A stretch of DNA of 64,000 nucleotides from NCBI GenBank assembly GCA_022239325.1, contig JAKOGP010000001.1:332870-396869 (forward strand), given 5' to 3'. Below are positions 1-64,000 of the stretch, piece after piece (position 1 is the first letter of the stretch; the number at the start of each line of letters is the position of its first letter). A model generated the notes under the pieces. The model worked only from the letters and a program-made list of their open reading frames with translations. It was not told where the DNA came from and ran no database searches. Source of the stretch: Flavobacteriaceae bacterium LSUCC0859 (GTDB lineage Bacteria > Bacteroidota > Bacteroidia > Flavobacteriales > Flavobacteriaceae). The translations under genes and the position numbers were made by a program.

Positions 1-28
1 TGCAGCAGCGCTGCTATATAATACTTTG

Positions 29-100
29 TAGTCCGTAGGGGAATCGAACCCCTGTTACCAGGATGAAAACCTGGCGTCCTAACCCCTAGACGAACGGACC
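29..100 (-). tRNA. tRNA-Glu (TTC), copy 2 in transcription order
   Basis: Read on the minus strand this folds as a cloverleaf. The anticodon arm is CCAGG-TTTTCAT-CCTGG, giving anticodon TTC. The T arm is AGGGG-TTCGATT-CCCCT. The acceptor stem GGTCCGT pairs with ACGGACT, with a G-U at the first pair. CCA is not encoded. It is identical to the copy at 133-204 and lies downstream of it, so the two are probably processed from one transcript. Confidence 0.95.
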
Positions 101-132
101 GGTTTGCAGCAGCGCTGCTATATAATACTTTG

Positions 133-204
133 TAGTCCGTAGGGGAATCGAACCCCTGTTACCAGGATGAAAACCTGGCGTCCTAACCCCTAGACGAACG
201 GACC
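133..204 (-). tRNA. tRNA-Glu (TTC), copy 1 in transcription order
   Basis: Identical in sequence to the gene at 29-100, with the same anticodon loop TTTTCAT (anticodon TTC) and cloverleaf arms. It is the promoter-proximal copy: a consensus promoter lies just upstream on the minus strand. CCA is not encoded. Confidence 0.95.
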
Positions 205-227
205 ATTAGTTTGCGCAATTGCGGATG

Positions 228-257
228 CAAAAATACAACTATTTTTCACTATTGCAA
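228..257 (-). promoter_or_regulatory. Promoter of the tRNA-Glu pair
   Basis: On the minus strand a TTG (255-257) is followed after exactly 19 bases by TATTTTTG (228-235). This is the Bacteroidota housekeeping form TTG-N19-TAnnTTTG. Transcription would start near 223, about 18 bases before the tRNA. Confidence 0.8.
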
Positions 258-282
258 GAGCGAACTACAATTTTTTATCTTT

Positions 283-1758
283 TTAATAAGCCTTGGCAAA
301 TAAGACCCTCTTAGTAGAGGGTTTTCCACTGTATACGCAGCTTCCTACCGTTTCTTTGGCGTCTATGGGTATACATCTAATAGAAGCCTTGGTCTCTTCC
401 TTTATCTTTGCTTCCGTCTCTATAGTTCCATCCCAATGCGCAGAAACAAAACCACCCTTTTGCTCTAAAACCTCTTTAAAAGCTTCATAGCTGTCTACCT
501 CAGTAATATGCGTGTCTCTATAGGATAAGGCTTTGGTATATAAATTTTCCTGTATTGCTTCCAGAAGCTGCTTAATATGATCTACTACCCCCGCTGCTGC
601 AACGGTTTCTTTGGTAAGCGTATCTCTTCTAGCCACCTCGTAGGTGTCATTTTCCAGATCCCTTTGACCAATAGCTAATCTAACTGGTACACCTTTGAGC
701 TCGTACTCATTAAATTTAAAACCTGGCTTGTGGGTGTCTCTTTGGTCAAATTTCACAGAAATACCAGCTGCTCTGAGCTCTTTTACTAATGGTGCTACCT
801 TTTCTGCTATGGCGTCTAGTTGTTCTATTCCTTTGTATATAGGAACAATAACCACCTGTATTGGTGCTAACTTTGGAGGTAACACCAAGCCATTGTCATC
901 TGAGTGGGTCATAATAAGAGCACCCATTAAACGGGTAGACACCCCCCAAGAAGTTGCCCAAACATGCTGTTGTTTTCCTTCTTTACTAGCGTAAGTCACG
1001 TCAAAAGCCTTGGCAAAATTCTGACCTAAAAAGTGAGAGGTTCCTGCCTGTAGGGCCTTACCGTCCTGCATCATAGCCTCTATACAATAGGTTTCCAGGG
1101 CGCCAGCAAATCGCTCTGACTCCGTTTTAAGCCCTTTTATTACGGGTACTGCCATATGCTGCTCTGCAAAAGTAGCATACACCTCCATCATTTGCTTGGC
1201 CTCTGCAATAGCTTCATTTTCTGTGGCGTGAGCCGTGTGGCCTTCCTGCCATAAAAACTCCGCTGTTCTGAGAAACAAACGGGTACGCATTTCCCAACGT
1301 ACCACATTGGCCCACTGGTTTATTAGTAAAGGTAAGTCCCTGTAAGACTGTATCCATTTCCTGTAAGTGTCCCATATAATGGTTTCTGAAGTGGGCCTCA
1401 CTATAAGTTCTTCTTCTAACTTAGCCTCAGGGTCTACTACTACCCCACTGCCATCCTCTGCGTTTTTTAACCTGTAATGGGTTACCACAGCACATTCTTT
1501 TGCAAAACCGTCTACGTGAGAGGCTTCTTTGCTAAAATAAGACTTGGGTATAAAAAGGGGGAAATAAGCATTCTCGTGTCCTGTTTCTTTGAACATAGTG
1601 TCCAAGGCCGCTTGCATTTTTTCCCAAATGGCGTATCCATAAGGTTTAATAACCATACAACCCCTTACTCCAGAATTCTCTGCGAGGTCTGCCTTGGCTA
1701 CTAATTCGTTATACCACTTGGAGTAGTCTTCACTGCGTTTTGTTAAATTTTTACTCAT
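283..1758 (-). CDS. proS: Proline--tRNA ligase (ProRS, short editing-free type)
   Basis: Charges tRNA-Pro with proline in the cytoplasm. The 491-residue product has the class II synthetase core, with the RPTSE motif and the motif-2 region [10 protein letters not shown] near residues 150-160, followed by [15 protein letters not shown]. It lacks the roughly 180-residue editing insertion of E. coli-type enzymes and matches the archaeal/eukaryal-like ProRS usual in Bacteroidota. A C-terminal domain ending in Lys-Ala-Tyr is typical of this class. The gene is monocistronic, reading towards the tRNA-Glu pair and divergent from the lipoprotein gene at 1917. The ATG at 1758 is used and has no Shine-Dalgarno site. 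Confidence 0.97.
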
Positions 1759-1833
1759 GATTAAGAGTTTGGCACAAATCTTGTAATTTTAGCCTATAGT
1801 TAGAGGTTTATACTCATTTTTAGATGGCCTAAA

Positions 1834-1841
1834 TACCTTTG
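1834..1841 (+). promoter_or_regulatory. Candidate -7 box of the Trp/Gly-rich lipoprotein gene
   Basis: TACCTTTG matches the -7 consensus TAnnTTTG. No clear TTG lies 19 bases upstream, so the call rests on the -7 box and on its place in the divergent gap between proS and the gene at 1917. Confidence 0.4.
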
Positions 1842-1916
1842 CTTTAAAAGATGCTCCTAAAGCAAGCACAAAACTAACTATTTTTAAAGAGCATCACAAT
1901 TTTAAATCACTCGCTT

Positions 1917-3368
1917 ATGAAAACTACAGCTACAATCTTAAAAATGAAATCTTTTGGATTATTTGGAATGATCAGTTTGGCTTTGAGCAGCTGCGGTAGT
2001 TATACGGGTGTTTCTTATTACGCCAATGACGGAGTTTACGCAAGCCCAAGAAAAACGGTTTATGAAATTCCCGTCCAAAGCAATCCCACACAAAATAATA
2101 ACGTCTCTCCAGCGCAAACGGACAACCCAAATGAATTTGGCAGTTATTTTAATGAGAGAGCCAACACATACACAGATCTTCTCTCTGGAGAAGGGCTTAT
2201 CACCAGTGCAGACCAGTATGTGGGGTCTTCTAATGGTGCATCGGCTGAAAGCCAAGACTACAATAACAACACATCCCAAGCCACTTGGGGCGGAAACCCT
2301 AGTAAAATAACTGTGGAGGTGTACAACAACCCCTGGTTTGACTATTTTTATCCTGGTAACCCAGCGGCCATGTGGGGCTATCAAGGCCTGTATTTTAACA
2401 GCTTAAGTAGGGCCTCTTTTAGGGGAAGATGGGGATGGAGTGCCGGTTGGGGTATGGACCCTTGGGGGTTCCAAGGTTTTGGTTGGGCAGCAGACCCTTG
2501 GGGGTTTGGATTTAACTCCATGGGATTTGGCTGGAACAACTGGGGGTGGAATAACTGGGGATGGAACAGATGGGGCTGGGGTGGAAACCCATGGAACAAC
2601 TGGGGCTGGGGTGGTTGGGCCTTTAACAACCCAAGTATATACTATGGCCCTTACAACTACAACAGAGTTCAGCGCTATTCCAGAAACAACCGCTTAAACC
2701 CTAGAAGCAGATACAGAACTTCCTACGCAGTAAATGCTACTAGACGGGGAAAAAGCAATCAAACCAGAAGGCAAAGTAGTACCTACGCCCTGAGAAAAAA
2801 CAGCCTTAGTGTGAGTGGTCTGAGGTCCTATCTGAGAAGCACGGACAACGCCGGGGTGGTAGACGCATACAGAAACAACACAGCTACCAGAAACACGCGA
2901 ACATCTGTACAAAACAGTATGAATACTATAGGAGGAAATGGACGTGTCTCTGGATCTGGAACGGCAATGAGTTCTCTTAGAAATAGCAGCAGTTATACCA
3001 GCAACTCTGTAAGAAACAATAGTTTGGTTCGTACCCCAAGAGCCACAAGAAACAATGCTGCGGTGAGAAGTTCACAGACCCTTGGGAACCAGATGTACAG
3101 AAACTTAACCCCTAGCAGGAGTAGCTACAGAAGTTCCAACAACGGGGTGGTACAAAGCAGAAGCTCTGTGAGCCCTATTAGAAGAACCCCTTCTGCAAAT
3201 AGCGCTGTACCGCCAACCCGCAGAAGTAGCGTGGGAAGCTCAAATTACAGAAGTAGTGCACCAACTCGCTCCTCCTCCATAAGGTCTTCCAGCAGCTCTT
3301 CTTCTAGAAGCAGCAGCTCCTCTAGAAGCACTAGCTCCTCTAGAAGGTCTAGCGGCAGAAATAATTAA
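1917..3368 (+). CDS. Low-complexity lipoprotein, Trp/Gly/Asn-rich centre and Ser/Arg-rich tail
   Basis: I do not recognise a named family. The 483-residue product starts with a lipoprotein signal ending LALSSC, putting the lipidated Cys at residue 26, so it should be exported and membrane-anchored. Residues of about 140-250 are extremely rich in Trp, Gly, Asn and Phe, with short repeats such as WNNWGW. Residues from about 250 to the end are rich in Arg, Ser, Asn and Thr, and the last 60 are almost only Ser and Arg. There is no enzyme motif. A second Met at residue 10 could also be the start. A terminator follows, so it is separate from the outer-membrane protein gene after it. A surface or matrix structural role is only a guess. 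Confidence 0.8.
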   Translation: MKTTATILKMKSFGLFGMISLALSSCGSYTGVSYYANDGVYASPRKTVYEIPVQSNPTQNNNVSPAQTDNPNEFGSYFNERANTYTDLLSGEGLITSADQYVGSSNGASAESQDYNNNTSQATWGGNPSKITVEVYNNPWFDYFYPGNPAAMWGYQGLYFNSLSRASFRGRWGWSAGWGMDPWGFQGFGWAADPWGFGFNSMGFGWNNWGWNNWGWNRWGWGGNPWNNWGWGGWAFNNPSIYYGPYNYNRVQRYSRNNRLNPRSRYRTSYAVNATRRGKSNQTRRQSSTYALRKNSLSVSGLRSYLRSTDNAGVVDAYRNNTATRNTRTSVQNSMNTIGGNGRVSGSGTAMSSLRNSSSYTSNSVRNNSLVRTPRATRNNAAVRSSQTLGNQMYRNLTPSRSSYRSSNNGVVQSRSSVSPIRRTPSANSAVPPTRRSSVGSSNYRSSAPTRSSSIRSSSSSSSRSSSSSRSTSSSRRSSGRNN

Positions 3369-3379
3369 GACTCCTATCT

Positions 3380-3408
3380 AGGCAGCCCCAGTAAAGGCTG
3401 CCTTTTTA
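3380..3408 (+). terminator. Rho-independent terminator after the lipoprotein gene
   Basis: The 8-bp stem AGGCAGCC / GGCTGCCT (3380-3387 and 3396-3403) with an 8-base loop is followed by a run of T. It lies 11 bases after the stop codon. Confidence 0.85.
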
Positions 3409-3439
3409 TAATCCGAATGAATTATCAGAATTAACTTTT

Positions 3440-4939
3440 ATGAAACAAATATTGGCAGGCATCTCATGCCTTTTAAGTGTGTGCGGGTGGTCACAGCAAG
3501 TAGAGGACTTGGTGCTTTACGGATTGGAACAAAGAACAGGAACTCCCAGATTCCAAGGAATGGCTGGCGCTTTTGGAGCTCTCGGTGCAGATTTTTCTGC
3601 CCTAGCTATTAATCCAGCAGGAGCAGCTGTGTTTAACCACAATCAATTGGGCTTTAGCCTTTCCTATTACAGCATAGAAAACCTAAGTCAATTTAATGGA
3701 AGTAGGACGCAGTCCCAAAAAGGACATCTGGGTTTTAATCAGGCAGGAGTAGTTTTTGTCTACCAAAGCAAGAACAGCAGCCCTTGGAAAAGGCTTAGTC
3801 TGGCTTTAAATTCTGACAACAGCCAGCAGTACAGAGGCATTACCAAAGCAAACGGTTTCACTTCCAATGGGGTAGATGAATACTTTTTAGACTACGCCTC
3901 TGGCACCCCCTTTGGAGACATTCTCAAGCTAGACAACGAGCTTTTAGAAGAGGCGTACCTCAATATTGGAGCAGATATTGGATTTGCAGCACAACAGGCA
4001 TTTCTAGGGTATTACGGAGGGGTGTTAGATCCCTCTGAGCTAAACAACAACGCTATTAGCAGCTATGTGAGTAACGCCTATTACAGCCAAGTGAGCCAGC
4101 AAATTCAGTTGGACAACAGAGGAAAAAACTCAAAATTTATAGCCACAGCAGCAGCCCAATATCAAGATTTCTTATTTCTGGGGGCCGGGATTGAATTTCA
4201 AAGTCTTTCTTTTCAGCGGCAGTCTAATCTTACAGAAGGAAGCTATGACGCAGACAGCCCACTGAGTTATTTATTTTTTGACAATTTTCTGGAAACTACT
4301 GGAGAGGCTGCCGCCCTAAGTGTGGGTGGTATTGCCAAATTGGGCCACTCGCTTAGGTTGGGATTGAGTTATAAATCGCCCACCTGGTATACCCTACTAG
4401 AAAAAACCCACCAGCAGTTAGAGACCAACCTCGAAGACGTAGATCTTCAATTCATAGACAAGAACATCATTAATGTGTTTGAAGAATATCAGATGACCAT
4501 CCCCTCCGTTGTTACCGCCAGCGCAGCTATTGTGATTGGAAAAAGAGGGCTCATTAGTGCAGACTACAGCAGTCAAGATTTTTCTAAGGCGCGTTTTAGG
4601 CCTGCGGCCGATGCCTTTTTTGGTCAATTAAATACGGCAGCAAACTCTCAATTAGAAACCGTAAACAATCTTCGCATTGGCGGAGAATTCAATTTGGGAA
4701 GATTAGCCCTCAGGGCAGGATATAACAGTAGCAACAGCCCATTTAAAAACAACAACACCAAAAACATTCAAAAGACATTTGGAATGGGTTTCATTTTTGG
4801 GAGTGGAAAATTAGACCTGGCCTACAGTAGGCTTCAACAAAATGGATCCTTTAGGGCCTTAGACTACCCAACAGCGCCCTCCATTGGTTTGGATCGAGAT
4901 AGAAACACCCTTACCTTAGGCTACACTTTATTTTTATAG
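3440..4939 (+). CDS. OmpP1/FadL/TodX-family outer-membrane protein
   Basis: A 499-residue beta-barrel precursor with a signal peptide (MKQILAGISCLLSV, cleavage near WSQQ). Directly after it comes the FadL-type plug region, with GTPRFQGMAGAFGALGAD and then ALAINPAGAA. This Gly/Ala-rich NPAG segment is the hallmark of the family, which takes hydrophobic compounds across the outer membrane. The rest alternates polar and hydrophobic residues and ends in the barrel-like GYTLFL. The substrate cannot be read from sequence. The gene has its own unit after a terminator, and no clear promoter was seen in the 70-base gap. Confidence 0.9.
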   Translation: MKQILAGISCLLSVCGWSQQVEDLVLYGLEQRTGTPRFQGMAGAFGALGADFSALAINPAGAAVFNHNQLGFSLSYYSIENLSQFNGSRTQSQKGHLGFNQAGVVFVYQSKNSSPWKRLSLALNSDNSQQYRGITKANGFTSNGVDEYFLDYASGTPFGDILKLDNELLEEAYLNIGADIGFAAQQAFLGYYGGVLDPSELNNNAISSYVSNAYYSQVSQQIQLDNRGKNSKFIATAAAQYQDFLFLGAGIEFQSLSFQRQSNLTEGSYDADSPLSYLFFDNFLETTGEAAALSVGGIAKLGHSLRLGLSYKSPTWYTLLEKTHQQLETNLEDVDLQFIDKNIINVFEEYQMTIPSVVTASAAIVIGKRGLISADYSSQDFSKARFRPAADAFFGQLNTAANSQLETVNNLRIGGEFNLGRLALRAGYNSSNSPFKNNNTKNIQKTFGMGFIFGSGKLDLAYSRLQQNGSFRALDYPTAPSIGLDRDRNTLTLGYTLFL

Positions 4940-5012
4940 AAAAAAAACCCATAATTTTGAGGGCACTTCTGAAGCCCTTCCTTAAAAAATCGCTTTAAAG
5001 ATAGTTTTGCCT

Positions 5013-5020
5013 TATATTTG
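5013..5020 (+). promoter_or_regulatory. Candidate -7 box of folE
   Basis: TATATTTG fits TAnnTTTG and sits 22 bases before the folE ATG. The -33 region is not a clear TTG. Confidence 0.5.
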
Positions 5021-5042
5021 CAGATAAAACTAATTAGCTTTC

Positions 5043-5723
5043 ATGAAAATAGATCCGCAAACACTTGCTACCGAGGAAGACTTCGGAAATGACCACCTTT
5101 CTGCTTCAGAAAACACTCCGCTTAGAGTAGGAGCATTTGATAAATCTGATGAAGAAAAAATCACAGACATTAAAGAGCATGTTCATGCCATTATGGATAC
5201 CCTAGGTTTAGACCTTACAGACGACAGCCTAAAGGGCACCCCAAATAGGGTAGCTAAAATGTTTGTTAAAGAAATATTTGGTGGTTTGCACCCCAAAAAC
5301 AGACCTAGCGCTTCTACCTTTGACAACAAATACAAATACGGAGAGATGCTGGTAGAAAAGAACATCACCCTCTATTCTACCTGTGAGCACCACCTACTCC
5401 CTATTGTTGGAAAGGCACACATCGCCTACATTTCCAATGGAAATGTGGTAGGACTTTCTAAAATGAATAGAATAGTAGACTATTATGCCAAAAGACCACA
5501 GGTTCAAGAGAGGCTTAATATTCAAATTGTTAGAGAATTACAAGGCGTATTAGGAACCCAGGACGTTGCCTGTGTTATAGACGCCAAACATCTATGTGTA
5601 AATTCTAGAGGTATTAGAGACATAGATAGTAGCACAGTAACTGCAGAATACGGTGGCGCCTTTAAAAACGAAGACAGAAAAAAAGAGTTTCTCGATTTCC
5701 TAAAACTACCTGTTAACTTCTAG
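5043..5723 (+). CDS. folE: GTP cyclohydrolase I
   Basis: Converts GTP to 7,8-dihydroneopterin triphosphate, the first step to folate and other pterins. The 226-residue protein has an N-terminal extension of about 40 residues, then the homodecameric catalytic domain. Zinc ligands are visible as C114 and a following His in STCEHHLLP, and C185 in KHLCVNSRG. The helix segment GTPNRVAKM is also conserved. It is followed after 11 bases by cysS. A PTPS/QueD-family gene that could use its product lies at 17601. Confidence 0.97.
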
Positions 5724-5734
5724 ATTACAAACGC

Positions 5735-7216
5735 ATGCCTTTGTACGATTCTCAAGAATTGAAAATTTACAATTCCCTATCTGGGGAAAAAGAAATATTC
5801 ACGCCCATTCATGAAGGAGCCGTTGGCATGTATGTATGTGGCCCAACCGTGTACTCTCATGTTCACCTAGGGAACTGTAGAACCTTTATGTCCTTTGACA
5901 TGATTTTCAGGTATCTGAAACATCTGGGGTATAAGGTGCGTTATGTGAGGAATATCACAGACGCCGGACATTTGGAAAACGATGCTGAAGAAGGAGAGGA
6001 CAAGATTGCGAAAAAAGCGAGGTTAGAGCAAATGGAACCCATGGAGGTGGTGCAGAAATATACTGTAGACTTTCACAACATATTGGATCTCTTTAATCTG
6101 TTACCTCCGAGCATTGAACCTACAGCCACGGGGCACATTATTGAACAGATAGAAATTATAAAACAAATTATAGACAAGGGATATGCCTATGAGGTAAATG
6201 GCTCTGTATATTTTGACGTACAAGGCTTTAATAAAACTCATGCATACGGTAAGCTCAGTGGCCGTAAGTTGGAAGACATGATCTCCAACACCAGAGTACT
6301 TACTGCCCAAGATGAAAAGAAATCTCCTCAGGATTTTGCCCTTTGGAAAAAAGCAGAGCCCCAGCACATTATGCGTTGGCCTTCCCAATGGGGAGATGGC
6401 TTTCCTGGCTGGCACTTAGAGTGCACCGCCATGAGTACCAAATATTTAGGAACATCCTTTGACATTCACGGAGGGGGTATGGACCTTAAATTCCCACATC
6501 ACGAATGTGAAATTGCCCAGGCAGAAGCAACCAACGGAGAGTCTCCAGTCCATTACTGGATGCACGCCAATATGCTTACCTTGAACGGTAAAAAAATGTC
6601 TAAATCTACAGACAATAACATTTTACCAGGGGAAATTTTCACAGGCGAAAACAACATTCTATCTAAACCATTTAGCCCATCTGTAGTGCGCTTTTTCATG
6701 ATGCAAGCCCATTATACCAGTATTTTAGATCTGAGTAACGATGCCCTACTTGCCTCTGAAAAAGGCCACCAAAGACTCATGGAAGCGCTACAAAATTTAG
6801 CTGACATAGAACCCCAGCAGTGCCCCAGCCACTTTAACATAGATGCTTGGGAGAAAAAATGCTACCAGGCGATGAATGATGACTTTAACACCCCCATTCT
6901 CATTGCCCACCTCTTTGAAGCCGTTAAAGAAATTAACCATTTAAAAGATGGAAGCAGACAGATAAATCCCTCAGACAAAGACAAATTAAGCAAACTGTTA
7001 CAAGCGTTTGTTTTTGATATTTTGGGACTTAAAAAAGAGGTCTCTTCCAACACCAATAGCCAAACACCAGCTTTGGTAGAAATGCTTATTAAGCTCAGGA
7101 AAGAAGCCAGAGACAATAAAGACTTTGCTACCTCTGACAGCATCAGAGACCAATTATTGGCCTTAGGCATACAACTAAAAGACGGACCAGAGGGTACCAC
7201 TTTTAGCCTTACCTAA
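5735..7216 (+). CDS. cysS: Cysteine--tRNA ligase
   Basis: Class I synthetase of 493 residues. The HIGH-type motif is HVHLGN in [16 protein letters not shown], and its Cys is a zinc ligand. Further zinc-site residues are in WHLECTAMS and [10 protein letters not shown]. The KMSKS loop is intact in [11 protein letters not shown]. Length and C-terminal helical domain are normal. It sits between folE and yidD with short gaps (11 and 9 bases), suggesting one transcript. Confidence 0.97.
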
Positions 7217-7225
7217 AAGGCCGGC

Positions 7226-7447
7226 ATGAAGAAAATTCTCATTTTACCACTAGTAGCGCTTATTCGGTTTTACAGAGGGTATATCTCTCCCCTCACCCCG
7301 CCCAGCTGCAGATACACACCAACATGCTCTGCCTATAGTTTAGAAGCCCTTCAAAAACATGGACTTTTTAAAGGAAGTTGGTTGGCTGCTAAAAGAATTC
7401 TAAGTTGTCACCCGTGGGGAGGCAGCGGCCATGACCCGGTTCCTTAA
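7226..7447 (+). CDS. yidD: Membrane protein insertion efficiency factor YidD
   Basis: A 73-residue protein with the family motifs [20 protein letters not shown] and [10 protein letters not shown], and the ending [10 protein letters not shown]. YidD is a small inner-membrane-associated protein that helps YidC insert membrane proteins. An amphipathic N terminus is visible. It starts 9 bases after the cysS stop, so it is probably co-transcribed with it. Confidence 0.95.
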
Positions 7448-7528
7448 CCTCAGAGCTCCTTAAAAACTTAGCACTCCCTTTACAAATAAACCTAGGCATT
7501 CGCTATATTAGCAACAAACTATTAGACC

Positions 7529-8485
7529 ATGCATGCATTAAACTTATTATGGAACCCCAACGAGACACTTTTTGAGCTGGGCGCCTTACAGATTAAATAT
7601 TACAACTTACTTTGGATTGTAGCTTTCGCACTGGGCTGGTACCTCATGAAGCGTATTTTTTTGGACGAGAAAAAAACATTGGTCCAGCTAGACTCTTTGT
7701 TTATACACACCGTTCTTTCTACTATGTTGGGTGCCAGACTAGGCCATGTGTTTTTTTATGACTGGGCCTACTACAAAACCCACCTCATAGAAATTCTACT
7801 CCCTATTAGAGAAAGTGCCAAAGGCACCTTATTTGGACTCATTAGAGGCTATGAATTCACGGGTTTTGCAGGTCTAGCTAGTCACGGTGCCGCTATTGGA
7901 ATTATTATTGGGCTGCTTATTTATATTAAAAAGAACCCTGAATTTAAATTGGTCTGGCTTTTAGACAGACTTGTAGTGCCTGTTTCTCTAGGGGCATTCT
8001 GTATTAGATTAGGTAATTTTTTTAACTCCGAAATTAATGGAAAAATAACCGATGCCTCATTTGTCTTTGCCACCAAATTCCTCAGAGATTCAGATGACAT
8101 GCCAGCCTACAAAGCCCTTTCCATCACAGGAGAAAAAACCAGAGAAGCAGCCTACGCAGCCTTGGAAAACAACCCAGACTTTTCTAGCTATCTAGAAGCC
8201 ATCCCCTTCAGGCACCCAGCACAACTCTATGAAGGAATTGGCTATTTAATACTCTTTGCTATTTTGTACTTTGTATTCTGGAATACACGTAAAAAAGAGC
8301 AAAGCGGTTTCTTATTTGGCACCTTCTTTGCCGTGCTGTGGTCTATAAGGTTTGTCGTAGAATTTGTAAAGAAAAGCCAAGGAGGCTTTGAAGAAAGCCT
8401 GGGCCTTCTCTCCACAGGGCAATGGCTAAGCATTCCCTTTATATTAATTGGGGTATGGTTTATGTTTAGATCTGCAAAAAATTAA
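7529..8485 (+). CDS. lgt: Prolipoprotein diacylglyceryl transferase
   Basis: Transfers diacylglycerol from phosphatidylglycerol to the lipobox Cys of prolipoproteins, the first step in lipoprotein maturation. The 318-residue polytopic membrane protein has the Lgt signature around RLGNFFNSEINGK and the conserved FRHPAQLYE before the last helices. A polar insert of about 45 residues between these two motifs (from about residue 180) is longer than in E. coli Lgt, as is common in Bacteroidota. It follows yidD by 81 bases, and a weak -7-like TATATTAG is upstream. A strong terminator follows. Confidence 0.96.
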   Translation: MHALNLLWNPNETLFELGALQIKYYNLLWIVAFALGWYLMKRIFLDEKKTLVQLDSLFIHTVLSTMLGARLGHVFFYDWAYYKTHLIEILLPIRESAKGTLFGLIRGYEFTGFAGLASHGAAIGIIIGLLIYIKKNPEFKLVWLLDRLVVPVSLGAFCIRLGNFFNSEINGKITDASFVFATKFLRDSDDMPAYKALSITGEKTREAAYAALENNPDFSSYLEAIPFRHPAQLYEGIGYLILFAILYFVFWNTRKKEQSGFLFGTFFAVLWSIRFVVEFVKKSQGGFEESLGLLSTGQWLSIPFILIGVWFMFRSAKN

Positions 8486-8512
8486 TGCTGCATAGAAGTA
8501 AAAAAGAGAAAT

Positions 8513-8545
8513 AAAAAAAGCCACTCTGTCCGAGTGGCTTTTTTT
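8513..8545. terminator. Bidirectional terminator between lgt and a PorP/SprF gene
   Basis: The 7-bp stem GCCACTC / GAGTGGC (8520-8526 and 8532-8538) is flanked by seven A on the left and seven T on the right, so it can end transcripts from both converging genes. Confidence 0.92.
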
Positions 8546-8571
8546 ATTTTGAAAAACTATTTGTAGTTTTC

Positions 8572-9501
8572 TTAATCCTCGGAATTAGACTCCTGTTTTT
8601 TATTAATACTCACCGCACCACCAAATTTATAACGTATGACTAACTCATGGGTGTTTGCTCTTAATGCTGTGCTAGAAGTTCGCTGTCCCATTTCATAGCC
8701 GTAACCAAAGTCTAAACTCTTCATGCCTTTAAACAATAACATGGCAGAAATATAATCGTTGTTACTCACCCCAACACCCAAGGCTATTTGTTTTTTGAGT
8801 TCTAATTGTGCCAAAGCTGTAATTTGATTAGGAGCGTCGGCTACCATTCTGTACAACACCATAGGTCTGAAAACAAAAGTTGAATTTAAAGTAATATTTA
8901 GTCCGGCAGATCCATAAAAATGAGGTCGGTCAGTAGCGGTAGTGGCAATCCCATTAGATTCCTTAAACCTCTTATTGTTGAGGAAATTAGGAACAGAAAC
9001 ACTCAAGAAATACTTGTCGGTTACCAGCTGAGCACCCACCCCAATAGCAGGATTTACATAGTTGTCTATATTTCCAAGAGACTCATTAGACTCTTGGGTA
9101 ATTCTGTTGAGTTTATTGAGATCAATATTGTTAAAAATACCTCCAGCTTTAATACCCAAATATAATTTAGTGCCTTCAGACAACTGCAATTTATAGCTGT
9201 AGTCTACGGAAACCACACCCTGATTTTCTACGTATACCTGATCGGATAGATAACTAAACCCCCATGAAGCATTATTTTTCTCCTGGGTGTTATAAATAAA
9301 AGAAGTGGCTCTGGGTGCGTCTTCAATCCCAGCCCAAGCCGCTCTGTATCCAATACCTGCAAAACTGCCCTGAGTACCAGTAGCCGCTGGGTTGTACAAA
9401 CTCATATTTTGTTCAAAAAACAAAAAATTGGGTTGTTGTTGGGCATGGCCGTAGGCAAACACCAATAAGAAAACCAGTAGGACTTTAAAACTTCTATACA
9501 T
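8572..9501 (-). CDS. PorP/SprF-family outer-membrane protein (orphan copy 1)
   Basis: Belongs to the PorP/SprF family, whose members work with the type IX secretion system, usually to deliver or anchor large surface adhesins. Visible features are the signal peptide (ending YGHAQQQ), the early segment FFEQNMSLYNPAATG, the repeated beta-strand pattern, and the conserved AWAGIEDAPR. The longest frame starts at a TTG at 9516. I place the start at the ATG at 9501 (309 residues), which gives a normal signal peptide. Unusually, no adhesin or type IX secretion core gene lies beside it, so its partner is unknown. Confidence 0.9.
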   Translation of the reverse strand: MYRSFKVLLVFLLVFAYGHAQQQPNFLFFEQNMSLYNPAATGTQGSFAGIGYRAAWAGIEDAPRATSFIYNTQEKNNASWGFSYLSDQVYVENQGVVSVDYSYKLQLSEGTKLYLGIKAGGIFNNIDLNKLNRITQESNESLGNIDNYVNPAIGVGAQLVTDKYFLSVSVPNFLNNKRFKESNGIATTATDRPHFYGSAGLNITLNSTFVFRPMVLYRMVADAPNQITALAQLELKKQIALGVGVSNNDYISAMLLFKGMKSLDFGYGYEMGQRTSSTALRANTHELVIRYKFGGAVSINKKQESNSED

Positions 9502-9526
9502 TGCTTTATTTTTCAATTAAACTTTT

Positions 9527-9534
9527 CAAAAATA
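9527..9534 (-). promoter_or_regulatory. Candidate -7 box of PorP/SprF copy 1
   Basis: Minus-strand TATTTTTG fits TAnnTTTG and lies 25 bases before the chosen ATG. No exact TTG is found at the usual spacing. Confidence 0.5.
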
Positions 9535-9588
9535 CTATTTTATGCGGTATGAACATGATATTCAATTACCAATTCATATTTTTATGAT

Positions 9589-9945
9589 ATGGATCAAGAA
9601 CCACAATTATTATTCATGGCAAGTCTGTATATTTTTGCAGGCCTCATGCACTTTATAAAACCAAAAATCTACCTCAGAATTATGCCTGCTTATTTGCCAT
9701 GGCATAAAGAATTGGTGTTTTTAAGTGGCGTTGCAGAGGTTCTCGGTGGCTTAGGATTATTCTGGGTAGCCACCAAAAATTTAGCCGTTTATGGTATTAT
9801 AGCCATGTTGGGCCTGTTTCTACTGGTACATTTTTATATGCTGAGCTCCCAAAAAGCGGCTTCTGGAATTCCCAGGTGGGTGCTTCTATGCAGAGTGCCA
9901 TTGCAATTTGTGCTTATGTATTGGGCTTATTTACAATTGGTTTAA
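9589..9945 (+). CDS. DoxX-family membrane protein
   Basis: A 118-residue protein with four hydrophobic segments, starting LLFMASLYIFAGLMHFIKP, which is the typical first helix and turn of DoxX-like proteins, followed by the conserved Gly-rich VAEVLGGLGLFW. The cellular role of this branch is not established; some relatives have been tied to redox or quinone functions. It is divergent from PorP/SprF copy 1 with an 87-base gap and is followed by the DUF2805 gene. Confidence 0.85.
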   Translation: MDQEPQLLFMASLYIFAGLMHFIKPKIYLRIMPAYLPWHKELVFLSGVAEVLGGLGLFWVATKNLAVYGIIAMLGLFLLVHFYMLSSQKAASGIPRWVLLCRVPLQFVLMYWAYLQLV

Positions 9946-9954
9946 TTTCTTTCT

Positions 9955-9962
9955 TACCTTTG
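9955..9962 (+). promoter_or_regulatory. Candidate -7 box of the DUF2805 gene
   Basis: TACCTTTG fits TAnnTTTG. It ends only 7 bases before the ATG at 9970, so the transcript would have almost no 5' leader. The -33 element is not clear. Confidence 0.45.
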
Positions 9963-9969
9963 TAAGGCT

Positions 9970-10248
9970 ATGAAAAAAGAATTTACAGAAATTGAATTAG
10001 ACCGCATTATAGAAATGGCTTGGGAAGATCGCACTCCTTTTGAGGCCATTACATTTCAGTTTGGGATCTCAGAACAAGAGACCATTGAGATCATGCGAAG
10101 AGAAATGAAGCCCTCCAGTTTTAGAATGTGGCGTGCTCGCGTACAAGGAAGGACTACCAAACACCGCAAATTAAGAGGGGAAGAAGTAGGTCGGTTTAAA
10201 TGCAATATGCAGCGCCAAATAAGTGGCAATAAAATTTCTAAGAGATAG
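9970..10248 (+). CDS. DUF2805 / TIGR03643 family protein
   Basis: A 92-residue soluble, basic protein matching the DUF2805 (TIGR03643) family by the pattern RIIEMAWEDRTPFEAI, then FGISEQETIEIMRREMKPSSF and the basic RMWRARVQGRTTKH. The first half looks like a helix-turn-helix and the second half is rich in Arg and Lys, so nucleic-acid binding is plausible, but no function is known to me. It is convergent with the S1/P1 nuclease gene, and no clear terminator lies in the 43-base gap. Confidence 0.85.
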   Translation: MKKEFTEIELDRIIEMAWEDRTPFEAITFQFGISEQETIEIMRREMKPSSFRMWRARVQGRTTKHRKLRGEEVGRFKCNMQRQISGNKISKR

Positions 10249-10291
10249 ATAACTCCAACTTGAATATGATGAGTTGCAGCTACAAAACTGC

Positions 10292-11071
10292 TTAGGGCCT
10301 TCCCAACAGCTCATTGAGTAACTTAGCCAACCTGAGCCCACCTTTTTGAATCTGTTTTCTCATAGTAAGCGAATAGGTATACATATACTCATAACCTAGC
10401 TTTCCGTTTTCTGGAAGGTCATTATACAGGGTTTTGGTTATCTTGTGGCTGTCTTCCATCCAGTCTAAAGGCGTCCCGTCTTGGGTGCGTTTTATCTCCT
10501 TTTTAGAAAGCTTGGGCATTTCTTTGGCCAATTCTGTAAAACTCATACCATAACTCTCAATAATGTTGGAGTCCCATACCCGGTGTAGGTTGGTTTTTTG
10601 GCCAAACCAAGTGAGCTGAATATCATTACCTCCCCTATCTTCTTCCCTGCCTATATGCATAGGCTGATGCAAATCTCCAATAAAATGCACCAAGAGTTTT
10701 AGATGAAAAGCTCGGTCTTCCTTAGAAGCCTTAGCATCTCTAATGACATTTACACATTGCTGAATACCCTGAATAATATCGCCCTCTTTGTGGGCCTTTT
10801 CTATACCGTAAGTAGCCTCTAGAGGGAGGTTTACATAGTGCCAGGGATTGTATTTGCTATATTTCTTGTTAGACTTAATGTCGTCCCCAAAATTAGCAAC
10901 CAAGGCTAAGGATGCTCCATCCAGTAATTTTTCAATGGCTTTACGGGTTTTGTGGGTTAGGTGGTCTTGGGCTATCTGTCCTACAGATCTGTGACCTGTT
11001 TTGCCCCAATCTTCTGCCAGGCTAAAAGTAGTTGTAAAAAGGGCTAAGGCTAAGAATAGATAATATTTCAT
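10292..11071 (-). CDS. S1/P1-type zinc nuclease, secreted
   Basis: A 259-residue protein with a signal peptide followed by the first zinc-site residues in EDWGKTGH (W22 and H27). Further expected zinc-site residues are in FGDDI, NPWHYVN, LLVHFIGDLHQPMH and NLHRVWD. Members of the family cut single-stranded DNA and RNA and remove 3'-phosphates, acting outside the cytoplasm as nutrient or phosphate scavengers. All these residues look intact, so an active enzyme is likely. The gene stands alone. Confidence 0.93.
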   Translation of the reverse strand: MKYYLFLALALFTTTFSLAEDWGKTGHRSVGQIAQDHLTHKTRKAIEKLLDGASLALVANFGDDIKSNKKYSKYNPWHYVNLPLEATYGIEKAHKEGDIIQGIQQCVNVIRDAKASKEDRAFHLKLLVHFIGDLHQPMHIGREEDRGGNDIQLTWFGQKTNLHRVWDSNIIESYGMSFTELAKEMPKLSKKEIKRTQDGTPLDWMEDSHKITKTLYNDLPENGKLGYEYMYTYSLTMRKQIQKGGLRLAKLLNELLGRP

Positions 11072-11155
11072 TTGATATTTGATAAAAGTAAGGTCTGGAA
11101 CTAAAAAATTGTTTCTATTCTGTGAAATTATAATTATTTAAAATATTAAAAGCTG

Positions 11156-11163
11156 TAAATTTG
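11156..11163 (+). promoter_or_regulatory. Candidate -7 box of the DUF5916 gene
   Basis: TAAATTTG fits TAnnTTTG and sits 22 bases before the ATG, the same distance as in folE and marR. No TTG at the expected -33 position. Confidence 0.45.
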
Positions 11164-11185
11164 AAAAAACCACCAAGACCAACCA

Positions 11186-13381
11186 ATGACCAAGTATTTA
11201 TTTTCTTTTTTTTTCTGTCTGCCGCTACTTGTATTGGCTCAAGAAACAGAAAAAAAAATCTTTGTAAAATTAATTAACGAACCCATAGTTGTAGACGGAG
11301 ATTTAAGCGAGCCTATTTGGCAGGAAGCCGGTGCAGCAGAAAATTTTCAGCAATATTTTCCATCAGATTCCATTTTAGCCAAGCAGCAAACCCAAATCAA
11401 AATGCTGTATGACAACAGCACCCTGTATTTAGGAGTAACTGTTTACAGCTCGGGAGACCAGTATATTATTCCCTCCTTGCAAAGAGACTTTAGAGCCGGA
11501 AACAACGACAATATTAGTTTCTTATTTGACACTTTTAAAGACGGCACCAATGCTTTTTTATTTGGCACCAATCCTTTAGGCGTTAGAAGAGAAGCCTTAA
11601 TTACAGGGGGTGGTGCAGACCTCTCTGGTTTTACCACCTCTTGGGACGTGAAATGGCGTGGAGAAACCAAAATCGGAGACGGGTACTATACCGCAGAAAT
11701 TGCCATCCCCCTAACCTCCTTTAAGTTTAGGGAAGGAGAAACTTCCTGGCGTTTTAACAGTTACCGTTTTGACATGCAAGAAAACGAGACCAGTACTTTT
11801 GCTAAGATTCCCCAAAACCAGCTCGTATTTAATTTAGCTTTTATGGGAGAAATGGTCTTTGAGGAACCTCTAGGCAAATCCAGAACTCCCTTGGCGCTTA
11901 TCCCTTATGTAAATGGTCTTGCAAGCAGAGATTTTGACATTTCAGATTCAGATGCACAATATAAAGTAGGAGGAGATGCCAAAATAGCGGTAGGCAATGG
12001 TATGAATCTAGATCTCACTTTAAATCCAGATTTTTCCAATGTTCAGGTAGACAACGTAGTAACCAACCTCACCCGTTTTGAAATATCGCTCCCAGAGCGC
12101 AGACAATTTTTTATAGACAACAATGACTTATTTGGCAATTTTGGAAATGCCAGAGATGAGAATCCCTTCTTTTCCAGGCGTATAGGGCTGGCCACTAACA
12201 AGGATGGACAGACCATTGAAAATAGAATTATTGCAGGCATGCGGCTTAGCGGTAAACTTTCAGAAGATTGGCGCCTAGGTCTATTGAATATTCAGACTGA
12301 TGAAGATCTAGAAAACGAAATTGCCAGCAACAACAATACCGTATTCTCCTTACAGAAAAAACTCTTTTCAAGATCTAATATTGGTGTGTTTTTTATTAAT
12401 AGAGAAACATTCAAAGACTATGATTTTCAAGAGGACAATGACAAGTACAATAGGGTATTTGGAGTAGATTACAACCTAGCAAGTGCAGACAATAAGTGGG
12501 TAGGGAAGTTTTTTTTACATGGATCCATGACTCCTGAAGAAAGAGATCAAGAAAGTGCCGGAGGAGCAGAGCTTGTTTTTAACTCCCGCTACTTCAATAT
12601 GGGATTGAGAGGCAATTATGTAGGCGAAGGATTTCAGTCAGATTTAGGTTTTGTGAGAAGAAAAGACATTATTGCAGCCAGACCTTTTGTAGAGCTAGCC
12701 TTTTGGCCCAAGAAAGGAAAAGTAAACAATCACAATCTCAGACTAAGCCCCAATGCCATATGGCGCCCAGGCTTAGATATGCAAAATACAGATTTTACTA
12801 TGTTCAGTTCCTGGACTACCAAATACAGAAACCAAAGTGAAATTTCTGGAAGAATGTTTAACCGCTATACCTTCCTCACAGAGGAATTTGAACCTAGTGG
12901 TAAAGACAATGCAGTCCCCCTTCCTGGGAATGTGGGCTATCATTATACTTCCTTTGAAATTCGGTATCAATCAGACAGAAGAAAAGTATTTTCTTATTCC
13001 ATAGAACCAGGATTTGGACAATTTTATGAAGGTCACAGAAATGTCATTGCTGGAAGCTTTAATCTAAGGTTACAACCCAAGGTAATAGTGGGCCTTCAAT
13101 ATGAGTACAACCAATTGAGAATGCCTAAACCTTATTCCAATACAGAAATCACAATCATAAGCCCCAGAGTAGACATTACTTTTAACAAATCTGTTTTTTG
13201 GACCACTCTAATACAATACAGCAATAGGAATGACAATTTAGGAGTCAACAGTAGGCTTCAATGGCGTTTTGCACCCCTCTCAGACTTATTTGTGGTTTAT
13301 AATGACAACTACTTTGTTACAGATTTTGGACCTAAATTTAGATCTCTAAACTTAAAATTTACCTATTGGTTAAACATTTAG
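11186..13381 (+). CDS. DUF5916 outer-membrane protein with CBM9-like domain
   Basis: A 731-residue precursor. It has a signal peptide (ending LVLAQE), then a carbohydrate-binding family 9-like domain at about residues 28-220 starting PIVVDGDLSEPIWQEA, then a long beta-rich DUF5916 region ending in the barrel-like LKFTYWLNI. The PERRQFF motif near residue 305 is typical of this family. Such proteins are common in Bacteroidota and probably sit in the outer membrane, but their substrate is unknown. It lies 2 bases before the HAD phosphatase gene, so the two are likely co-transcribed. Confidence 0.88.
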   Translation: MTKYLFSFFFCLPLLVLAQETEKKIFVKLINEPIVVDGDLSEPIWQEAGAAENFQQYFPSDSILAKQQTQIKMLYDNSTLYLGVTVYSSGDQYIIPSLQRDFRAGNNDNISFLFDTFKDGTNAFLFGTNPLGVRREALITGGGADLSGFTTSWDVKWRGETKIGDGYYTAEIAIPLTSFKFREGETSWRFNSYRFDMQENETSTFAKIPQNQLVFNLAFMGEMVFEEPLGKSRTPLALIPYVNGLASRDFDISDSDAQYKVGGDAKIAVGNGMNLDLTLNPDFSNVQVDNVVTNLTRFEISLPERRQFFIDNNDLFGNFGNARDENPFFSRRIGLATNKDGQTIENRIIAGMRLSGKLSEDWRLGLLNIQTDEDLENEIASNNNTVFSLQKKLFSRSNIGVFFINRETFKDYDFQEDNDKYNRVFGVDYNLASADNKWVGKFFLHGSMTPEERDQESAGGAELVFNSRYFNMGLRGNYVGEGFQSDLGFVRRKDIIAARPFVELAFWPKKGKVNNHNLRLSPNAIWRPGLDMQNTDFTMFSSWTTKYRNQSEISGRMFNRYTFLTEEFEPSGKDNAVPLPGNVGYHYTSFEIRYQSDRRKVFSYSIEPGFGQFYEGHRNVIAGSFNLRLQPKVIVGLQYEYNQLRMPKPYSNTEITIISPRVDITFNKSVFWTTLIQYSNRNDNLGVNSRLQWRFAPLSDLFVVYNDNYFVTDFGPKFRSLNLKFTYWLNI

Positions 13382-13383
13382 AT

Positions 13384-14193
13384 ATGCGCTACCACACGCT
13401 GTGTACAGACTTAGATGGCACCCTTTTGGCATTAAAAAACAGACCCTCAGATTTTACAGCTACAGTTTTTAAAAAATATGCTTCACAGATAAAAATAATA
13501 TTGGTTTCTGCCAGAATGCCCTCTGGTATGAGATATATCCAAGAAACTTTGGGCATTTTAGACCAGCCAATCATCTGTTATAATGGAGCCCTTGTTATGC
13601 AGGGAGAACAGCTAATAAGCAGTTATACCATTCCGGTGAAACTCCTTAAAGAAGTAGCCACTATTTGTGCATTACACCAGATAGACATGGGGCTATACTC
13701 CTTTGACCAGTGGAGAGCACCTCGCCAGTCAGAACGGGTAACCAAGGAAGAATTTAACACCCAGACCCAAGTTGTTTTAGAGCCCACCCAGACCACCCTA
13801 GAAAGATGGGAGTTAGAGAACAGAGGGGGGCATAAAATTATGCTCATGGGGACCTATGCGTCTGCCAATTTGGTTCAGGAAATCTTAGAAAAAGAATTTA
13901 AAAACAAATTAGATATCTACCGCTCCAATGACACCCTAATAGAGATAAGCCCAGCTGGTGTAGACAAGCTCAAAGGCATTAAAGCACTTTTAGGACCAAA
14001 GACTTCTCTTTCAGGGGTCATGGCTTTTGGAGACAACTACAACGACATTTCTATGCTACAAGGAGTTGGCTTAGGTGTGGCTATGGAAAATGGGAGACCA
14101 GAGCTCAAGGAGATAGCAGACCTGCAGGCCAAAGCCTGTGCAGCAGACGGAGTCGCGCATTTTTTAGAACAATACTTTAACACAGAGATATGA
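13384..14193 (+). CDS. Cof-type HAD-IIB phosphatase
   Basis: A 269-residue hydrolase of the HAD superfamily. Motif I is DLDGT with D9 and D11. Motif IV is GDNYNDISML, and a Lys in PAGVDKLKG is motif III. The family dephosphorylates sugar phosphates and cofactors such as flavins and PLP; the substrate here is not known. The longest frame begins at a TTG at 13366 inside the end of the previous gene. The ATG at 13384 gives the expected length. It overlaps the next gene by 4 bases (ATGA), indicating an operon. Confidence 0.92.
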   Translation: MRYHTLCTDLDGTLLALKNRPSDFTATVFKKYASQIKIILVSARMPSGMRYIQETLGILDQPIICYNGALVMQGEQLISSYTIPVKLLKEVATICALHQIDMGLYSFDQWRAPRQSERVTKEEFNTQTQVVLEPTQTTLERWELENRGGHKIMLMGTYASANLVQEILEKEFKNKLDIYRSNDTLIEISPAGVDKLKGIKALLGPKTSLSGVMAFGDNYNDISMLQGVGLGVAMENGRPELKEIADLQAKACAADGVAHFLEQYFNTEI

Positions 14194-15458
14194 TAGAGGC
14201 AAACCCACTAATCACTCAAGACACCGTTGTTTTTGGTTTGCTAGCCGCTTGCCTGGGCTTGGTATTTTACACCAACCAATTGGCCCATCCTTTTTGGAAA
14301 AAACTGTATACCTATATTCCTGCTGTACTCATGTGCTACCTGCTCCCCTCTTTTTTGGTGAGTGGAGGGATTATTTCCGACGCACATTCCAATTTATACT
14401 TTATGGCCAGCAGATACCTCTTGCCAGCAGCATTGGTGCTCATGACTCTGAGCATAGATTTAAAAGCTATTGCCAACTTGGGGAGTAAGGCACTAATCAT
14501 GTTTTTCACTGGCACTCTAGGTATTGTAATAGGAGGTCCTATATCTATTTTAATCGTCTCCTTGGTCTCCCCAGAAACTGTAGGCGGGAATGATTTTGAC
14601 GCCATATGGCGAGGCTTATCTACCATAGCTGGAAGTTGGATAGGTGGCGGCGCCAATCAGGCTGCCATGTTAGAAATATTTCAGTACAATCCTGAAAAAT
14701 ACGGGGGTATGGTCCTCATAGATATTGTGGTTGCCAATGTGTGGTTAGCCATACTTCTCATGGGAGTTGGAAGAACCGAAAAAATAGACCGATGGCTCCA
14801 GGCAGACACATCATCCTTAAAAGCCCTAACAGAAAAAGTAACCAACTTTCAAAAAAAAGTAAATAGAATTCCTACGGTAAAAGACTTTATAATTCTGCTA
14901 TCCCTAGCCTTTTCTGCAGTTGGATTTGCACACTTCTTTGGTGACTCTATTAGTATGTATCTGGAGACCCATGCCCCCTTTGTCCAGGACAAAAAAAGTT
15001 TTCTCTCCTTCCTAGGTTCTTCTTTCTTTTGGATGGTGGTAATTGCCACAACCATTGGTATAGCCCTGTCCTTTACCAAGGCTAAAAACTATGAAGGTGC
15101 AGGAGCCAGCAAATTAGGAAGCGTGTTTATTTATATTTTAGTAGCTACCATTGGAATGAAAATGGATTTAGGCCAAATATTTGACAATCCAGGCCTCATT
15201 GCCATTGGATTTATTTGGATTGGTATACACGCCGGACTACTCATTTTGGTTGCTAAGCTCATAAAAGCGCCATTCTTCTTTTTGGCCGTAGGGTCTCAAG
15301 CAAATGTAGGAGGTGCCGCTTCTGCTCCAGTTGTGGCTGCAGAATTTAGCCCTTCTTTGAGCTCTGTGGGGGTGCTTCTCGCCGTTGGCGGATACGTAGT
15401 AGGAACTGCAGGAGCACTATTCTGCGCTTATTTAATGGAAATAGCCTCTAATTTTTAA
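14190..15458 (+). CDS. DUF819 family membrane protein (putative transporter)
   Basis: A 422-residue polytopic inner-membrane protein with about ten hydrophobic segments. The DUF819 features GSWIGGGANQAAMLE near residue 150 and AVGSQANVGGAASAPVVAA near residue 370 are intact. The two Gly/Asn-rich segments sit in opposite halves, as in inverted-repeat transporters, so a secondary transport role is inferred. It overlaps the HAD gene by 4 bases. Confidence 0.88.
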   Translation: MIEANPLITQDTVVFGLLAACLGLVFYTNQLAHPFWKKLYTYIPAVLMCYLLPSFLVSGGIISDAHSNLYFMASRYLLPAALVLMTLSIDLKAIANLGSKALIMFFTGTLGIVIGGPISILIVSLVSPETVGGNDFDAIWRGLSTIAGSWIGGGANQAAMLEIFQYNPEKYGGMVLIDIVVANVWLAILLMGVGRTEKIDRWLQADTSSLKALTEKVTNFQKKVNRIPTVKDFIILLSLAFSAVGFAHFFGDSISMYLETHAPFVQDKKSFLSFLGSSFFWMVVIATTIGIALSFTKAKNYEGAGASKLGSVFIYILVATIGMKMDLGQIFDNPGLIAIGFIWIGIHAGLLILVAKLIKAPFFFLAVGSQANVGGAASAPVVAAEFSPSLSSVGVLLAVGGYVVGTAGALFCAYLMEIASNF

Positions 15459-15514
15459 TTTTATAGGGCATATTTTAAACAGAATATTCATCTTTGTCAC
15501 AAAATAATACATCC

Positions 15515-16207
15515 ATGAAAAACAGCTTGATAGCCCTGCTCTCTCTAGTTCTATTAGCAAACTGCACCTCAGAACCTTCAAAAAACACCATGATGGTTTC
15601 TGGAAACATCAAAGGCCTAAAAAAAGGAACCCTCTATTTACAACATATTCCAGATAGCACCCTAGTTGCTCTAGACTCAGTGGTTTTAGAAGGCTCTGGT
15701 GACTTTAGTTTTGATGTTTCATTAGATAGTCCAGAAGTCTTTTATCTATATTTAGATAAGAAGGATTTTAACGATTTAAACGACCGAATTACCTTTTTTG
15801 GAGAACCGGGTTCCATAAATATACAAACCAAGTGGAATAGCTTTGACATAGACCCAGAGATTACTGGATCTAAAAGCCAGGAAAAACTCATAGAATATCG
15901 CGGCATGATGTCTAAATTTAACATCGAAGAAATGCGCATTATGGAAGCTGCTTTTAAAGCCAGTAGCGAACAAAATAGCCAAGCCTTAGACTCTTTACAA
16001 AAGGCATCGGATAGAAATACGCTCCGGAGCTATTTATTCGCCCTGAACTACGCCATGAATAATGCAGACTCTTATGTAGCTCCCTATGTGGCCGTTACAG
16101 ATGTTTCAGACGCCAATCCAAAATTTTTAGATTCTATATACAACAAGCTAAGCCCAGAGGTAGCAGCCTCTAAATACGGCAAACTTTTAGAAGCTCTTGT
16201 AAACTAA
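15515..16207 (+). CDS. DUF4369-type lipoprotein
   Basis: A 230-residue lipoprotein: the signal peptide MKNSLIALLSLVLLANC puts the lipidated Cys at residue 17. The mature start (VSGNIKGLKKGTLYLQ) matches the DUF4369 domain that in Bacteroidota often precedes a thioredoxin-like domain. Here the protein ends before any CxxC thioredoxin motif, so it is a DUF4369-only form. The longest frame starts at a TTG at 15494; the ATG at 15515 is preferred because it makes a proper lipoprotein signal. Function unknown. Confidence 0.82.
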   Translation: MKNSLIALLSLVLLANCTSEPSKNTMMVSGNIKGLKKGTLYLQHIPDSTLVALDSVVLEGSGDFSFDVSLDSPEVFYLYLDKKDFNDLNDRITFFGEPGSINIQTKWNSFDIDPEITGSKSQEKLIEYRGMMSKFNIEEMRIMEAAFKASSEQNSQALDSLQKASDRNTLRSYLFALNYAMNNADSYVAPYVAVTDVSDANPKFLDSIYNKLSPEVAASKYGKLLEALVN

Positions 16208-16224
16208 TTTCAAAAAAAATCTAT

Positions 16225-16254
16225 AAAAAAAGCCCCTACGAAGGGGCTTTTTTT
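16225..16254. terminator. Bidirectional terminator
   Basis: The stem GCCCCT / AGGGGC (16232-16237 and 16242-16247, loop ACGA) is flanked by seven A and seven T, serving the converging genes on both sides. Confidence 0.92.
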
Positions 16255-16276
16255 ATGATAAAATCTTAGCTTAAAA

Positions 16277-16549
16277 TTAAGCAGATAGCTTATTTAGAGA
16301 AGTAACCAATTCAGTAGCTTTGGTTTCCAATTCTTTTTTCACTGATTTTAAGTGTGCAGGTCTGTTGTCTACTTTCTTTTCATTTACCTGAGCAATCAAG
16401 CTATCAAATGCTTCTATGGCGCTGTCAATTAAGGCAGAACCTTCTTTAGAATCTAAATTATTTGTAGCTGCCTCCCAAAGGTATACGGCCTCTATAATAT
16501 CTCCTAATACGTAATTAATGTCTTTCTTTAAGTCTTTTATACTAGCCAT
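16277..16549 (-). CDS. Small helical protein of unknown function
   Basis: A 90-residue, soluble, almost wholly helical protein with no signal peptide, no Cys, and many Lys, Glu and Ala. It begins ASIKDLKKDINYVLGDII. I do not recognise a characterised family, though the clean composition, its own promoter and terminator and good codon content say it is a real gene. A helical-bundle or adaptor-like fold is a guess. Confidence 0.75.
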   Translation of the reverse strand: MASIKDLKKDINYVLGDIIEAVYLWEAATNNLDSKEGSALIDSAIEAFDSLIAQVNEKKVDNRPAHLKSVKKELETKATELVTSLNKLSA

Positions 16550-16571
16550 AATGCTATATTTAAATTTTTGA

Positions 16572-16579
16572 CAAAATTA
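16572..16579 (-). promoter_or_regulatory. Candidate -7 box of the small helical protein gene
   Basis: Minus-strand TAATTTTG fits TAnnTTTG, 22 bases before the ATG. No clear -33 TTG. Confidence 0.45.
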
Positions 16580-16619
16580 CATCTTTTAAACGAAATAGAC
16601 CCTATAATTGTTTGATAAG

Positions 16620-17597
16620 CTATCCCTCCAAAGAAACCTCCAAGAAGATAGCGCTTTCGGGAGATGTAATTTCATAATGCCCAGAGCTCGCAGCCAATAA
16701 AATAGTTTCCCCATAGTTTAAGTCTTCTCTGCCATAAGCAGTGGCCACCTCTGCAGTTCCTTTAACACAAATAAGGATGATAAAACTTTCTCTAGGATCT
16801 ATTATAGACTTGAATTTTCCCTGAACCTGAAGCTTTTTGGTTGTAAAATAGGGGCTTTTAACTATGGGACTAAGCGCATTAATTTTGGATTCATAAGCCC
16901 TTTTATAATCCTTTGAATGCTCAAAATGAAGTGCTGCCAAAGCCTCTTGGGTGTGCAATGGCCTTTTGTGACCATCTGCATTTGTTCTATTAAAATCATA
17001 TACCCGGTAAGTGACATCGGATGTTTGCTGTATTTCTGCTAATAGTATACCCGCTCCAATGGCATGTATGGTTCCTGCTGCTATGTAAAAAGCATCTCCT
17101 TCTTTTACTTCATGCCGGTCTAAAATAGATAACAATACGTCTTTTTCCAAAGCGGCCTGGTAGCGCTGTTGGTCTACTCCCTCTTTGAAACCAACAATCA
17201 AAGCAGCCTCTGGCTCTGCTTCCATCACATACCACATTTCATTTTTTCCCTTAGAACCATGGCGTTTTTGAGCTAGATTATCCTCCGGATGCACCTGAAT
17301 AGACAAATCTTGTGCAGCGTCTAAGAATTTTATTAAAATGGGGAATTCCTTACCAAATAGGCGAAGTACATTTTCTCCTAAAAGCGTTGCCCCATATTGG
17401 TCTATGAGCTCTTGCAAGCTCCTTCCTCCAAAGGCTCCATTTGAAACCAGTGACAATTGCCCAGGCACTCCAGACAACTCCCAGCTTTCGCCAATACCTA
17501 AATAAGATCCTTCTTTATGAAGGCTCGTTTTAAGCTTTTCTCCACCCCAGATACGCTCCTGAAGTATGGGGCTAAATTTTAAGGGGTATAAATCCAT
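16620..17597 (-). CDS. manA: Mannose-6-phosphate isomerase, class I
   Basis: Interconverts fructose-6-phosphate and mannose-6-phosphate, feeding GDP-sugar and polysaccharide synthesis. The 325-residue cupin enzyme shows the zinc-site residues in LSIQVHPEDN, in NEMWYVME and in GTIHAIGAG, and the active-site Arg in VTYRVYDFNR. It is the short class I form usual in Bacteroidota. It is the last gene of an apparent idi, PTPS-family, manA operon (3-base gap upstream). Confidence 0.94.
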   Translation of the reverse strand: MDLYPLKFSPILQERIWGGEKLKTSLHKEGSYLGIGESWELSGVPGQLSLVSNGAFGGRSLQELIDQYGATLLGENVLRLFGKEFPILIKFLDAAQDLSIQVHPEDNLAQKRHGSKGKNEMWYVMEAEPEAALIVGFKEGVDQQRYQAALEKDVLLSILDRHEVKEGDAFYIAAGTIHAIGAGILLAEIQQTSDVTYRVYDFNRTNADGHKRPLHTQEALAALHFEHSKDYKRAYESKINALSPIVKSPYFTTKKLQVQGKFKSIIDPRESFIILICVKGTAEVATAYGREDLNYGETILLAASSGHYEITSPESAIFLEVSLEG

Positions 17598-17600
17598 ATT

Positions 17601-18014
17601 CTAAGAAGGGCCTTTGTAGGTTACAAAATTTCTTGGTGTTTCATATAAGACAACCTCTAAATCTTGACCGGTCTCTAAGTGGGGTTTTAAAAGATCCCAT
17701 ATCACAATGGCTATATTTTCTGCTGTAGGATTTAAATTTTTAAAGACTGGGACTTCGATGTTTAAATTCTTGTGATCAAAGGCGTCTTCTACCTGCTCCT
17801 TTATGAGGTCTTTAAGTACTTTAGCGTCCATGACATAACCAGTGTCTGGGTCTATGTCTCCTGTTACGCTTACAATTAACTCATAATTATGACCGTGAAA
17901 ATTGGGATTATTACACTTTCCGAAGATGGTCTTATTTTTTTCTGCAGACCAATGGGGGTTGTGAAGTCTGTGGGCCGCATTGAAATGCGCCTTTCTGCTA
18001 ATGGTTACTCTCAT
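17601..18014 (-). CDS. 6-pyruvoyl/6-carboxytetrahydropterin synthase family protein
   Basis: A 137-residue T-fold enzyme. Zinc-binding His residues are visible in FNAAHRLH and FHGHNY, with the catalytic Cys in GKCNNPN. Members act on dihydroneopterin triphosphate, the FolE product: QueD makes 6-carboxytetrahydropterin for queuosine, and PTPS makes 6-pyruvoyltetrahydropterin. The CNNPNxHGHNY pattern resembles PTPS as much as QueD, so I leave the exact reaction open. It lies between idi and manA with gaps of 8 and 3 bases. Confidence 0.9.
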   Translation of the reverse strand: MRVTISRKAHFNAAHRLHNPHWSAEKNKTIFGKCNNPNFHGHNYELIVSVTGDIDPDTGYVMDAKVLKDLIKEQVEDAFDHKNLNIEVPVFKNLNPTAENIAIVIWDLLKPHLETGQDLEVVLYETPRNFVTYKGPS

Positions 18015-18022
18015 TGCTTTTT

Positions 18023-18535
18023 TTAGGAAAGGTACGCATAATATTTTTCAAAAATAATCTTAAACCACGGAGTATAGGTATCTGGGTGGTTTTGAATATC
18101 TTTTTTTACGTCTTCAGGGAGCATCCATTTCCAATTGGCAGCTTCCTTTGGGTTTAGGATAGGTTTGCCCTCATATGTGCCTTGCAATACATGGTCTAAT
18201 TCATGTTCAGTAAGCCCATTTCCCATGTCTGCTTTGTATATAAAGGAGAACAAATGCTCTAAAGGGGCCTCAAATCCCATTTCTTCTTGTAGCCTTCTTT
18301 TTCCCGCAGCCAAATGAGCCTCCCCATCTCGTTGATGGCTACAACAGGTATTGGTCCAAAGACCAGGAGAGTGATACTTATCCAAGGCGCGTTGTTGGAG
18401 CATGATCTCTCCTTTTCCATTTTTTATAAAGACAGAGAAAGCCCTGTGAAGTACTGCTTTCTCATGGGCTTCTATTTTCTCCATCAGCCCAAGGGGCTCA
18501 TCTTGCTCGTTTACGAGAACTACAAATTCTTTCAT
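18023..18535 (-). CDS. idi: Isopentenyl-diphosphate delta-isomerase, type 1
   Basis: Interconverts isopentenyl and dimethylallyl diphosphate in isoprenoid synthesis. The 170-residue Nudix-fold enzyme has the catalytic Cys in TNTCCSHQ, the metal-binding REL-type segment as GKRRLQEEMGF, and the conserved HRAFSVFI near residue 30. It is the first gene of the minus-strand trio with the PTPS-family gene and manA. Confidence 0.95.
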   Translation of the reverse strand: MKEFVVLVNEQDEPLGLMEKIEAHEKAVLHRAFSVFIKNGKGEIMLQQRALDKYHSPGLWTNTCCSHQRDGEAHLAAGKRRLQEEMGFEAPLEHLFSFIYKADMGNGLTEHELDHVLQGTYEGKPILNPKEAANWKWMLPEDVKKDIQNHPDTYTPWFKIIFEKYYAYLS

Positions 18536-18587
18536 TGTTTAAAAATACATTCTTTATATATTTTTAGAAAGAGGAGTTGAAAAAGTT

Positions 18588-19535
18588 TTAAAAAATAAAT
18601 CTAGGCTTATTGGTGCTGGCTTGGCTACCAAAGTTGTACCGAACCACAGCTTCTAAAGAGCCACTATTAAATAAATCTCTACCCAAAGAGGTAGCCGCTC
18701 TGTCATAGGAAATCCCCACAAACAACTGCTCAGAGGCCTGGTAGCCAACTAAACCACTTAGCGTCGCTTGTAAGCGATAAGAGAGACCCAGAGATAATTT
18801 ATTTTTAAACATAGCAGTAGCAGAAACATCCATTTGTATGGGAGCCCCTTTAACTGCCTTTAATAAAATACTAGGTCTCAATATAAATTCTGGATCTATA
18901 TCTAAAACCAAACCCGACACAAAATAATAATGCATTTTTTCTCTAGCTTCAGAAAAAGAAGAACGATCAAAATGTAAAGTCTCTAGAAAACTTGGAACGG
19001 AAAAACCAATAAAAAAATCATCTTGATAATACAAAATACCGGCACCAATATTAGGAGAAAACCTATTGTCTATATTCCTAGCCAATAGCGGGTCTGAGCC
19101 CAAACTGCTGTCTTGAGTTAGTAGATTATAATTAATGTCTAATAGATGGGCGCTGGCTTTAATTCCAAAATTGACAAATGAGTTCCCGGAAAGGGCAATT
19201 TTATATGAAAAGTCAAGATCAAAATAAGTTTCAGAAGTTGGACCAATTTTATCATTCACAATCCCTATTCCCACACTCAAATTATTCATTTTGATGGGAG
19301 CATTATAACTGATCATTTGAGTTTTTGGTGCTCCTTCTATCCCCATCCATTGCGATCTTAATAGGGCAACTATACTTTTCTCGCCAGATAAGCCTACAAA
19401 AGCAGGGTTATAAGACTGGGTGTTATACATAAACTGTGTATACTTTGCGTCTTCTTGTGCTATAAGCTCACAAGTACAATATAGGCTCAATAAATAATAA
19501 TGAAACAGTAACAGATATAAAAAACCCTTTTTCAT
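18588..19535 (-). CDS. PorP/SprF-family outer-membrane protein (orphan copy 2)
   Basis: A 315-residue paralogue of the gene at 8572. It has a signal peptide, then the family start AKYTQFMYNTQSYNPAFVG and RSQWMGIEGAPKTQ, and a beta-rich body ending with Phe-Ile-Phe. Family members support type IX secretion or surface display. As with the first copy, no adhesin or secretion gene is next to it. It lies upstream of idi on the same strand with a 52-base gap. The protein is quite divergent from copy 1. Confidence 0.9.
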   Translation of the reverse strand: MKKGFLYLLLFHYYLLSLYCTCELIAQEDAKYTQFMYNTQSYNPAFVGLSGEKSIVALLRSQWMGIEGAPKTQMISYNAPIKMNNLSVGIGIVNDKIGPTSETYFDLDFSYKIALSGNSFVNFGIKASAHLLDINYNLLTQDSSLGSDPLLARNIDNRFSPNIGAGILYYQDDFFIGFSVPSFLETLHFDRSSFSEAREKMHYYFVSGLVLDIDPEFILRPSILLKAVKGAPIQMDVSATAMFKNKLSLGLSYRLQATLSGLVGYQASEQLFVGISYDRAATSLGRDLFNSGSLEAVVRYNFGSQASTNKPRFIF

Positions 19536-19798
19536 ATGAAATTTTAAAGGTCATATAGAAAATTAGGGGAGTTATCAGAGATATTTACAAAATATGCCTC
19601 AAAGAGTTTTGAGCTAACTATTTGTATAAACTGTAGGCCTCAAGTAGTGTTGAAAATAGACGCTTAAATCATTTTCACCTCTATTTATTAAATATAACAA
19701 AAAAGTAAGATAAATACTACTAAATAGGTATTATTACATTCAAAGCATAGATATTCTATTAATGATTTTTTGAATAACACCTCTATTACAAACGCTCA

Positions 19799-19817
19799 TA
19801 GAACGAAAATCGTTCTA
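19799..19817. promoter_or_regulatory. Palindromic operator candidate upstream of prfC
   Basis: TAGAACGA-AAA-TCGTTCTA is a perfect 8-bp inverted repeat around three A. It covers the place where the -33 element of the prfC promoter should be, as expected of a repressor or activator site. The regulator is unknown. Confidence 0.55.
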
Positions 19818-19825
19818 ATTTATAG

Positions 19826-19833
19826 TACTTTTG
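19826..19833 (+). promoter_or_regulatory. Candidate -7 box of prfC
   Basis: TACTTTTG fits TAnnTTTG and ends 14 bases before the chosen prfC ATG. The palindrome at 19799-19817 occupies the -33 zone in place of a TTG. Confidence 0.55.
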
Positions 19834-19847
19834 CCAAAATCGAATTC

Positions 19848-21443
19848 ATGAGTTTAGCACAGGAAATAAACAAGAGAAGAACCTTCGGAATTATATCTCA
19901 CCCAGATGCGGGAAAGACAACCTTGACAGAGAAATTACTGTTATTTGGTGGGGCCATTCAGGAAGCGGGAGCGGTAAAGAATAATAAGATTAAGAAAGGA
20001 GCTACCTCAGATTTTATGGAGATTGAGAGACAGCGTGGAATTTCCGTGGCTACCTCTGTGCTAGCTTTTATATACAGAGATAAAAAAATTAACATTCTAG
20101 ACACCCCTGGGCACAAAGATTTTGCAGAAGATACTTTCAGAACACTTACTGCAGTAGATTCTGTAATAGTGGTCATAGATGTAGCTAAAGGGGTAGAGGA
20201 ACAAACTGAAAAGTTAGTAGAAGTTTGTCGCATGAGAAATATTCCCATGCTGGTATTCATTAACAAGCTGGACAGGGAAGGGAAGGACGCCTTTGACCTT
20301 CTAGATGAAGTGGAGCAAAGACTAGGGCTCTCCGTAAGTCCGATGAGTTTTCCAATTGGAATGGGTTATGATTTTAAGGGTATTTATAATATTTATGAAA
20401 GTAATATTAACCTCTTTAGTGGGGATAGTAAAAAGAATATTGAAGACACCATAGCTATTAATGATCTAAACAGCCCTGAACTAGAAAAAATGGTAGGCAC
20501 TAATCAGGCCTTAGAACTTAGAGAAAACCTAGAACTAGTAAGTGGCGTATACCCACCTTTTAACAAGGAAGCTTACTTAAAAGGAGAGCAACAGCCTGTA
20601 TTTTTTGGATCTGCACTTAACAATTTTGGAGTACGAGAACTTCTGGATTGCTTTATAGATATTGCCCCCACACCAAGACCCAAAAAAGCAGAAGAAAGAG
20701 AGGTCTTACCTTCAGAAAAAGAGCTTACAGGATTTGTGTTTAAAATTCATGCGAATATGGATCCAAAGCACAGAGACCGTTTAGCTTTTATAAAAATTGT
20801 CTCTGGGACTTTTGAAAGAAACAAACCCTATTTGCATGTGAGACAAGGCAAAAAACTTAAATTTTCTAGTCCCAATGCATTCTTTGCAGAAAAGAAAGAA
20901 ATTGTAGACATCTCCTATCCTGGAGACATTGTGGGTTTACACGACACAGGGCACTTTAAGATTGGAGACACTCTTACCGAGGGTGAAACACTTCACTACA
21001 AAGGCATTCCTAGTTTTTCACCAGAGCACTTCAGATACATTAATAATGCAGACCCCTTAAAGTCCAAACAACTTTTTAAGGGAATAGACCAACTGATGGA
21101 CGAGGGAGTTGCACAACTATTTACCTTGGAACTAAACGGCAGAAAGATAATAGGAACCGTGGGTGCCCTCCAATATGAAGTCATTCAATACAGATTAGAA
21201 CACGAATACGGTGCCAAATGTTCTTACGAAAACTTCCCAGTATACAAAGCCTGTTGGGTGGTACCAGAAGATAAAAACTCAGAGGAGTTTAAAGAATTTT
21301 CCAGAGTAAAGAGTAAGTTCTTAGCAAAAGACAAAAGAGGCCAATTGGTTTTCCTGGCAGACTCTGCCTTCTCTCTTCAAATGACACAACAAAAATACCC
21401 TAGCGTAAAACTGAGATTTACTTCAGAGGCTAATGATGATTAA
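19848..21443 (+). CDS. prfC: Peptide chain release factor 3
   Basis: RF3 is a translational GTPase that removes RF1 or RF2 from the ribosome after peptide release. The 531-residue product has the P-loop in SHPDAGKTTL, the switch-II DTPGHKDF, and the NKLD motif, with the RF3-specific QRGISVATSV. The longest frame begins at a TTG at 19770. I use the ATG at 19848 (MSLAQEINKRR), which fits the family and lies downstream of the -7 box. A strong terminator follows. Confidence 0.96.
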   Translation: MSLAQEINKRRTFGIISHPDAGKTTLTEKLLLFGGAIQEAGAVKNNKIKKGATSDFMEIERQRGISVATSVLAFIYRDKKINILDTPGHKDFAEDTFRTLTAVDSVIVVIDVAKGVEEQTEKLVEVCRMRNIPMLVFINKLDREGKDAFDLLDEVEQRLGLSVSPMSFPIGMGYDFKGIYNIYESNINLFSGDSKKNIEDTIAINDLNSPELEKMVGTNQALELRENLELVSGVYPPFNKEAYLKGEQQPVFFGSALNNFGVRELLDCFIDIAPTPRPKKAEEREVLPSEKELTGFVFKIHANMDPKHRDRLAFIKIVSGTFERNKPYLHVRQGKKLKFSSPNAFFAEKKEIVDISYPGDIVGLHDTGHFKIGDTLTEGETLHYKGIPSFSPEHFRYINNADPLKSKQLFKGIDQLMDEGVAQLFTLELNGRKIIGTVGALQYEVIQYRLEHEYGAKCSYENFPVYKACWVVPEDKNSEEFKEFSRVKSKFLAKDKRGQLVFLADSAFSLQMTQQKYPSVKLRFTSEANDD

Positions 21444-21468
21444 TTATAAGATACAGTTCTGATTTATC

Positions 21469-21506
21469 AAAAAAAATCCCGAACCATTTCGTTCGGGATT
21501 TTTTTT
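21469..21506. terminator. Bidirectional terminator between prfC and the rpoC operon
   Basis: The 8-bp stem TCCCGAAC / GTTCGGGA (21477-21484 and 21491-21498) is flanked by an A run and a T run. It ends prfC on the plus strand and the long ribosomal/RNA polymerase operon on the minus strand. Confidence 0.93.
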
Positions 21507-21511
21507 GTAGA

Positions 21512-21814
21512 TTAAGCTTCACCAGCCGGTCCAAAATTAATGGGTAGGCTGGGTTGCTCGTAATCTTTAATGGTGCCGTGGGTATTTTCAAAACGCTGCA
21601 CATTGTCGTGCAATGCCTTAAGTAGTTTCTTGGCGTGCTGCGGGGTTAGAATAATCCTGCTCTTCACCTTAGCCTTAGGGGCACCTGGCATGAGACTAAT
21701 AAAGTCTACCACAAACTCAGAAACAGAATGATTTATCACAGCCAGGTTGGAATAGGTTCCCTCTGCTGTTTTCTCATCTAATTCTATGTTAATTTGGTTT
21801 TCCTTATCGCTCAT
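21512..21814 (-). CDS. DUF3467 domain protein
   Basis: A 100-residue protein matching DUF3467: an acidic start, the segment YSNLAVINHSVSEFVVDF, and RIILTPQHAKKLLKALHDN. Function unknown. It is the last gene of the rpoBC operon, 9 bases after rpoC and just before the terminator. This position behind rpoC suggests co-expression with RNA polymerase, but a direct role there is only an inference. Confidence 0.9.
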   Translation of the reverse strand: MSDKENQINIELDEKTAEGTYSNLAVINHSVSEFVVDFISLMPGAPKAKVKSRIILTPQHAKKLLKALHDNVQRFENTHGTIKDYEQPSLPINFGPAGEA

Positions 21815-21823
21815 GGGGTCTTA

Positions 21824-24800
21824 TTAGAATTTTAAAGCCTCTTTTCTGGCTAAAATTTCATCGTACTCTTCTTTTGATCCTACCAATACCTTATCGTAAG
21901 CTCTCATACCAGTACCTGCTGGTATTTTGTGACCTACAATAACGTTCTCCTTCAGACCTTCTAGTCCGTCTACCTTACCGGCTACGGCAGCTTCATTTAA
22001 CACCTTAGTAGTCTCTTGGAAAGAGGCTGCAGAGATAAATGATTTGGTCTGTAAAGAAGCTCTGGTAATTCCTTGTAAGATTGGCGTAGCTGTAGCAGCT
22101 ACCGCGTCTCTTGCAGAAACAACTGCCTTGTCATTACGCTTAAGCAATGAATTCTCATCTCTAAGTGCTCTGGCAGAGACAATCTGACCTGGCTTTAAGT
22201 TTTCAGATTCACCAGCGTCTTCTACTACCTTCATTCCAAAAATACCGTCATTTTCTTTAATGAAGTCATCTTTGTGAATGAGTTGGTTTTCTAAGAAAAT
22301 AGTATCTCCTGGATCTTGAACTCTAACCTTACGCATCATTTGACGTACCACTACTTCAAAGTGCTTGTCATTAATTTTCACCCCTTGTAAACGGTATACT
22401 TCTTGTACCTCATTTACTAAGTACTGCTGTACTGCAGAGGGTCCTTTAATGGCTAGAATATCTTCTGGCGTTATAGAACCATCTGAAAGGGCCATACCTG
22501 CTCTCACATAATCGTTCTCCTGAACTAAGATCTGGTTAGAAAGTTTAACTAGGTACTTTTTAACTTCACCGAGTTTAGACTCTATGATGATCTCGCGGTT
22601 ACCACGCTTAATTTTTCCAAAAGAAACTACACCGTCTATCTCAGAAACTACTGCTGGGTTAGATGGATTTCTAGCTTCAAAGAGTTCTGTTACTCTTGGT
22701 AAACCTCCCGTAATATCTCCTGCTTTAGCAGATTTACGTGGGATTTTCACTAAGATTTTACCCTCTTTAATCTTCTCGTTGTCGTCTACCATAATATGTG
22801 ACCCAACTGGAAGGTTGTAAGAGCGAAGCACTTCTCCTTTGGTATCTTTAATAAGGAGAGTTGGAATGAGTTTTTTGTTTCTAGATTCAGAAATTACTTT
22901 CTCTTGGAAACCTGTCTGCTCATCTATTTCTACCTGGTAAGTAACTCCTTGCTCAATATTTTCGTAAGCAATAGATCCTGTAAATTCAGATACAATAACA
23001 CCGTTATATGGATCCCATGAACAAATCACGTCTCCTTTTTTCACTTTGGCGCCATTCTTAATATATAAGTTAGATCCGTAAGTAATGTTATTGGTACTTA
23101 GGGTAATTCCTGTTTTAGCATCTGACAACTTCACTTCAGAGGTTCTAGAAATAACAATATCTATGTCTTTTCCTTCTGCGTCCTGACCTTTTACTGTTCT
23201 AAGATCCTCAATGTCTGCTATACCGTCAAATTTGGCAACCAATTTGTTGTCCTCAGAAATGTTTCCTGCAATACCCCCAACGTGGAAGGTTCTTAGGGTT
23301 AACTGAGTTCCTGGCTCTCCAATAGATTGGGCGGCTACAACACCTACAGCTTCTCCTCTTTGTACCATTTTATTGGTAGAGAGGTTTCTTCCGTAACACT
23401 TACCACAAATTCCTTTATCTGCCTCACAAGTCAATGGAGAACGCACTTCTATTTTCTCTACTGGAGAGGCTTCTACGCGTTTCACATCTGCTTCTGAAAT
23501 TTCTTGCCCTGCAGACAATAACAATTCTTCATTAAGTGGGTTGTATACATCGTGCAGAGACACTCGTCCTAGGATACGCTCTCCTAAGCTCTCTACCACT
23601 TCTTCGTTTTTCTTTAGAGACTCTACCTCAATACCTCTTAGTGTACCACAATCTTCTGTGTTAATGATCACGTCTTGAGATACGTCTACCAATCTACGGG
23701 TTAAGTAACCAGCATCGGCCGTTTTAAGGGCTGTATCGGCGAGTCCTTTACGAGCACCGTGGGTAGAAATAAAGTATTCTAAAATTGATAGTCCTTCCTT
23801 AAAGTTGGATAGGATTGGGTTTTCAATAATCTCCCCACCACCGGCAGTAGATTTTTTAGGCTTGGCCATCAGACCACGCATTCCTGTTAACTGACGAATT
23901 TGCTCTTTAGAACCCCTGGCTCCAGAATCTAGCATCATGTAAACAGAGTTAAACCCTTGCTGGTCTTCTCTAATACGTTTCATGGCCAATTCTGTAAGCA
24001 TGGCGTTGGTAGAGGTCCAAACGTCAATCACCTGATTGTACCTTTCGTTATTGGTAATGAGACCCATATTGTAGTTGGTCATAATACCTTCTACTTGTCC
24101 ATTGGCCTCTGCAATCATCTGGTGCTTCTCTGGTGGGATAATAATATCTCCTAAGCTAAAGGACAGTCCTCCTTTAAAGGCGAACTCATACCCCATAGTC
24201 TTTATTTTATCTAAGAAGTCTGCTGTTACTGGAACAGAAGTCACACTTAAAATATCACCAATAATATCTCTTAAAGATTTTTTGTTCAGTACCTGGTTCA
24301 CATAACCAGCTGCCTCTGGAACTACCATATTAAATAAGACCCTTCCTACAGTAGTCTTAATAATTTGGTACACCAACTCACCTTCTTCATTAAAATCTTT
24401 GGCTCTTACTTTTATTCCTGCGTTTAAGGCTACTTTACCTTCGTTAAAGGCAATCACTACCTCTTCTGAAGAATAAAAAGTAAGTCCTTCTCCTTTTACA
24501 GGAACCTCAGGTGTAGAAACGCGCTCTTTAGTCATATAATACAGACCCAAGACCATATCCTGAGAAGGTACCGTTACCGGAGAACCGTTTGCTGGGTTTA
24601 AGATATTGTGAGAAGCCAACATTAACAATTGGGCCTCCAAAATAGCTTCTGGACCCAATGGCAAGTGAACCGCCATCTGATCTCCATCAAAATCTGCGTT
24701 AAAGGCAGTACACACCAAGGGGTGTAAACGAATGGCTTTTCCTTCTATTAATTTTGGTTGGAAGGCTTGTATTCCCAAACGGTGAAGAGTTGGGGCCCTG

Positions 24801-26122
24801 TTTAGTAATACAGGGTGACCTTTAAGTACATTCTCAAGAATGTCCCAAACCACCGGCTCTTTTTTATCTATGATTTTCTTGGCAGATTTAACCGTTTTTA
24901 CAATCCCGCGCTCAATGAGCTTACGGATTACAAATGGCTTGTATAGCTCTGCAGCCATATCTTTTGGCAAACCACACTCAAATAATTTCATTTCTGGCCC
25001 AACCACAATTACCGAACGGGCAGAGTAATCTACACGTTTACCCAATAGGTTTTGACGGAAACGCCCTTGCTTTCCTTTTAAAGAATCCGAAAGCGATTTA
25101 AGAGGTCTGTTAGACTCCGTTTTAACAGCAGAAGCCTTACGGGTGTTGTCAAATAAAGAATCTACAGATTCCTGAAGCATACGCTTCTCGTTTCTCAAGA
25201 TCACCTCAGGGGCTTTAATTTCCACCAAACGCTTTAAACGGTTGTTACGGATAATTACCCTACGGTATAAGTCATTGAGATCAGAGGTGGCAAAACGACC
25301 CCCGTCTAGCGGCACTAAAGGTCTTAGTTCTGGCGGAATAACAGGGATCACTTTCATGATCATCCACTCTGGCTTGTTTTCTCTATTTTCTTGAGACTCT
25401 CTCAGAGACTCTACCACCTGAAGGCGTTTTAAGGCCTCCATTTTACGCTGCTTAGAAGTTTCTGTGTTGGCCTTGTGTCTAAGCTCATAAGAAAGGCTAT
25501 CTAAGTCTAGACGAGACAAGATGTCTATCAAACACTCTGCCCCCATCTTAGCGATAAACTTGTTAGGGTCTGAGTCATCTAAATATTGGTTTTCTACCGG
25601 AATAGACTCTAAAATATTGAGATATTCTTCTTCCGTTAAGAAATCCATCTTCTGGAGTTCTTCCCCTTCTGGTCCTTTGGCAATACCAGCTTGTATAACT
25701 ACATAGCGCTCGTAGTATATAATCATGTCTAATTTCTTAGACGGCAAACCTAAAAGGTATCCTATTTTGTTTGGGAGAGAACGGAAATACCAGATGTGTG
25801 CTACAGGAACCACCAAATTAATGTGTCCTACTCGGTCTCTACGTACTTTTTTCTCTGTAACCTCTACCCCACAACGGTCACATACAATACCGCGGTAACG
25901 TATTCTTTTGTACTTACCACAGGCACATTCGTAGTCCTTGACAGGGCCAAAAATACGCTCACAGAAAAGTCCGTCACGCTCTGGCTTGTGGGTTCTGTAG
26001 TTAATGGTTTCAGGCTTTAAAACTTCTCCTCTAGAAGCGCTCAGAATAGATTCTGGAGACGCCAGTCCAATGGAAATTTTATCAAACCTTTTAACAGTGT
26101 TATTATCTTTTTGTCTAGCCAT
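21824..26122 (-). CDS. rpoC: DNA-directed RNA polymerase subunit beta'
   Basis: The 1432-residue beta' subunit. The N-terminal zinc finger is visible as CACGK and CDRCGVE near residues 65-90. The catalytic [12 protein letters not shown] lies near residue 475 and the second zinc site as [14 protein letters not shown] near residue 900. The bridge and trigger regions are continuous with no break. It is 61 bases downstream of rpoB in the same operon. Confidence 0.98.
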
Positions 26123-26183
26123 AACAATATGGTGCTACTAATTAAAAATGTGTATTAACAATAATCCTCAAGAATGTATCTTG

Positions 26184-29100
26184 TTACTCCTCCAATCTAA
26201 TGTCCAAACCTAATCCCTTAAGTTCGTGCATAAGTACATTGAAAGACTCTGGCAATCCTGGCTCTGGCATGGTTTCTCCTTTTACGATAGACTCGTAGGT
26301 CTTAGCCCTACCAATCACGTCGTCAGATTTTACCGTGAGGATCTCTCTCAGTGTGGCAGAAGCTCCATAGGCCTCAAGTGCCCATACTTCCATCTCACCG
26401 AAACGCTGCCCTCCAAACTGTGCCTTACCACCAAGTGGCTGCTGTGTAATAAGAGAGTATGGTCCAATAGAACGCGCGTGCATTTTATCGTCTACCATAT
26501 GCCCTAATTTAAGCATGTATATGACCCCAACTGTAGCTGGCTGATCAAATCTTTGACCCGTACCCCCATCGTAGAGGTAAGTATGGCCAAACTGTGGAAT
26601 TCCTGCCTGCTCCGTGTATGCGTTAATTTGTTCTATACTCGCTCCGTCAAAAATTGGCGTGGCGTATTTGTTACCCAATTTTAAACCAGCCCAACCTAGA
26701 ACAGTTTCATAGATCTGACCAATATTCATACGAGAAGGTACCCCTAATGGGTTTAACACGATGTCTACCGGTGTTCCGTCTTCTAAGAAAGGCATGTCTT
26801 CATGACGTACAATTCTAGAGACAATACCTTTGTTTCCGTGACGTCCCGCCATTTTATCTCCAACTTTCAGTTTACGTTTCTTGGCTACGTATACCTTAGC
26901 CAATTTCATAATACCTGCTGGCAGCTCATCCCCCACTGAAATGGTAAACTTATCTCTTCTCAGGTTTCCTTGAAGGTCATTGAGTTTAATCTTGTAGTTG
27001 TGTAATAAGTCTGCTATAGAACTGTTGGTGGTCTTGTCTGTAGTCCAGCTTCCGCCTACTAGGTGGGCAAAGTCGTCTACAGAGTTTAACATTTTTAAGC
27101 TGTACTTCTTACCTTTTGGCAATACTTCTTCTCCCAAGTCATTTAAAACACCCTGAGATGTTTTTCCATTGACCAATGAGAATAACTTTTCTACCAAAAT
27201 ATCCTTGAGCTGTTGGAATTTCACTTCGTAGTCCAGCTCTAGCTTGTTAATAGCCTCTTTATCTTCAGAGCGCTTGCGCTTGTCTTTTACAGATCTCGAG
27301 AACAACTTCTTATCTATCACAACCCCTCTTAATGACGGAGATGCTTTTAAAGAAGCGTCTTTTACGTCTCCTGCTTTGTCCCCAAAGATGGCACGTAATA
27401 ATTTCTCTTCTGGTGTAGGATCTGATTCTCCTTTTGGTGTGATTTTACCAATCAAAATATCGCCAGGTTTCACCTCGGCTCCAATTCTGATCATTCCATT
27501 TTCATCCAAGTCTTTGGTAGCCTCTTCTGAAACATTTGGAATATCATTGGTGAGCTCTTCAGCCCCCAATTTGGTATCTCTTACCTCTAAGGAGTATTCG
27601 TCTACGTGAATAGAAGTAAAAATATCTTCTCTTACTACTTTTTCAGAAATTACAATCGCGTCTTCAAAGTTGTAACCCTTCCATGGCATAAATGCCACTT
27701 TAAGGTTTCTACCCAAGGCCAATTCCCCATTTTGAGTAGCATAACCTTCACACAATACCTGACCTTTAACTACCTTATCTCCTTTTTTAACAATAGGCTT
27801 GAGGTTAATAGAAGTCCCTTGGTTGGTTTTTCTAAACTTCACTAAGTCATAGGTCTTAGAGTCTTCTTCAAAACTCACCAACTTATCGTGCTCAGAACGC
27901 TTGTATTTTATCGTTATTTTTTGAGCGTCTACATATTCAATTACTCCTTCACCCTCTGCATTGATAAGAACTCTAGAGTCTGCAGCAACCTGCTTTTCTA
28001 AACCAGTTCCCACAATTGGAGATTCAGGTCTAAGCAATGGTACCGCCTGACGCATCATGTTAGATCCCATCAGGGCACGGTTGGCGTCATCATGCTCCAA
28101 GAATGGAATTAAAGAAGCAGAGATAGAAGCAATCTGGTTAGGAGCCACATCTGTATAGTGTACCTCAGAAGGGTCTACCACAGGGAAATCTCCCTCTTCT
28201 CTGGCAATGACCTTATCTGCGTCTATGGTACCGTCTTTTTTCTGTACAATGTTGGCCTGAGCAATTTTCATGCCTTCCTCCTCTTCTGCACTTAGGTACT
28301 GGTATTCTGCGGTGTCTACCTTTCCTTTAGTTACTTTTCTATATGGAGTCTCTAAGAAGCCCATCTGGTTTACCTTGGCATATACAGCCAAAGATGAAAT
28401 AAGACCAATGTTAGGTCCTTCAGGAGTTTCAATAGGACACAATCTTCCGTAGTGTGTATAATGCACATCACGTACCTCAAATCCGGCACGCTCTCTAGAA
28501 AGACCTCCTGGCCCAAGGGCCGATAACCTCCTCTTATGCGTGATCTCTGCCAATGGATTGGTTTGATCCATAAACTGAGACAGCTGGTTGGTTCCAAAGA
28601 AAGAGTTAATCACAGAAGACAAAGTCTTCGCATTAATCAAATCTATTGGAGTAAATACCTCGTTGTCTCTCACATTCATTCGCTCTCTGATGGTTCTGGC
28701 CATTCTGGCAAGACCTACACCAAATTGCTGTGATAACTGCTCTCCAACCGTACGAACACGTCTGTTAGAAAGGTGGTCAATATCATCAATTTCTTCTTTT
28801 GAGTTTATAAGCTCAATTAAGTATTTAATAATGGTAATGATATCTTCTTTGGTAAGCACCTGCTTGTCCATTCCAATATCAAGACCTAGTTTTTTATTCA
28901 TTCTGTAACGACCTACGTCTCCAAGGTTGTAACGCTGGTCTGAAAAGAATAATTTATCTATGATACCTCTAGCCGTTTCTTCATCTGGCGGCTCTGCATT
29001 ACGAAGTTGTCTGTAGATATGTTCTACCGCTTCTTTTTCAGAGTTGGTAGGATCTTTTTGTAGTGTATTGTGAATGATAGAATAGTCAGAGGCTCCTGTG

Positions 29101-29993
29101 CTTTCTTTGTGAAGTAAGATGGTTTTTACATCTGCCTCCATAATTTCTGCAATGTGCTCCTTTTCAAGAACGGTATCTCTGTCTAAGATAATTTCATTTC
29201 TTTCAATAGAAACTACCTCACCAGTGTCTTCATCTACGAAGTCTTCATGCCAAGTATTTAATACCCTAGCCGCTAACTTTCTGCCTAATACTTTTTTAAG
29301 TCCAGCATTAGAAACCTTAACTTCCTCTGAGAGATCAAAGATTTCTAAAATGTCTTTGTCGCTTTCAAACCCAATGGCTCTAAACAAAGTGGTTACTGGT
29401 AATTTTTTCTTTCTATCAATGTATGCGTACATCACGCCATTGATATCGGTAGCAAACTCTATCCAAGACCCTTTGAAAGGAATTACTCTGGCAGAGTATA
29501 ATTTAGTACCGTTTGCGTGGAAAGATTGCCCAAAGAACACCCCTGGAGAACGGTGTAACTGAGACACAACCACACGCTCTGCTCCATTGATCACAAAAGT
29601 CCCACTGGGAGTCATGTAAGGAATAGTTCCTAAATATACATCCTGTACAATGGTCTCAAAATCTTCGTGCTCTGGATCTGTACAGTACAACTTAAGTCTG
29701 GCTTTTAAAGGCACACTGTAAGTTAAACCTCTTTCAATACACTCTTGGATAGAATATCTAGGTGGATCTATGAAATAGTCAAGAAATTCTAAAACGAATT
29801 GATTTCTGGTATCTGTAATTGGAAAGTTTTCCATGAAGGTGTTGTACAATCCTTCATTGCCCCTCTCGTCAGATTTAGTTTCTAATTGGAAAAAATCCTG
29901 AAACGATTTAATCTGAATGTCTAAGAAATCCGGGTAGTTCGGAATGTTCTTAGTGGATGCAAAATTTATTCTCTCAGTCTGATTTGTGAACAT
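26184..29993 (-). CDS. rpoB: DNA-directed RNA polymerase subunit beta
   Basis: The 1269-residue beta subunit of RNA polymerase. The rifampicin-pocket region reads [19 protein letters not shown] followed by [12 protein letters not shown], with wild-type residues by eye. The C-terminal switch region ([19 protein letters not shown]) is intact. A TTG directly precedes the ATG in frame; I use the ATG at 29993 ([11 protein letters not shown]). It is separated from rplL by a 132-base gap holding a terminator-like hairpin, so its level may be tuned relative to the ribosomal proteins. Confidence 0.98.
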
Positions 29994-30030
29994 CAATAGA
30001 CAAATTTTTGAATGTGAATACTATGCGTGG

Positions 30031-30042
30031 GTGGTATACCAC
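30031..30042. other. Perfect 12-bp palindrome in the rpoB leader
   Basis: GTGGTATACCAC lies 38 bases before the rpoB ATG and 17 bases after the attenuator T run. It may be an RNA hairpin or a protein-binding site; no T run follows it. Confidence 0.4.
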
Positions 30043-30058
30043 TTGATATACCTTATAT

Positions 30059-30102
30059 AAAAAGGCTTAGGTCTAGCCACAAAAAGTGGAAAGACCTAAA
30101 CC
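30059..30102 (-). terminator. Attenuator-like terminator between rplL and rpoB
   Basis: On the minus strand an 11-bp stem (GGTTTAGGTCT / AGACCTAAGCC, one G-U) continues inward as CCAC / GTGG around five T, and is followed by five T. It lies 23 bases after the rplL stop. E. coli has a partial terminator at the same place, which lowers rpoBC transcription relative to rplJL. The same role is inferred here. Confidence 0.8.
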
Positions 30103-30125
30103 AATAGTGCTATTGTTGTATGCTA

Positions 30126-30503
30126 TTACTTAAGCTCAACCTTTGCTCCTGCTTCTTCCAATGATTTCTGAATTCCTTCTGCTTCATCTTTAGAAACACC
30201 TTCTTTAACAGCTTTTGGAGCGCTGTCTACGATGTCTTTAGCTTCTTTTAAACCTAAACCAGTTAGTTCTTTAACTGCTTTTACAACAGCTAATTTAGAA
30301 GCACCAGCATCTGTAAGGATTACATCAAATTCTGATTTTTCCTCAGCAGCAGCGGCGTCTCCACCAGCTCCACCAGCAGCAACTGCAACTGCAGCAGCAG
30401 CAGGCTCAATACCGTACTCATCTTTTAAAATAGTAGCTAACTCATTTACTTCTTTTACTGTAAGGTTAACTAATTGTTCTGCGAAATCTTTTAATTCTGC
30501 CAT
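30126..30503 (-). CDS. rplL: 50S ribosomal protein L7/L12
   Basis: The 125-residue stalk protein bL12. It has an N-terminal dimerisation domain, an Ala/Gly-rich hinge at about residues 35-55, and the C-terminal factor-binding domain with [12 protein letters not shown]. It recruits translational GTPases to the ribosome. It follows rplJ by 53 bases, the usual pairing. Confidence 0.98.
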
Positions 30504-30556
30504 TTTTCTATCGTTTTAATAAAGTTTTAAAATATAATTGTTAAAGTGCGTTCTGT

Positions 30557-31072
30557 TTATCTTTCAGAGAGGGTTTTAATAATCCCTGCTAATTTTCCGC
30601 CACCAGATTTTAATCCAGAAATTACGTTTTTAGCTGGTGATTGGAGTAATCCAATAATGTCGCCAATAACTTCTTCCTTAGACTTAATGTTCACTAGTGC
30701 GTCTAATTGAGCGTCTCCTACATAAATTGCTTCTTCAATGAAAGCCCCTTTTAAAATAGGCTTATCAGAGCTTTTTCTAAAAGTTTTAATAAGCTTTGCA
30801 GGTGCATTACTTACCTCAGAAAACATTAAAGAGGTGTTCCCCTTTAATACCTCTGGCAACTCTCCAAACTCTTTTTCAGAAGCTTCCATTGCTTTTGCAA
30901 GCAAGGTATTCTTAACTACAGACAACTTGATGTTTGCTTTAAAACAAGCCCTTCTTAAGTTAGACGTTGTTTCCGCATCCAAACCAGAAATATCTGCTAA
31001 ATAAATAGTAGCATTTTCTGAAAGCTGTGAAGTTAAATCCTGTATAACGGTTAATTTGTCTTCTCTTGTCAT
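30557..31072 (-). CDS. rplJ: 50S ribosomal protein L10
   Basis: The 171-residue uL10 that anchors L7/L12 dimers at the base of the stalk. It starts MTREDKLTVIQDL, contains VKNTLLAKAMEA, and ends with a helical tail. It is 21 bases downstream of rplA. No long leader for the classic L10 autoregulation is present between the two genes. Confidence 0.97.
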   Translation of the reverse strand: MTREDKLTVIQDLTSQLSENATIYLADISGLDAETTSNLRRACFKANIKLSVVKNTLLAKAMEASEKEFGELPEVLKGNTSLMFSEVSNAPAKLIKTFRKSSDKPILKGAFIEEAIYVGDAQLDALVNIKSKEEVIGDIIGLLQSPAKNVISGLKSGGGKLAGIIKTLSER

Positions 31073-31093
31073 AATATAAATTTTAAAGAAGCC

Positions 31094-31783
31094 TTATACT
31101 GCTTTGGCGTCTAGTTGAACACTTGGGCTCATGGTACTTGACATGTAAATACTCTTTACATAGACCCCTTTAGCGGCAGTAGGTTTAAGTTTGTTAAGGG
31201 TGTCTAATAATTCTTTGGCGTTGTCTGCAATTTTATCTGCAGAGAAAGAAACCTTTCCAATAGCCGCGTGAACAATACCCGTTTTGTCTACTTTAAAATC
31301 TATCTTACCAGCTTTTACTTCTGTAACCGCTTTAGCTACGTCCATAGTTACTGTTCCCGTTTTTGGGTTAGGCATTAAACCTCTAGGTCCTAAAACACGA
31401 CCTAATGGACCTAATTTACCCATAACGCTTGGCATAGTGATGATCACATCTACGTCTGTCCAACCGCTTTTAATTTTATCCAAATACTCATCCAAACCAA
31501 CATAGTCTGCACCAGCTGCTGTAGCTTCTGCTTCTTTGTCTGGAGTTACTAAAGCAAGAACTTTTACGTCCTTACCTGTTCCGTGTGGTAGGGTAACTAC
31601 ACCACGAACCATCTGATTTGCTTTTCTTGGATCTACTCCCAATCTCACTGCGATGTCTACAGAGGCATCGAATTTAGAGTTTGTGATTTCTTTTACTAGT
31701 GCAGAGCCCTCTTCTATAGAATACAATTTATTCTTGTCAATCTTAGAAAGCGCTTCCTTCTGCTTTTTTGTTAATTTTGCCAT
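31094..31783 (-). CDS. rplA: 50S ribosomal protein L1
   Basis: The 229-residue uL1, with the conserved [19 protein letters not shown] and [10 protein letters not shown] segments. It forms the mobile L1 stalk of the large subunit and in many bacteria represses its own operon. It follows rplK by 18 bases. Confidence 0.98.
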
Positions 31784-31801
31784 TGTAATTGCTTTAAGAT
31801 A

Positions 31802-32239
31802 TTAGAAAGGTTTTGTCCCTGAAACTTTTAAACCCATAGATCTAGCAGTCCCTGCAACCATACTCATAGCAGAACCAATTGTAAACGCATTTAAGTCTAC
31901 CATTTTGTCCTCTGCAATAGTTTTAATTTGATCCCAAGATACACTTGCTACTTTTGTTCTGTTAGGTTCGCCAGATCCTTTCTTAATCTTAGCTGCCTCC
32001 ATCAATTGAACTGCCGCCGGCGGTGTCTTTACAATAAAGTCAAATGACTTGTCTTTGTATACCGTGATAGCAACAGGCAAAACCTTGCCCTGTTTGTCCT
32101 GTGTACGCGCATTAAATTGCTTACAGAACTCCATGATGTTAACACCGGCAGCACCTAAAGCGGGTCCAACCGGTGGCGACGGATTCGCTGCACCTCCCCT
32201 AACTTGTAGTTTAACTACTTTACTTACTTCTTTTGCCAT
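31802..32239 (-). CDS. rplK: 50S ribosomal protein L11
   Basis: The 145-residue uL11. The N-terminal Pro-rich [19 protein letters not shown] and the C-terminal RNA-binding domain ending ARSMGLKV are typical. It binds the GTPase centre of 23S rRNA. It is 62 bases downstream of nusG. Confidence 0.98.
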
Positions 32240-32301
32240 TGTTTAAAATTAAATTAAAGGTGCTTTAATGGAAGCAACACCCCTTTTATGTAACAGTTTA
32301 A

Positions 32302-32853
32302 TTATACTTTTTCTACTTGCATATAACTGAGTTCCAATGGTGTCTTTCTACCAAAGATTTTCACCATCACTTCTAGCTTACGCTTTTCTTCATTTACTTT
32401 TTCTACAGTACCATTAAAACCATTGAAAGGCCCGTCTATCACCTTAATGGTTTCTCCACTCGTGTAAGGAATGGCAGCCATATCTGTATTTACAGTAAGT
32501 TCGTCTACTTTACCTAACATTCTATTCACCTCTGCTTTTCTAAGCGGAACAGGATCTCCTCCCTTAGTCTCCCCAAGAAAACCAATCACATTGGTAATAG
32601 AACGAATAATATGCACCATCTCACCACCTAAATTGGCTTTGATCATGATATATCCTGGAAAGTATACTTTTTCTTTATTAAGCTTCTTACCGTTTCTGAT
32701 TTGAATCACATTTTCTGTAGGCACCAAAACATCTTCTAGGTAATCCCCAAAACCAAGTCTAGAGACTTCAGTTTCAATATACCCTTTAATCTTGTGTTCT
32801 TGGCCGCTTACCGCCCTAACCACATACCATTTTTTTTCTAAAATCTCTGCCAT
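32302..32853 (-). CDS. nusG: Transcription termination/antitermination protein NusG
   Basis: The 183-residue elongation factor. The N-terminal NGN domain (KKWYVVRAVSGQE, then FPGYIMIKA) binds RNA polymerase. The C-terminal KOW domain (VIDGPFNGFNGTVEKVNEEK) contacts Rho or ribosomal protein S10. It lies 9 bases downstream of secE, as in most bacteria. Confidence 0.97.
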   Translation of the reverse strand: MAEILEKKWYVVRAVSGQEHKIKGYIETEVSRLGFGDYLEDVLVPTENVIQIRNGKKLNKEKVYFPGYIMIKANLGGEMVHIIRSITNVIGFLGETKGGDPVPLRKAEVNRMLGKVDELTVNTDMAAIPYTSGETIKVIDGPFNGFNGTVEKVNEEKRKLEVMVKIFGRKTPLELSYMQVEKV

Positions 32854-32862
32854 GAATGCGGA

Positions 32863-33051
32863 TTAGTTAAGGATGTTATTAAAGTAAAGCTGAATGGCTT
32901 CATTAAAAACGCTATCTACGCCCCATGTTGCCAAAGCAAACAAAATAGAAAAGACAGCAACCACTACCATTAGATTAGAAGACTCTGATCTAGAAGGAAG
33001 CGTTACGTTGGTCTTTAATTCTTCAAAAGATTCTTTAATATATGTGAACAT
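32863..33051 (-). CDS. secE: Preprotein translocase subunit SecE
   Basis: A 62-residue short SecE with a single membrane helix (about residues 28-46) preceded by an amphipathic helix with the conserved ELKTNVTLPSR. It clamps SecY in the Sec translocon. It lies between tRNA-Trp and nusG. Confidence 0.95.
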   Translation of the reverse strand: MFTYIKESFEELKTNVTLPSRSESSNLMVVVAVFSILFALATWGVDSVFNEAIQLYFNNILN

Positions 33052-33075
33052 GCGGTTTATTTTATTTCATTAACG

Positions 33076-33148
33076 CACGGGAGGAGAGACTCGAACTCCC
33101 GACACCTGGTTTTGGAGACCAGTGCTCTACCAACTGAGCTACACCCGT
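33076..33148 (-). tRNA. tRNA-Trp (CCA)
   Basis: The anticodon arm CTGGT-CTCCAAA-ACCAG gives anticodon CCA. The acceptor stem ACGGGTG / CTCCCGT has one U-U mismatch at pair 6-67. The discriminator is G, and CCA is not encoded. It sits between tuf and secE on the minus strand. Confidence 0.95.
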
Positions 33149-33237
33149 ATTAAGGACAAAAACAATGTCCTTGTATTTTATATGTAAAGGCATCTGCCTT
33201 TAAGGGCAGACACCTTACAATAAATAATCTTACAAAA

Positions 33238-34425
33238 TTAGTCTAAGATTTCAGTTACCTGACCTGCACCTACTGTTCTACCACCCTCACGGATAGCAAA
33301 ACGTAGACCAACGCTCAATGCGATTGGAGATAATAAATCTACAGTTATTGTCAAGTTATCACCAGGCATAACCATTTCAACTCCGTCAGGTAAGTTAATA
33401 GTACCTGTAACATCTGTTGTTCTTACGTAGAACTGAGGACGGTAGTTGTTGTGGAATGGCGTGTGACGTCCACCTTCTTCTTTTTTAAGAACGTAAACCT
33501 CTGCCTTAAATTTAGCGTGTGGCTTAACAGAACCTGGCTTACAGATTACCATACCTCTTTTGATATCCGTTTTTTCAATACCTCTTAACAAGATACCTAC
33601 GTTATCTCCAGCTTCACCTCTATCAAGGATCTTACGGAACATCTCTACTCCAGTAATGGTGGAAGCCAGTTTCTCAGCACCCATACCAATAATATCTACA
33701 GCGTCTCCAGTATTGGCAACACCAGTCTCAATACGACCAGTTGCAACAGTACCACGACCTGTAATCGTAAATACATCCTCTACTGGCATTAAGAAATCTT
33801 TATCTACATCACGAGCAGGCAACTCAATCCAGTTGTCTACAGCTTCCATAAGCTCCATAACAGTGTCTACCCACTTTTGCTCACCGTTCAACGCACCAAG
33901 TGCAGAACCAGCAATAACAGGACCATTATCTCCATCATATTCGTAGAATGATAATAATTCTCTGATTTCCATTTCAACAAGCTCTAACAACTCAGCGTCG
34001 TCTACCATGTCTACTTTATTCATGAAAACAACGATTCTTGGAATACCTACCTGGCGTCCTAATAAGATGTGTTCTCTTGTCTGTGGCATAGGACCATCAG
34101 TTGCAGCAACCACCAAAATAGCACCGTCCATTTGAGCAGCACCAGTAACCATGTTCTTTACATAATCCGCGTGACCAGGACAGTCTACGTGAGCGTAGTG
34201 ACGGTTAGCTGTAGAATACTCTACGTGTGATGTGTTAATAGTGATTCCTCTTTCTTTTTCCTCTGGAGCGTTGTCGATAGAATCGAAACTTCTCATTTCA
34301 GAAAGTCCTGCATTTGCCAAAACAGTAGTAATAGCAGCAGTTAATGTAGTTTTACCGTGATCTACGTGTCCAATGGTACCAATATTTAAGTGCGGTTTGG
34401 AACGATCGAAAGTTTCCTTTGCCAT
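33238..34425 (-). CDS. tuf: Elongation factor Tu
   Basis: The 395-residue GTPase that delivers aminoacyl-tRNA to the ribosome. G1 is [11 protein letters not shown]3 is DCPGHADY, and G4 is NKVD. Domains 2 and 3 follow, ending [11 protein letters not shown]. It lies in the tufB position behind four tRNA genes, and it is the only tuf copy in this window. Confidence 0.98.
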
Positions 34426-34481
34426 GTGTAATTAATTTTAATCTTAGTTTATATTAGTGTACAATTTATTCGCTGTTATTG

Positions 34482-34553
34482 AGCCAATGACGAGATTTGA
34501 ACTCGTGACCTCTTCCTTACCAAGGAAACGCTCTACCCCTGAGCTACACCGGC
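34482..34553 (-). tRNA. tRNA-Thr (GGT)
   Basis: The anticodon loop TTGGTAA between TTTCC and GGAAG gives anticodon GGT. The acceptor stem GCCGGTG / CATTGGC has two G-U pairs. It is directly upstream of tuf, matching thrT of E. coli. Confidence 0.95.
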
Positions 34554-34691
34554 TTTAAAAGTTACCTAAGCAACTTTAGTTCCATCATACTCAAAGCCTA
34601 AAAGACACCCCAGCATAAGCCAAAGTGTCTGCAAGTTAATTTCTTAACTGCTGCCCGCTATTTTAGAGAATTTAAATTCTCTAAAATTTAG

Positions 34692-34764
34692 AGCGAGAGA
34701 CCGGGTTCGAACCGGCGACATTCAGCTTGGAAGGCTGACGCTCTACCAACTGAGCTACTCTCGC
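34692..34764 (-). tRNA. tRNA-Gly (TCC)
   Basis: The anticodon arm TCAGC-CTTCCAA-GCTGA gives anticodon TCC. The acceptor stem GCGAGAG / CTCTCGC is perfect. It corresponds to glyT in the tufB cluster. Confidence 0.95.
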
Positions 34765-34846
34765 ATTCTTTAAAATATAAAAGCTTTTTAAAGCGATTGC
34801 AAAATTACAATTTAAATTGGAATTAAAAAATAATTTTGAAAAGTTG

Positions 34847-34928
<82 letters not shown>

Positions 34929-34987
34929 AAAAGCTTTTTAATATGCAAAGAACTTATAAAAAAACCAGTCTAAGACTGTTTTTTTTG

Positions 34988-35061
34988 AGCCGATAGAGGG
35001 ACTCGAACCCACGACCTGCTGATTACAAATCAGCTGCTCTAGCCAGCTGAGCTACATCGGC
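34988..35061 (-). tRNA. tRNA-Thr (TGT)
   Basis: The anticodon arm GCTGA-TTTGTAA-TCAGC gives anticodon TGT. The acceptor stem GCCGATG / TATCGGC has one G-U. It is the first gene of the tRNA-tuf operon and corresponds to thrU. Confidence 0.95.
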
Positions 35062-35084
35062 TTTTTAGTACTTTTTAACTCAAT

Positions 35085-35110
35085 AAAAAGTCCGCTTTTT
35101 CAAACGGACT
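35085..35110 (-). terminator. Terminator of the xerC-like/hpf unit, overlapping the next start site
   Basis: On the minus strand AGTCCGT / GCGGACT (one G-U) forms a 7-bp stem with an 8-base loop, followed by five T. The promoter of the tRNA-tuf operon lies immediately upstream of the stem, so its start site should fall inside the 5' arm. Confidence 0.75.
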
Positions 35111-35111
35111 G

Positions 35112-35140
35112 CAAATGTAGATATTTATTTATCTATTCAA
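35112..35140 (-). promoter_or_regulatory. Promoter of the tRNA-tuf-rpoBC operon
   Basis: Minus-strand TTG (35138-35140), an 18-base spacer, then TACATTTG (35112-35119). The predicted start is near 35107, about 45 bases before tRNA-Thr. Confidence 0.75.
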
Positions 35141-35177
35141 AACAATTTTGAATAATTTTTTATTTTTTTTTCAATAC

Positions 35178-35474
35178 TTAGCTTTTTCGCTTTTCCTTGA
35201 GCTTTACTATAGCTCTTTCAGCAGCGTCACAAGCAGTGTCAATAGCCTCTTCAAAGCTCTTACACTGTTTCTTTACCACCACAGAATCTTTGGGTACATG
35301 CACCTTTATTTCTGAAATTTTATTCTCTTTTACACTGGTATTCTCCACCTTTAAATACACATCTACATCTATAATTTGATCATAAAATAAAGAGAGTTTT
35401 TGAACGCGCTGTTCTAGGAATTCGATCAGAGAAGCGTCTGCGTTAAAATTTACGGTTTGCGTGTTAATCTTCAT
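35178..35474 (-). CDS. hpf: Short-form ribosome hibernation promoting factor (HPF/RaiA family)
   Basis: A 98-residue protein that binds the 30S decoding region in stationary phase. It begins MKINTQTVNFNAD and shows the beta-alpha-beta core with a basic helix, FEEAIDTACDAAERAIVKLK. It lacks the long C-terminal dimerisation domain. It lies 23 bases after the xerC-like gene in the same direction. Confidence 0.92.
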   Translation of the reverse strand: MKINTQTVNFNADASLIEFLEQRVQKLSLFYDQIIDVDVYLKVENTSVKENKISEIKVHVPKDSVVVKKQCKSFEEAIDTACDAAERAIVKLKEKRKS

Positions 35475-35497
35475 AGGTTGAGATTTAAGAATTAATA

Positions 35498-36391
35498 CTA
35501 TGACTTTTTGTTTCTTGGGTGAGACTCCAAGTAGGCTTTTTTTAGACTAGCTATACTGTTGTGCGTGTAGACCTGAGTAGAAGCCAAGCTAGAATGTCCC
35601 AATAACTCTTTAACTGCCTGCATACTCGCCCCCTGATTTAGCAAATGCGTAGCAAAGGTGTGCCGGAGCACGTGCGGGCTTTTCTTTATCTTGGTAGACA
35701 CCTCACTAAAATAGCGATTTATAAGCCTATAAACAAAGGTTTCGTAGAGTTTTTTGCCAGATTTTAATAGAAAAAAATAGGTTGGATCTAAAGGCTCGGT
35801 TAAGGCAGACCTCAACGATAAATAATCAGTAATTAATGGAATAAGTCTGGGTAACAATGGAATAATTCGTTGCTTATTTCGCTTACCAAGCACCTTTATT
35901 AGCCTATTTTCTATGTCTACATCTACTAATTTTAATGAGATGAGCTCTGCCCTTCGCATCCCTGTTGTGTATAACATCTCAATGACTAAGGAATCCCTAC
36001 AACCCTCAAAATCGTTTGAAAAAACCGGCGCAGACAACAGATCGTTCATTTCGATTTCCGAAAAAGGCATCGCGATAGCCTGCTTAGACTTTAATCTTCG
36101 GTGGAACTGCAGCGGGTTTTTTTCTATACTGCCTACCTTTAGCAAATAGGCATAAAAGGCTTTTAATGAAGATGTTTTTCGGTTTATCGTAGCATTTTGA
36201 AGCCCTAGATCTGCCAAACTAACCACCCAAGATCGTATCATCCCATAATGTGCTTCTTCTAGAAGATCTGTTTCGAAGGCATGGACCATAAAGTCTTTAA
36301 AATCCAATACATCTTTCTCATACGCACTGATGGTATGCTTAGAATATTTTTTCTCAACTTTTAAATAAGAAATAAAATGGACTATTGACAT
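35498..36391 (-). CDS. Tyrosine recombinase, XerC/XerD-like
   Basis: A 297-residue site-specific recombinase with an N-terminal SAM-like core-binding domain and a C-terminal catalytic domain. The catalytic residues are all visible: Arg in TTGMRRAEL, Lys in LGKRNKQR, His and Arg in HVLRHTFATH, His in LLGHSSL, and the nucleophile Tyr near residue 274 in VYTHNS. Length and chromosomal setting (next to hpf and rpsU) suggest the resident Xer dimer-resolution enzyme, not a phage integrase. I cannot tell XerC from XerD. Confidence 0.92.
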   Translation of the reverse strand: MSIVHFISYLKVEKKYSKHTISAYEKDVLDFKDFMVHAFETDLLEEAHYGMIRSWVVSLADLGLQNATINRKTSSLKAFYAYLLKVGSIEKNPLQFHRRLKSKQAIAMPFSEIEMNDLLSAPVFSNDFEGCRDSLVIEMLYTTGMRRAELISLKLVDVDIENRLIKVLGKRNKQRIIPLLPRLIPLITDYLSLRSALTEPLDPTYFFLLKSGKKLYETFVYRLINRYFSEVSTKIKKSPHVLRHTFATHLLNQGASMQAVKELLGHSSLASTQVYTHNSIASLKKAYLESHPRNKKS

Positions 36392-36437
36392 AATTTAAAA
36401 GTAACTAAATCTGTTACCATTTCATAAATCATTAAAC

Positions 36438-36468
36438 AAAAAAAGCCTCGTAAGATTACGAGGCTTTT
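36438..36468 (-). terminator. Terminator after rpsU
   Basis: The stem GCCTCGTAA / TTACGAGGC (36445-36453 and 36456-36464) is followed on the minus strand by seven T. It separates rpsU from the xerC-like gene. Confidence 0.9.
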
Positions 36469-36487
36469 ACATATGATAGTTAAACTA

Positions 36488-36682
36488 CTATAGTTCTTCT
36501 TGATCTCTTAGACCTTGAATATAAGCAGCTTTTTGAATCTGTGCTCTTTTCACTACAGAGGGTTTGTTAAACTGCTGACGCGATCTCAATTGACGCATAG
36601 TTCCAGTTCTGTCAAATTTTCTCTTAAAACGCTTGAGCGCTCTATCGATGTTTTCTCCTTCTTTTATTGGTATAATTAACAT
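36488..36682 (-). CDS. rpsU: 30S ribosomal protein S21
   Basis: The 64-residue bS21 begins MLIIPIKEGENIDRALKRFKRKF and has the usual basic helices. The longest frame starts at a TTG two codons earlier. The ATG at 36682 is chosen because a perfect Shine-Dalgarno sequence sits 9 bases upstream. In Bacteroidota bS21 helps hide the anti-Shine-Dalgarno tail of 16S rRNA. A strong Shine-Dalgarno on its own mRNA is therefore thought to make translation rise when bS21 is lacking (autoregulation). The gene has its own consensus promoter and terminator. Confidence 0.97.
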   Translation of the reverse strand: MLIIPIKEGENIDRALKRFKRKFDRTGTMRQLRSRQQFNKPSVVKRAQIQKAAYIQGLRDQEEL

Positions 36683-36690
36683 GGGCAATA

Positions 36691-36699
36691 ACCTCCTTT
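36691..36699 (-). promoter_or_regulatory. Strong Shine-Dalgarno site of rpsU
   Basis: Minus-strand AAAGGAGGT, with the core AGGAGG 9 bases before the ATG. Almost no other gene in this window has such a site, in line with the SD-poor mRNAs of Bacteroidota. Confidence 0.9.
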
Positions 36700-36719
36700 C
36701 TTTGTGATTTTTAAGTGGG

Positions 36720-36749
36720 CAAATATAATGCTATTTTAAGTACCCGCAA
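36720..36749 (-). promoter_or_regulatory. Promoter of rpsU
   Basis: Minus-strand TTG (36747-36749), exactly 19 bases, then TATATTTG (36720-36727). It predicts a short leader of about 33 bases that contains the Shine-Dalgarno site. Confidence 0.85.
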
Positions 36750-36752
36750 CTA

Positions 36753-37913
36753 TTATTTCAAAATATTTCTAGCAATAACCAATTTCTGAATTTCTGTGGT
36801 GCCTTCTCCAATAGTACAAAGCTTCGCGTCTCTGTAAAATTTTTCAACTGGGAAGTCTTTAGTGTATCCATAGCCACCAAAAATTTGAACTGCCTCATTA
36901 GCTACTTTAACACAAACCTCAGAAGAATACATCTTAGACATCGCACTCAACTTGGTCATGGGCCTTCCTGCGTTTTTCAGAAAAGCTGCCTTGTGTAGCA
37001 TCAGTTCCGAAGCTTCAATTTCCGTAGCCATGTCTGCCAATTTAAAAGAAATTCCTTGAAAGGAACTAATAGGCTTACCAAATTGAACTCTTTCTTTTGA
37101 ATATTTTAAAGCAGCCTCATAAGCACCCTTAGCAATGCCTAAAGACAGGGCACCTATAGAAATTCTGCCACCGTCTAGTATTTTCATAGATTGAATAAAT
37201 CCATCTCCTACTTCTCCTAGAACAGCCTCATCTGTAAGCACACAATTATCAAAAATAAGCTCTGCGGTTTCACTGGCACGCATACCCAATTTATTCTCTT
37301 TTTTTCCACTAGAGAAGCCTGGTGTACCACACTCCACTACAAAGGCAGTCATGCCATGACTGTCTCCCTTTTCTCCAGTACGGGCAATTACAACAGCAAT
37401 GTTCCCGCTCTTCCCATGGGTAATAAAATTTTTTGCTCCATTAAGCACCCAATGGTCCCCTTTTCTTACTGCAGTAGTATTCATTCCTCCAGCATCAGAA
37501 CCCGTATTGTGCTCTGTAAGACCCCAGGCCCCTATCCATTCTCCAGAAGCCAATTTGGGTATCCACTTGGATTTCTGTGCTTCAGATCCAAAACTCAAAA
37601 TATGATTAGTACACAGCGAGTTATGTGCAGCTATAGACAAACCTATGGAAGGGTCTACCTTTGAAATTTCTTCTATTATAGCTATGTATTCATGATACCC
37701 CAATCCAGAACCTCCTAGCGATTCGGGAACTAAAATGCCCATAAATCCAAGAGCTCCGGCCTCCTTAAGTACGTGCACTGGGAATTCTTGACTTTCATCC
37801 CACTGGCTTACATAAGGACCTATGTGTTGGGCTGCAAAAGATTTGGCTGCCGAAGCCACCATCTGTTGTGTCTCGGAATAATCAAAATTTATATCTAAAG
37901 TTTCTGTAATCAT
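36753..37913 (-). CDS. Acyl-CoA dehydrogenase
   Basis: A 386-residue flavoenzyme that oxidises acyl-CoA to 2-enoyl-CoA. The three ACAD domains are visible. Signatures are GAWGLTEHNTGSDAGG at the middle domain and the catalytic Glu in IGEGTTEIQ near the C terminus, with the FAD-binding QIFGGYGYTKD before it. The chain length preference cannot be read. It lies 5 bases downstream of the HhH protein gene, likely in one transcript. Confidence 0.94.
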   Translation of the reverse strand: MITETLDINFDYSETQQMVASAAKSFAAQHIGPYVSQWDESQEFPVHVLKEAGALGFMGILVPESLGGSGLGYHEYIAIIEEISKVDPSIGLSIAAHNSLCTNHILSFGSEAQKSKWIPKLASGEWIGAWGLTEHNTGSDAGGMNTTAVRKGDHWVLNGAKNFITHGKSGNIAVVIARTGEKGDSHGMTAFVVECGTPGFSSGKKENKLGMRASETAELIFDNCVLTDEAVLGEVGDGFIQSMKILDGGRISIGALSLGIAKGAYEAALKYSKERVQFGKPISSFQGISFKLADMATEIEASELMLHKAAFLKNAGRPMTKLSAMSKMYSSEVCVKVANEAVQIFGGYGYTKDFPVEKFYRDAKLCTIGEGTTEIQKLVIARNILK

Positions 37914-37918
37914 AGCAA

Positions 37919-38566
37919 CTAATTATAACTCAAATATAATTGAATTATATGGATTTTATCGGGTGGAATTTCAATAATGTTTAATATTTCATCAAAATTA
38001 CTAAACAAACCGTTTCTAGCCCTGTGTTTAACAATAATTTCACTCATTTCTTTACTTATAAACGGCACTCTTGACAATTCATAAGCTGTAGCAGAATTCA
38101 CGGAAATAAGATCAATATCTGGCATAGAAATCACCAGGAATTGTTTTTTAATTCTCCCTACCACCAAACTATCTAAGCCATATACCTCATACAGTTGGTC
38201 CATATGAACAAAACCGCCAATAGCGTTTCTGTACGCAACTATTCTTTTGGATAAAACTGGGCCTACCCCATAAATAGATCTCAAAGCAAAATCAGAAACT
38301 TCGTTTATGTCTTTTTTAATTGGGCTTATAACAGCTTTTTGGGCCCCTTTGTTGGGTCTAGCAAGCTTCTCAGTTTTTAGGCTTGTCTTAGGGATAGAGT
38401 CAAAGAGATGCGGGGGCACAGGCTCAAAAAAATTCAAATCTTCATAAGCAGATTGTGAGCTATAGAAATAAAAGAATAACTGACCCAAAAATATTATCAC
38501 GAAAAAAAACAAAAACCCCTTACGCTTAAACTGTTCTGAGACGTAAAGGGTTTTTTTATTTTTCAT
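37919..38566 (-). CDS. Membrane-anchored helix-hairpin-helix protein (ComEA-like)
   Basis: A 215-residue protein with one N-terminal membrane helix (about residues 17-36), a Pro/Lys-rich linker, then two helix-hairpin-helix units. One is IYGVGPVLSKRIVAYRNAIG and the other is SRVPFISKEMSEIIVKHR. Such units bind double-stranded DNA non-specifically, as in ComEA of the DNA-uptake system. A role in DNA uptake or repair is therefore possible, but no competence gene lies nearby. Confidence 0.85.
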   Translation of the reverse strand: MKNKKTLYVSEQFKRKGFLFFFVIIFLGQLFFYFYSSQSAYEDLNFFEPVPPHLFDSIPKTSLKTEKLARPNKGAQKAVISPIKKDINEVSDFALRSIYGVGPVLSKRIVAYRNAIGGFVHMDQLYEVYGLDSLVVGRIKKQFLVISMPDIDLISVNSATAYELSRVPFISKEMSEIIVKHRARNGLFSNFDEILNIIEIPPDKIHIIQLYLSYN

Positions 38567-38613
38567 AGGGTCATAGCTTAGTTCACAGCATATTAAACCC
38601 TAACACCAAGACA

Positions 38614-40230
38614 CTACGCGCCTTGCTTACTAGCTTTAATATCTGTGGTATATTTTTTTAATTCAGCCCTTACTTTTGGAAACAAGAACAACAAGCCTAT
38701 CATATTGGGGAATACTAGCGCCAATATCATGGCGTCTGAAAATTTAATCACAGCGTCCAAAGTAGCAGCCGCTCCAATTACAACAAAAAGCAAGAATAAA
38801 ATTTTGTAAGCCGTGTCTGCTGCTTTACCTCTACCAAATAAAAATTTCCAAGATTGTAGTCCGTAATAAGACCAGGAGATCATGGTGGAAAAAGCAAATA
38901 GAATAATGGCTATAGTAAGTACATATCTAAAGCCTGGTATCACAGAATCATAGGCCATAGAGGTAAGGTCTACTCCACCCACATAAGTGCCACTCTCATT
39001 CAAAAGAACGGTACTTCCAACTGCATTACCATAGTCAAAAGCTCCTGCATCCATATTAAAGAATATAATAACCAAGGCAGTCATGGTACAAATCACCACA
39101 GTGTCTATAAACGGCTCTAAAAGAGCTACAACCCCCTCACTTGCAGGATATTTTGTTTTTACTGCAGAGTGCGCTATGGCAGCAGATCCAGCACCGGCTT
39201 CATTAGAAAATGCAGCACGCTGGAAACCAACAATAATAACTCCCATCACACCACCTAAACCAGCTTCTGGAGAAAAGGCGCCAGAAAAGATCATTGCAAT
39301 GGCGTCTCCGATGTAAGAAATATTTGAAAATATAATAATTAAAGAAGCAAGTACATAAATACCTGCCATGAATGGTACAATTTTTTCAGTAACGGAAGCA
39401 ATTTTCTTAATTCCTCCAATAATAACAATACCCACCAAAATGGCCAATACAACACCAATAATAACCCCTGTGGCTCCTCCTTCAAGATTAAACATGGTAG
39501 TTAGTTGTACTGCTGCCTGATTGGACTGAAAGGCATTTCCACCACCAAAGGAAGCTCCTACACAGAGAATGGCAAAAACAACAGCCAAAGCTTTCCCTAG
39601 AAACTTAAGACCCATTTGATCCAGGCCTCTAGAAAGATAATACATAGGACCACCATATACAGTTCCGTCACTTCCTACATCTCTGTATTTAACCCCTAGT
39701 GTACATTCTACAAACTTGGTAGACATTCCAATAAGCCCACAAACAATCATCCAAAATGTAGCACCAGGCCCACCAATAGCGATAGCAACGGCAACCCCAG
39801 CAATATTTCCAAGACCAACAGTTCCAGATACGGCTGTGGCCAAGGCTTGAAAATGACTCACCTCCCCTTCTTTACTCTCGTCCTTGATAGTACCAGGAAC
39901 ATCTCCATCAGGCACATTCAATTCCGTTTTTTCTGCACTGTGGTGGTCTAGTTCATCGTATTTACCTCTCACGGTGTTAATCGCCAAAGGAAATTTACTA
40001 ATACTTGGAAATTTAAAATAAACCGTAAAAAAAGTAGCTCCAAGAATGAGCAATATCAGTACAATTGGAATGTTGTATTCACCTAGAGGAATAGAAGTTA
40101 AAACAAAACCCTCCCACCAGCTGGCAAAAGGCATAAAGGCGTCATTCACTTGTTCGTCTAAACCTTTCTCTTGCGATAAAGCAACAAAAGGCAATAAAAA
40201 GCTTACTAAAAAAGACATTTTAGTTCTCAT
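38614..40230 (-). CDS. Sodium:alanine (AGCS family) symporter
   Basis: A 538-residue polytopic transporter with about 11 helices. The AGCS signature is clear: AVSGTVGLGNIAGVAVAI and later GFQRAAFSNEAGAGSAAIAH. Members import alanine or glycine with sodium. The protein starts with a signal-like helix (MRTKMSFLVSFLLPFVALSQ), an N-terminal extension seen in flavobacterial members. The ATG at 40230 is used. The gene precedes the HhH protein gene by 47 bases. Confidence 0.94.
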   Translation of the reverse strand: MRTKMSFLVSFLLPFVALSQEKGLDEQVNDAFMPFASWWEGFVLTSIPLGEYNIPIVLILLILGATFFTVYFKFPSISKFPLAINTVRGKYDELDHHSAEKTELNVPDGDVPGTIKDESKEGEVSHFQALATAVSGTVGLGNIAGVAVAIAIGGPGATFWMIVCGLIGMSTKFVECTLGVKYRDVGSDGTVYGGPMYYLSRGLDQMGLKFLGKALAVVFAILCVGASFGGGNAFQSNQAAVQLTTMFNLEGGATGVIIGVVLAILVGIVIIGGIKKIASVTEKIVPFMAGIYVLASLIIIFSNISYIGDAIAMIFSGAFSPEAGLGGVMGVIIVGFQRAAFSNEAGAGSAAIAHSAVKTKYPASEGVVALLEPFIDTVVICTMTALVIIFFNMDAGAFDYGNAVGSTVLLNESGTYVGGVDLTSMAYDSVIPGFRYVLTIAIILFAFSTMISWSYYGLQSWKFLFGRGKAADTAYKILFLLFVVIGAAATLDAVIKFSDAMILALVFPNMIGLLFLFPKVRAELKKYTTDIKASKQGA

Positions 40231-40318
40231 AGGTGTGGGTAGTTAATTTATTGTAATTATTAGGTTAGCAATATCTTAAAAAAAAATGGCCTAATCAAAT
40301 AAAGCTACGGGAAACCAA

Positions 40319-41323
40319 CTAGGGCACACACATTTTATTTAATTGTTCTATCTGCGATGGTCTTCCTAAGACAATAAGCTTACCTTTTGGAGAAAGGGAC
40401 AAATCTGCTTCTGGATTTATAATATAGTCTCCCTCAGGGCTTATATATCCAATTATTGTGCAGCCAGTTTTTTTTCTAAGATCCAAATCCCTAAGCGTAT
40501 TCACAGTTGCGGAACTAGAAAAACGCTCAATGGCTACCTCTTCTAAATTGGTGTTCTTTTTCCCATCCGTAGAGAGCTGGTCCATAAAAGTAATCAGGTC
40601 CGGAATTACGACTAAGGAAGCCATATGATCTCCCCCAATCTTGTCTGGCATAATAACCTTATTGGCTCCTGCCAAAGCCAATTTTTTTTCAGAGCCTACC
40701 TCAGAAGCTCTAGAAATAATAAATAAGTCTTTGTTGAGTTGCCTCGCAGACAGCACTACAAATAAATTGGCAGCGTCGGTAGGCAACGCACTAATCAGGT
40801 ATTGCGCCTTTTGAACACCTGCAGCTTCTAAGACCTCGTCTTCGTTGGCGTCTCCTTTTATAAAAAGCACCTCATCTTCATACTTTTCAATAATTTCAGG
40901 ATCATTTTCAATCACCACAAAAGGCATTTGATAGGCCTTTAATCTGGCTACTGCCTGTGCCCCATTCCTTCCGTATCCGCAAACAATAACGTGCTTGTTC
41001 ATATGCTTAATTTTATTTTTAACCTGTTTTGTTTTAAGTAAGGCCAATGAATTTCTTCCTAAAATATACTCTGTAACCACAGAGAGGGCAAAAGCAAAAA
41101 TAAAGACACTGGCAATAATAAGAAATATCGTAAATACCTTGGCATTCTCATCCAAGGGACTCACTTCAGAAAACCCAACGGTAGTCATCGTAATGACTGT
41201 CATATAAACTGCGTCTAACCAGGAGTAATTAGACAAATACCTAAATCCCAAAACTCCCAGTAGGCTCACAACAGCTACCGAGGAAAAAGCAATATAAATT
41301 TTGGATTTAAATAATTTAAGCAT
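40319..41323 (-). CDS. Two-helix potassium channel with RCK (TrkA) domains
   Basis: A 334-residue protein with the plan TM1 - pore loop - TM2 - RCK-N - RCK-C. The filter reads TTVGFSEV at residues 47-54, so the usual TVGYG is TVGFS. The Rossmann motif VCGYGRNGAQAV near residue 113 starts the RCK-N domain that binds NAD or nucleotides, and a TrkA-C domain ends the protein. It is likely a ligand-gated K+ channel in the inner membrane, though the changed filter may alter selectivity. It lies 2 bases after the PspC gene. Confidence 0.9.
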   Translation of the reverse strand: MLKLFKSKIYIAFSSVAVVSLLGVLGFRYLSNYSWLDAVYMTVITMTTVGFSEVSPLDENAKVFTIFLIIASVFIFAFALSVVTEYILGRNSLALLKTKQVKNKIKHMNKHVIVCGYGRNGAQAVARLKAYQMPFVVIENDPEIIEKYEDEVLFIKGDANEDEVLEAAGVQKAQYLISALPTDAANLFVVLSARQLNKDLFIISRASEVGSEKKLALAGANKVIMPDKIGGDHMASLVVIPDLITFMDQLSTDGKKNTNLEEVAIERFSSSATVNTLRDLDLRKKTGCTIIGYISPEGDYIINPEADLSLSPKGKLIVLGRPSQIEQLNKMCVP

Positions 41324-41325
41324 GT

Positions 41326-41553
41326 TTATAAATCGAATACCGAATTCCTTTTCGCGAATAATAGGTCTTTAATTCTAATCCAAAAAGCAAAAAATAAATA
41401 CAGTGCAAAGCCAAAACCTAAGGTCACAAAAGTAAGGTAGATAAAAGAAGTTCGCACCACTCTGGCCCGAATACCAAATCTTTCTGCAATTCTCTCGCAG
41501 ACCATAAAACCACGTCGCTGAAAAAAATAAAGAAATTTGTGAAATATATTCAT
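41326..41553 (-). CDS. PspC-domain small membrane protein
   Basis: A 75-residue protein with an N-terminal PspC-like segment (CERIAERFGIRARVVRTSFI), one strong membrane helix and a short basic tail. PspC proteins take part in membrane-stress responses. It sits between the rhodanese and K+ channel genes with 2-base gaps on both sides, which implies one operon. Confidence 0.87.
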   Translation of the reverse strand: MNIFHKFLYFFQRRGFMVCERIAERFGIRARVVRTSFIYLTFVTLGFGFALYLFFAFWIRIKDLLFAKRNSVFDL

Positions 41554-41555
41554 TT

Positions 41556-41870
41556 TTATAAACTAGCGGTATCTCCTTCCCAACTCATAAAACCACCTTC
41601 TAAATTGAAGGCATTTTCAAAGCCTAAAGAATTCATGATGGCACAGGCCTGACCACTTCTGTTTCCAGATCTGCAATACACATAATAATTTTTAGACTTA
41701 TCAAAGTCTTCTAACCCATCTAAGAAACCTTGACCCAAAAAAATATCTAAGTGATGTGCCCCAGGGATAACCCCCTCTGCCACCTCGTCTGAGGTTCTAA
41801 CATCCAAAATAACCGCTTTGGGGTCTTGAGCTAATTGAGAGGCCCAAGCCTCTTGAGATAAATCTGACAT
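41556..41870 (-). CDS. Rhodanese-like sulfurtransferase domain protein
   Basis: A 104-residue single-domain rhodanese. The active-site Cys lies in the loop YCRSGNRSG, and the CH2-type segment VILDVRTSDEVAEG is present. It moves sulfane sulfur between thiols or acts in redox signalling. The longest frame begins at a GTG at 41921. I use the ATG at 41870 because the -7 box lies between the two. It is the first gene of the rhodanese-PspC-K+ channel operon. Confidence 0.92.
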   Translation of the reverse strand: MSDLSQEAWASQLAQDPKAVILDVRTSDEVAEGVIPGAHHLDIFLGQGFLDGLEDFDKSKNYYVYCRSGNRSGQACAIMNSLGFENAFNLEGGFMSWEGDTASL

Positions 41871-41898
41871 ATGCAATCCAATTAAATTGTTTAAAACA

Positions 41899-41906
41899 CA
41901 AAAATA
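41899..41906 (-). promoter_or_regulatory. Candidate -7 box of the rhodanese operon
   Basis: Minus-strand TATTTTTG fits TAnnTTTG, 28 bases before the ATG at 41870. The -33 TTG is not clear. Confidence 0.55.
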
Positions 41907-41957
41907 AACTATTGCACCCACGAAAAAAATGACAAATAAATAAATTCTTAAAATATA

Positions 41958-41988
41958 TTGGTGAGTTTATAAATTAATTATACATTTG
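41958..41988 (+). promoter_or_regulatory. Promoter of marR-yceI
   Basis: TTG (41958-41960), a 20-base spacer, then TACATTTG (41981-41988). The ATG of marR follows 22 bases later. Confidence 0.7.
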
Positions 41989-41997
41989 TATATACAA
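41986..41997. promoter_or_regulatory. Palindromic operator candidate at the marR promoter
   Basis: TTGTATATACAA is a perfect 12-bp palindrome that overlaps the end of the -7 box and the expected start site. MarR regulators typically bind such palindromes to repress their own operon. Confidence 0.6.
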
Positions 41998-42010
41998 TTA
42001 TTGTAACAAC

Positions 42011-42457
42011 ATGAATGTTGAAGAAATCATTAAAACAGATAAAGACTTGAACCTTCAAAGCAAGAGTATTATTCACTTATTATTGGTTCAGAACAAAATA
42101 AACGAGGCTATGCATGCCACTTTAAAGCCCTTGGATGTGTCTTTACAACAGTTTAATGTACTGAGAATCCTTAGAGGGCAAAAAGGAAAACCTGCCAACC
42201 TCTCTACTATAAATGAGCGTATGGTTACTAAAATGAGTAATACTTCTCGCCTGGTAGACAAACTTATTGCCAAAGATTACGCGCAGAGAACCACCTGTGA
42301 AAAAAATAGAAGAAAAGTAGAAATTAACATCACAAAAAATGGGCTCCTAGCCCTAGAAAATATGGATCTAGCCATACAGAAAGCAGAAAGAGATCTCCTC
42401 TCTAATTTCAGTACGGCAGACCTAGAACAATTAAACCATTTATTACATCAATTTTAA
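42011..42457 (+). CDS. MarR-family transcriptional regulator
   Basis: A 148-residue winged helix-turn-helix protein. The recognition region is RMVTKMSNTSRLVDKLIAKD and the wing is CEKNRRKVEINITKNG. N- and C-terminal helices form the dimer interface. It is the first gene before yceI (24-base gap), with a palindrome over its own promoter, so it probably controls itself and yceI. No redox Cys pair is evident, and the effector is unknown. Confidence 0.92.
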   Translation: MNVEEIIKTDKDLNLQSKSIIHLLLVQNKINEAMHATLKPLDVSLQQFNVLRILRGQKGKPANLSTINERMVTKMSNTSRLVDKLIAKDYAQRTTCEKNRRKVEINITKNGLLALENMDLAIQKAERDLLSNFSTADLEQLNHLLHQF

Positions 42458-42481
42458 ATCAATTATTAAAACAAACATTTT

Positions 42482-43072
42482 ATGAAAAAGTACCTATTTA
42501 CCATCGTCGCTGCCTTCTTAGCAGCCACAAGTTTTGCAAACAACACAGTAGATCCTACTGAAAAAATTGCAGAGAAGAAAGTAGTAAAAACAGAAGAAAG
42601 CACCATTACATGGAAGGCATACAAAGTTACAGGCTCACATGAGGGTACCATTAACTTGGCTTCTGGAAATTTAGAGTTTGACAACAATACCCTAATAGGG
42701 GGTGCCTTTGTAGTAGACATGACCACTATAAACACCACGGACTTGGAAGGAGAGTACAAAGATAAATTGGATGGTCATTTACACTCAGATGATTTCTTTG
42801 GTACCGCAACCCACAAGACAGCGGCTTTAGAAATTACTCAGGTTACTGCCAGTGGGAAAAATGCCTACGATGTAACTGGAAACCTAACCATAAAAAACAT
42901 CACTAAAGAAGTGAACTTTAGTATGTCCGTATATGGTAGCAAAGCAACTGCCAACCTTAAAGTAGATCGCTCTGAATTTGACGTTCGTTACGGTTCTGGT
43001 TCTTTCTTTGACAATCTAGGAGACAAAACCATCTATGATGAGTTTGACTTAGTGGTAGACCTTCAATTCTAA
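42482..43072 (+). CDS. YceI-family periplasmic protein
   Basis: A 196-residue precursor with a signal peptide (ending ATSFANN), then a lipocalin-like YceI domain that starts STITWKAYKVTGSHEG and ends with KTIYDEFDLVVDLQF. YceI proteins bind isoprenoid or amphipathic lipids in the periplasm and are often induced by stress. Pairing with MarR is common in Bacteroidota. A strong terminator follows. Confidence 0.93.
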   Translation: MKKYLFTIVAAFLAATSFANNTVDPTEKIAEKKVVKTEESTITWKAYKVTGSHEGTINLASGNLEFDNNTLIGGAFVVDMTTINTTDLEGEYKDKLDGHLHSDDFFGTATHKTAALEITQVTASGKNAYDVTGNLTIKNITKEVNFSMSVYGSKATANLKVDRSEFDVRYGSGSFFDNLGDKTIYDEFDLVVDLQF

Positions 43073-43137
43073 GAAACACTACAAAGACCAGTAAATAATT
43101 CCTGTTTTATAACAGGACTATGAAAGAGAAACTATTA

Positions 43138-43176
43138 AAATCACAAAGCCGCTGCATGGCTTTGTGATTTTTTTTT
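43138..43176 (+). terminator. Terminator after yceI
   Basis: AATCACAAAGCC / GGCTTTGTGATT with a 7-base loop is followed by a run of T. It insulates the trp promoter, whose -33 box starts 9 bases later. Confidence 0.92.
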
Positions 43177-43184
43177 ATCCAGGC

Positions 43185-43214
43185 TTGGATAATCTCAAAG
43201 GTTTACTATATTTG
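43185..43214 (+). promoter_or_regulatory. Promoter of the trp operon
   Basis: TTG (43185-43187), exactly 19 bases, then TATATTTG (43207-43214). It is a full match to the Bacteroidota consensus. The predicted start site is about 43219, the A of the leader-peptide ATG. Confidence 0.88.
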
Positions 43215-43218
43215 AAGT

Positions 43219-43275
43219 ATGAATACAAAGCAAAAAAATATTTGGTGGTGGAACAACTTACAACAAACGCTGTGA
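43219..43275 (+). CDS. trpL: trp operon leader peptide with three consecutive Trp codons
   Basis: The 18-residue frame MNTKQKNIWWWNNLQQTL carries TGG-TGG-TGG at 43243-43251 and ends at TGA 43273-43275. It lies between the trp promoter and a terminator, in front of trpE, so it fits a leader peptide whose translation senses charged tRNA-Trp. Three adjacent Trp codons in 18 are far beyond chance. There is no room for a ribosome-binding site: the ATG is 4 bases after the -7 box, so it is probably read from a leaderless transcript. Confidence 0.9.
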   Translation: MNTKQKNIWWWNNLQQTL

Positions 43276-43277
43276 GC

Positions 43278-43336
43278 TAAGCACTACTTTTAACATATAC
43301 AAAAGGCTTGTCTACACAGACAAGCCTTTTTCTTTT
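43278..43336 (+). terminator. trp attenuator (terminator plus antiterminator)
   Basis: The terminator is a 13-bp stem AAAAGGCTTGTCT / AGACAAGCCTTTT (43301-43313 and 43318-43330, loop ACAC) followed by TCTTTT. A competing antiterminator is visible: TAAGC (43278-43282) and CTTTT (43287-43291) can pair with AAAAG and GCTTG (43301-43310), leaving a 4-base bulge. A ribosome stalled at the Trp codons leaves this segment free. A ribosome at the stop codon would cover it and let the terminator form. Confidence 0.85.
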
Positions 43337-43394
43337 AAGAACCAATCAAAACTGAAGTAAAGCATAAGCCAAAAGGCAAAAAAAACAAACAAAA

Positions 43395-44795
43395 ATGAGT
43401 TACGCTTTAAAAACAGACTACAAAAAAATCCTAGCAGACACTATTACCCCAGTGAGTGTCTACCTAAAAATCAGGGATAAATTCCCAGGAAGTATTTTAC
43501 TGGAGAGTAGTGACTATCACGCCAATGACAACAGCTTCTCTTATATCTGTTTTAACCCCATTGCTCATATAGAGGTCAAAAACAAGCAGCTCACCCAAAG
43601 TTTTCCAGACGGTAGCACCCAACAAACCCCCATTGTCCCAGACACCGATATTCCTGCCGCTGTGACTACTTTCTCAGAGCAATTTAAAACAGAAAAACAA
43701 GATTTTAAATTTATTACACAGGGTCTTTTCGGTTTTATGACCTATGACGCAGTTCAGTATTACGAAGATATTGCCATACATAAAAAAGAAGGGGGGCAAG
43801 ACCTGCCAGAGCTGTATTACGCAGTGTATAGGAATGTGATAGCTATTAATCACTTTAACAATGAGGCCTATATTTTTGCGCATAGCTATAAGCAGAATTC
43901 CAATATAGCGGAAATTGAACAACTCATAGCTGTTAAGAATTTTGCTACCTATCCTTTTAAAACAGAAGGAAAACCAAAAATTAATATCGAAGACCAAGCC
44001 TACATGAAATTGGTGGAGACCGCCAAGCAACATTGCCAACGTGGGGACGTATTCCAATTGGTTCTTTCTAGAAGGTTCAGCCAACAGTTTAGCGGAGACG
44101 AGTTTAATGTGTACAGGGCCCTACGCTCTATTAACCCCTCCCCCTATCTGTTTTTCTTTGACTATGGCAACTTTAAAATTTTTGGAAGTTCCCCTGAGGC
44201 ACAATTAGTTGTAAAAGACAATAAAGCAGAAATTCATCCCATTGCTGGAACCTTTAAACGCTCTGGAAACGACGAGAAAGACGCTCAGTTGGCTAAGAGC
44301 CTCACGGAAGATCACAAGGAAAATGCAGAGCATGTCATGCTGGTAGATTTGGCTAGAAATGACCTCAGCCGACACGGTAAAATGGTAGCAGTAGAAAATT
44401 ACAGAGAGGTGCAGTTTTTCTCCCATGTCATTCATCTAGTGTCTAAAGTAACAGGAATGAAGAAGCCCAACACTCCTACTATGTCTGTGGTGGCAGACAC
44501 TTTCCCTGCTGGCACCCTGAGTGGCGCTCCAAAACACAAGGCCATGGAACTCATAGAAAAATATGAACCTACTCCCAGAGGCTACTACGGCGGGGCCATT
44601 GGCTTTATGGATTTTCAAGGCAATTTTAATCACGCCATTATGATCAGGACCTTTTTGAGTAAAAACCACGAATTACAGTATCAGGCGGGAGCCGGTATTG
44701 TAGCAGCCTCAGACGCGGCTTCAGAATTGCAAGAAACCTACAACAAACTAGGGGCGCTTACCAAGGCCTTAGAAATAGCTCAAGATATTGTTTAA
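43395..44795 (+). CDS. trpE: Anthranilate synthase component I
   Basis: Makes anthranilate from chorismate with ammonia supplied by TrpG. The 466-residue protein has the LLES motif (residues 35-38) that forms the tryptophan feedback site. The chorismate-binding domain shows IHPIAGTFKR, HVMLVDLARND, and GTLSGAPKHKAMELI. It is the first structural gene after the attenuator and is 9 bases from trpG. It is chosen over pabB because of its operon and the LLES site. Confidence 0.97.
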   Translation: MSYALKTDYKKILADTITPVSVYLKIRDKFPGSILLESSDYHANDNSFSYICFNPIAHIEVKNKQLTQSFPDGSTQQTPIVPDTDIPAAVTTFSEQFKTEKQDFKFITQGLFGFMTYDAVQYYEDIAIHKKEGGQDLPELYYAVYRNVIAINHFNNEAYIFAHSYKQNSNIAEIEQLIAVKNFATYPFKTEGKPKINIEDQAYMKLVETAKQHCQRGDVFQLVLSRRFSQQFSGDEFNVYRALRSINPSPYLFFFDYGNFKIFGSSPEAQLVVKDNKAEIHPIAGTFKRSGNDEKDAQLAKSLTEDHKENAEHVMLVDLARNDLSRHGKMVAVENYREVQFFSHVIHLVSKVTGMKKPNTPTMSVVADTFPAGTLSGAPKHKAMELIEKYEPTPRGYYGGAIGFMDFQGNFNHAIMIRTFLSKNHELQYQAGAGIVAASDAASELQETYNKLGALTKALEIAQDIV

Positions 44796-44804
44796 GACTG
44801 CTTT

Positions 44805-45404
44805 ATGAATACAGATAACCACATATTATTGATCGATAATTACGACAGTTTTACCTATAACCTGGTACATTACCTAGAAGACCTAGGCGCCCAGGTAGAC
44901 GTCTTTAGAAATGATAAAATTTCATTAGAAGCGGTAAACACCTACAGCCATATAGTTCTTTCTCCAGGTCCTGGAATTCCTGAGGAAGCTGGACTACTCA
45001 AAGAAATTATTAAGACCTATGCCCCTACTAAAAAAATTTTTGGGGTGTGCTTGGGACAGCAAGCCATTGCAGAGGTATTTGGTGGCCAATTGGAAAACCT
45101 CTCCCAGGTATTTCACGGAATAGCCACGCCCATCCAAGTAAACCCCCAGGCACCGCTTTTTAAAGACTTAGACACCACTTTGGCCGTTGGCCGATACCAC
45201 TCTTGGGTGGTGGCTGCTCCCCTACCGGACTGCTTAGAAATTACCGCTACAGACGCAGCTGGACAAATCATGGCTTTACAACACAAAGAATACGATGTTC
45301 AATCTGTGCAATTCCATCCGGAATCTATCTTAACCCCATCAGGAAAAAAAATGCTAGCCAATTGGTTGGATGTCCCATTTGACTTTTCCGAGCAAAAAGC
45401 CTAG
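44805..45404 (+). CDS. trpG: Anthranilate synthase component II (glutamine amidotransferase)
   Basis: The 199-residue class I amidotransferase that supplies ammonia to TrpE. The catalytic triad is C82 in GVCLGQQ, and H171 and E173 in FHPES. The start DNYDSFTYNLVHYL is typical. It is a separate protein, not fused to trpD. It can also serve PabB in some bacteria. Confidence 0.96.
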   Translation: MNTDNHILLIDNYDSFTYNLVHYLEDLGAQVDVFRNDKISLEAVNTYSHIVLSPGPGIPEEAGLLKEIIKTYAPTKKIFGVCLGQQAIAEVFGGQLENLSQVFHGIATPIQVNPQAPLFKDLDTTLAVGRYHSWVVAAPLPDCLEITATDAAGQIMALQHKEYDVQSVQFHPESILTPSGKKMLANWLDVPFDFSEQKA

Positions 45405-45428
45405 TGTAACTAAAATAATAAACCCGCA

Positions 45429-46415
45429 ATGAAAGATATACTTAACAGACTTATTTTGCATGAAGCACTAAATGCTAAAGAGGCCAAAGAGGTGCTCATA
45501 GGTATTGCAAATGCGAAATACAATGTCTCTCAAATAGCCTCCTTCCTCACTGTTTATATGATGCGGAGCATACAATTAGAAGAGTTAGAGGGGTTCAGAG
45601 ACGCCTTGTTGGAACTCTGTGTTCCGGTAGACCTTTCCCAGTACAATCCCATTGACCTCTGTGGTACAGGTGGGGACGGTAAAGACACTTTTAATATCTC
45701 TACCCTGGCTTCCTTTGTTACGGCAGCCCAGGGTGTTAAAGTAACTAAACACGGGAATTATGGAGTTTCTTCCAGCTGTGGGAGCAGTAATGTTATGGAG
45801 GCTTTAGGTATTAAATTCACTGCAGACAAAGACTTTCTAGAAAAAGCTCTAGATCAGGTGGGCATTTGCGTCTTGCACGCACCGCTCTTTCACCCAGCCA
45901 TGAAACAAGTAGCGCCTATTAGAAAGGCCCTTGGAGTAAAAACCTTTTTTAATATGCTAGGCCCTATGGTAAATCCAGCCTTCCCTAAAAATCAGATGGT
46001 AGGGGTCTTTAACTTAGAGTTAGCCAGAATGTATGCGTATTTATACCAGAAAACAGATAAGAATTTTAGTATTGTTCACGCCTTAGACGGCTATGACGAA
46101 GTCTCTCTCACTGGAGACACCAAAGTAATAAGTAGGCAGTCTGAGAGAGTGCTAAGACCTGAAGACTTTCAGGTGAGCCGTCTTGCAGCTGAAGATATTG
46201 CTGGTGGAGAAAGCGTAGCCAGTGCGGCAAAGATCTTTGTAGATATTTTAAGCGGAAAGGGAACGAGCGCTCAAAATCATGTGGTCTGTGCCAATGCGGC
46301 CTTGGCTGTAAACACCGCTACTGGTGTGGGATTAGAAACGGCATTCGAAAGGGCCATGGACAGTCTTAAAAACGGTGCAGCACTTAAAAAATTACAACAA
46401 TTACAAGCCTTGTAG
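45429..46415 (+). CDS. trpD: Anthranilate phosphoribosyltransferase
   Basis: Transfers phosphoribose from PRPP to anthranilate. The 328-residue protein has the PRPP-binding CGTGGDGKDTFNIST near residue 79 and KHGNYGVSSSCGS near residue 109. The order and length are normal. It follows trpG by 24 bases and is followed by a 68-base gap, the largest inside the operon. Confidence 0.97.
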   Translation: MKDILNRLILHEALNAKEAKEVLIGIANAKYNVSQIASFLTVYMMRSIQLEELEGFRDALLELCVPVDLSQYNPIDLCGTGGDGKDTFNISTLASFVTAAQGVKVTKHGNYGVSSSCGSSNVMEALGIKFTADKDFLEKALDQVGICVLHAPLFHPAMKQVAPIRKALGVKTFFNMLGPMVNPAFPKNQMVGVFNLELARMYAYLYQKTDKNFSIVHALDGYDEVSLTGDTKVISRQSERVLRPEDFQVSRLAAEDIAGGESVASAAKIFVDILSGKGTSAQNHVVCANAALAVNTATGVGLETAFERAMDSLKNGAALKKLQQLQAL

Positions 46416-46483
46416 TGCAAAGGGTACTGTTCCCTTATAACAGCAATCTATGCGTACTTTAAAAAAAATAAGCGAGTATACAC

Positions 46484-47269
46484 ATGAATATTTTAGACCG
46501 AATAATTGCAGATAAAAGAATAGAGGTGGCTTTAAAAAGCCGTCTGGTTTCTGTGTCATATCTAGAGACTGCGGCTCTTTTTGAGCGTCCTTGTGTGTCC
46601 ATGGCCACTGCCATTCAAAAGAGTGCTTCTGGAATTATTGCAGAACACAAGCGCCGCTCTCCCTCAAAAGACGTAATAAATAATAGTCTTAAGCTAACTG
46701 AAGTAGTACAAGGATATACCCAAGGAGGGGTCTGTGGTATTTCTGTTCTCACAGACGGTCCCTATTTTGGTGGAGCGCTCGAAGACCTTCTTTTAGCCAG
46801 AGCCAGTGTAAACACCCCACTGCTTAGGAAAGATTTTATAATCTCTGAATACCAGATCATAGAGGCCAAGGCCCACGGGGCAGATGTAATCTTACTTATA
46901 GCTGCAGTTTTGAGCAAAGAAGAAATTAAAAAATTCTCTGAGCTGGCCCAGTCCCTGGGAATGGAAGTACTCTTAGAAGTACACGACTCAGAAGAGTTAG
47001 AAAAATCTATCATGCCCTCATTAGATATGGTTGGTGTAAACAACCGCAACCTAAAAACTTTTGAGGTATCTCTTGAAACTTCTAAGTCATTAACAGAACG
47101 CATTCCTTCAGAGTTTGTTAAAATCTCTGAAAGCGGGCTTTCTCAGGCGGCGGCTGTAAAAGAACTTCAATCTTTTGGCTACCAGGGCTTTTTAGTGGGT
47201 GAAAACTTCATGAAAACTAATGATCCTGGGGCAGCCGCCGCACAATTTGTAAAACAAATAGAAGCCTAG
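46484..47269 (+). CDS. trpC: Indole-3-glycerol-phosphate synthase
   Basis: The 261-residue TIM barrel that closes the indole ring. Catalytic Lys and Glu are seen in IIAEHKRRSPSK (strand 1), LLRKDFIISEYQI (strand 3) and LLEVHD. GVNNRNLKTF and KISESGLS mark later strands. It is monofunctional and is 2 bases before trpF. Confidence 0.97.
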   Translation: MNILDRIIADKRIEVALKSRLVSVSYLETAALFERPCVSMATAIQKSASGIIAEHKRRSPSKDVINNSLKLTEVVQGYTQGGVCGISVLTDGPYFGGALEDLLLARASVNTPLLRKDFIISEYQIIEAKAHGADVILLIAAVLSKEEIKKFSELAQSLGMEVLLEVHDSEELEKSIMPSLDMVGVNNRNLKTFEVSLETSKSLTERIPSEFVKISESGLSQAAAVKELQSFGYQGFLVGENFMKTNDPGAAAAQFVKQIEA

Positions 47270-47271
47270 CC

Positions 47272-48015
47272 ATGTCACAGCCAAAGCATACGAATATACC
47301 GCCCCAGACCCCGGGCATACCAAAGAAGCCCCTGCTTAAAGTTTGTGGCATGAGAGATCCTGAAAACATAGCTTCTGTTGCTAGCCTACAGCCAGAATTT
47401 ATGGGTTTTATTTTCTGGGAAAAATCCAAGCGTTTTGTTCGCGAGGTACTTCCGGAACTGCCAAAAACTATAAAAAAAATTGGGGTAGTGGTAGGTGCTT
47501 CGGAAGAGGAGGTACTCCATCTCATAGAAAAGCAAGGCCTGGACGGCATACAATTGCACGGTAAAGAATCTCCCGCCTTTTGTGAGGCCCTAAAAAACAG
47601 TTTAAAAAAAGCATCCTTTGCCAAAGAAGGAGATTACTCCTCTAGGCCCCAAACAAGCCCTATCCTTATAAAGGCATTTTCTGTGGGTACCAATTTTGAT
47701 TTTAAACAGCTTAAAGCCTATGAACCATATTGCGATTATTTCTTATTTGACACCAAAGGAAAATTACCAGGAGGCAATGGACACTCCTTTTCCTGGTCAC
47801 TATTAAAAGACTACCCTTCCAAAATACCCTACTTTCTCAGTGGGGGTATTGGTTTGGATAGCTTAGATAAATTATCTGATTTTTTAAACGATCCAGCCGC
47901 CAAACAATGTGCTGTTATAGATGTAAATAGTACTTTTGAACTATCAGATTACACCAAAGATGTGAATGCCCTAGCCCAATTTAAAAATAGATTAGAAAAC
48001 CTGACCTCTCTTTAA
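47272..48015 (+). CDS. trpF: Phosphoribosylanthranilate isomerase
   Basis: The TIM-barrel isomerase, 247 residues. The first strand with the catalytic Cys is [13 protein letters not shown], and the catalytic Asp is in YFLFDTKG, followed by [10 protein letters not shown] Pro-rich N-terminal extension of about 20 residues and an insertion near residues 115-130 make it longer than the usual 200-210. The ATG directly follows the trpC stop (2-base gap). Confidence 0.95.
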
Positions 48016-48028
48016 AAACCCCTATACT

Positions 48029-49216
48029 ATGAAAAAGTCTTATCATGTAGATGAAAACGGATATTACGGCACCTTTGGTGGTGCATATATTCCAGAAATG
48101 CTATTTCCCAACACAGAGGAACTTAGAACACAATATCTAGATATTATGAACTCTGAGGACTTTCAGGAAGAATTTCAGGCCCTGCTCAAAGACTATGTAG
48201 GGCGGCCCACTCCACTGTATTTTTCCAAGCGACTCTCGGAATTATACCGCACTAAAATCTATTTAAAAAGAGAAGATCTTTGCCATACTGGAGCCCATAA
48301 AGTAAACAACACCATAGGACAAATTCTCATGGCCAAACGTTTGGGGAAAACCCGAATTATTGCAGAGACAGGCGCCGGACAGCACGGGGTTGCCACAGCT
48401 ACTGTCTGTGCCCTTATGGGGATGGAATGCGTGGTGTATATGGGCGCTGTAGACATTAAACGTCAGGCTCCCAATGTAGCAAGAATGAAAATGCTTGGGG
48501 CTACAGTTCGTGCGGCAGAGTCTGGAAGCAAGACCCTGAAAGACGCCACCAATGAGGCCATTAGAGACTGGATTAACAACCCGTTAAATACGCATTATAT
48601 TATAGGTTCTGTAGTGGGCCCCCACCCCTACCCAGACATGGTAGCCCGTTTCCAGTCGGTTATTTCCCAGGAGATCAAAAGCCAACTCTTGGAAAAAGAA
48701 GGCCGGGAATACCCAGACCACGTAGTGGCCTGTGTGGGCGGCGGCAGCAATGCAGCCGGCGCCTATTATCACTTCTTAGACCAAGAGCAGGTAAATATCA
48801 TTGCGGTAGAAGCCGCAGGAAAAGGTATAGATACTGGGGAGAGTGCTGCTACCTCTGCCTTGGGCAAAGAAGGGATCATTCACGGCAGCAAAACCCTTCT
48901 CATGCAAACCCCAGATGGACAAATTACTGAGCCCTACTCTATTTCTGCTGGTTTAGACTATCCAGGGGTAGGGCCCATGCACGCCCATTTGTTCCAATCT
49001 AAAAGGGCAGAATTTATTTCTGTAACCGACCAAGACGCCATGGCAGCCGGCCTACTACTATCTGAAATGGAAGGCATTATACCTGCTATTGAAACCGCTC
49101 ATGCCTTTGCCATTTTTGAAAACAGACCCTTTAAAGAAGACGAGATTGTGGTAGTGAATCTCTCTGGAAGAGGAGACAAAGATTTGAATACTTATATTGA
49201 TTATTTTAAATTGTAA
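48029..49216 (+). CDS. trpB: Tryptophan synthase beta chain
   Basis: The 395-residue PLP enzyme joining indole and serine. The PLP Lys is K91 in HTGAHKVNN. The phosphate-binding [10 protein letters not shown] and the [12 protein letters not shown] segment are intact. It is the TrpB1 type that pairs with TrpA, whose gene follows after 9 bases. Confidence 0.98.
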
Positions 49217-49225
49217 ATAAGCAAG

Positions 49226-50014
49226 ATGTCACAAGCTACAACCGTTCCCAATAGAATTAAGACCCGAATGGCAGACCCTAAAAAAGTCCTGTCTATTTAC
49301 TTTACTGCAGGCTATCCCAAATTAGAAGACACTACTAAAGTATTGCAACAGCTGCAAGACAGTGGTGTAGATTTGGTAGAAATAGGGCTGCCCTTTAGCG
49401 ACCCTTTAGCAGACGGCCCCACCATTCAAGACAGCTCTACTGCCGCCTTAAAAAATGGCATGACTACCACACTGCTCTTTGAGCAGCTTAAAGAGATTAG
49501 AAAAAGTATTCACATCCCACTGATTATCATGGGCTACTTTAACCCCATGCTTCAATACGGTGTAGAAACTTTTTTAGCCCAATGTGCCGCCATAGGAATA
49601 GACGGCATTATTATGCCAGACCTTCCCTTGGCAGAATATGAGCTACATTACAAGGCGCTTTTTGAAAAATACGGGATTAAAAATATATTTCTCATTACCC
49701 CCCAAACCTCAGAAGCTAGAATACAAGCGATAGACGCTGCCTCTGACGGTTTTATTTACCTGGTGAGTACAGCCTCAGTTACAGGGAGCAAAAGTGGTTT
49801 TGGAACGGAACAAGAAGCCTATTTTAAAAGGATTGCGGCTATGAATCTCAAAAATCCCCTAGTAGTGGGCTTTGGGATACACGACGCCCATACTTTTAAG
49901 CAAGCTACAACGCACACCTCAGGCGCCATAATAGGTTCTGCTTTCATTAAAACTCTAACCCAAGAAGGGCTTGCCGGAATAGATCCTTTCATTAAAAGTC
50001 TTAGACCTCATTAG
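49226..50014 (+). CDS. trpA: Tryptophan synthase alpha chain
   Basis: The 262-residue TIM barrel that splits indole-3-glycerol phosphate. The catalytic Glu and Asp are in LVEIGLPFSDPLADGP and in GIIMPDLPL. The phosphate-binding GFGI and GSAF segments are at the end. It is the last trp gene. No clear terminator was found after it, so transcription may continue into the small gene at 50097. Confidence 0.97.
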   Translation: MSQATTVPNRIKTRMADPKKVLSIYFTAGYPKLEDTTKVLQQLQDSGVDLVEIGLPFSDPLADGPTIQDSSTAALKNGMTTTLLFEQLKEIRKSIHIPLIIMGYFNPMLQYGVETFLAQCAAIGIDGIIMPDLPLAEYELHYKALFEKYGIKNIFLITPQTSEARIQAIDAASDGFIYLVSTASVTGSKSGFGTEQEAYFKRIAAMNLKNPLVVGFGIHDAHTFKQATTHTSGAIIGSAFIKTLTQEGLAGIDPFIKSLRPH

Positions 50015-50096
50015 AAAGCGCTTGAACAGAACAGCTGTTTTCAGATGGCGCTATATTACCTCTGTCCAAAAAATTTAAAAGATTACACCCAAATAT

Positions 50097-50336
50097 ATGA
50101 TCCACTTTAAGAATTTTCTCCTAAAAAACACCGGACTCATAGCACTGTTAGCAGTAACTTTAGGACTAGCTCCCTTTCATCCAGAACCCCATATTTGGGG
50201 CAAACTCAAGTGGATACAAGGTGGCGCCAAAGGCATGCAAGCCTTAGATTGGTTTGACACTTTTTTCCATGGGGCGCCATTTGTACTGCTCCTCACAGCC
50301 TTAGTATTTCAGGGATTAAAACTTATTAAAAAGTAA
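50097..50336 (+). CDS. Small two-helix membrane protein
   Basis: A 79-residue protein with two hydrophobic helices (about 10-26 and 57-75) and, between them, a conserved-looking loop LGLAPFHPEPHIWGKLKWI and GGAKGMQALDWFD. Similar small proteins occur in flavobacteria, and I recall no proven function. It lies 82 bases after trpA and 3 bases before the M20 gene, so it is tied to that gene more than to trp. Confidence 0.75.
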   Translation: MIHFKNFLLKNTGLIALLAVTLGLAPFHPEPHIWGKLKWIQGGAKGMQALDWFDTFFHGAPFVLLLTALVFQGLKLIKK

Positions 50337-50339
50337 CAT

Positions 50340-51836
50340 ATGAAAAAAATATTTTTAGCTCTATTGATTGGAAGCTCATTTACTACTTTAGCGCAAACAG
50401 ATGCGGAGATAAAAACACAAATCAGGCACAGCATAGACGAACTACGGGATTTTGTAGCCATTCCAAATGACGCTCTTGTTCCTGCAGATATTAACAGGAA
50501 CATCACTTGGCTCACAGAAAAATTTTCAGATAGGGGTTTTAATACGGCCATTCTGCCTACGGAGGGATTGCCTTTATTTTTTGCAGCATTGCCCATGCAA
50601 GCAGCCAAACCTACCCTTCTTTTCTATATGCACTTTGATGGTCAGCCGGTGGCACCAGAACTTTGGGATCAGGAGAATCCTTATGAGGTGGTTCTCAAAA
50701 AAGTATCGGCCACAGGCTATGAAACCATGAGTTTTGAAGACATTAACGAAGACATTCCTATGGATTGGCGGCTCTTTGGGCGCTCTACCTCAGACGACAA
50801 AGGTCCCATTGTTATGCTGCTCAACAGTCTGGATTTACTCGAAAAAAAAGGGGTGGAACTGCCCTGCAACATAAAGGTTATTTTAGATGGTGAGGAAGAG
50901 AAAAGCAGTAAACCATTAGCCCGAGCGGTGCAAACCTATAAAGATTTATTAGAAGCAGACTACCTAATTATTAATGACGGACCTGTTCACGCCTCTTCTA
51001 AGCCTACTGTGGTGTATGGCTGTCGCGGGATTACTACGGTAAACATCACCACCTATGGTCCAGACCAACCTCAGCATTCCGGTCATTACGGTAATTATGC
51101 CCCCAATCCTGCCTCTGAATTGGCGCTTTTGCTAAACAGTCTCAAGGCGCCCAATGGCAAGGTATTGGTAGCTGGATACTACCAGGGCATTTCTCTTTCT
51201 GAGGCAGATATGGCAGTACTTAAGGCAGTGCCAGATCAGGCAGAACAAATAAACGCTCTCTTGGGCGTTCACACGCCCGATGCCGTTGGGGGTTTTTACC
51301 AAGAAGCCCTTCAATACCCCTCCTTAAACGTGAGAGGAATGGCTAGCGGATGGGTAGGTGCTCAGGCCAGAACCATAGTGCCCTCAGAGGCTACTGCTGC
51401 CATAGACCTACGCCTAGTCCCTGAAACAGATGGACAAAGATTACAAGACCTCATTCAAACACATTTTGAAAATATGGGCTATAAAGTGATGTCCAAGACC
51501 CCGTCTAAGGCAGACAAAATGCGCTATCCAAAGCTACTTAAAATGGAAAGAGGCTCTGTAACTCCAGCCTTTAGAACTCCTTTAAGCCTTCCATTTGGAA
51601 CGCATATTAAATCTGTTTTAGAAGATCGTTTTAAACAAGAGGTGGTACAAATTAGAACCATGGGCGGGACGGTTCCCATTGCTCCCTTTGTAAATGCCCT
51701 TAAAATACCAGCTTATATTGTCCCTATGGTAAACCCAGACAATAACCAGCACAGTCCCAATGAAAATCTTAAAATTGGTCAGATAGATTACGGTATTCGC
51801 ACTTTCTATGCGCTCTTGAGCACCCCCCTAAACTAG
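50340..51836 (+). CDS. M20-family metallohydrolase, exported
   Basis: A 498-residue precursor with a signal peptide (MKKIFLALLIGSSFTTLAQ). The zinc-binding residues of an M20 peptidase are in LFYMHFDGQPV, the bridging Asp in STSDDKGPIVML, the catalytic Glu in DGEEEKSS, Asp in INDGPVHA and His in NNQHSPNEN. Members cleave dipeptides or N-acyl amino acids. With the signal it should work in the periplasm. A lid domain is inserted in the middle. Confidence 0.92.
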   Translation: MKKIFLALLIGSSFTTLAQTDAEIKTQIRHSIDELRDFVAIPNDALVPADINRNITWLTEKFSDRGFNTAILPTEGLPLFFAALPMQAAKPTLLFYMHFDGQPVAPELWDQENPYEVVLKKVSATGYETMSFEDINEDIPMDWRLFGRSTSDDKGPIVMLLNSLDLLEKKGVELPCNIKVILDGEEEKSSKPLARAVQTYKDLLEADYLIINDGPVHASSKPTVVYGCRGITTVNITTYGPDQPQHSGHYGNYAPNPASELALLLNSLKAPNGKVLVAGYYQGISLSEADMAVLKAVPDQAEQINALLGVHTPDAVGGFYQEALQYPSLNVRGMASGWVGAQARTIVPSEATAAIDLRLVPETDGQRLQDLIQTHFENMGYKVMSKTPSKADKMRYPKLLKMERGSVTPAFRTPLSLPFGTHIKSVLEDRFKQEVVQIRTMGGTVPIAPFVNALKIPAYIVPMVNPDNNQHSPNENLKIGQIDYGIRTFYALLSTPLN

Positions 51837-51858
51837 GGCTAACTGTTTTGGCAATACT

Positions 51859-51920
51859 TGGAGTGGCGCATTTTATACGGAGAAACCTGTGGAGTGGGGC
51901 ATTTTATACGGAGAAACACC
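51859..51920. repeat. 31-bp tandem repeat, with a degenerate third copy
   Basis: The unit beginning TGGAGTGGCGCATTTTATAC is present at 51859-51889 and 51890-51920 with one mismatch in the first 28 bases. A third, decayed copy from about 51922 runs into the 3' end of the yaaA-like gene, keeping CATTTTATC, so the gene's stop codon lies inside the repeat. Confidence 0.85.
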
Positions 51921-51935
51921 CTGGACTAGCACATT

Positions 51936-52697
51936 TTATCTCACAAAAACGGGCTGCATGGGATCCTTGGTTTCGCTTGGGCTGTAGGTATATCCTTCTG
52001 TGTTAAAGGACAATAGTCCCTCCAAATCCTGTAGCTGATGATCTATGGCAAAACGCAGCATCAGTCCCCTCGCTTTTTTGGCGTAAAAGCTTATAATCTT
52101 GAGTTTGTCGTTTTTCCAATCCTTAAAGATGGGGCTCACCACCGGCATGTGAAGTTTCTGAGCATCTAAGGCAGAAAAGTATTCCTGACTGGCCAGATTA
52201 ACGAGCAGTTCTTCTGTTCCCATCTCTGAATTTAACTTCTCAGTAAGGCTTTTTTTCCAAAATTCATATAAGTTTTGTTTGCTGCCAATTTTAATCTTGG
52301 TTCCCATTTCTAATCGGTAGGGCTGTATGAGATCTAAGGGCTTGAGCATACCGTACAAACCAGAGAGTATGTACAACTGATCTTGTAGGGCAGTTATAGA
52401 TTTTGTATCCATAGAGTACACGTCTAAGCCCTGGTAAACGTCTCCGCTAAAGGCAAAAACAGCTGGTCTGGCATTTTCTGGTGTAAAGGGGAGTGAAAAT
52501 TGCTGGTTGCGCTCCCAATTTAACTGAGCCAATTTGTCTGAGATGTTCATGAGCTCTGACAAGGCAGCTGGCTTTTTCTTTATCAGGGTTTTGTTAATAG
52601 TTGCAGACGCCTCTAAAAAAGCGGCCTGGCTATACTCCTTGGTAGGTAGTGGCGTTTTGAAGTCTAAGGACTTGGCTGGAGAGATTACAAATTTCAT
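51936..52697 (-). CDS. yaaA: YaaA-family (DUF328) protein
   Basis: A 253-residue protein starting MKFVISPAKSLDF, the family hallmark, with LYILSGLYGMLKPLDLIQPY in the middle and SFYAKKARGLMLRFAI near residue 205. In E. coli YaaA lowers free iron during peroxide stress and binds DNA. It is convergent with the M20 gene and its last codons fall in the 31-bp repeat. No partner genes. Confidence 0.93.
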   Translation of the reverse strand: MKFVISPAKSLDFKTPLPTKEYSQAAFLEASATINKTLIKKKPAALSELMNISDKLAQLNWERNQQFSLPFTPENARPAVFAFSGDVYQGLDVYSMDTKSITALQDQLYILSGLYGMLKPLDLIQPYRLEMGTKIKIGSKQNLYEFWKKSLTEKLNSEMGTEELLVNLASQEYFSALDAQKLHMPVVSPIFKDWKNDKLKIISFYAKKARGLMLRFAIDHQLQDLEGLLSFNTEGYTYSPSETKDPMQPVFVR

Positions 52698-52775
52698 AGC
52701 AAGATATTTTTACCCATAAAGGGAAGGTCAAACAATTTTGTTATAAAATTAAGGGTTTTGTCTGATTCTAAAAAA

Positions 52776-53984
52776 CTAGTCTTGAGAATGTTGCGAATAG
52801 GCCCGCCATTTTTCAATGCAAGCTTGCATATCTGCTGGAATAGGACTGTCAAAACGCATTTGCTCGCCAGAGCTCGGATGCACAAAACCAAGGGTTTTAG
52901 CATGCAAAGCCTGCCTAGGCAGTGCTTTAAATGCGTTGTCTACAAACTGTTTGTATTTAGTAAAGGTGGTCCCTTTAAGAATTTTTTCCCCACCGTAGCG
53001 CTCGTCATTAAAAAGTGTGTGTCCTATATGCTTCATATGAGCTCTAATTTGGTGGGTTCTTCCAGTTTCAAGAACACAAGAAAGTAGGGTCACATAACCC
53101 AGTCTCTCTATGACCCTGTAGTGGGTTACTGCTTCTTTGCCTTGCTCCCCTTCTGGGAAAACAGCCATTTGCAACCTATTTTTGGGGTGTCTCCCTATAT
53201 GTCCACTAACCGTCCCATGGTCTGCCTCTACATTGCCCCAAACTAAAGCCACATATTCGCGCTCTGAGGTTTTGTCAAAAAACTGCTTGGCCAAATGAGT
53301 CATGGCTTTAGCGGTCTTGGCCACCACCAACAAACCAGAAGTGTCTTTGTCTATTCTATGAACCAAACCTGGGCGATCATCTGCATTTAAAGGAAGGTCT
53401 TTTATGTGGTGTAAAAGGGCATTAATTAGGGTGCCTGAATAATTCCCGTGCCCCGGATGCACCACCATGCCAGCCGCTTTGTTCACCACCAAAAGGTCCT
53501 TGTCTTCATAGACTACCTCTATTGGAATGTCTTCAGGACTCAGTAAAAATTCATAGGGAGGGTGGCTAAACATCACCCGAATATCGTCTCCTGCCTTTAC
53601 CTTATAATTTTGTTTGACTACCGTTTCGTTTACCCAAATATGCCCTTCCTTTGCAGCCTGCTGAATTTTATTCCTGGTAGCGTTCTCAATAAAATTCATG
53701 AGATATTTGTCTATTCTCAGAGGTTCTTGTCCCTTGGAGGCCCTCATGTGAAAATGCTCAAAAAGATCCTCCGTATGGGTTTCATCCCTTTCTTGGTCAG
53801 AAGATCCCTCTATATCTGAGAGCGGAGATACTTGAAGATCGGAAGCAGGCGCAACATTTGCAGAAGACCCATAGGTCTCATGGACTAATCCTTCATTAAT
53901 TTTTGACATGCTTGCCTTATCATCTGTTTCTCTTTTCAATGCCTTTTCCTCTGCTAAAGCAGCTTGTTTTTTTATTGTTCTCAT
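52776..53984 (-). CDS. RluA-family 23S rRNA pseudouridine synthase (RluD-like)
   Basis: A 402-residue enzyme. The S4 RNA-binding domain lies at about 85-145 (RIDKYLMNFIENATRNKIQ) and the catalytic domain follows, with the catalytic D212 in GLVHRIDKDTSG and the late motif TGRTHQIRAHM. The domain plan fits RluD, which modifies helix 69. The first 75 residues are an acidic, low-complexity extension that usual relatives lack. A second Met at residue 26 is an alternative start. It begins 3 bases after the PASTA gene's stop. Confidence 0.9.
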   Translation of the reverse strand: MRTIKKQAALAEEKALKRETDDKASMSKINEGLVHETYGSSANVAPASDLQVSPLSDIEGSSDQERDETHTEDLFEHFHMRASKGQEPLRIDKYLMNFIENATRNKIQQAAKEGHIWVNETVVKQNYKVKAGDDIRVMFSHPPYEFLLSPEDIPIEVVYEDKDLLVVNKAAGMVVHPGHGNYSGTLINALLHHIKDLPLNADDRPGLVHRIDKDTSGLLVVAKTAKAMTHLAKQFFDKTSEREYVALVWGNVEADHGTVSGHIGRHPKNRLQMAVFPEGEQGKEAVTHYRVIERLGYVTLLSCVLETGRTHQIRAHMKHIGHTLFNDERYGGEKILKGTTFTKYKQFVDNAFKALPRQALHAKTLGFVHPSSGEQMRFDSPIPADMQACIEKWRAYSQHSQD

Positions 53985-53987
53985 AAA

Positions 53988-54581
53988 CTAAGGAAGATCT
54001 TTGTATGGGTTGGGGGTGCCATCTTTTGGCCTTACACCATTACCACAAATGAGTTCTACTTCTGACATTTTTGGTAGGTTAAAACCTTCTTTTACGAGCA
54101 TGTTTTTATACTTTATTCCATACACCATATCTTTTCCTAGGGCGTCTATATAAGTTACTTTTCCTATCTTCAGACCTACCGCCTGTAGCTTAGAAGCTGC
54201 ATTTCTTTGGGTAAGCTGTATAAGGGCTGGAAGGCTAATATCTGAATATCCAGATGGGTTTAGTTGTAGGTAAATTTTCTTGTTAGCTTTCACTAAACTT
54301 CCGGCTTTGGGTTGCTGGCTTATAACGGAGTTGGCTGGATAATCTGGGTTAAAATTAGCAGAATCTATGACTTGAAATCTAAGGTGTTGTGAAGCCAGCA
54401 ACTCTTCTACTTCCTGGAGTTCAATTTTGGTCAGATCTGGTACTGTAATTTGTTCTCCGTGTTTGGTAGACCAAGAGAGCCACTGCATGCTTCCAATGAC
54501 CAACAGAACAAGCACAGCTACGGCCCATAATATTTGTTTAAAAAAAATCCTGCTTTTTAAAAAAAGTATGCTATTTTTCAT
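53988..54581 (-). CDS. PASTA-domain membrane protein
   Basis: A 197-residue protein with one N-terminal membrane helix (about residues 16-36) and two to three PASTA-like repeats (VPDLTKIELQEVEELL, then LPALIQLTQRNAASKL), which end in a Pro-rich tail. PASTA repeats bind peptidoglycan fragments or act as spacers. There is no kinase or transpeptidase domain. It lies directly before the RluA-family gene and is divergent from ddl, so a cell-wall link is plausible. Confidence 0.9.
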   Translation of the reverse strand: MKNSILFLKSRIFFKQILWAVAVLVLLVIGSMQWLSWSTKHGEQITVPDLTKIELQEVEELLASQHLRFQVIDSANFNPDYPANSVISQQPKAGSLVKANKKIYLQLNPSGYSDISLPALIQLTQRNAASKLQAVGLKIGKVTYIDALGKDMVYGIKYKNMLVKEGFNLPKMSEVELICGNGVRPKDGTPNPYKDLP

Positions 54582-54599
54582 ATGGTTTAGCGATTAGAG

Positions 54600-54607
54600 C
54601 AAAGATA
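54600..54607 (-). promoter_or_regulatory. Candidate -7 box of the PASTA-RluA operon
   Basis: Minus-strand TATCTTTG fits TAnnTTTG, 18 bases before the ATG. No clear -33. Confidence 0.5.
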
Positions 54608-54664
54608 ACAAAAGCATTGTCTTTCCTAATCCAAGCCATGAATTATTTAAAGCTGATAGGGCGT

Positions 54665-55636
54665 ATGAAGAAAAATATTGCAGTGATTATGGGGGGCTAC
54701 ACCAGTGAATTTGAAATTTCACTCAAAAGTGGCCAAGTAGTGGCCAGTCATTTAAATCTTGAAAAGTATGAGGTGTACCCAGTAGTGATTACAAAAAATC
54801 GTTGGACCTTTACCACTCCAACTGGAGAAGTATACCCCATTCAAAAAGGAGACTTTTCTTTAGAACTCCCCCACAAAAAAGTGAAATTTGACGGTGTCTT
54901 TAACGCCATACACGGGAGTCCGGGAGAGGATGGAAAAATTCAAGCCTACTTAGAGTTGCTTGGTATACCCCAAACTGCCTGTGACTTTTACCAGGCAGCT
55001 ATTACTTATAACAAGAGGGATTTACTGAGTGTACTCAAAGCTTACGACATACCTATGGCAGCCTCCTTTTATCTAAACTCAGCAGACCATATAGATATAG
55101 ATAAAATAATAGAAGCCGTGGGACTGCCGTGTTTTGTGAAAGCCAATAGATCTGGTAGCAGCTTTGGTATTTCCAAGGTCTATAAACCCTCTGAATTTGA
55201 AAAAGCATTTGAAGTGGCCTTTAAAGAGGACCATCAGATCATTATTGAACAAGCACTTGTGGGACGTGAAGTCTCTGTTGGCGTTATAAATTACAAAGGA
55301 AAAACGCAGGTACTACCCATCACAGAAATACAATCGGAAAACGACTTCTTTGACTATGAAGCCAAATACCAAGGCAAATCTAATGAGGTTACACCCGCTG
55401 TGCTAGATGCAGAAATTGAAAAAAGCTTACGGCATTATGCAGCACTGATTTATGACAAACTGGAATTAAAAGGTTTCACCAGAACAGAATTTATTATTGT
55501 AGATGGTACCCCTCACGTATTAGAAGTAAATACCACACCTGGCATGACCACCCAAAGTATTCTACCTATGCAAGCTGCTGCCGCAGGAATTTCCTTGGAA
55601 ACCCTTTTTGAAAGTGCTTTAGACGCTATATTATAA
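54665..55636 (+). CDS. ddl: D-alanine--D-alanine ligase
   Basis: The ATP-grasp ligase making D-Ala-D-Ala for peptidoglycan. From the chosen ATG at 54665 it has 323 residues and starts MKKNIAVIMGGYTSEFEIS, as relatives do. The upstream ATGs at 54617 and 54638 would add 16 or 9 residues. Signatures are HGSPGEDGKIQ, EVSVGVI and LEVNTTPGMTTQSILP, which carries the metal-binding Glu and Asn. Confidence 0.95.
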   Translation: MKKNIAVIMGGYTSEFEISLKSGQVVASHLNLEKYEVYPVVITKNRWTFTTPTGEVYPIQKGDFSLELPHKKVKFDGVFNAIHGSPGEDGKIQAYLELLGIPQTACDFYQAAITYNKRDLLSVLKAYDIPMAASFYLNSADHIDIDKIIEAVGLPCFVKANRSGSSFGISKVYKPSEFEKAFEVAFKEDHQIIIEQALVGREVSVGVINYKGKTQVLPITEIQSENDFFDYEAKYQGKSNEVTPAVLDAEIEKSLRHYAALIYDKLELKGFTRTEFIIVDGTPHVLEVNTTPGMTTQSILPMQAAAAGISLETLFESALDAIL

Positions 55637-55645
55637 TTGCTACCT

Positions 55646-55659
55646 AGGTGCCGGCACCT
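55646..55659. other. Perfect 14-bp GC-rich palindrome between ddl and coaD
   Basis: AGGTGCCGGCACCT reads the same on both strands and starts 9 bases after the ddl stop. As RNA it could form a 5-bp hairpin with a CCGG loop, but no T run follows. It could be a protein site or a processing hairpin. Confidence 0.45.
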
Positions 55660-55722
55660 GAGATAGAGACCACTGAAAAAAGGCTTACAACTTTTAATTA
55701 ATAAGATTCAATTAGAATTCCC

Positions 55723-55730
55723 TAAGTTTG
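55723..55730 (+). promoter_or_regulatory. Candidate -7 box of coaD, 4 bases from the ATG
   Basis: TAAGTTTG fits TAnnTTTG and is followed by AAAT and then the start codon. The transcript is predicted to begin at or next to the ATG. The -33 element is weak. Confidence 0.55.
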
Positions 55731-55734
55731 AAAT

Positions 55735-56202
55735 ATGAATAAAAAAATAGCTGTATTTCCAGGTTCATTTGACCCGCTTACCCTAGGCCACCTAGACGTT
55801 ATACAAAGAGGGCTCACGCTTTTTGACCAACTTATTATTGCCATTGGAGTAAATACTGAAAAAAAGTATATGTTTTCTTTGGAGGAGAGGGTAGCCATCC
55901 TCACAGACACCTTTAAGGAAGAAGATAAAATTAAAATTCACACCTACTCTGGTTTAACGGTAGACTTTTGTCAGGAAATTGGAGCTCATTTTATATTGAG
56001 GGGATTGAGAAATCCAGCAGATTTTGAATTCGAAAAAGCCATTGCACATACCAACAGAAAACTAACAGAAATAGAAACTGTATTTCTTCTAACATCGTCA
56101 GGTAAGTCTTACATTAGTTCTTCTATTGTTAGAGATGTCATTAGACATAAAGGAGATTTTTCTGGACTGGTTCCTCCCTCTGTTTTGCAGTTTCCAAAGT
56201 AA
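55735..56202 (+). CDS. coaD: Phosphopantetheine adenylyltransferase
   Basis: The penultimate step of coenzyme A synthesis: phosphopantetheine plus ATP gives dephospho-CoA. The 155-residue nucleotidyltransferase has the (T/H)xGH motif as TLGH in FPGSFDPLTLGHLDVI and the second motif SYISSSIVRDV. RGLRNPADFEFE is the central substrate segment. Length and start are normal. Confidence 0.97.
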   Translation: MNKKIAVFPGSFDPLTLGHLDVIQRGLTLFDQLIIAIGVNTEKKYMFSLEERVAILTDTFKEEDKIKIHTYSGLTVDFCQEIGAHFILRGLRNPADFEFEKAIAHTNRKLTEIETVFLLTSSGKSYISSSIVRDVIRHKGDFSGLVPPSVLQFPK

Positions 56203-56460
56203 AGAAAAGCTACCAATTACCAGATATTATATTTTTAGACATAAACATGCCCGTCACGAACGGTTAGGAGTTTTTGAAAGCGCAATTAAAAATAGATATA
56301 AAAAAGAAAAAAAATCAATATAAATATTGTAAGTTCCACTATAGATCCCGAAGACCTTAAAAAGATAGAAATTTATAAAAATACCATTCCTCTTTCCGTA
56401 ATCTTTAACAGGAAGCCTATTACTCTAATAGACATAAAAAAACTGACATTGGCTGCATAG
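56203..56460 (+). pseudogene. Broken response-regulator receiver domain
   Basis: Frame 1 from 56208 reads SYQLPDIIFLDINMPVTNG, then a TAG (56265-56267) where relatives have Trp, then EFLKAQL. LDINMPVxNG is the phospho-acceptor region of receiver domains. After the A-rich stretch near 56300-56312 the homology moves to the next frame: INIVSSTIDPEDLKKIEIY, then FNRKPITLIDIKKL, matching the conserved Ser and Lys-Pro of the fold's end. The first ~45 residues with the acidic pair are missing, replaced by coaD. So the gene has an N-terminal loss, a nonsense codon and a frameshift. The partner kinase is not in the window. Confidence 0.85.
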
Positions 56461-56536
56461 TTCGGGCAAGCTATAATCTCCAATAAAACACAAGCTGAAA
56501 CCTTAGTACCCTTTGAATATGGGTTCTAATAGCGAA

Positions 56537-57121
56537 TTACTCAAAGAGTACCTTTATATTGGTATAAGAATTTTCAAGGGCCTTTTTTATTTTGTCAGGA
56601 CCTTTCCATTTTACCTTTTCAATGCCCTCCTCCAGTTGTCCCTCTAAGGGCCCCTCATAGTCTGTATTCATGGCAAACCAATGAACTTCTTTGAGTTTGT
56701 ATAGACCATTTCGTTTAAAAATATGATAGGTCACTTTTAGAAAATTTTCTATTTGTAATCCTTTACAACCGGTCTCCTCTTCTACCTCTCTAATGGCGGC
56801 AGCTGCTATGGTTTCTCCCTTGTCTATTTTACCCTTTGGAAGGTCCCATTTGTCGTTCCTGTAGATAAATAAGACTTGGCCTTTTTTATTGATCACTACG
56901 CCTCCAGCAGCAACCACAACAGGAATAGTTTTTGAAAATTTATTGAGAATTTCCTCGTGGTTGGGGTGATAAATAAAGACCTTGTCTAATTTTTTTTTAG
57001 AAAGGGAATGGATAGCTTGTTTAATGGCCGATTCGTTCAGGGGAAGGTATTTGTGTTCCGCCACTTCAGATAGTTTATTTGTCAGAATCATGGCCGATTC
57101 ATTCACAAAAACTTTATACAT
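56537..57121 (-). CDS. Nudix hydrolase
   Basis: A 194-residue hydrolase. The Nudix box is complete, with GKIDKGET then AAIREVEEETG, near residues 125-146. The N-terminal ~65 residues are extra and may bind the substrate or a partner. The longest frame reaches 57373, but it runs antisense through pyrE. The ATG at 57121 (MYKVFVNES) is used. It starts 7 bases from the divergent pyrE ATG. Nudix enzymes cut nucleoside diphosphates linked to other groups; the exact substrate is unknown. Confidence 0.9.
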   Translation of the reverse strand: MYKVFVNESAMILTNKLSEVAEHKYLPLNESAIKQAIHSLSKKKLDKVFIYHPNHEEILNKFSKTIPVVVAAGGVVINKKGQVLFIYRNDKWDLPKGKIDKGETIAAAAIREVEEETGCKGLQIENFLKVTYHIFKRNGLYKLKEVHWFAMNTDYEGPLEGQLEEGIEKVKWKGPDKIKKALENSYTNIKVLFE

Positions 57122-57124
57122 TTG
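57117..57124 (+). promoter_or_regulatory. Candidate -7 box of pyrE, overlapping the Nudix start codon
   Basis: TACATTTG fits TAnnTTTG, followed by CTTT and then the pyrE ATG at 57129. The same bases contain the reverse complement of the Nudix gene's start codon (57119-57121). The -33 position falls inside the Nudix gene and is not a TTG. Confidence 0.5.
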
Positions 57125-57128
57125 CTTT

Positions 57129-57776
57129 ATGATTTTAGATAGCGAAACCGCAAAAAATACAGCAGCACTCTTGCTACAAATTAATGCAATAAAGTTGAGA
57201 CCTGAAAATCCTTTTTCATGGGCCTCGGGTTGGAAATCTCCCATATATTGCGATAACCGAATTATACTTTCACATCCTGAAGCCAGAAAATATGTAAGTA
57301 AGCAGATGGCGGAGCAGCTAACTACACTATACAATAAGCCGGACGCCATTGCTGGAGTTGCAACAGGAGCCATTGGAATGGGTTTAATGGTGGCAGAAAT
57401 TCTCGATCTGCCTTTTGTATATGTGAGACCAGAGGCTAAATCTCATGGCAGGCAAAATAAAATAGAAGGACAATTAGAGAATGGCGCTAGAGTGGTGGTG
57501 ATTGAAGACCTTATTTCTACGGGAAATAGTAGCTTAAAAGCCGTTGAGGCACTAAACGAACATGGCGCCCAGGTAATGGGCATGCTTGCCATTTTTACCT
57601 ACGGTTTTGACACTGCCTCAAAAAACTTTTCACAGGCTAACACTAGCCTTCATACTTTAAGCCATTACGAAGCTCTTATTGCTCAAGCAATTGATAGTGG
57701 TCGTATTGAAAAGGATCAATTAAATACCCTCCAGGAATGGCGTAAAAACCCGGCCCAATGGAAACAAACACTCTAA
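57129..57776 (+). CDS. pyrE: Orotate phosphoribosyltransferase
   Basis: Joins orotate and PRPP to make OMP in pyrimidine synthesis. From the ATG at 57129 it has 215 residues and starts MILDSETAKNTAALLL. The longer frame from 56982 would run into the Nudix gene. The PRPP-binding motif is VVVIEDLISTGNSS and the substrate segment is SWASGWKSPIYCDNR. The next gene follows after 14 bases. Confidence 0.95.
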   Translation: MILDSETAKNTAALLLQINAIKLRPENPFSWASGWKSPIYCDNRIILSHPEARKYVSKQMAEQLTTLYNKPDAIAGVATGAIGMGLMVAEILDLPFVYVRPEAKSHGRQNKIEGQLENGARVVVIEDLISTGNSSLKAVEALNEHGAQVMGMLAIFTYGFDTASKNFSQANTSLHTLSHYEALIAQAIDSGRIEKDQLNTLQEWRKNPAQWKQTL

Positions 57777-57790
57777 CATAAACATGTGAT

Positions 57791-58189
57791 ATGCGCATAG
57801 AAACTCCTTATACTTCAGTACAAACTTCAGATGAAAATGTGTTTAATTTTTTGAACCACATTGCTAATTTTGAAAAACTCATGCCAGAAAACATCTCAAA
57901 ATTTGAGGTGATCAATGAGGAAAGATTCTTATTTGCTCTGAAGGGTATGCCAGAAATTGTATTACAAAAAAATGAAGCAGTCTCAAACCAATACGTGCTC
58001 TTAGGTGCTGCAAGCGATAAATTACCATTTACTTTAAAAGGGCAAATTAAAAGTAGCGGTAGCTCCCAATCTGAAGTTCAATTAATCTTTGAGGGGGAAT
58101 TTAATACCATGATGGAGATGATGATTAAAACACCCATCACCAACTTTGTGCATACTTTAGCTGAAAATTTATCTAAAATAAGTTTTTAG
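57791..58189 (+). CDS. SRPBCC-superfamily protein
   Basis: A 132-residue protein of the START/Bet v1-like fold: an N-terminal strand RIETPYTSVQTSDENVF, a helix NFLNHIANFEKLMP, then alternating strands and a final long helix. The fold binds hydrophobic ligands. No catalytic motif is visible. It lies 14 bases after pyrE, probably in the same transcript, and converges with birA with a 9-base gap. Confidence 0.85.
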   Translation: MRIETPYTSVQTSDENVFNFLNHIANFEKLMPENISKFEVINEERFLFALKGMPEIVLQKNEAVSNQYVLLGAASDKLPFTLKGQIKSSGSSQSEVQLIFEGEFNTMMEMMIKTPITNFVHTLAENLSKISF

Positions 58190-58198
58190 CAGTACACT

Positions 58199-58927
58199 TT
58201 AACGCAACATCTCAATCTCTTTAAAATGAAAGCTAATACGCTCTCCATGCAGCGTTTTGAGACAAAGTGATCCATTTTCATTTACGCCATCTACCGAGGC
58301 AAAAAAAGGCTCCCCCCCCACTTGCTTAAATTTTTTAATAGAGTTGTGGCCATACAAAACAGATTCATATTGAGCCTTTAAATAGGTGTAAGTACATTGC
58401 TCCACGGTATGAAGATGCTTTTCTATTACAGGTAGCATTTTTAAGACTAATGCTTCTGTAGTTAAAGAAGGCACACCCTCTTTTGCAAAAGAGGTCGCAA
58501 AGGGTAAATCGCTAAAGCTATGTTGCTGTACATTAACACCCACTCCAATGACTGCCCATGGGATAGATGAACCTAGTACACCAGTCTCAATTAATACGCC
58601 TGCAATTTTGCGATCATTTACCAAAATATCGTTAGGCCATTTTACAGATACACCACTTAAAATGTCTGAAAAAACTTCTTTTAAAGCCAGCGCAGTGGCC
58701 ATAGAAATAGCAAACTGGTCTCCAATTTTTAAACGATCAAAAGTTTTATAAACACTTAAAGCAATATTTTTGCCCGGCTCAGAAACCCATTTGTTACCCC
58801 TTTGCCCTTTTGCTGCCGTTTGATGACTCGCTGTTATGCAGGTGAAATCTGAAAGTGTCTGTAAACCCATAAGCCTTTTCATCTCCTCGTTGGTAGAGGG
58901 AATAGTCTCCAAATGAATGCGGTTCAT
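58199..58927 (-). CDS. birA: Biotin--[acetyl-CoA carboxylase] ligase
   Basis: Attaches biotin to the carboxyl carrier domain of acetyl-CoA carboxylase. The 242-residue protein has the ligase core with AAKGQRGNKWVSEPG (biotinyl-AMP loop) and VKWPNDILVNDRKIAG. It has no N-terminal DNA-binding domain, so it cannot act as the biotin repressor of E. coli. It is divergent from rsfS. Confidence 0.95.
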   Translation of the reverse strand: MNRIHLETIPSTNEEMKRLMGLQTLSDFTCITASHQTAAKGQRGNKWVSEPGKNIALSVYKTFDRLKIGDQFAISMATALALKEVFSDILSGVSVKWPNDILVNDRKIAGVLIETGVLGSSIPWAVIGVGVNVQQHSFSDLPFATSFAKEGVPSLTTEALVLKMLPVIEKHLHTVEQCTYTYLKAQYESVLYGHNSIKKFKQVGGEPFFASVDGVNENGSLCLKTLHGERISFHFKEIEMLR

Positions 58928-59013
58928 AAAACTTAATTTTATTGTGTATGGCTAGCGATTCCCAGCTGCAAATCTTATGTTAAAAACAATAGCTAAGAAC
59001 GCAAAAATATGAT

Positions 59014-59021
59014 AACTTTGT
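59014..59021 (+). promoter_or_regulatory. Candidate -7 box of the rsfS-ftsH operon
   Basis: TAACTTTG fits TAnnTTTG, 19 bases before the rsfS ATG. An opposing TATTTTTG on the minus strand at 59003-59010 might serve birA. Confidence 0.5.
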
Positions 59022-59040
59022 AAAAATTTAATTTTTTTAA

Positions 59041-59415
59041 ATGTCAAATAAAAAAGGGGACGTAGACGCGCTCATTTCTCTTGTATTGAGTGGTGTAGAG
59101 GACGTTAAAGGTTTGGATATTCAGTTACTAGATCTCAGAGAAATTGAAAATACCGCTACAGATTATTTTATCATATGTAATGGAACCTCTAACACACACG
59201 TCAATGCCATTGTGGGTTCTATCCAAAAAACAGTAAGCAAGGCCATTCAGGACAAGCCCTGGCATGTAGAGGGGTCTGAAAATGGCGAATGGGTGCTATT
59301 AGACTATGTAAACGTAGTAGTTCATGTATTTCAAAAACACATTAGAGCTTATTACGACATTGAAAGTCTATGGGGAGACGCCAAAGTAACAACAATTTCA
59401 AGCCCTTCAAACTAA
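59041..59415 (+). CDS. rsfS: Ribosomal silencing factor RsfS
   Basis: A 124-residue protein of the RsfS/Iojap family: DLREIENTATDYFIICNGTSNTHV is cut here as DLREIENTATDYF followed by ICNGTSNTHV, then WVLLDYVNVVVHVF and YYDIESLWGDA. It binds L14 and blocks subunit joining when nutrients are short. It starts the operon and lies 9 bases before ftsH. Confidence 0.96.
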   Translation: MSNKKGDVDALISLVLSGVEDVKGLDIQLLDLREIENTATDYFIICNGTSNTHVNAIVGSIQKTVSKAIQDKPWHVEGSENGEWVLLDYVNVVVHVFQKHIRAYYDIESLWGDAKVTTISSPSN

Positions 59416-59424
59416 TATAAAAGC

Positions 59425-61464
59425 ATGGCTAAAGATCAAAAAACAAGCCCAAAAAAACCAAAATTTAATGCTTGGTGGGTATACGCAGTAGTAATCACTT
59501 TACTTATAGGAGTACAGTTTATGAGTAGTGGTTTTTCTAATACAAAGAAAACAACCACCTCTGAATTACAGTCTTTTTTGAGGAATGGAGACATAGAGCG
59601 TATTATAATTATTAGTAACACAAGACAAGCGAAAGTCTTTCTTACCAAAGAGGCCTTAGCTAGTGAGACACACAAATCAGTCTCAGAGAAAGCATTTTCT
59701 CTAAATGGTGCCACTCCTGAATACGTACTAGATTTTGGAGATCTTCAAAATTTTGAAAATGAAATCAAAAACACCAAAAAAGAGTATCAGTTAGACACCT
59801 CCGTAGACTATGAAACGGAGTCCAATGTATTTGGAGACTTGCTACTTTCGTTACTACCTTTTGTGATCATTATTGGTATTTGGATTTACCTGATGAGAAG
59901 AATGTCTGGAGGTGCTGCCGGAGGTGGTGCTGGTGGGCAAATCTTTAATATTGGAAAATCAAAAGCCAAACTTTTTGATGAAAAGACAGACACGAGAACC
60001 TCATTTAAAGATGTAGCGGGGCTAGAAGGAGCTAAAGAAGAAGTTGAAGAAATTGTTTCTTTCCTCAAAAATCCAGAAAAATACACCTCTTTAGGGGGGA
60101 AAATACCAAAAGGAGCTCTTTTAGTTGGCCCTCCAGGAACTGGAAAAACTCTATTGGCAAAGGCTGTAGCTGGAGAGGCTAAAGTACCCTTCTTCTCCTT
60201 ATCTGGATCTGACTTTGTAGAGATGTTTGTTGGGGTTGGAGCCTCTAGGGTAAGAGATCTATTTAAACAAGCCAAAGATAAGTCACCAGCTATTATCTTT
60301 ATAGACGAAATAGACGCCATAGGACGTGCCAGAGGCAAAAACAACATGACTGGCTCAAATGACGAAAGAGAAAACACCCTAAACCAATTACTCACGGAGA
60401 TGGATGGTTTTGGAACCAACACTAATGTGATTGTACTAGCCGCAACCAACAGGGCAGACGTTTTAGATAAGGCACTCATGAGAGCTGGTAGGTTTGACAG
60501 ACAGATCTATGTAGATCTTCCAGACATCAGGGAGAGAAAGGAGATTTTTGAGGTACACCTTAAACCCATCAAAACAGCAGAAACCTTAGATGTTGATTTC
60601 TTGGCTAAACAAACCCCTGGATTCTCAGGAGCAGACATTGCTAATGTGTGTAATGAAGCCGCCCTTATCGCTGCTAGAAAAGATAAAAAAGCGGTGAACA
60701 AACAAGACTTCTTAGACGCTGTAGACAGAATTGTTGGAGGTTTAGAAAAGAAGAATAAAATAGTAACCCTTTCAGAAAAAGAAACCATTGCCTACCACGA
60801 AGCAGGCCATGCCACGGTGAGTTGGATGCTAGAGCATGCTGCACCCTTGGTGAAAGTGACCATAGTACCCAGAGGTCAGTCACTAGGAGCAGCCTGGTAC
60901 CTACCTGAAGAAAGACTCATTGTGAGAACAGAGCAAATGCTAGATGAAATGTGCGCTACGCTAGGGGGGCGAGCTGCAGAGAAAGTAATCTTTGACAAAA
61001 TTTCTACTGGAGCTTTAAGTGATCTTGAAAAAGTAACCAAACAAGCCAGAGCCATGGTCACCGTTTATGGTTTAAATAGCACCCTTGGAAACGTGACTTA
61101 TTATGACTCCTCAGGGCAGTCAGAATACGGTTTCACCAAACCATATTCTGAAGAAACAGCTCAAAAAATTGACGCCGAAATTTCCCTTCTCATTGAGGCT
61201 CAATATCAAAGAGCTATTGAGTTACTTTCTAAAAACAAAGAAAAACTAACTACCTTAGCCAAAAGACTTTTAGAAAAAGAAGTTATTTTTAAGGATGATT
61301 TAGAAAAAATATTTGGAAAAAGACCTTTTGAAAAAGAGGCGCCTCTAGAGAACAAAGTGCCTAAAAAAGAGGAAGAGGCTCCGGAAATAGATACAGAAGA
61401 ACCTACTACTCCAGAGCTTACGAACAAAAAAGAAAATAGCAGCGAGGAGAAAACAGAACTATAG
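59425..61464 (+). CDS. ftsH: ATP-dependent zinc metalloprotease FtsH
   Basis: The membrane-bound AAA+ protease of 679 residues. Two membrane helices (about 15-32 and 135-152) flank a periplasmic domain. Walker A is GPPGTGKT near residue 235, Walker B is IIFIDEIDAIG, and the SRH lies in RAGRFDRQI. The zinc-binding HEAGH is near residue 458. The C-terminal tail is acidic and low in complexity. It degrades misfolded membrane proteins and some short-lived cytoplasmic ones. It is 2 bases from the next gene. Confidence 0.98.
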   Translation: MAKDQKTSPKKPKFNAWWVYAVVITLLIGVQFMSSGFSNTKKTTTSELQSFLRNGDIERIIIISNTRQAKVFLTKEALASETHKSVSEKAFSLNGATPEYVLDFGDLQNFENEIKNTKKEYQLDTSVDYETESNVFGDLLLSLLPFVIIIGIWIYLMRRMSGGAAGGGAGGQIFNIGKSKAKLFDEKTDTRTSFKDVAGLEGAKEEVEEIVSFLKNPEKYTSLGGKIPKGALLVGPPGTGKTLLAKAVAGEAKVPFFSLSGSDFVEMFVGVGASRVRDLFKQAKDKSPAIIFIDEIDAIGRARGKNNMTGSNDERENTLNQLLTEMDGFGTNTNVIVLAATNRADVLDKALMRAGRFDRQIYVDLPDIRERKEIFEVHLKPIKTAETLDVDFLAKQTPGFSGADIANVCNEAALIAARKDKKAVNKQDFLDAVDRIVGGLEKKNKIVTLSEKETIAYHEAGHATVSWMLEHAAPLVKVTIVPRGQSLGAAWYLPEERLIVRTEQMLDEMCATLGGRAAEKVIFDKISTGALSDLEKVTKQARAMVTVYGLNSTLGNVTYYDSSGQSEYGFTKPYSEETAQKIDAEISLLIEAQYQRAIELLSKNKEKLTTLAKRLLEKEVIFKDDLEKIFGKRPFEKEAPLENKVPKKEEEAPEIDTEEPTTPELTNKKENSSEEKTEL

Positions 61465-61466
61465 GA

Positions 61467-62069
61467 TTGAATTTTTTAAATAAAATATTTGGCAACAAAA
61501 AAAAAGAGGCTACTACCACAGATGCCCCTTCCAAGTACATGCCAAAAATTAAAATTCCTGTAGACGAACTATTCACCATTAACTTTAAAAAAAATGGAGG
61601 TAAATTCCTCTATTGTGAGACTGTACAAGAGGCCTTTGACATACTCGAGCACATTCTAAAAGAAAATCACTGGGATAAAAGTCCTTTGATTAGCTTAGAG
61701 TCTGGTGTCCAAAAACTCTTGCAACAGCAAGGCTATAAAACCACAGACAAGGTAAATAAAGACGGTATTTTGTTTACCCCTTGTGAGCATTTGATAGCTC
61801 AAAACGGTTCTATTTTAGTGAGTGACGTGCAATTTATAGAATACAAATTGCATCAGCTCCCAGAGCTTATTATTGTGTATGCTACTACCAGCCAGCTCAC
61901 AGAAACCATTCAAGACGGTTTAAAACAAATTAAGAAAAACTACCCCCAAATTCCTGGAAACATTACGGCGATTAAAAATTTCCAAAAAACTCCAGAAGCT
62001 CAAAAAGATTTTCTCTCCTACGGTAGCAGCAATAAAGATATTTACCTAATCTTACTAGAAAATCTGTAA
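61467..62069 (+). CDS. LUD-domain protein
   Basis: A 200-residue protein with the LUD (LutC/YkgG-like) fold. Recognisable parts are the start NFLNKIFGNKKK, then FTINFKKNGGKFLYCE and LIAQNGSILVSDV. LUD proteins take part in lactate oxidation in other bacteria, but no lutA or lutB is here, so its job is unclear. The start codon is TTG at 61467: no ATG or GTG lies upstream, and the next Met (residue 25) would cut off the conserved beginning. It is between ftsH and cdsA in one operon. Confidence 0.85.
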   Translation: MNFLNKIFGNKKKEATTTDAPSKYMPKIKIPVDELFTINFKKNGGKFLYCETVQEAFDILEHILKENHWDKSPLISLESGVQKLLQQQGYKTTDKVNKDGILFTPCEHLIAQNGSILVSDVQFIEYKLHQLPELIIVYATTSQLTETIQDGLKQIKKNYPQIPGNITAIKNFQKTPEAQKDFLSYGSSNKDIYLILLENL

Positions 62070-62864
62070 ATGCGAGAACTTATAAGAAGGCTCCTTACGG
62101 GTGTCGTGTATGTATGTACCTTGTTGGCTGCTGTATTTTTAAATTCAGATGCATTTGATTTCTTGTTTATGGCCTTTGGATTGGCCTGCATTTACGAATA
62201 TAAAAGAATAACCAAACTTAGGGGTTACTATTTATTTATGGCCTATTTAGGGCTTTGGTGGAGTTTTATTTATCTCATTCAAACACCGCTTACTACCTCT
62301 ATATTATTGGGAATAACACTGATAGTAAACACCATCCTTCTCATTTACTTATTGAGTGTTAAAAGGAAGAAACTCTCTAAAATGGAGCAATTCATATGCG
62401 GCGTGTTTTATATTGGAGGCGGATGTATCTTCCTAACGCTCATCCCATATGCTACTCAAGACTTTGCTAAAATGCTTATTACAGGAGTGTTTGTGATTGT
62501 TTGGGTGAATGACTCCTTTGCATATCTAATAGGAAAACAGTTTGGAAAATACAAACTCTACGAAGCTGTGTCTCCTAAAAAAACAATTGAAGGTGCCCTT
62601 GGTGGCTTGGTTTCTAGTTTGGTAGCCACGTATTTCATCGCCAAATTTGACAGTAATTTAGATCTTAAACAGTGGCTTATACTTGCTTTAGTGGTAGTGA
62701 TTTTTGGCAACCTAGGCGACTTATTAGAGTCTAAATTTAAAAGGGTGGCTGGCGTTAAAGACAGCGGTGCCATTTTACCTGGCCACGGAGGTATGCTAGA
62801 TAGACTAGATAGTCTTATATTTGCAGCACCATTTGCATATTTGATTATTATTTTATTTACATAG
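62070..62864 (+). CDS. cdsA: Phosphatidate cytidylyltransferase
   Basis: Makes CDP-diacylglycerol from phosphatidate and CTP, the branch point for phospholipids. The 264-residue polytopic protein has the CdsA signature near the C terminus: LESKFKRVAGVKDSGAILPG then HGGMLDRLDSL. About eight hydrophobic segments are present. Its ATG directly follows the LUD stop codon with no gap and lies 1 base before psd. Confidence 0.97.
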   Translation: MRELIRRLLTGVVYVCTLLAAVFLNSDAFDFLFMAFGLACIYEYKRITKLRGYYLFMAYLGLWWSFIYLIQTPLTTSILLGITLIVNTILLIYLLSVKRKKLSKMEQFICGVFYIGGGCIFLTLIPYATQDFAKMLITGVFVIVWVNDSFAYLIGKQFGKYKLYEAVSPKKTIEGALGGLVSSLVATYFIAKFDSNLDLKQWLILALVVVIFGNLGDLLESKFKRVAGVKDSGAILPGHGGMLDRLDSLIFAAPFAYLIIILFT

Positions 62865-62865
62865 G

Positions 62866-63531
62866 ATGTTTCACAAGGAAGGATTTAAAATTATTCTGAT
62901 TACCTTTTTTATCACTGGTTTCGTATGCCTTGCGGCCGATGCTTATATACCTATTCCCTGGCTCACTTACAGCTTACAAGCCATTGCTATTTTTTTCTTA
63001 ATTATAGTACTTCAATTTTTCAGAAACCCAAAAAGACCCGTTCAATTTAATCACAACCAAATCTTAGCCCCTGTAGACGGCAAAGTAGTGGTCATTGAGG
63101 AGGTGATAGAAAACGAATTCTTTAAAGACAAAAGAAAACAGATTTCTATTTTTATGTCTCCTATAAACGTACACGTAACTAGATACCCAGCAAGCGGTGT
63201 GGTTCAATATTCCAAATACCATCCAGGTAAATATTTAGTGGCCTGGCACCCTAAGTCTAGTGAAGAAAACGAGCGGACCACCGTGGTAGTGAAGACTCCG
63301 AAATTTGGAGATATCTTGTACAGACAAATTGCAGGAGCACTTGCCAGACGTATTGTGAACTACGCAAAAAAAGGAGATGCTGCCATCCAAGGTGCAGACG
63401 CTGGATTTATAAAGTTTGGGTCTAGAGTAGATCTATTTTTACCCCTAGACGCCATTGTAACTGTCCAACTGGGACAAAAAGTCGTAGGTGCTAAAACTGT
63501 CATTGCAACGCTAAATGACAGAGATGAATAG
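62866..63531 (+). CDS. psd: Phosphatidylserine decarboxylase family protein
   Basis: Converts phosphatidylserine to phosphatidylethanolamine. The 221-residue short-form proenzyme has two N-terminal membrane helices, the conserved LAPVDGKVV and MSPINVHVTRYP, and the self-cleavage site at S186 in FIKFGSRVDLF, where the pyruvoyl group forms. It works downstream of CdsA, its neighbour. Its end overlaps the ACBP gene. Confidence 0.96.
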   Translation: MFHKEGFKIILITFFITGFVCLAADAYIPIPWLTYSLQAIAIFFLIIVLQFFRNPKRPVQFNHNQILAPVDGKVVVIEEVIENEFFKDKRKQISIFMSPINVHVTRYPASGVVQYSKYHPGKYLVAWHPKSSEENERTTVVVKTPKFGDILYRQIAGALARRIVNYAKKGDAAIQGADAGFIKFGSRVDLFLPLDAIVTVQLGQKVVGAKTVIATLNDRDE

Positions 63532-63784
63532 CGAAAAAATTCAACAAGCTTTTAAAGAGGCGGTTTCTAAAGTAAACGGGGTTCAAAAGGCAGTAGCAGT
63601 AGACACCAAACTCAAACTATACGCCTTGTACAAAATTGCGACCAACAACCAGCAACACCCAAGTGGGGAGGAACCCCATATTAGTGCCTTTAAGGCCAAT
63701 GCTCTTTTCCAAGCAAAGCATTTAAATGAGCTACAGGCCATGCAGCAATACATCGCTATTGTAAAAAAGGAATTAGATACTTAA
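63515..63784 (+). CDS. Acyl-CoA-binding protein (ACBP)
   Basis: An 89-residue four-helix protein with the ACBP features LKLYALYKIATNNQQHPS, where Tyr and Lys contact acyl-CoA, and the later segment FQAKHLNELQAMQQYIAIV. It binds long-chain acyl-CoA in the cytoplasm. It overlaps psd by 17 bases from ATG 63515; ATG 63524 would give an 8-base overlap. Sharing an operon with cdsA and psd suggests a role in lipid supply. ACBPs are uncommon in bacteria outside a few groups. Confidence 0.9.
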   Translation: MTEMNSEKIQQAFKEAVSKVNGVQKAVAVDTKLKLYALYKIATNNQQHPSGEEPHISAFKANALFQAKHLNELQAMQQYIAIVKKELDT

Positions 63785-63785
63785 T

Positions 63786-63983
63786 CTATGTTTTTGTCTG
63801 GTCTCTAAACAAAGAAAGTCTAGTTAGGCCCATTACACTCAACAGAAAATAGAAAATCAAAATCCAATACCACTGTTGGAAAACAGCTGGAAGGATTTCA
63901 TATTCCTGTGCCCACAAAAACAGAACGGCTCCGAGAATCAGTCTAAAATACTCTGTATAAACGGCTAAAAACCATTGGTCCAT
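63786..63983 (-). CDS. Small membrane protein of unknown function
   Basis: A 65-residue protein with two hydrophobic helices (about 8-24 and 36-55), starting MDQWFLAVYTEYFRLILG and ending in a basic tail. I do not recognise a named family. It converges with the ACBP gene, 1 base from its stop, and its upstream region is close to the window edge, so promoter and neighbours are unseen. Confidence 0.65.
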   Translation of the reverse strand: MDQWFLAVYTEYFRLILGAVLFLWAQEYEILPAVFQQWYWILIFYFLLSVMGLTRLSLFRDQTKT

Positions 63984-64000
63984 ATATAGGGAGTAACTAA

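Follow-up and report, generated by a model that had tools for sequence, protein, structure and literature searches.

The trp leader of Escherichia coli (trpL) encodes a short peptide that contains Trp codons, its transcript can adopt protector, antiterminator and terminator conformations, and its stop codon is placed such that the terminating ribosome covers the antiterminator strand. In the alphaproteobacterium Sinorhizobium meliloti, the leader transcript (trpL/rnTrpL) begins at the ATG of the leader ORF (PMC7298713), which is a precedent for a leaderless leader-peptide mRNA and a likeness without shown sequence relation to the locus described here. The sRNA and the peptide of the S. meliloti leader also have roles in trans. 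Within the Flavobacteriaceae, leader-peptide attenuators were inferred for Flavobacterium psychrophilum, where structured 5' regions lie ahead of amino-acid operons; the main-text passages on these attenuators mention neither the trp leader nor its antiterminator (PMC9723704). The Bacteroid-trp motif (RF01692) was reported by Weinberg 2010, where the main-text passage merely lists it (PMC2864571), and a full-text search of open-licence papers found no account of Bacteroid-trp switching, a weak sign of novelty.

Here, we describe the leader of the trp genes of Flavobacteriaceae bacterium LSUCC0859 in a window of 64,000 nucleotides, the whole stretch of DNA that was analysed. The leader is a real attenuator, ordinary in kind and a member of the catalogued family; what is added here is the identity of the antiterminator together with a leaderless subclass, which is a prediction. 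It resembles E. coli trpL in its Trp-codon peptide, the three conformations and the placement of the stop codon. In contrast to E. coli, there are three Trp codons, no Shine-Dalgarno sequence and probably no 5' UTR, and the partner of the conserved strand is the loop of the terminator together with the top of its 3' arm, not the 5' arm alone.

The trp locus and its Bacteroid-trp leader

The trp genes are arranged in the order trpEGDCFBA, all in one direction and with short gaps (Table 1). By the curated NCBIfam cut-offs, TrpE and TrpF stay below though their best matches are correct, and each of the remaining trp genes passes one. By TrpE sequence, the nearest named relatives (85-88% identity) are several uncultured Flavobacteriaceae and Flavobacteria bacterium MS024-3C. 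Upstream, a gene at 42482-43072 matches the YceI family weakly, under its cut-off, and a bidirectional terminator sits between this gene and the trp transcription unit, separating the two.

A search of 401 bases with the Rfam models gave a full-length match to RF01692 at 43200-43312 (model positions 1-131, E-value 1.3e-5), scoring 52.3 bits against a curated cut-off of 49, and this was the sole Rfam match above cut-off in the region. The leader shares with Bacteroid-trp the phylum Bacteroidota, the position upstream of trp genes, the run of Trp codons ahead of a terminator, and the terminator 5' arm. The model ends within that arm (GGCUUGUC) and thus lacks the whole terminator and the pairing between stop-codon segment and loop. 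The E. coli trp leader model of Rfam gave no match, neither at its gathering threshold nor at E-values up to 10. The first-pass annotation had presented the element as E. coli logic in Bacteroidota; with a match above cut-off to a family catalogued in 2010, it is not a first. RF01692 was present in 109 of 149 genera of the Flavobacteriaceae (one genome per genus) and sparser beyond the family, with 17 of 119 genomes in the sample of the order and 30 of 296 in that of the phylum, mostly from the same family.

Upstream of the leader ATG, the frame is closed by a TGA at 43213-43215, which excludes an earlier start codon. In 105 of the 109 loci, a leader ORF starting with ATG was recovered whose peptide is 13-22 residues long and has WW or WWW around residue 9; the other four carry the same peptide with TTG or GTG as start. 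Since the WWW peptide, a stop-proximal element and the terminator recur together across all 109 loci, the leader is more than a chance arrangement. The 18-codon frame with three consecutive TGG codons and its stop, as drawn in the first-pass annotation, agrees with the sequence, and in the relatives WWW proved near-invariant. As a side observation, GTG or TTG replaces ATG as start of the leader ORF in L111 and L112 (same genus), L030, L045, L095 and L082. Within 464 kb of the genome, the trp leader was the only leader peptide with an amino-acid run that was found next to both a -7 element and a terminator.

Table 1. Features of the trp locus (positions in the window)
Feature	Position	Strand	Details
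Bidirectional hairpin intrinsic terminator	43137-43171	+	15-bp stem, loop of 5, T tail
-33-like element CTTG (consensus TTTG)	43184-43187	+	19 nt ahead of the -7 element; sequence; TTTG-N19-TATATTTG-like layout in leaderless relatives
-7 promoter element TATATTTG	43207-43214	+	sequence; fits the Bacteroidota sigma consensus TAHHTTTG
Predicted transcription start, A or U of leader AUG	43219-43220	+	inferred from the 4-5 nt spacing rule
Leader peptide ORF MNTKQKNIWWWNNLQQTL	43219-43275	+	ATG 43219, stop TGA 43273-43275, 18 codons plus stop
TGG TGG TGG, three Trp codons, predicted ribosome stall site	43243-43251	+	WWW kept in nearly all of 105 relatives
Protector 5' arm CUUACA	43257-43262	+	pairs with UGUGAG 43271-43276 in untranslated RNA; MFE fold
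Antiterminator 5' strand CUGUG(AG), overlapping stop codon	43270-43276	+	loop complementarity in 105 genera, covariation, folding
Inner antiterminator strands UAAGC and CUUUU	43278-43291	+	pair with GCUUG 43306-43310 and AAAAG 43301-43305; stalled-state fold
Terminator hairpin	43301-43330	+	arms 43301-43313 and 43318-43330, loop ACAC 43314-43317; 13 pairs, 5 GC
Antiterminator 3' strand CACAG, running from the terminator loop into the first two bases of the 3' arm	43315-43319	+	complementarity, covariation, folding
Terminator T-rich tail TTTTTCTTTT	43327-43336	+	sequence; first four T double as stem base
trpE, anthranilate synthase component I	43395-44795	+	TIGR00564 best match, 430 bits, under cut-off 518
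trpG, glutamine amidotransferase component	44805-45404	+	TIGR00566 above cut-off
trpD	45429-46415	+	TIGR01245 above cut-off
trpC	46484-47269	+	NF001377 above cut-off
trpF	47272-48015	+	NF002298 best match, under cut-off, and operon position
trpB	48029-49216	+	TIGR00263 above cut-off
trpA	49226-50014	+	TIGR00262 above cut-off

Terminator, antiterminator and their mutual exclusion

Folding of the leader is much stronger than expected by chance, for which the terminator is largely responsible: the minimum was -31.3 kcal/mol compared with -17.4 ± 3.1 kcal/mol for shuffled sequences (z = -4.5), and none of 200 shuffles was as good. In an alignment of 108 sequences, six of eight pairs of the terminator stem showed changes on both sides and 100% of the cells were paired. 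The 13-bp terminator with its T run had already been recognized in the first-pass annotation and was confirmed in the sequence. Its 5' arm GGCUUGUC (43305-43312) is nearly invariant in more than 100 genera and, where it is altered, the 3' arm follows. This invariance exceeds what stem pairing needs, and the arm may have a second role, either in the antiterminator or in a leader RNA that acts in trans like that of S. meliloti.

The conserved antiterminator is an outer helix between the stop-codon region and the terminator loop. Its family form pairs (G)UCGUGA at the stop codon with UCACGA(C) in the loop and the top of the 3' arm; in the window, CUGUG (43270-43274) faces CACAG (43315-43319). The longest complement between the segment after WWW and the terminator loop had a mean length of 6.66 bp, compared with 3.87 bp for shuffled segments, and wherever the pairing is recognisable it starts -9 to +11 nt from the stop codon. 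The 108-sequence alignment had 87.8% of the cells of this helix paired, with changes on both sides in four of seven pairs, a tally of sequences and not of events in an alignment that is near-invariant for the most part. Sliding the partner by 1-3 columns reduced pairing to 50% or less, and none of 500 shuffles reached the observed value in any of five measures, a count that ignores relatedness and is not a probability. Exchanging loops between genera gave 6.31 pairs for mismatched and 6.66 for matched combinations, with strands that are near-identical in most genera.

Stronger still than these counts is the support from divergent versions, which keep the pairing in changed sequence. They comprise UUGUCGCAAU:AUUGCGACAA in L081, GUGAG:CUCAC in L061, L076 and L109, and, read by eye in two members of other families (L172, L182), GUCGUA:UGCGAC with one G-U pair. 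In the genus of LSUCC0859 the version is CUGUGA:UCACAG (L113, L114 and MS024-3C, our L197), in which, relative to the family form, one U is added to the upstream strand and one A opposite it, a matched U:A pair. In the window, UUCACAG is replaced by UACACAG, which leaves five of the six genus pairs, and the helix measures 5 bp here as opposed to 6-8 in most relatives. L068 was excluded from alignment and state-dependent folding because the automatic terminator search took the wrong hairpin; by eye, it pairs AAGUGA with UUCACU. As a separate observation, the first 400 bases of L177 (same order, another family) hold two attenuators in tandem, both equipped with a WWW peptide and a terminator of their own, and the second has TGCGGGA opposite TTCCGCA in the terminator loop.

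Inside the outer helix, 43278-43291 can pair with 43301-43310, the antiterminator of the first-pass annotation, and both inner helices stack within the outer one in the window, resulting in one long antiterminator. The inner helix does form in the stalled state, and the 4-base bulge noted earlier (ACUA) is correct for the helix as drawn, but this is not the conserved, covarying part. AAGC or GAGC facing GCUU recurs in some relatives, the diagnostic G:C pair being restricted to 25 of 106, and CUUUU:AAAAG is peculiar to this genome and absent from its closest relatives L113 and L114. On these pair counts, the inner helix was rejected as the conserved core of the antiterminator. Compensatory changes, which the first-pass annotation proposed to look for in relatives, were found in the outer helix and the terminator stem, whereas none in the inner helix stood clearly above controls. 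Support for the protector is mixed to weak across the family (60.6% paired, with a slide of -3 equally good); the leadered class uses another sequence than CTTACG:CGTGAG and is not fitted by the alignment columns.

We folded the leader with increasing 3' ends for different ribosome positions. In the RNA downstream of a ribosome stalled at the Trp codons, the probability of the outer antiterminator was 0.98-1.00 at exposed 3' ends 43319-43321 and at least 0.92 up to 43323, whichever of the six tried combinations of stall position and footprint was used. The inner pairs had probabilities of 0.98-1.00 at 43319-43323, slightly ahead of the transcription of the outer helix. In this state the terminator won only once 43324-43325 was exposed, as opposed to a dominant terminator from 43321-43322 with the ribosome at the stop codon or with no ribosome. 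Over 104 genera, the mean probability of the outer antiterminator was 0.98 with a stalled ribosome, 0.33 without translation and 0.01 with the ribosome at the stop, the last value being largely built in since the strand under the ribosome is removed from the fold. Shuffling the free segment lowered the mean loop pairing from 6.66 to 1.78 pairs. Folding and covariation together thus point to mutually exclusive antiterminator and terminator structures set by the position of the ribosome, and the spacing logic of the first-pass annotation, antiterminator upon stalling and terminator with the ribosome at the stop, was reproduced by folding. At equilibrium, and from 43325 onward, the completed terminator of the window is more stable than the antiterminator even when the ribosome is stalled, so the decision would have to be kinetic.

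Promoter spacing and the predicted 5' end

In Bacteroidota the -7 promoter element has the consensus TAHHTTTG, and transcription in F. johnsoniae starts 4 or 5 nt past it (PMC6847099). Between the end of TATATTTG at 43214 and the leader ATG there are 4 nt. From this spacing and the Flavobacterium promoter rule, a leaderless leader mRNA is predicted; with the promoter this close to the ATG there is no space for a 5' UTR, and the leader peptide is probably read from such a transcript. What had been called a perfect promoter is near-perfect only, since the -33-like element deviates from the consensus in one base.

This spacing recurs in the family. Among 99 RF01692 members with a recognisable -7 element, the distance to the ATG was 4-5 nt in 20, of which 18 had exactly 5 and one, L015, is doubtful because it has another element at 18 nt; only one member had a distance of 6, and a second mode lies at 14-21 nt. 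For ordinary genes, taken from 400 kb of this genome plus the 64-kb window (464 kb), only 2 of 62 with a -7 element had a spacing of 4-5 (Fisher p = 0.002, relatedness among relatives being ignored). Named relatives fall into the same two modes, 4-5 and 15-18, and the genus holds a spacing of 4 while the four bases in between vary (aagt, aact, atat, aaac). On a tree of TrpE N-termini, which is poorly supported, the leaderless state changed at least 10 times. For comparison, the main-text passages on F. psychrophilum put leaderless mRNAs at 5.5% (PMC9723704).

Further observations concern single genomes. The GTG of L111 and L112 follows the -7 element by 4 nt, and the spacing is 5 in L175, a locus of the same order outside the family. 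In the whole genome (G000), the pattern TAHHTTTGNNNNATG matched 46 times and its reversal 17 times; leaderless start codons may therefore serve other genes as well. L113 has a second TATCTTTG element between terminator and trpE, downstream of the attenuator, which is absent in L114 and could allow transcription of trpE without attenuation.

Proposed mechanism and alternative readings

We consider it very probable that trpEGDCFBA is controlled by a ribosome-mediated transcription attenuator of the Bacteroid-trp type with an antiterminator at the stop-codon segment. From the computed parts, their conservation and covariation, and the state-dependent folding, we infer transcription start, leaderless initiation, stalling and termination as follows. 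RNA polymerase would start at, or at most 1 base from, the leader AUG, and a ribosome would load at the 5' end. Whenever charged tRNA-Trp runs short, this ribosome would stall on UGGUGGUGG and cover the protector arm, freeing 43270-43276 to pair with 43315-43319 while the inner helices (43278-43291/43301-43310) stack on this pairing. This antiterminator would delay the terminator and trpE would be transcribed. When Trp is plentiful, the ribosome would reach the UGA at 43273 and hide 43270-43276, and the terminator would form. Without translation, 43270-43276 would be kept in the protector hairpin and the terminator would form likewise. The conservation of WWW, the covariation and the folding all support ribosome-mediated attenuation with a Trp-codon leader, as first proposed from the sequence, and the leader almost certainly switches the trp genes off by an early stop of transcription when tryptophan is plentiful.

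Other readings of the locus were weighed against this mechanism. Attenuation of the E. coli type, with 43278-43291 pairing to the terminator 5' arm and no part for the stop-codon segment, would agree with the near-complete formation of these pairs in the stalled state (43319-43323), with AAGC or GAGC opposite GCUU in a subset of relatives, and with the geometry of L175, where TCAAAGTCTT near the stop codon is complementary over 10 bp to AAGACTTTGA in the 5' arm of the terminator. It is nevertheless quite improbable, given that compensating changes keep the outer helix and that the inner one lacks covariation clearly beyond controls, has its G:C pair in a minority of sequences and loses CUUUU:AAAAG in L113 and L114. 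Any element sensing a metabolite or protein without a ribosome (T-box, TRAP target, Trp riboswitch) could fit between promoter and terminator ahead of trpE. Such sensing is highly improbable here: RF01692 alone exceeds its cut-off, the T-box model had no match in the region, the 82 nt from 43219 to 43300 contain one GAG and no UAG compared with about 11 triplets of a TRAP site, and what is conserved are the codons and the stop-codon region. A constitutive leader, in which the short ORF is fortuitous and the terminator merely lowers basal trp expression, can hardly be credited, as WWW, the stop-proximal element and the terminator loop are kept with compensating changes in more than 100 genera.

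The remaining alternative concerns the 5' end, namely that transcription starts from another upstream promoter, the leader is not leaderless and the spacing of TATATTTG is coincidental. The rarity of such spacing among the ordinary genes of this genome and a start site that is only predicted would be in line with it. It appears unlikely in view of CTTG 19 nt ahead of TATATTTG, the constant spacing with changed bases within the genus, the accumulation of family members at exactly 5 nt, and the terminator at 43137-43171, which bounds the unit upstream. On balance, we favour the combination of a recurrent leaderless subclass, with the promoter 4-5 nt from the AUG, and a family-wide antiterminator between the stop region and the loop and 3' arm, which is unlike the textbook arrangement and apparently undescribed.

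With the pairing strands named and natural compensating variants to copy, a catalogue entry becomes a testable switch. If the leaderless subclass is true, the first ribosome loads directly at the 5' end, in a phylum without Shine-Dalgarno pairing, and such loading would suit a device for which a ribosome must be in place by the time ~100 nt have been transcribed.
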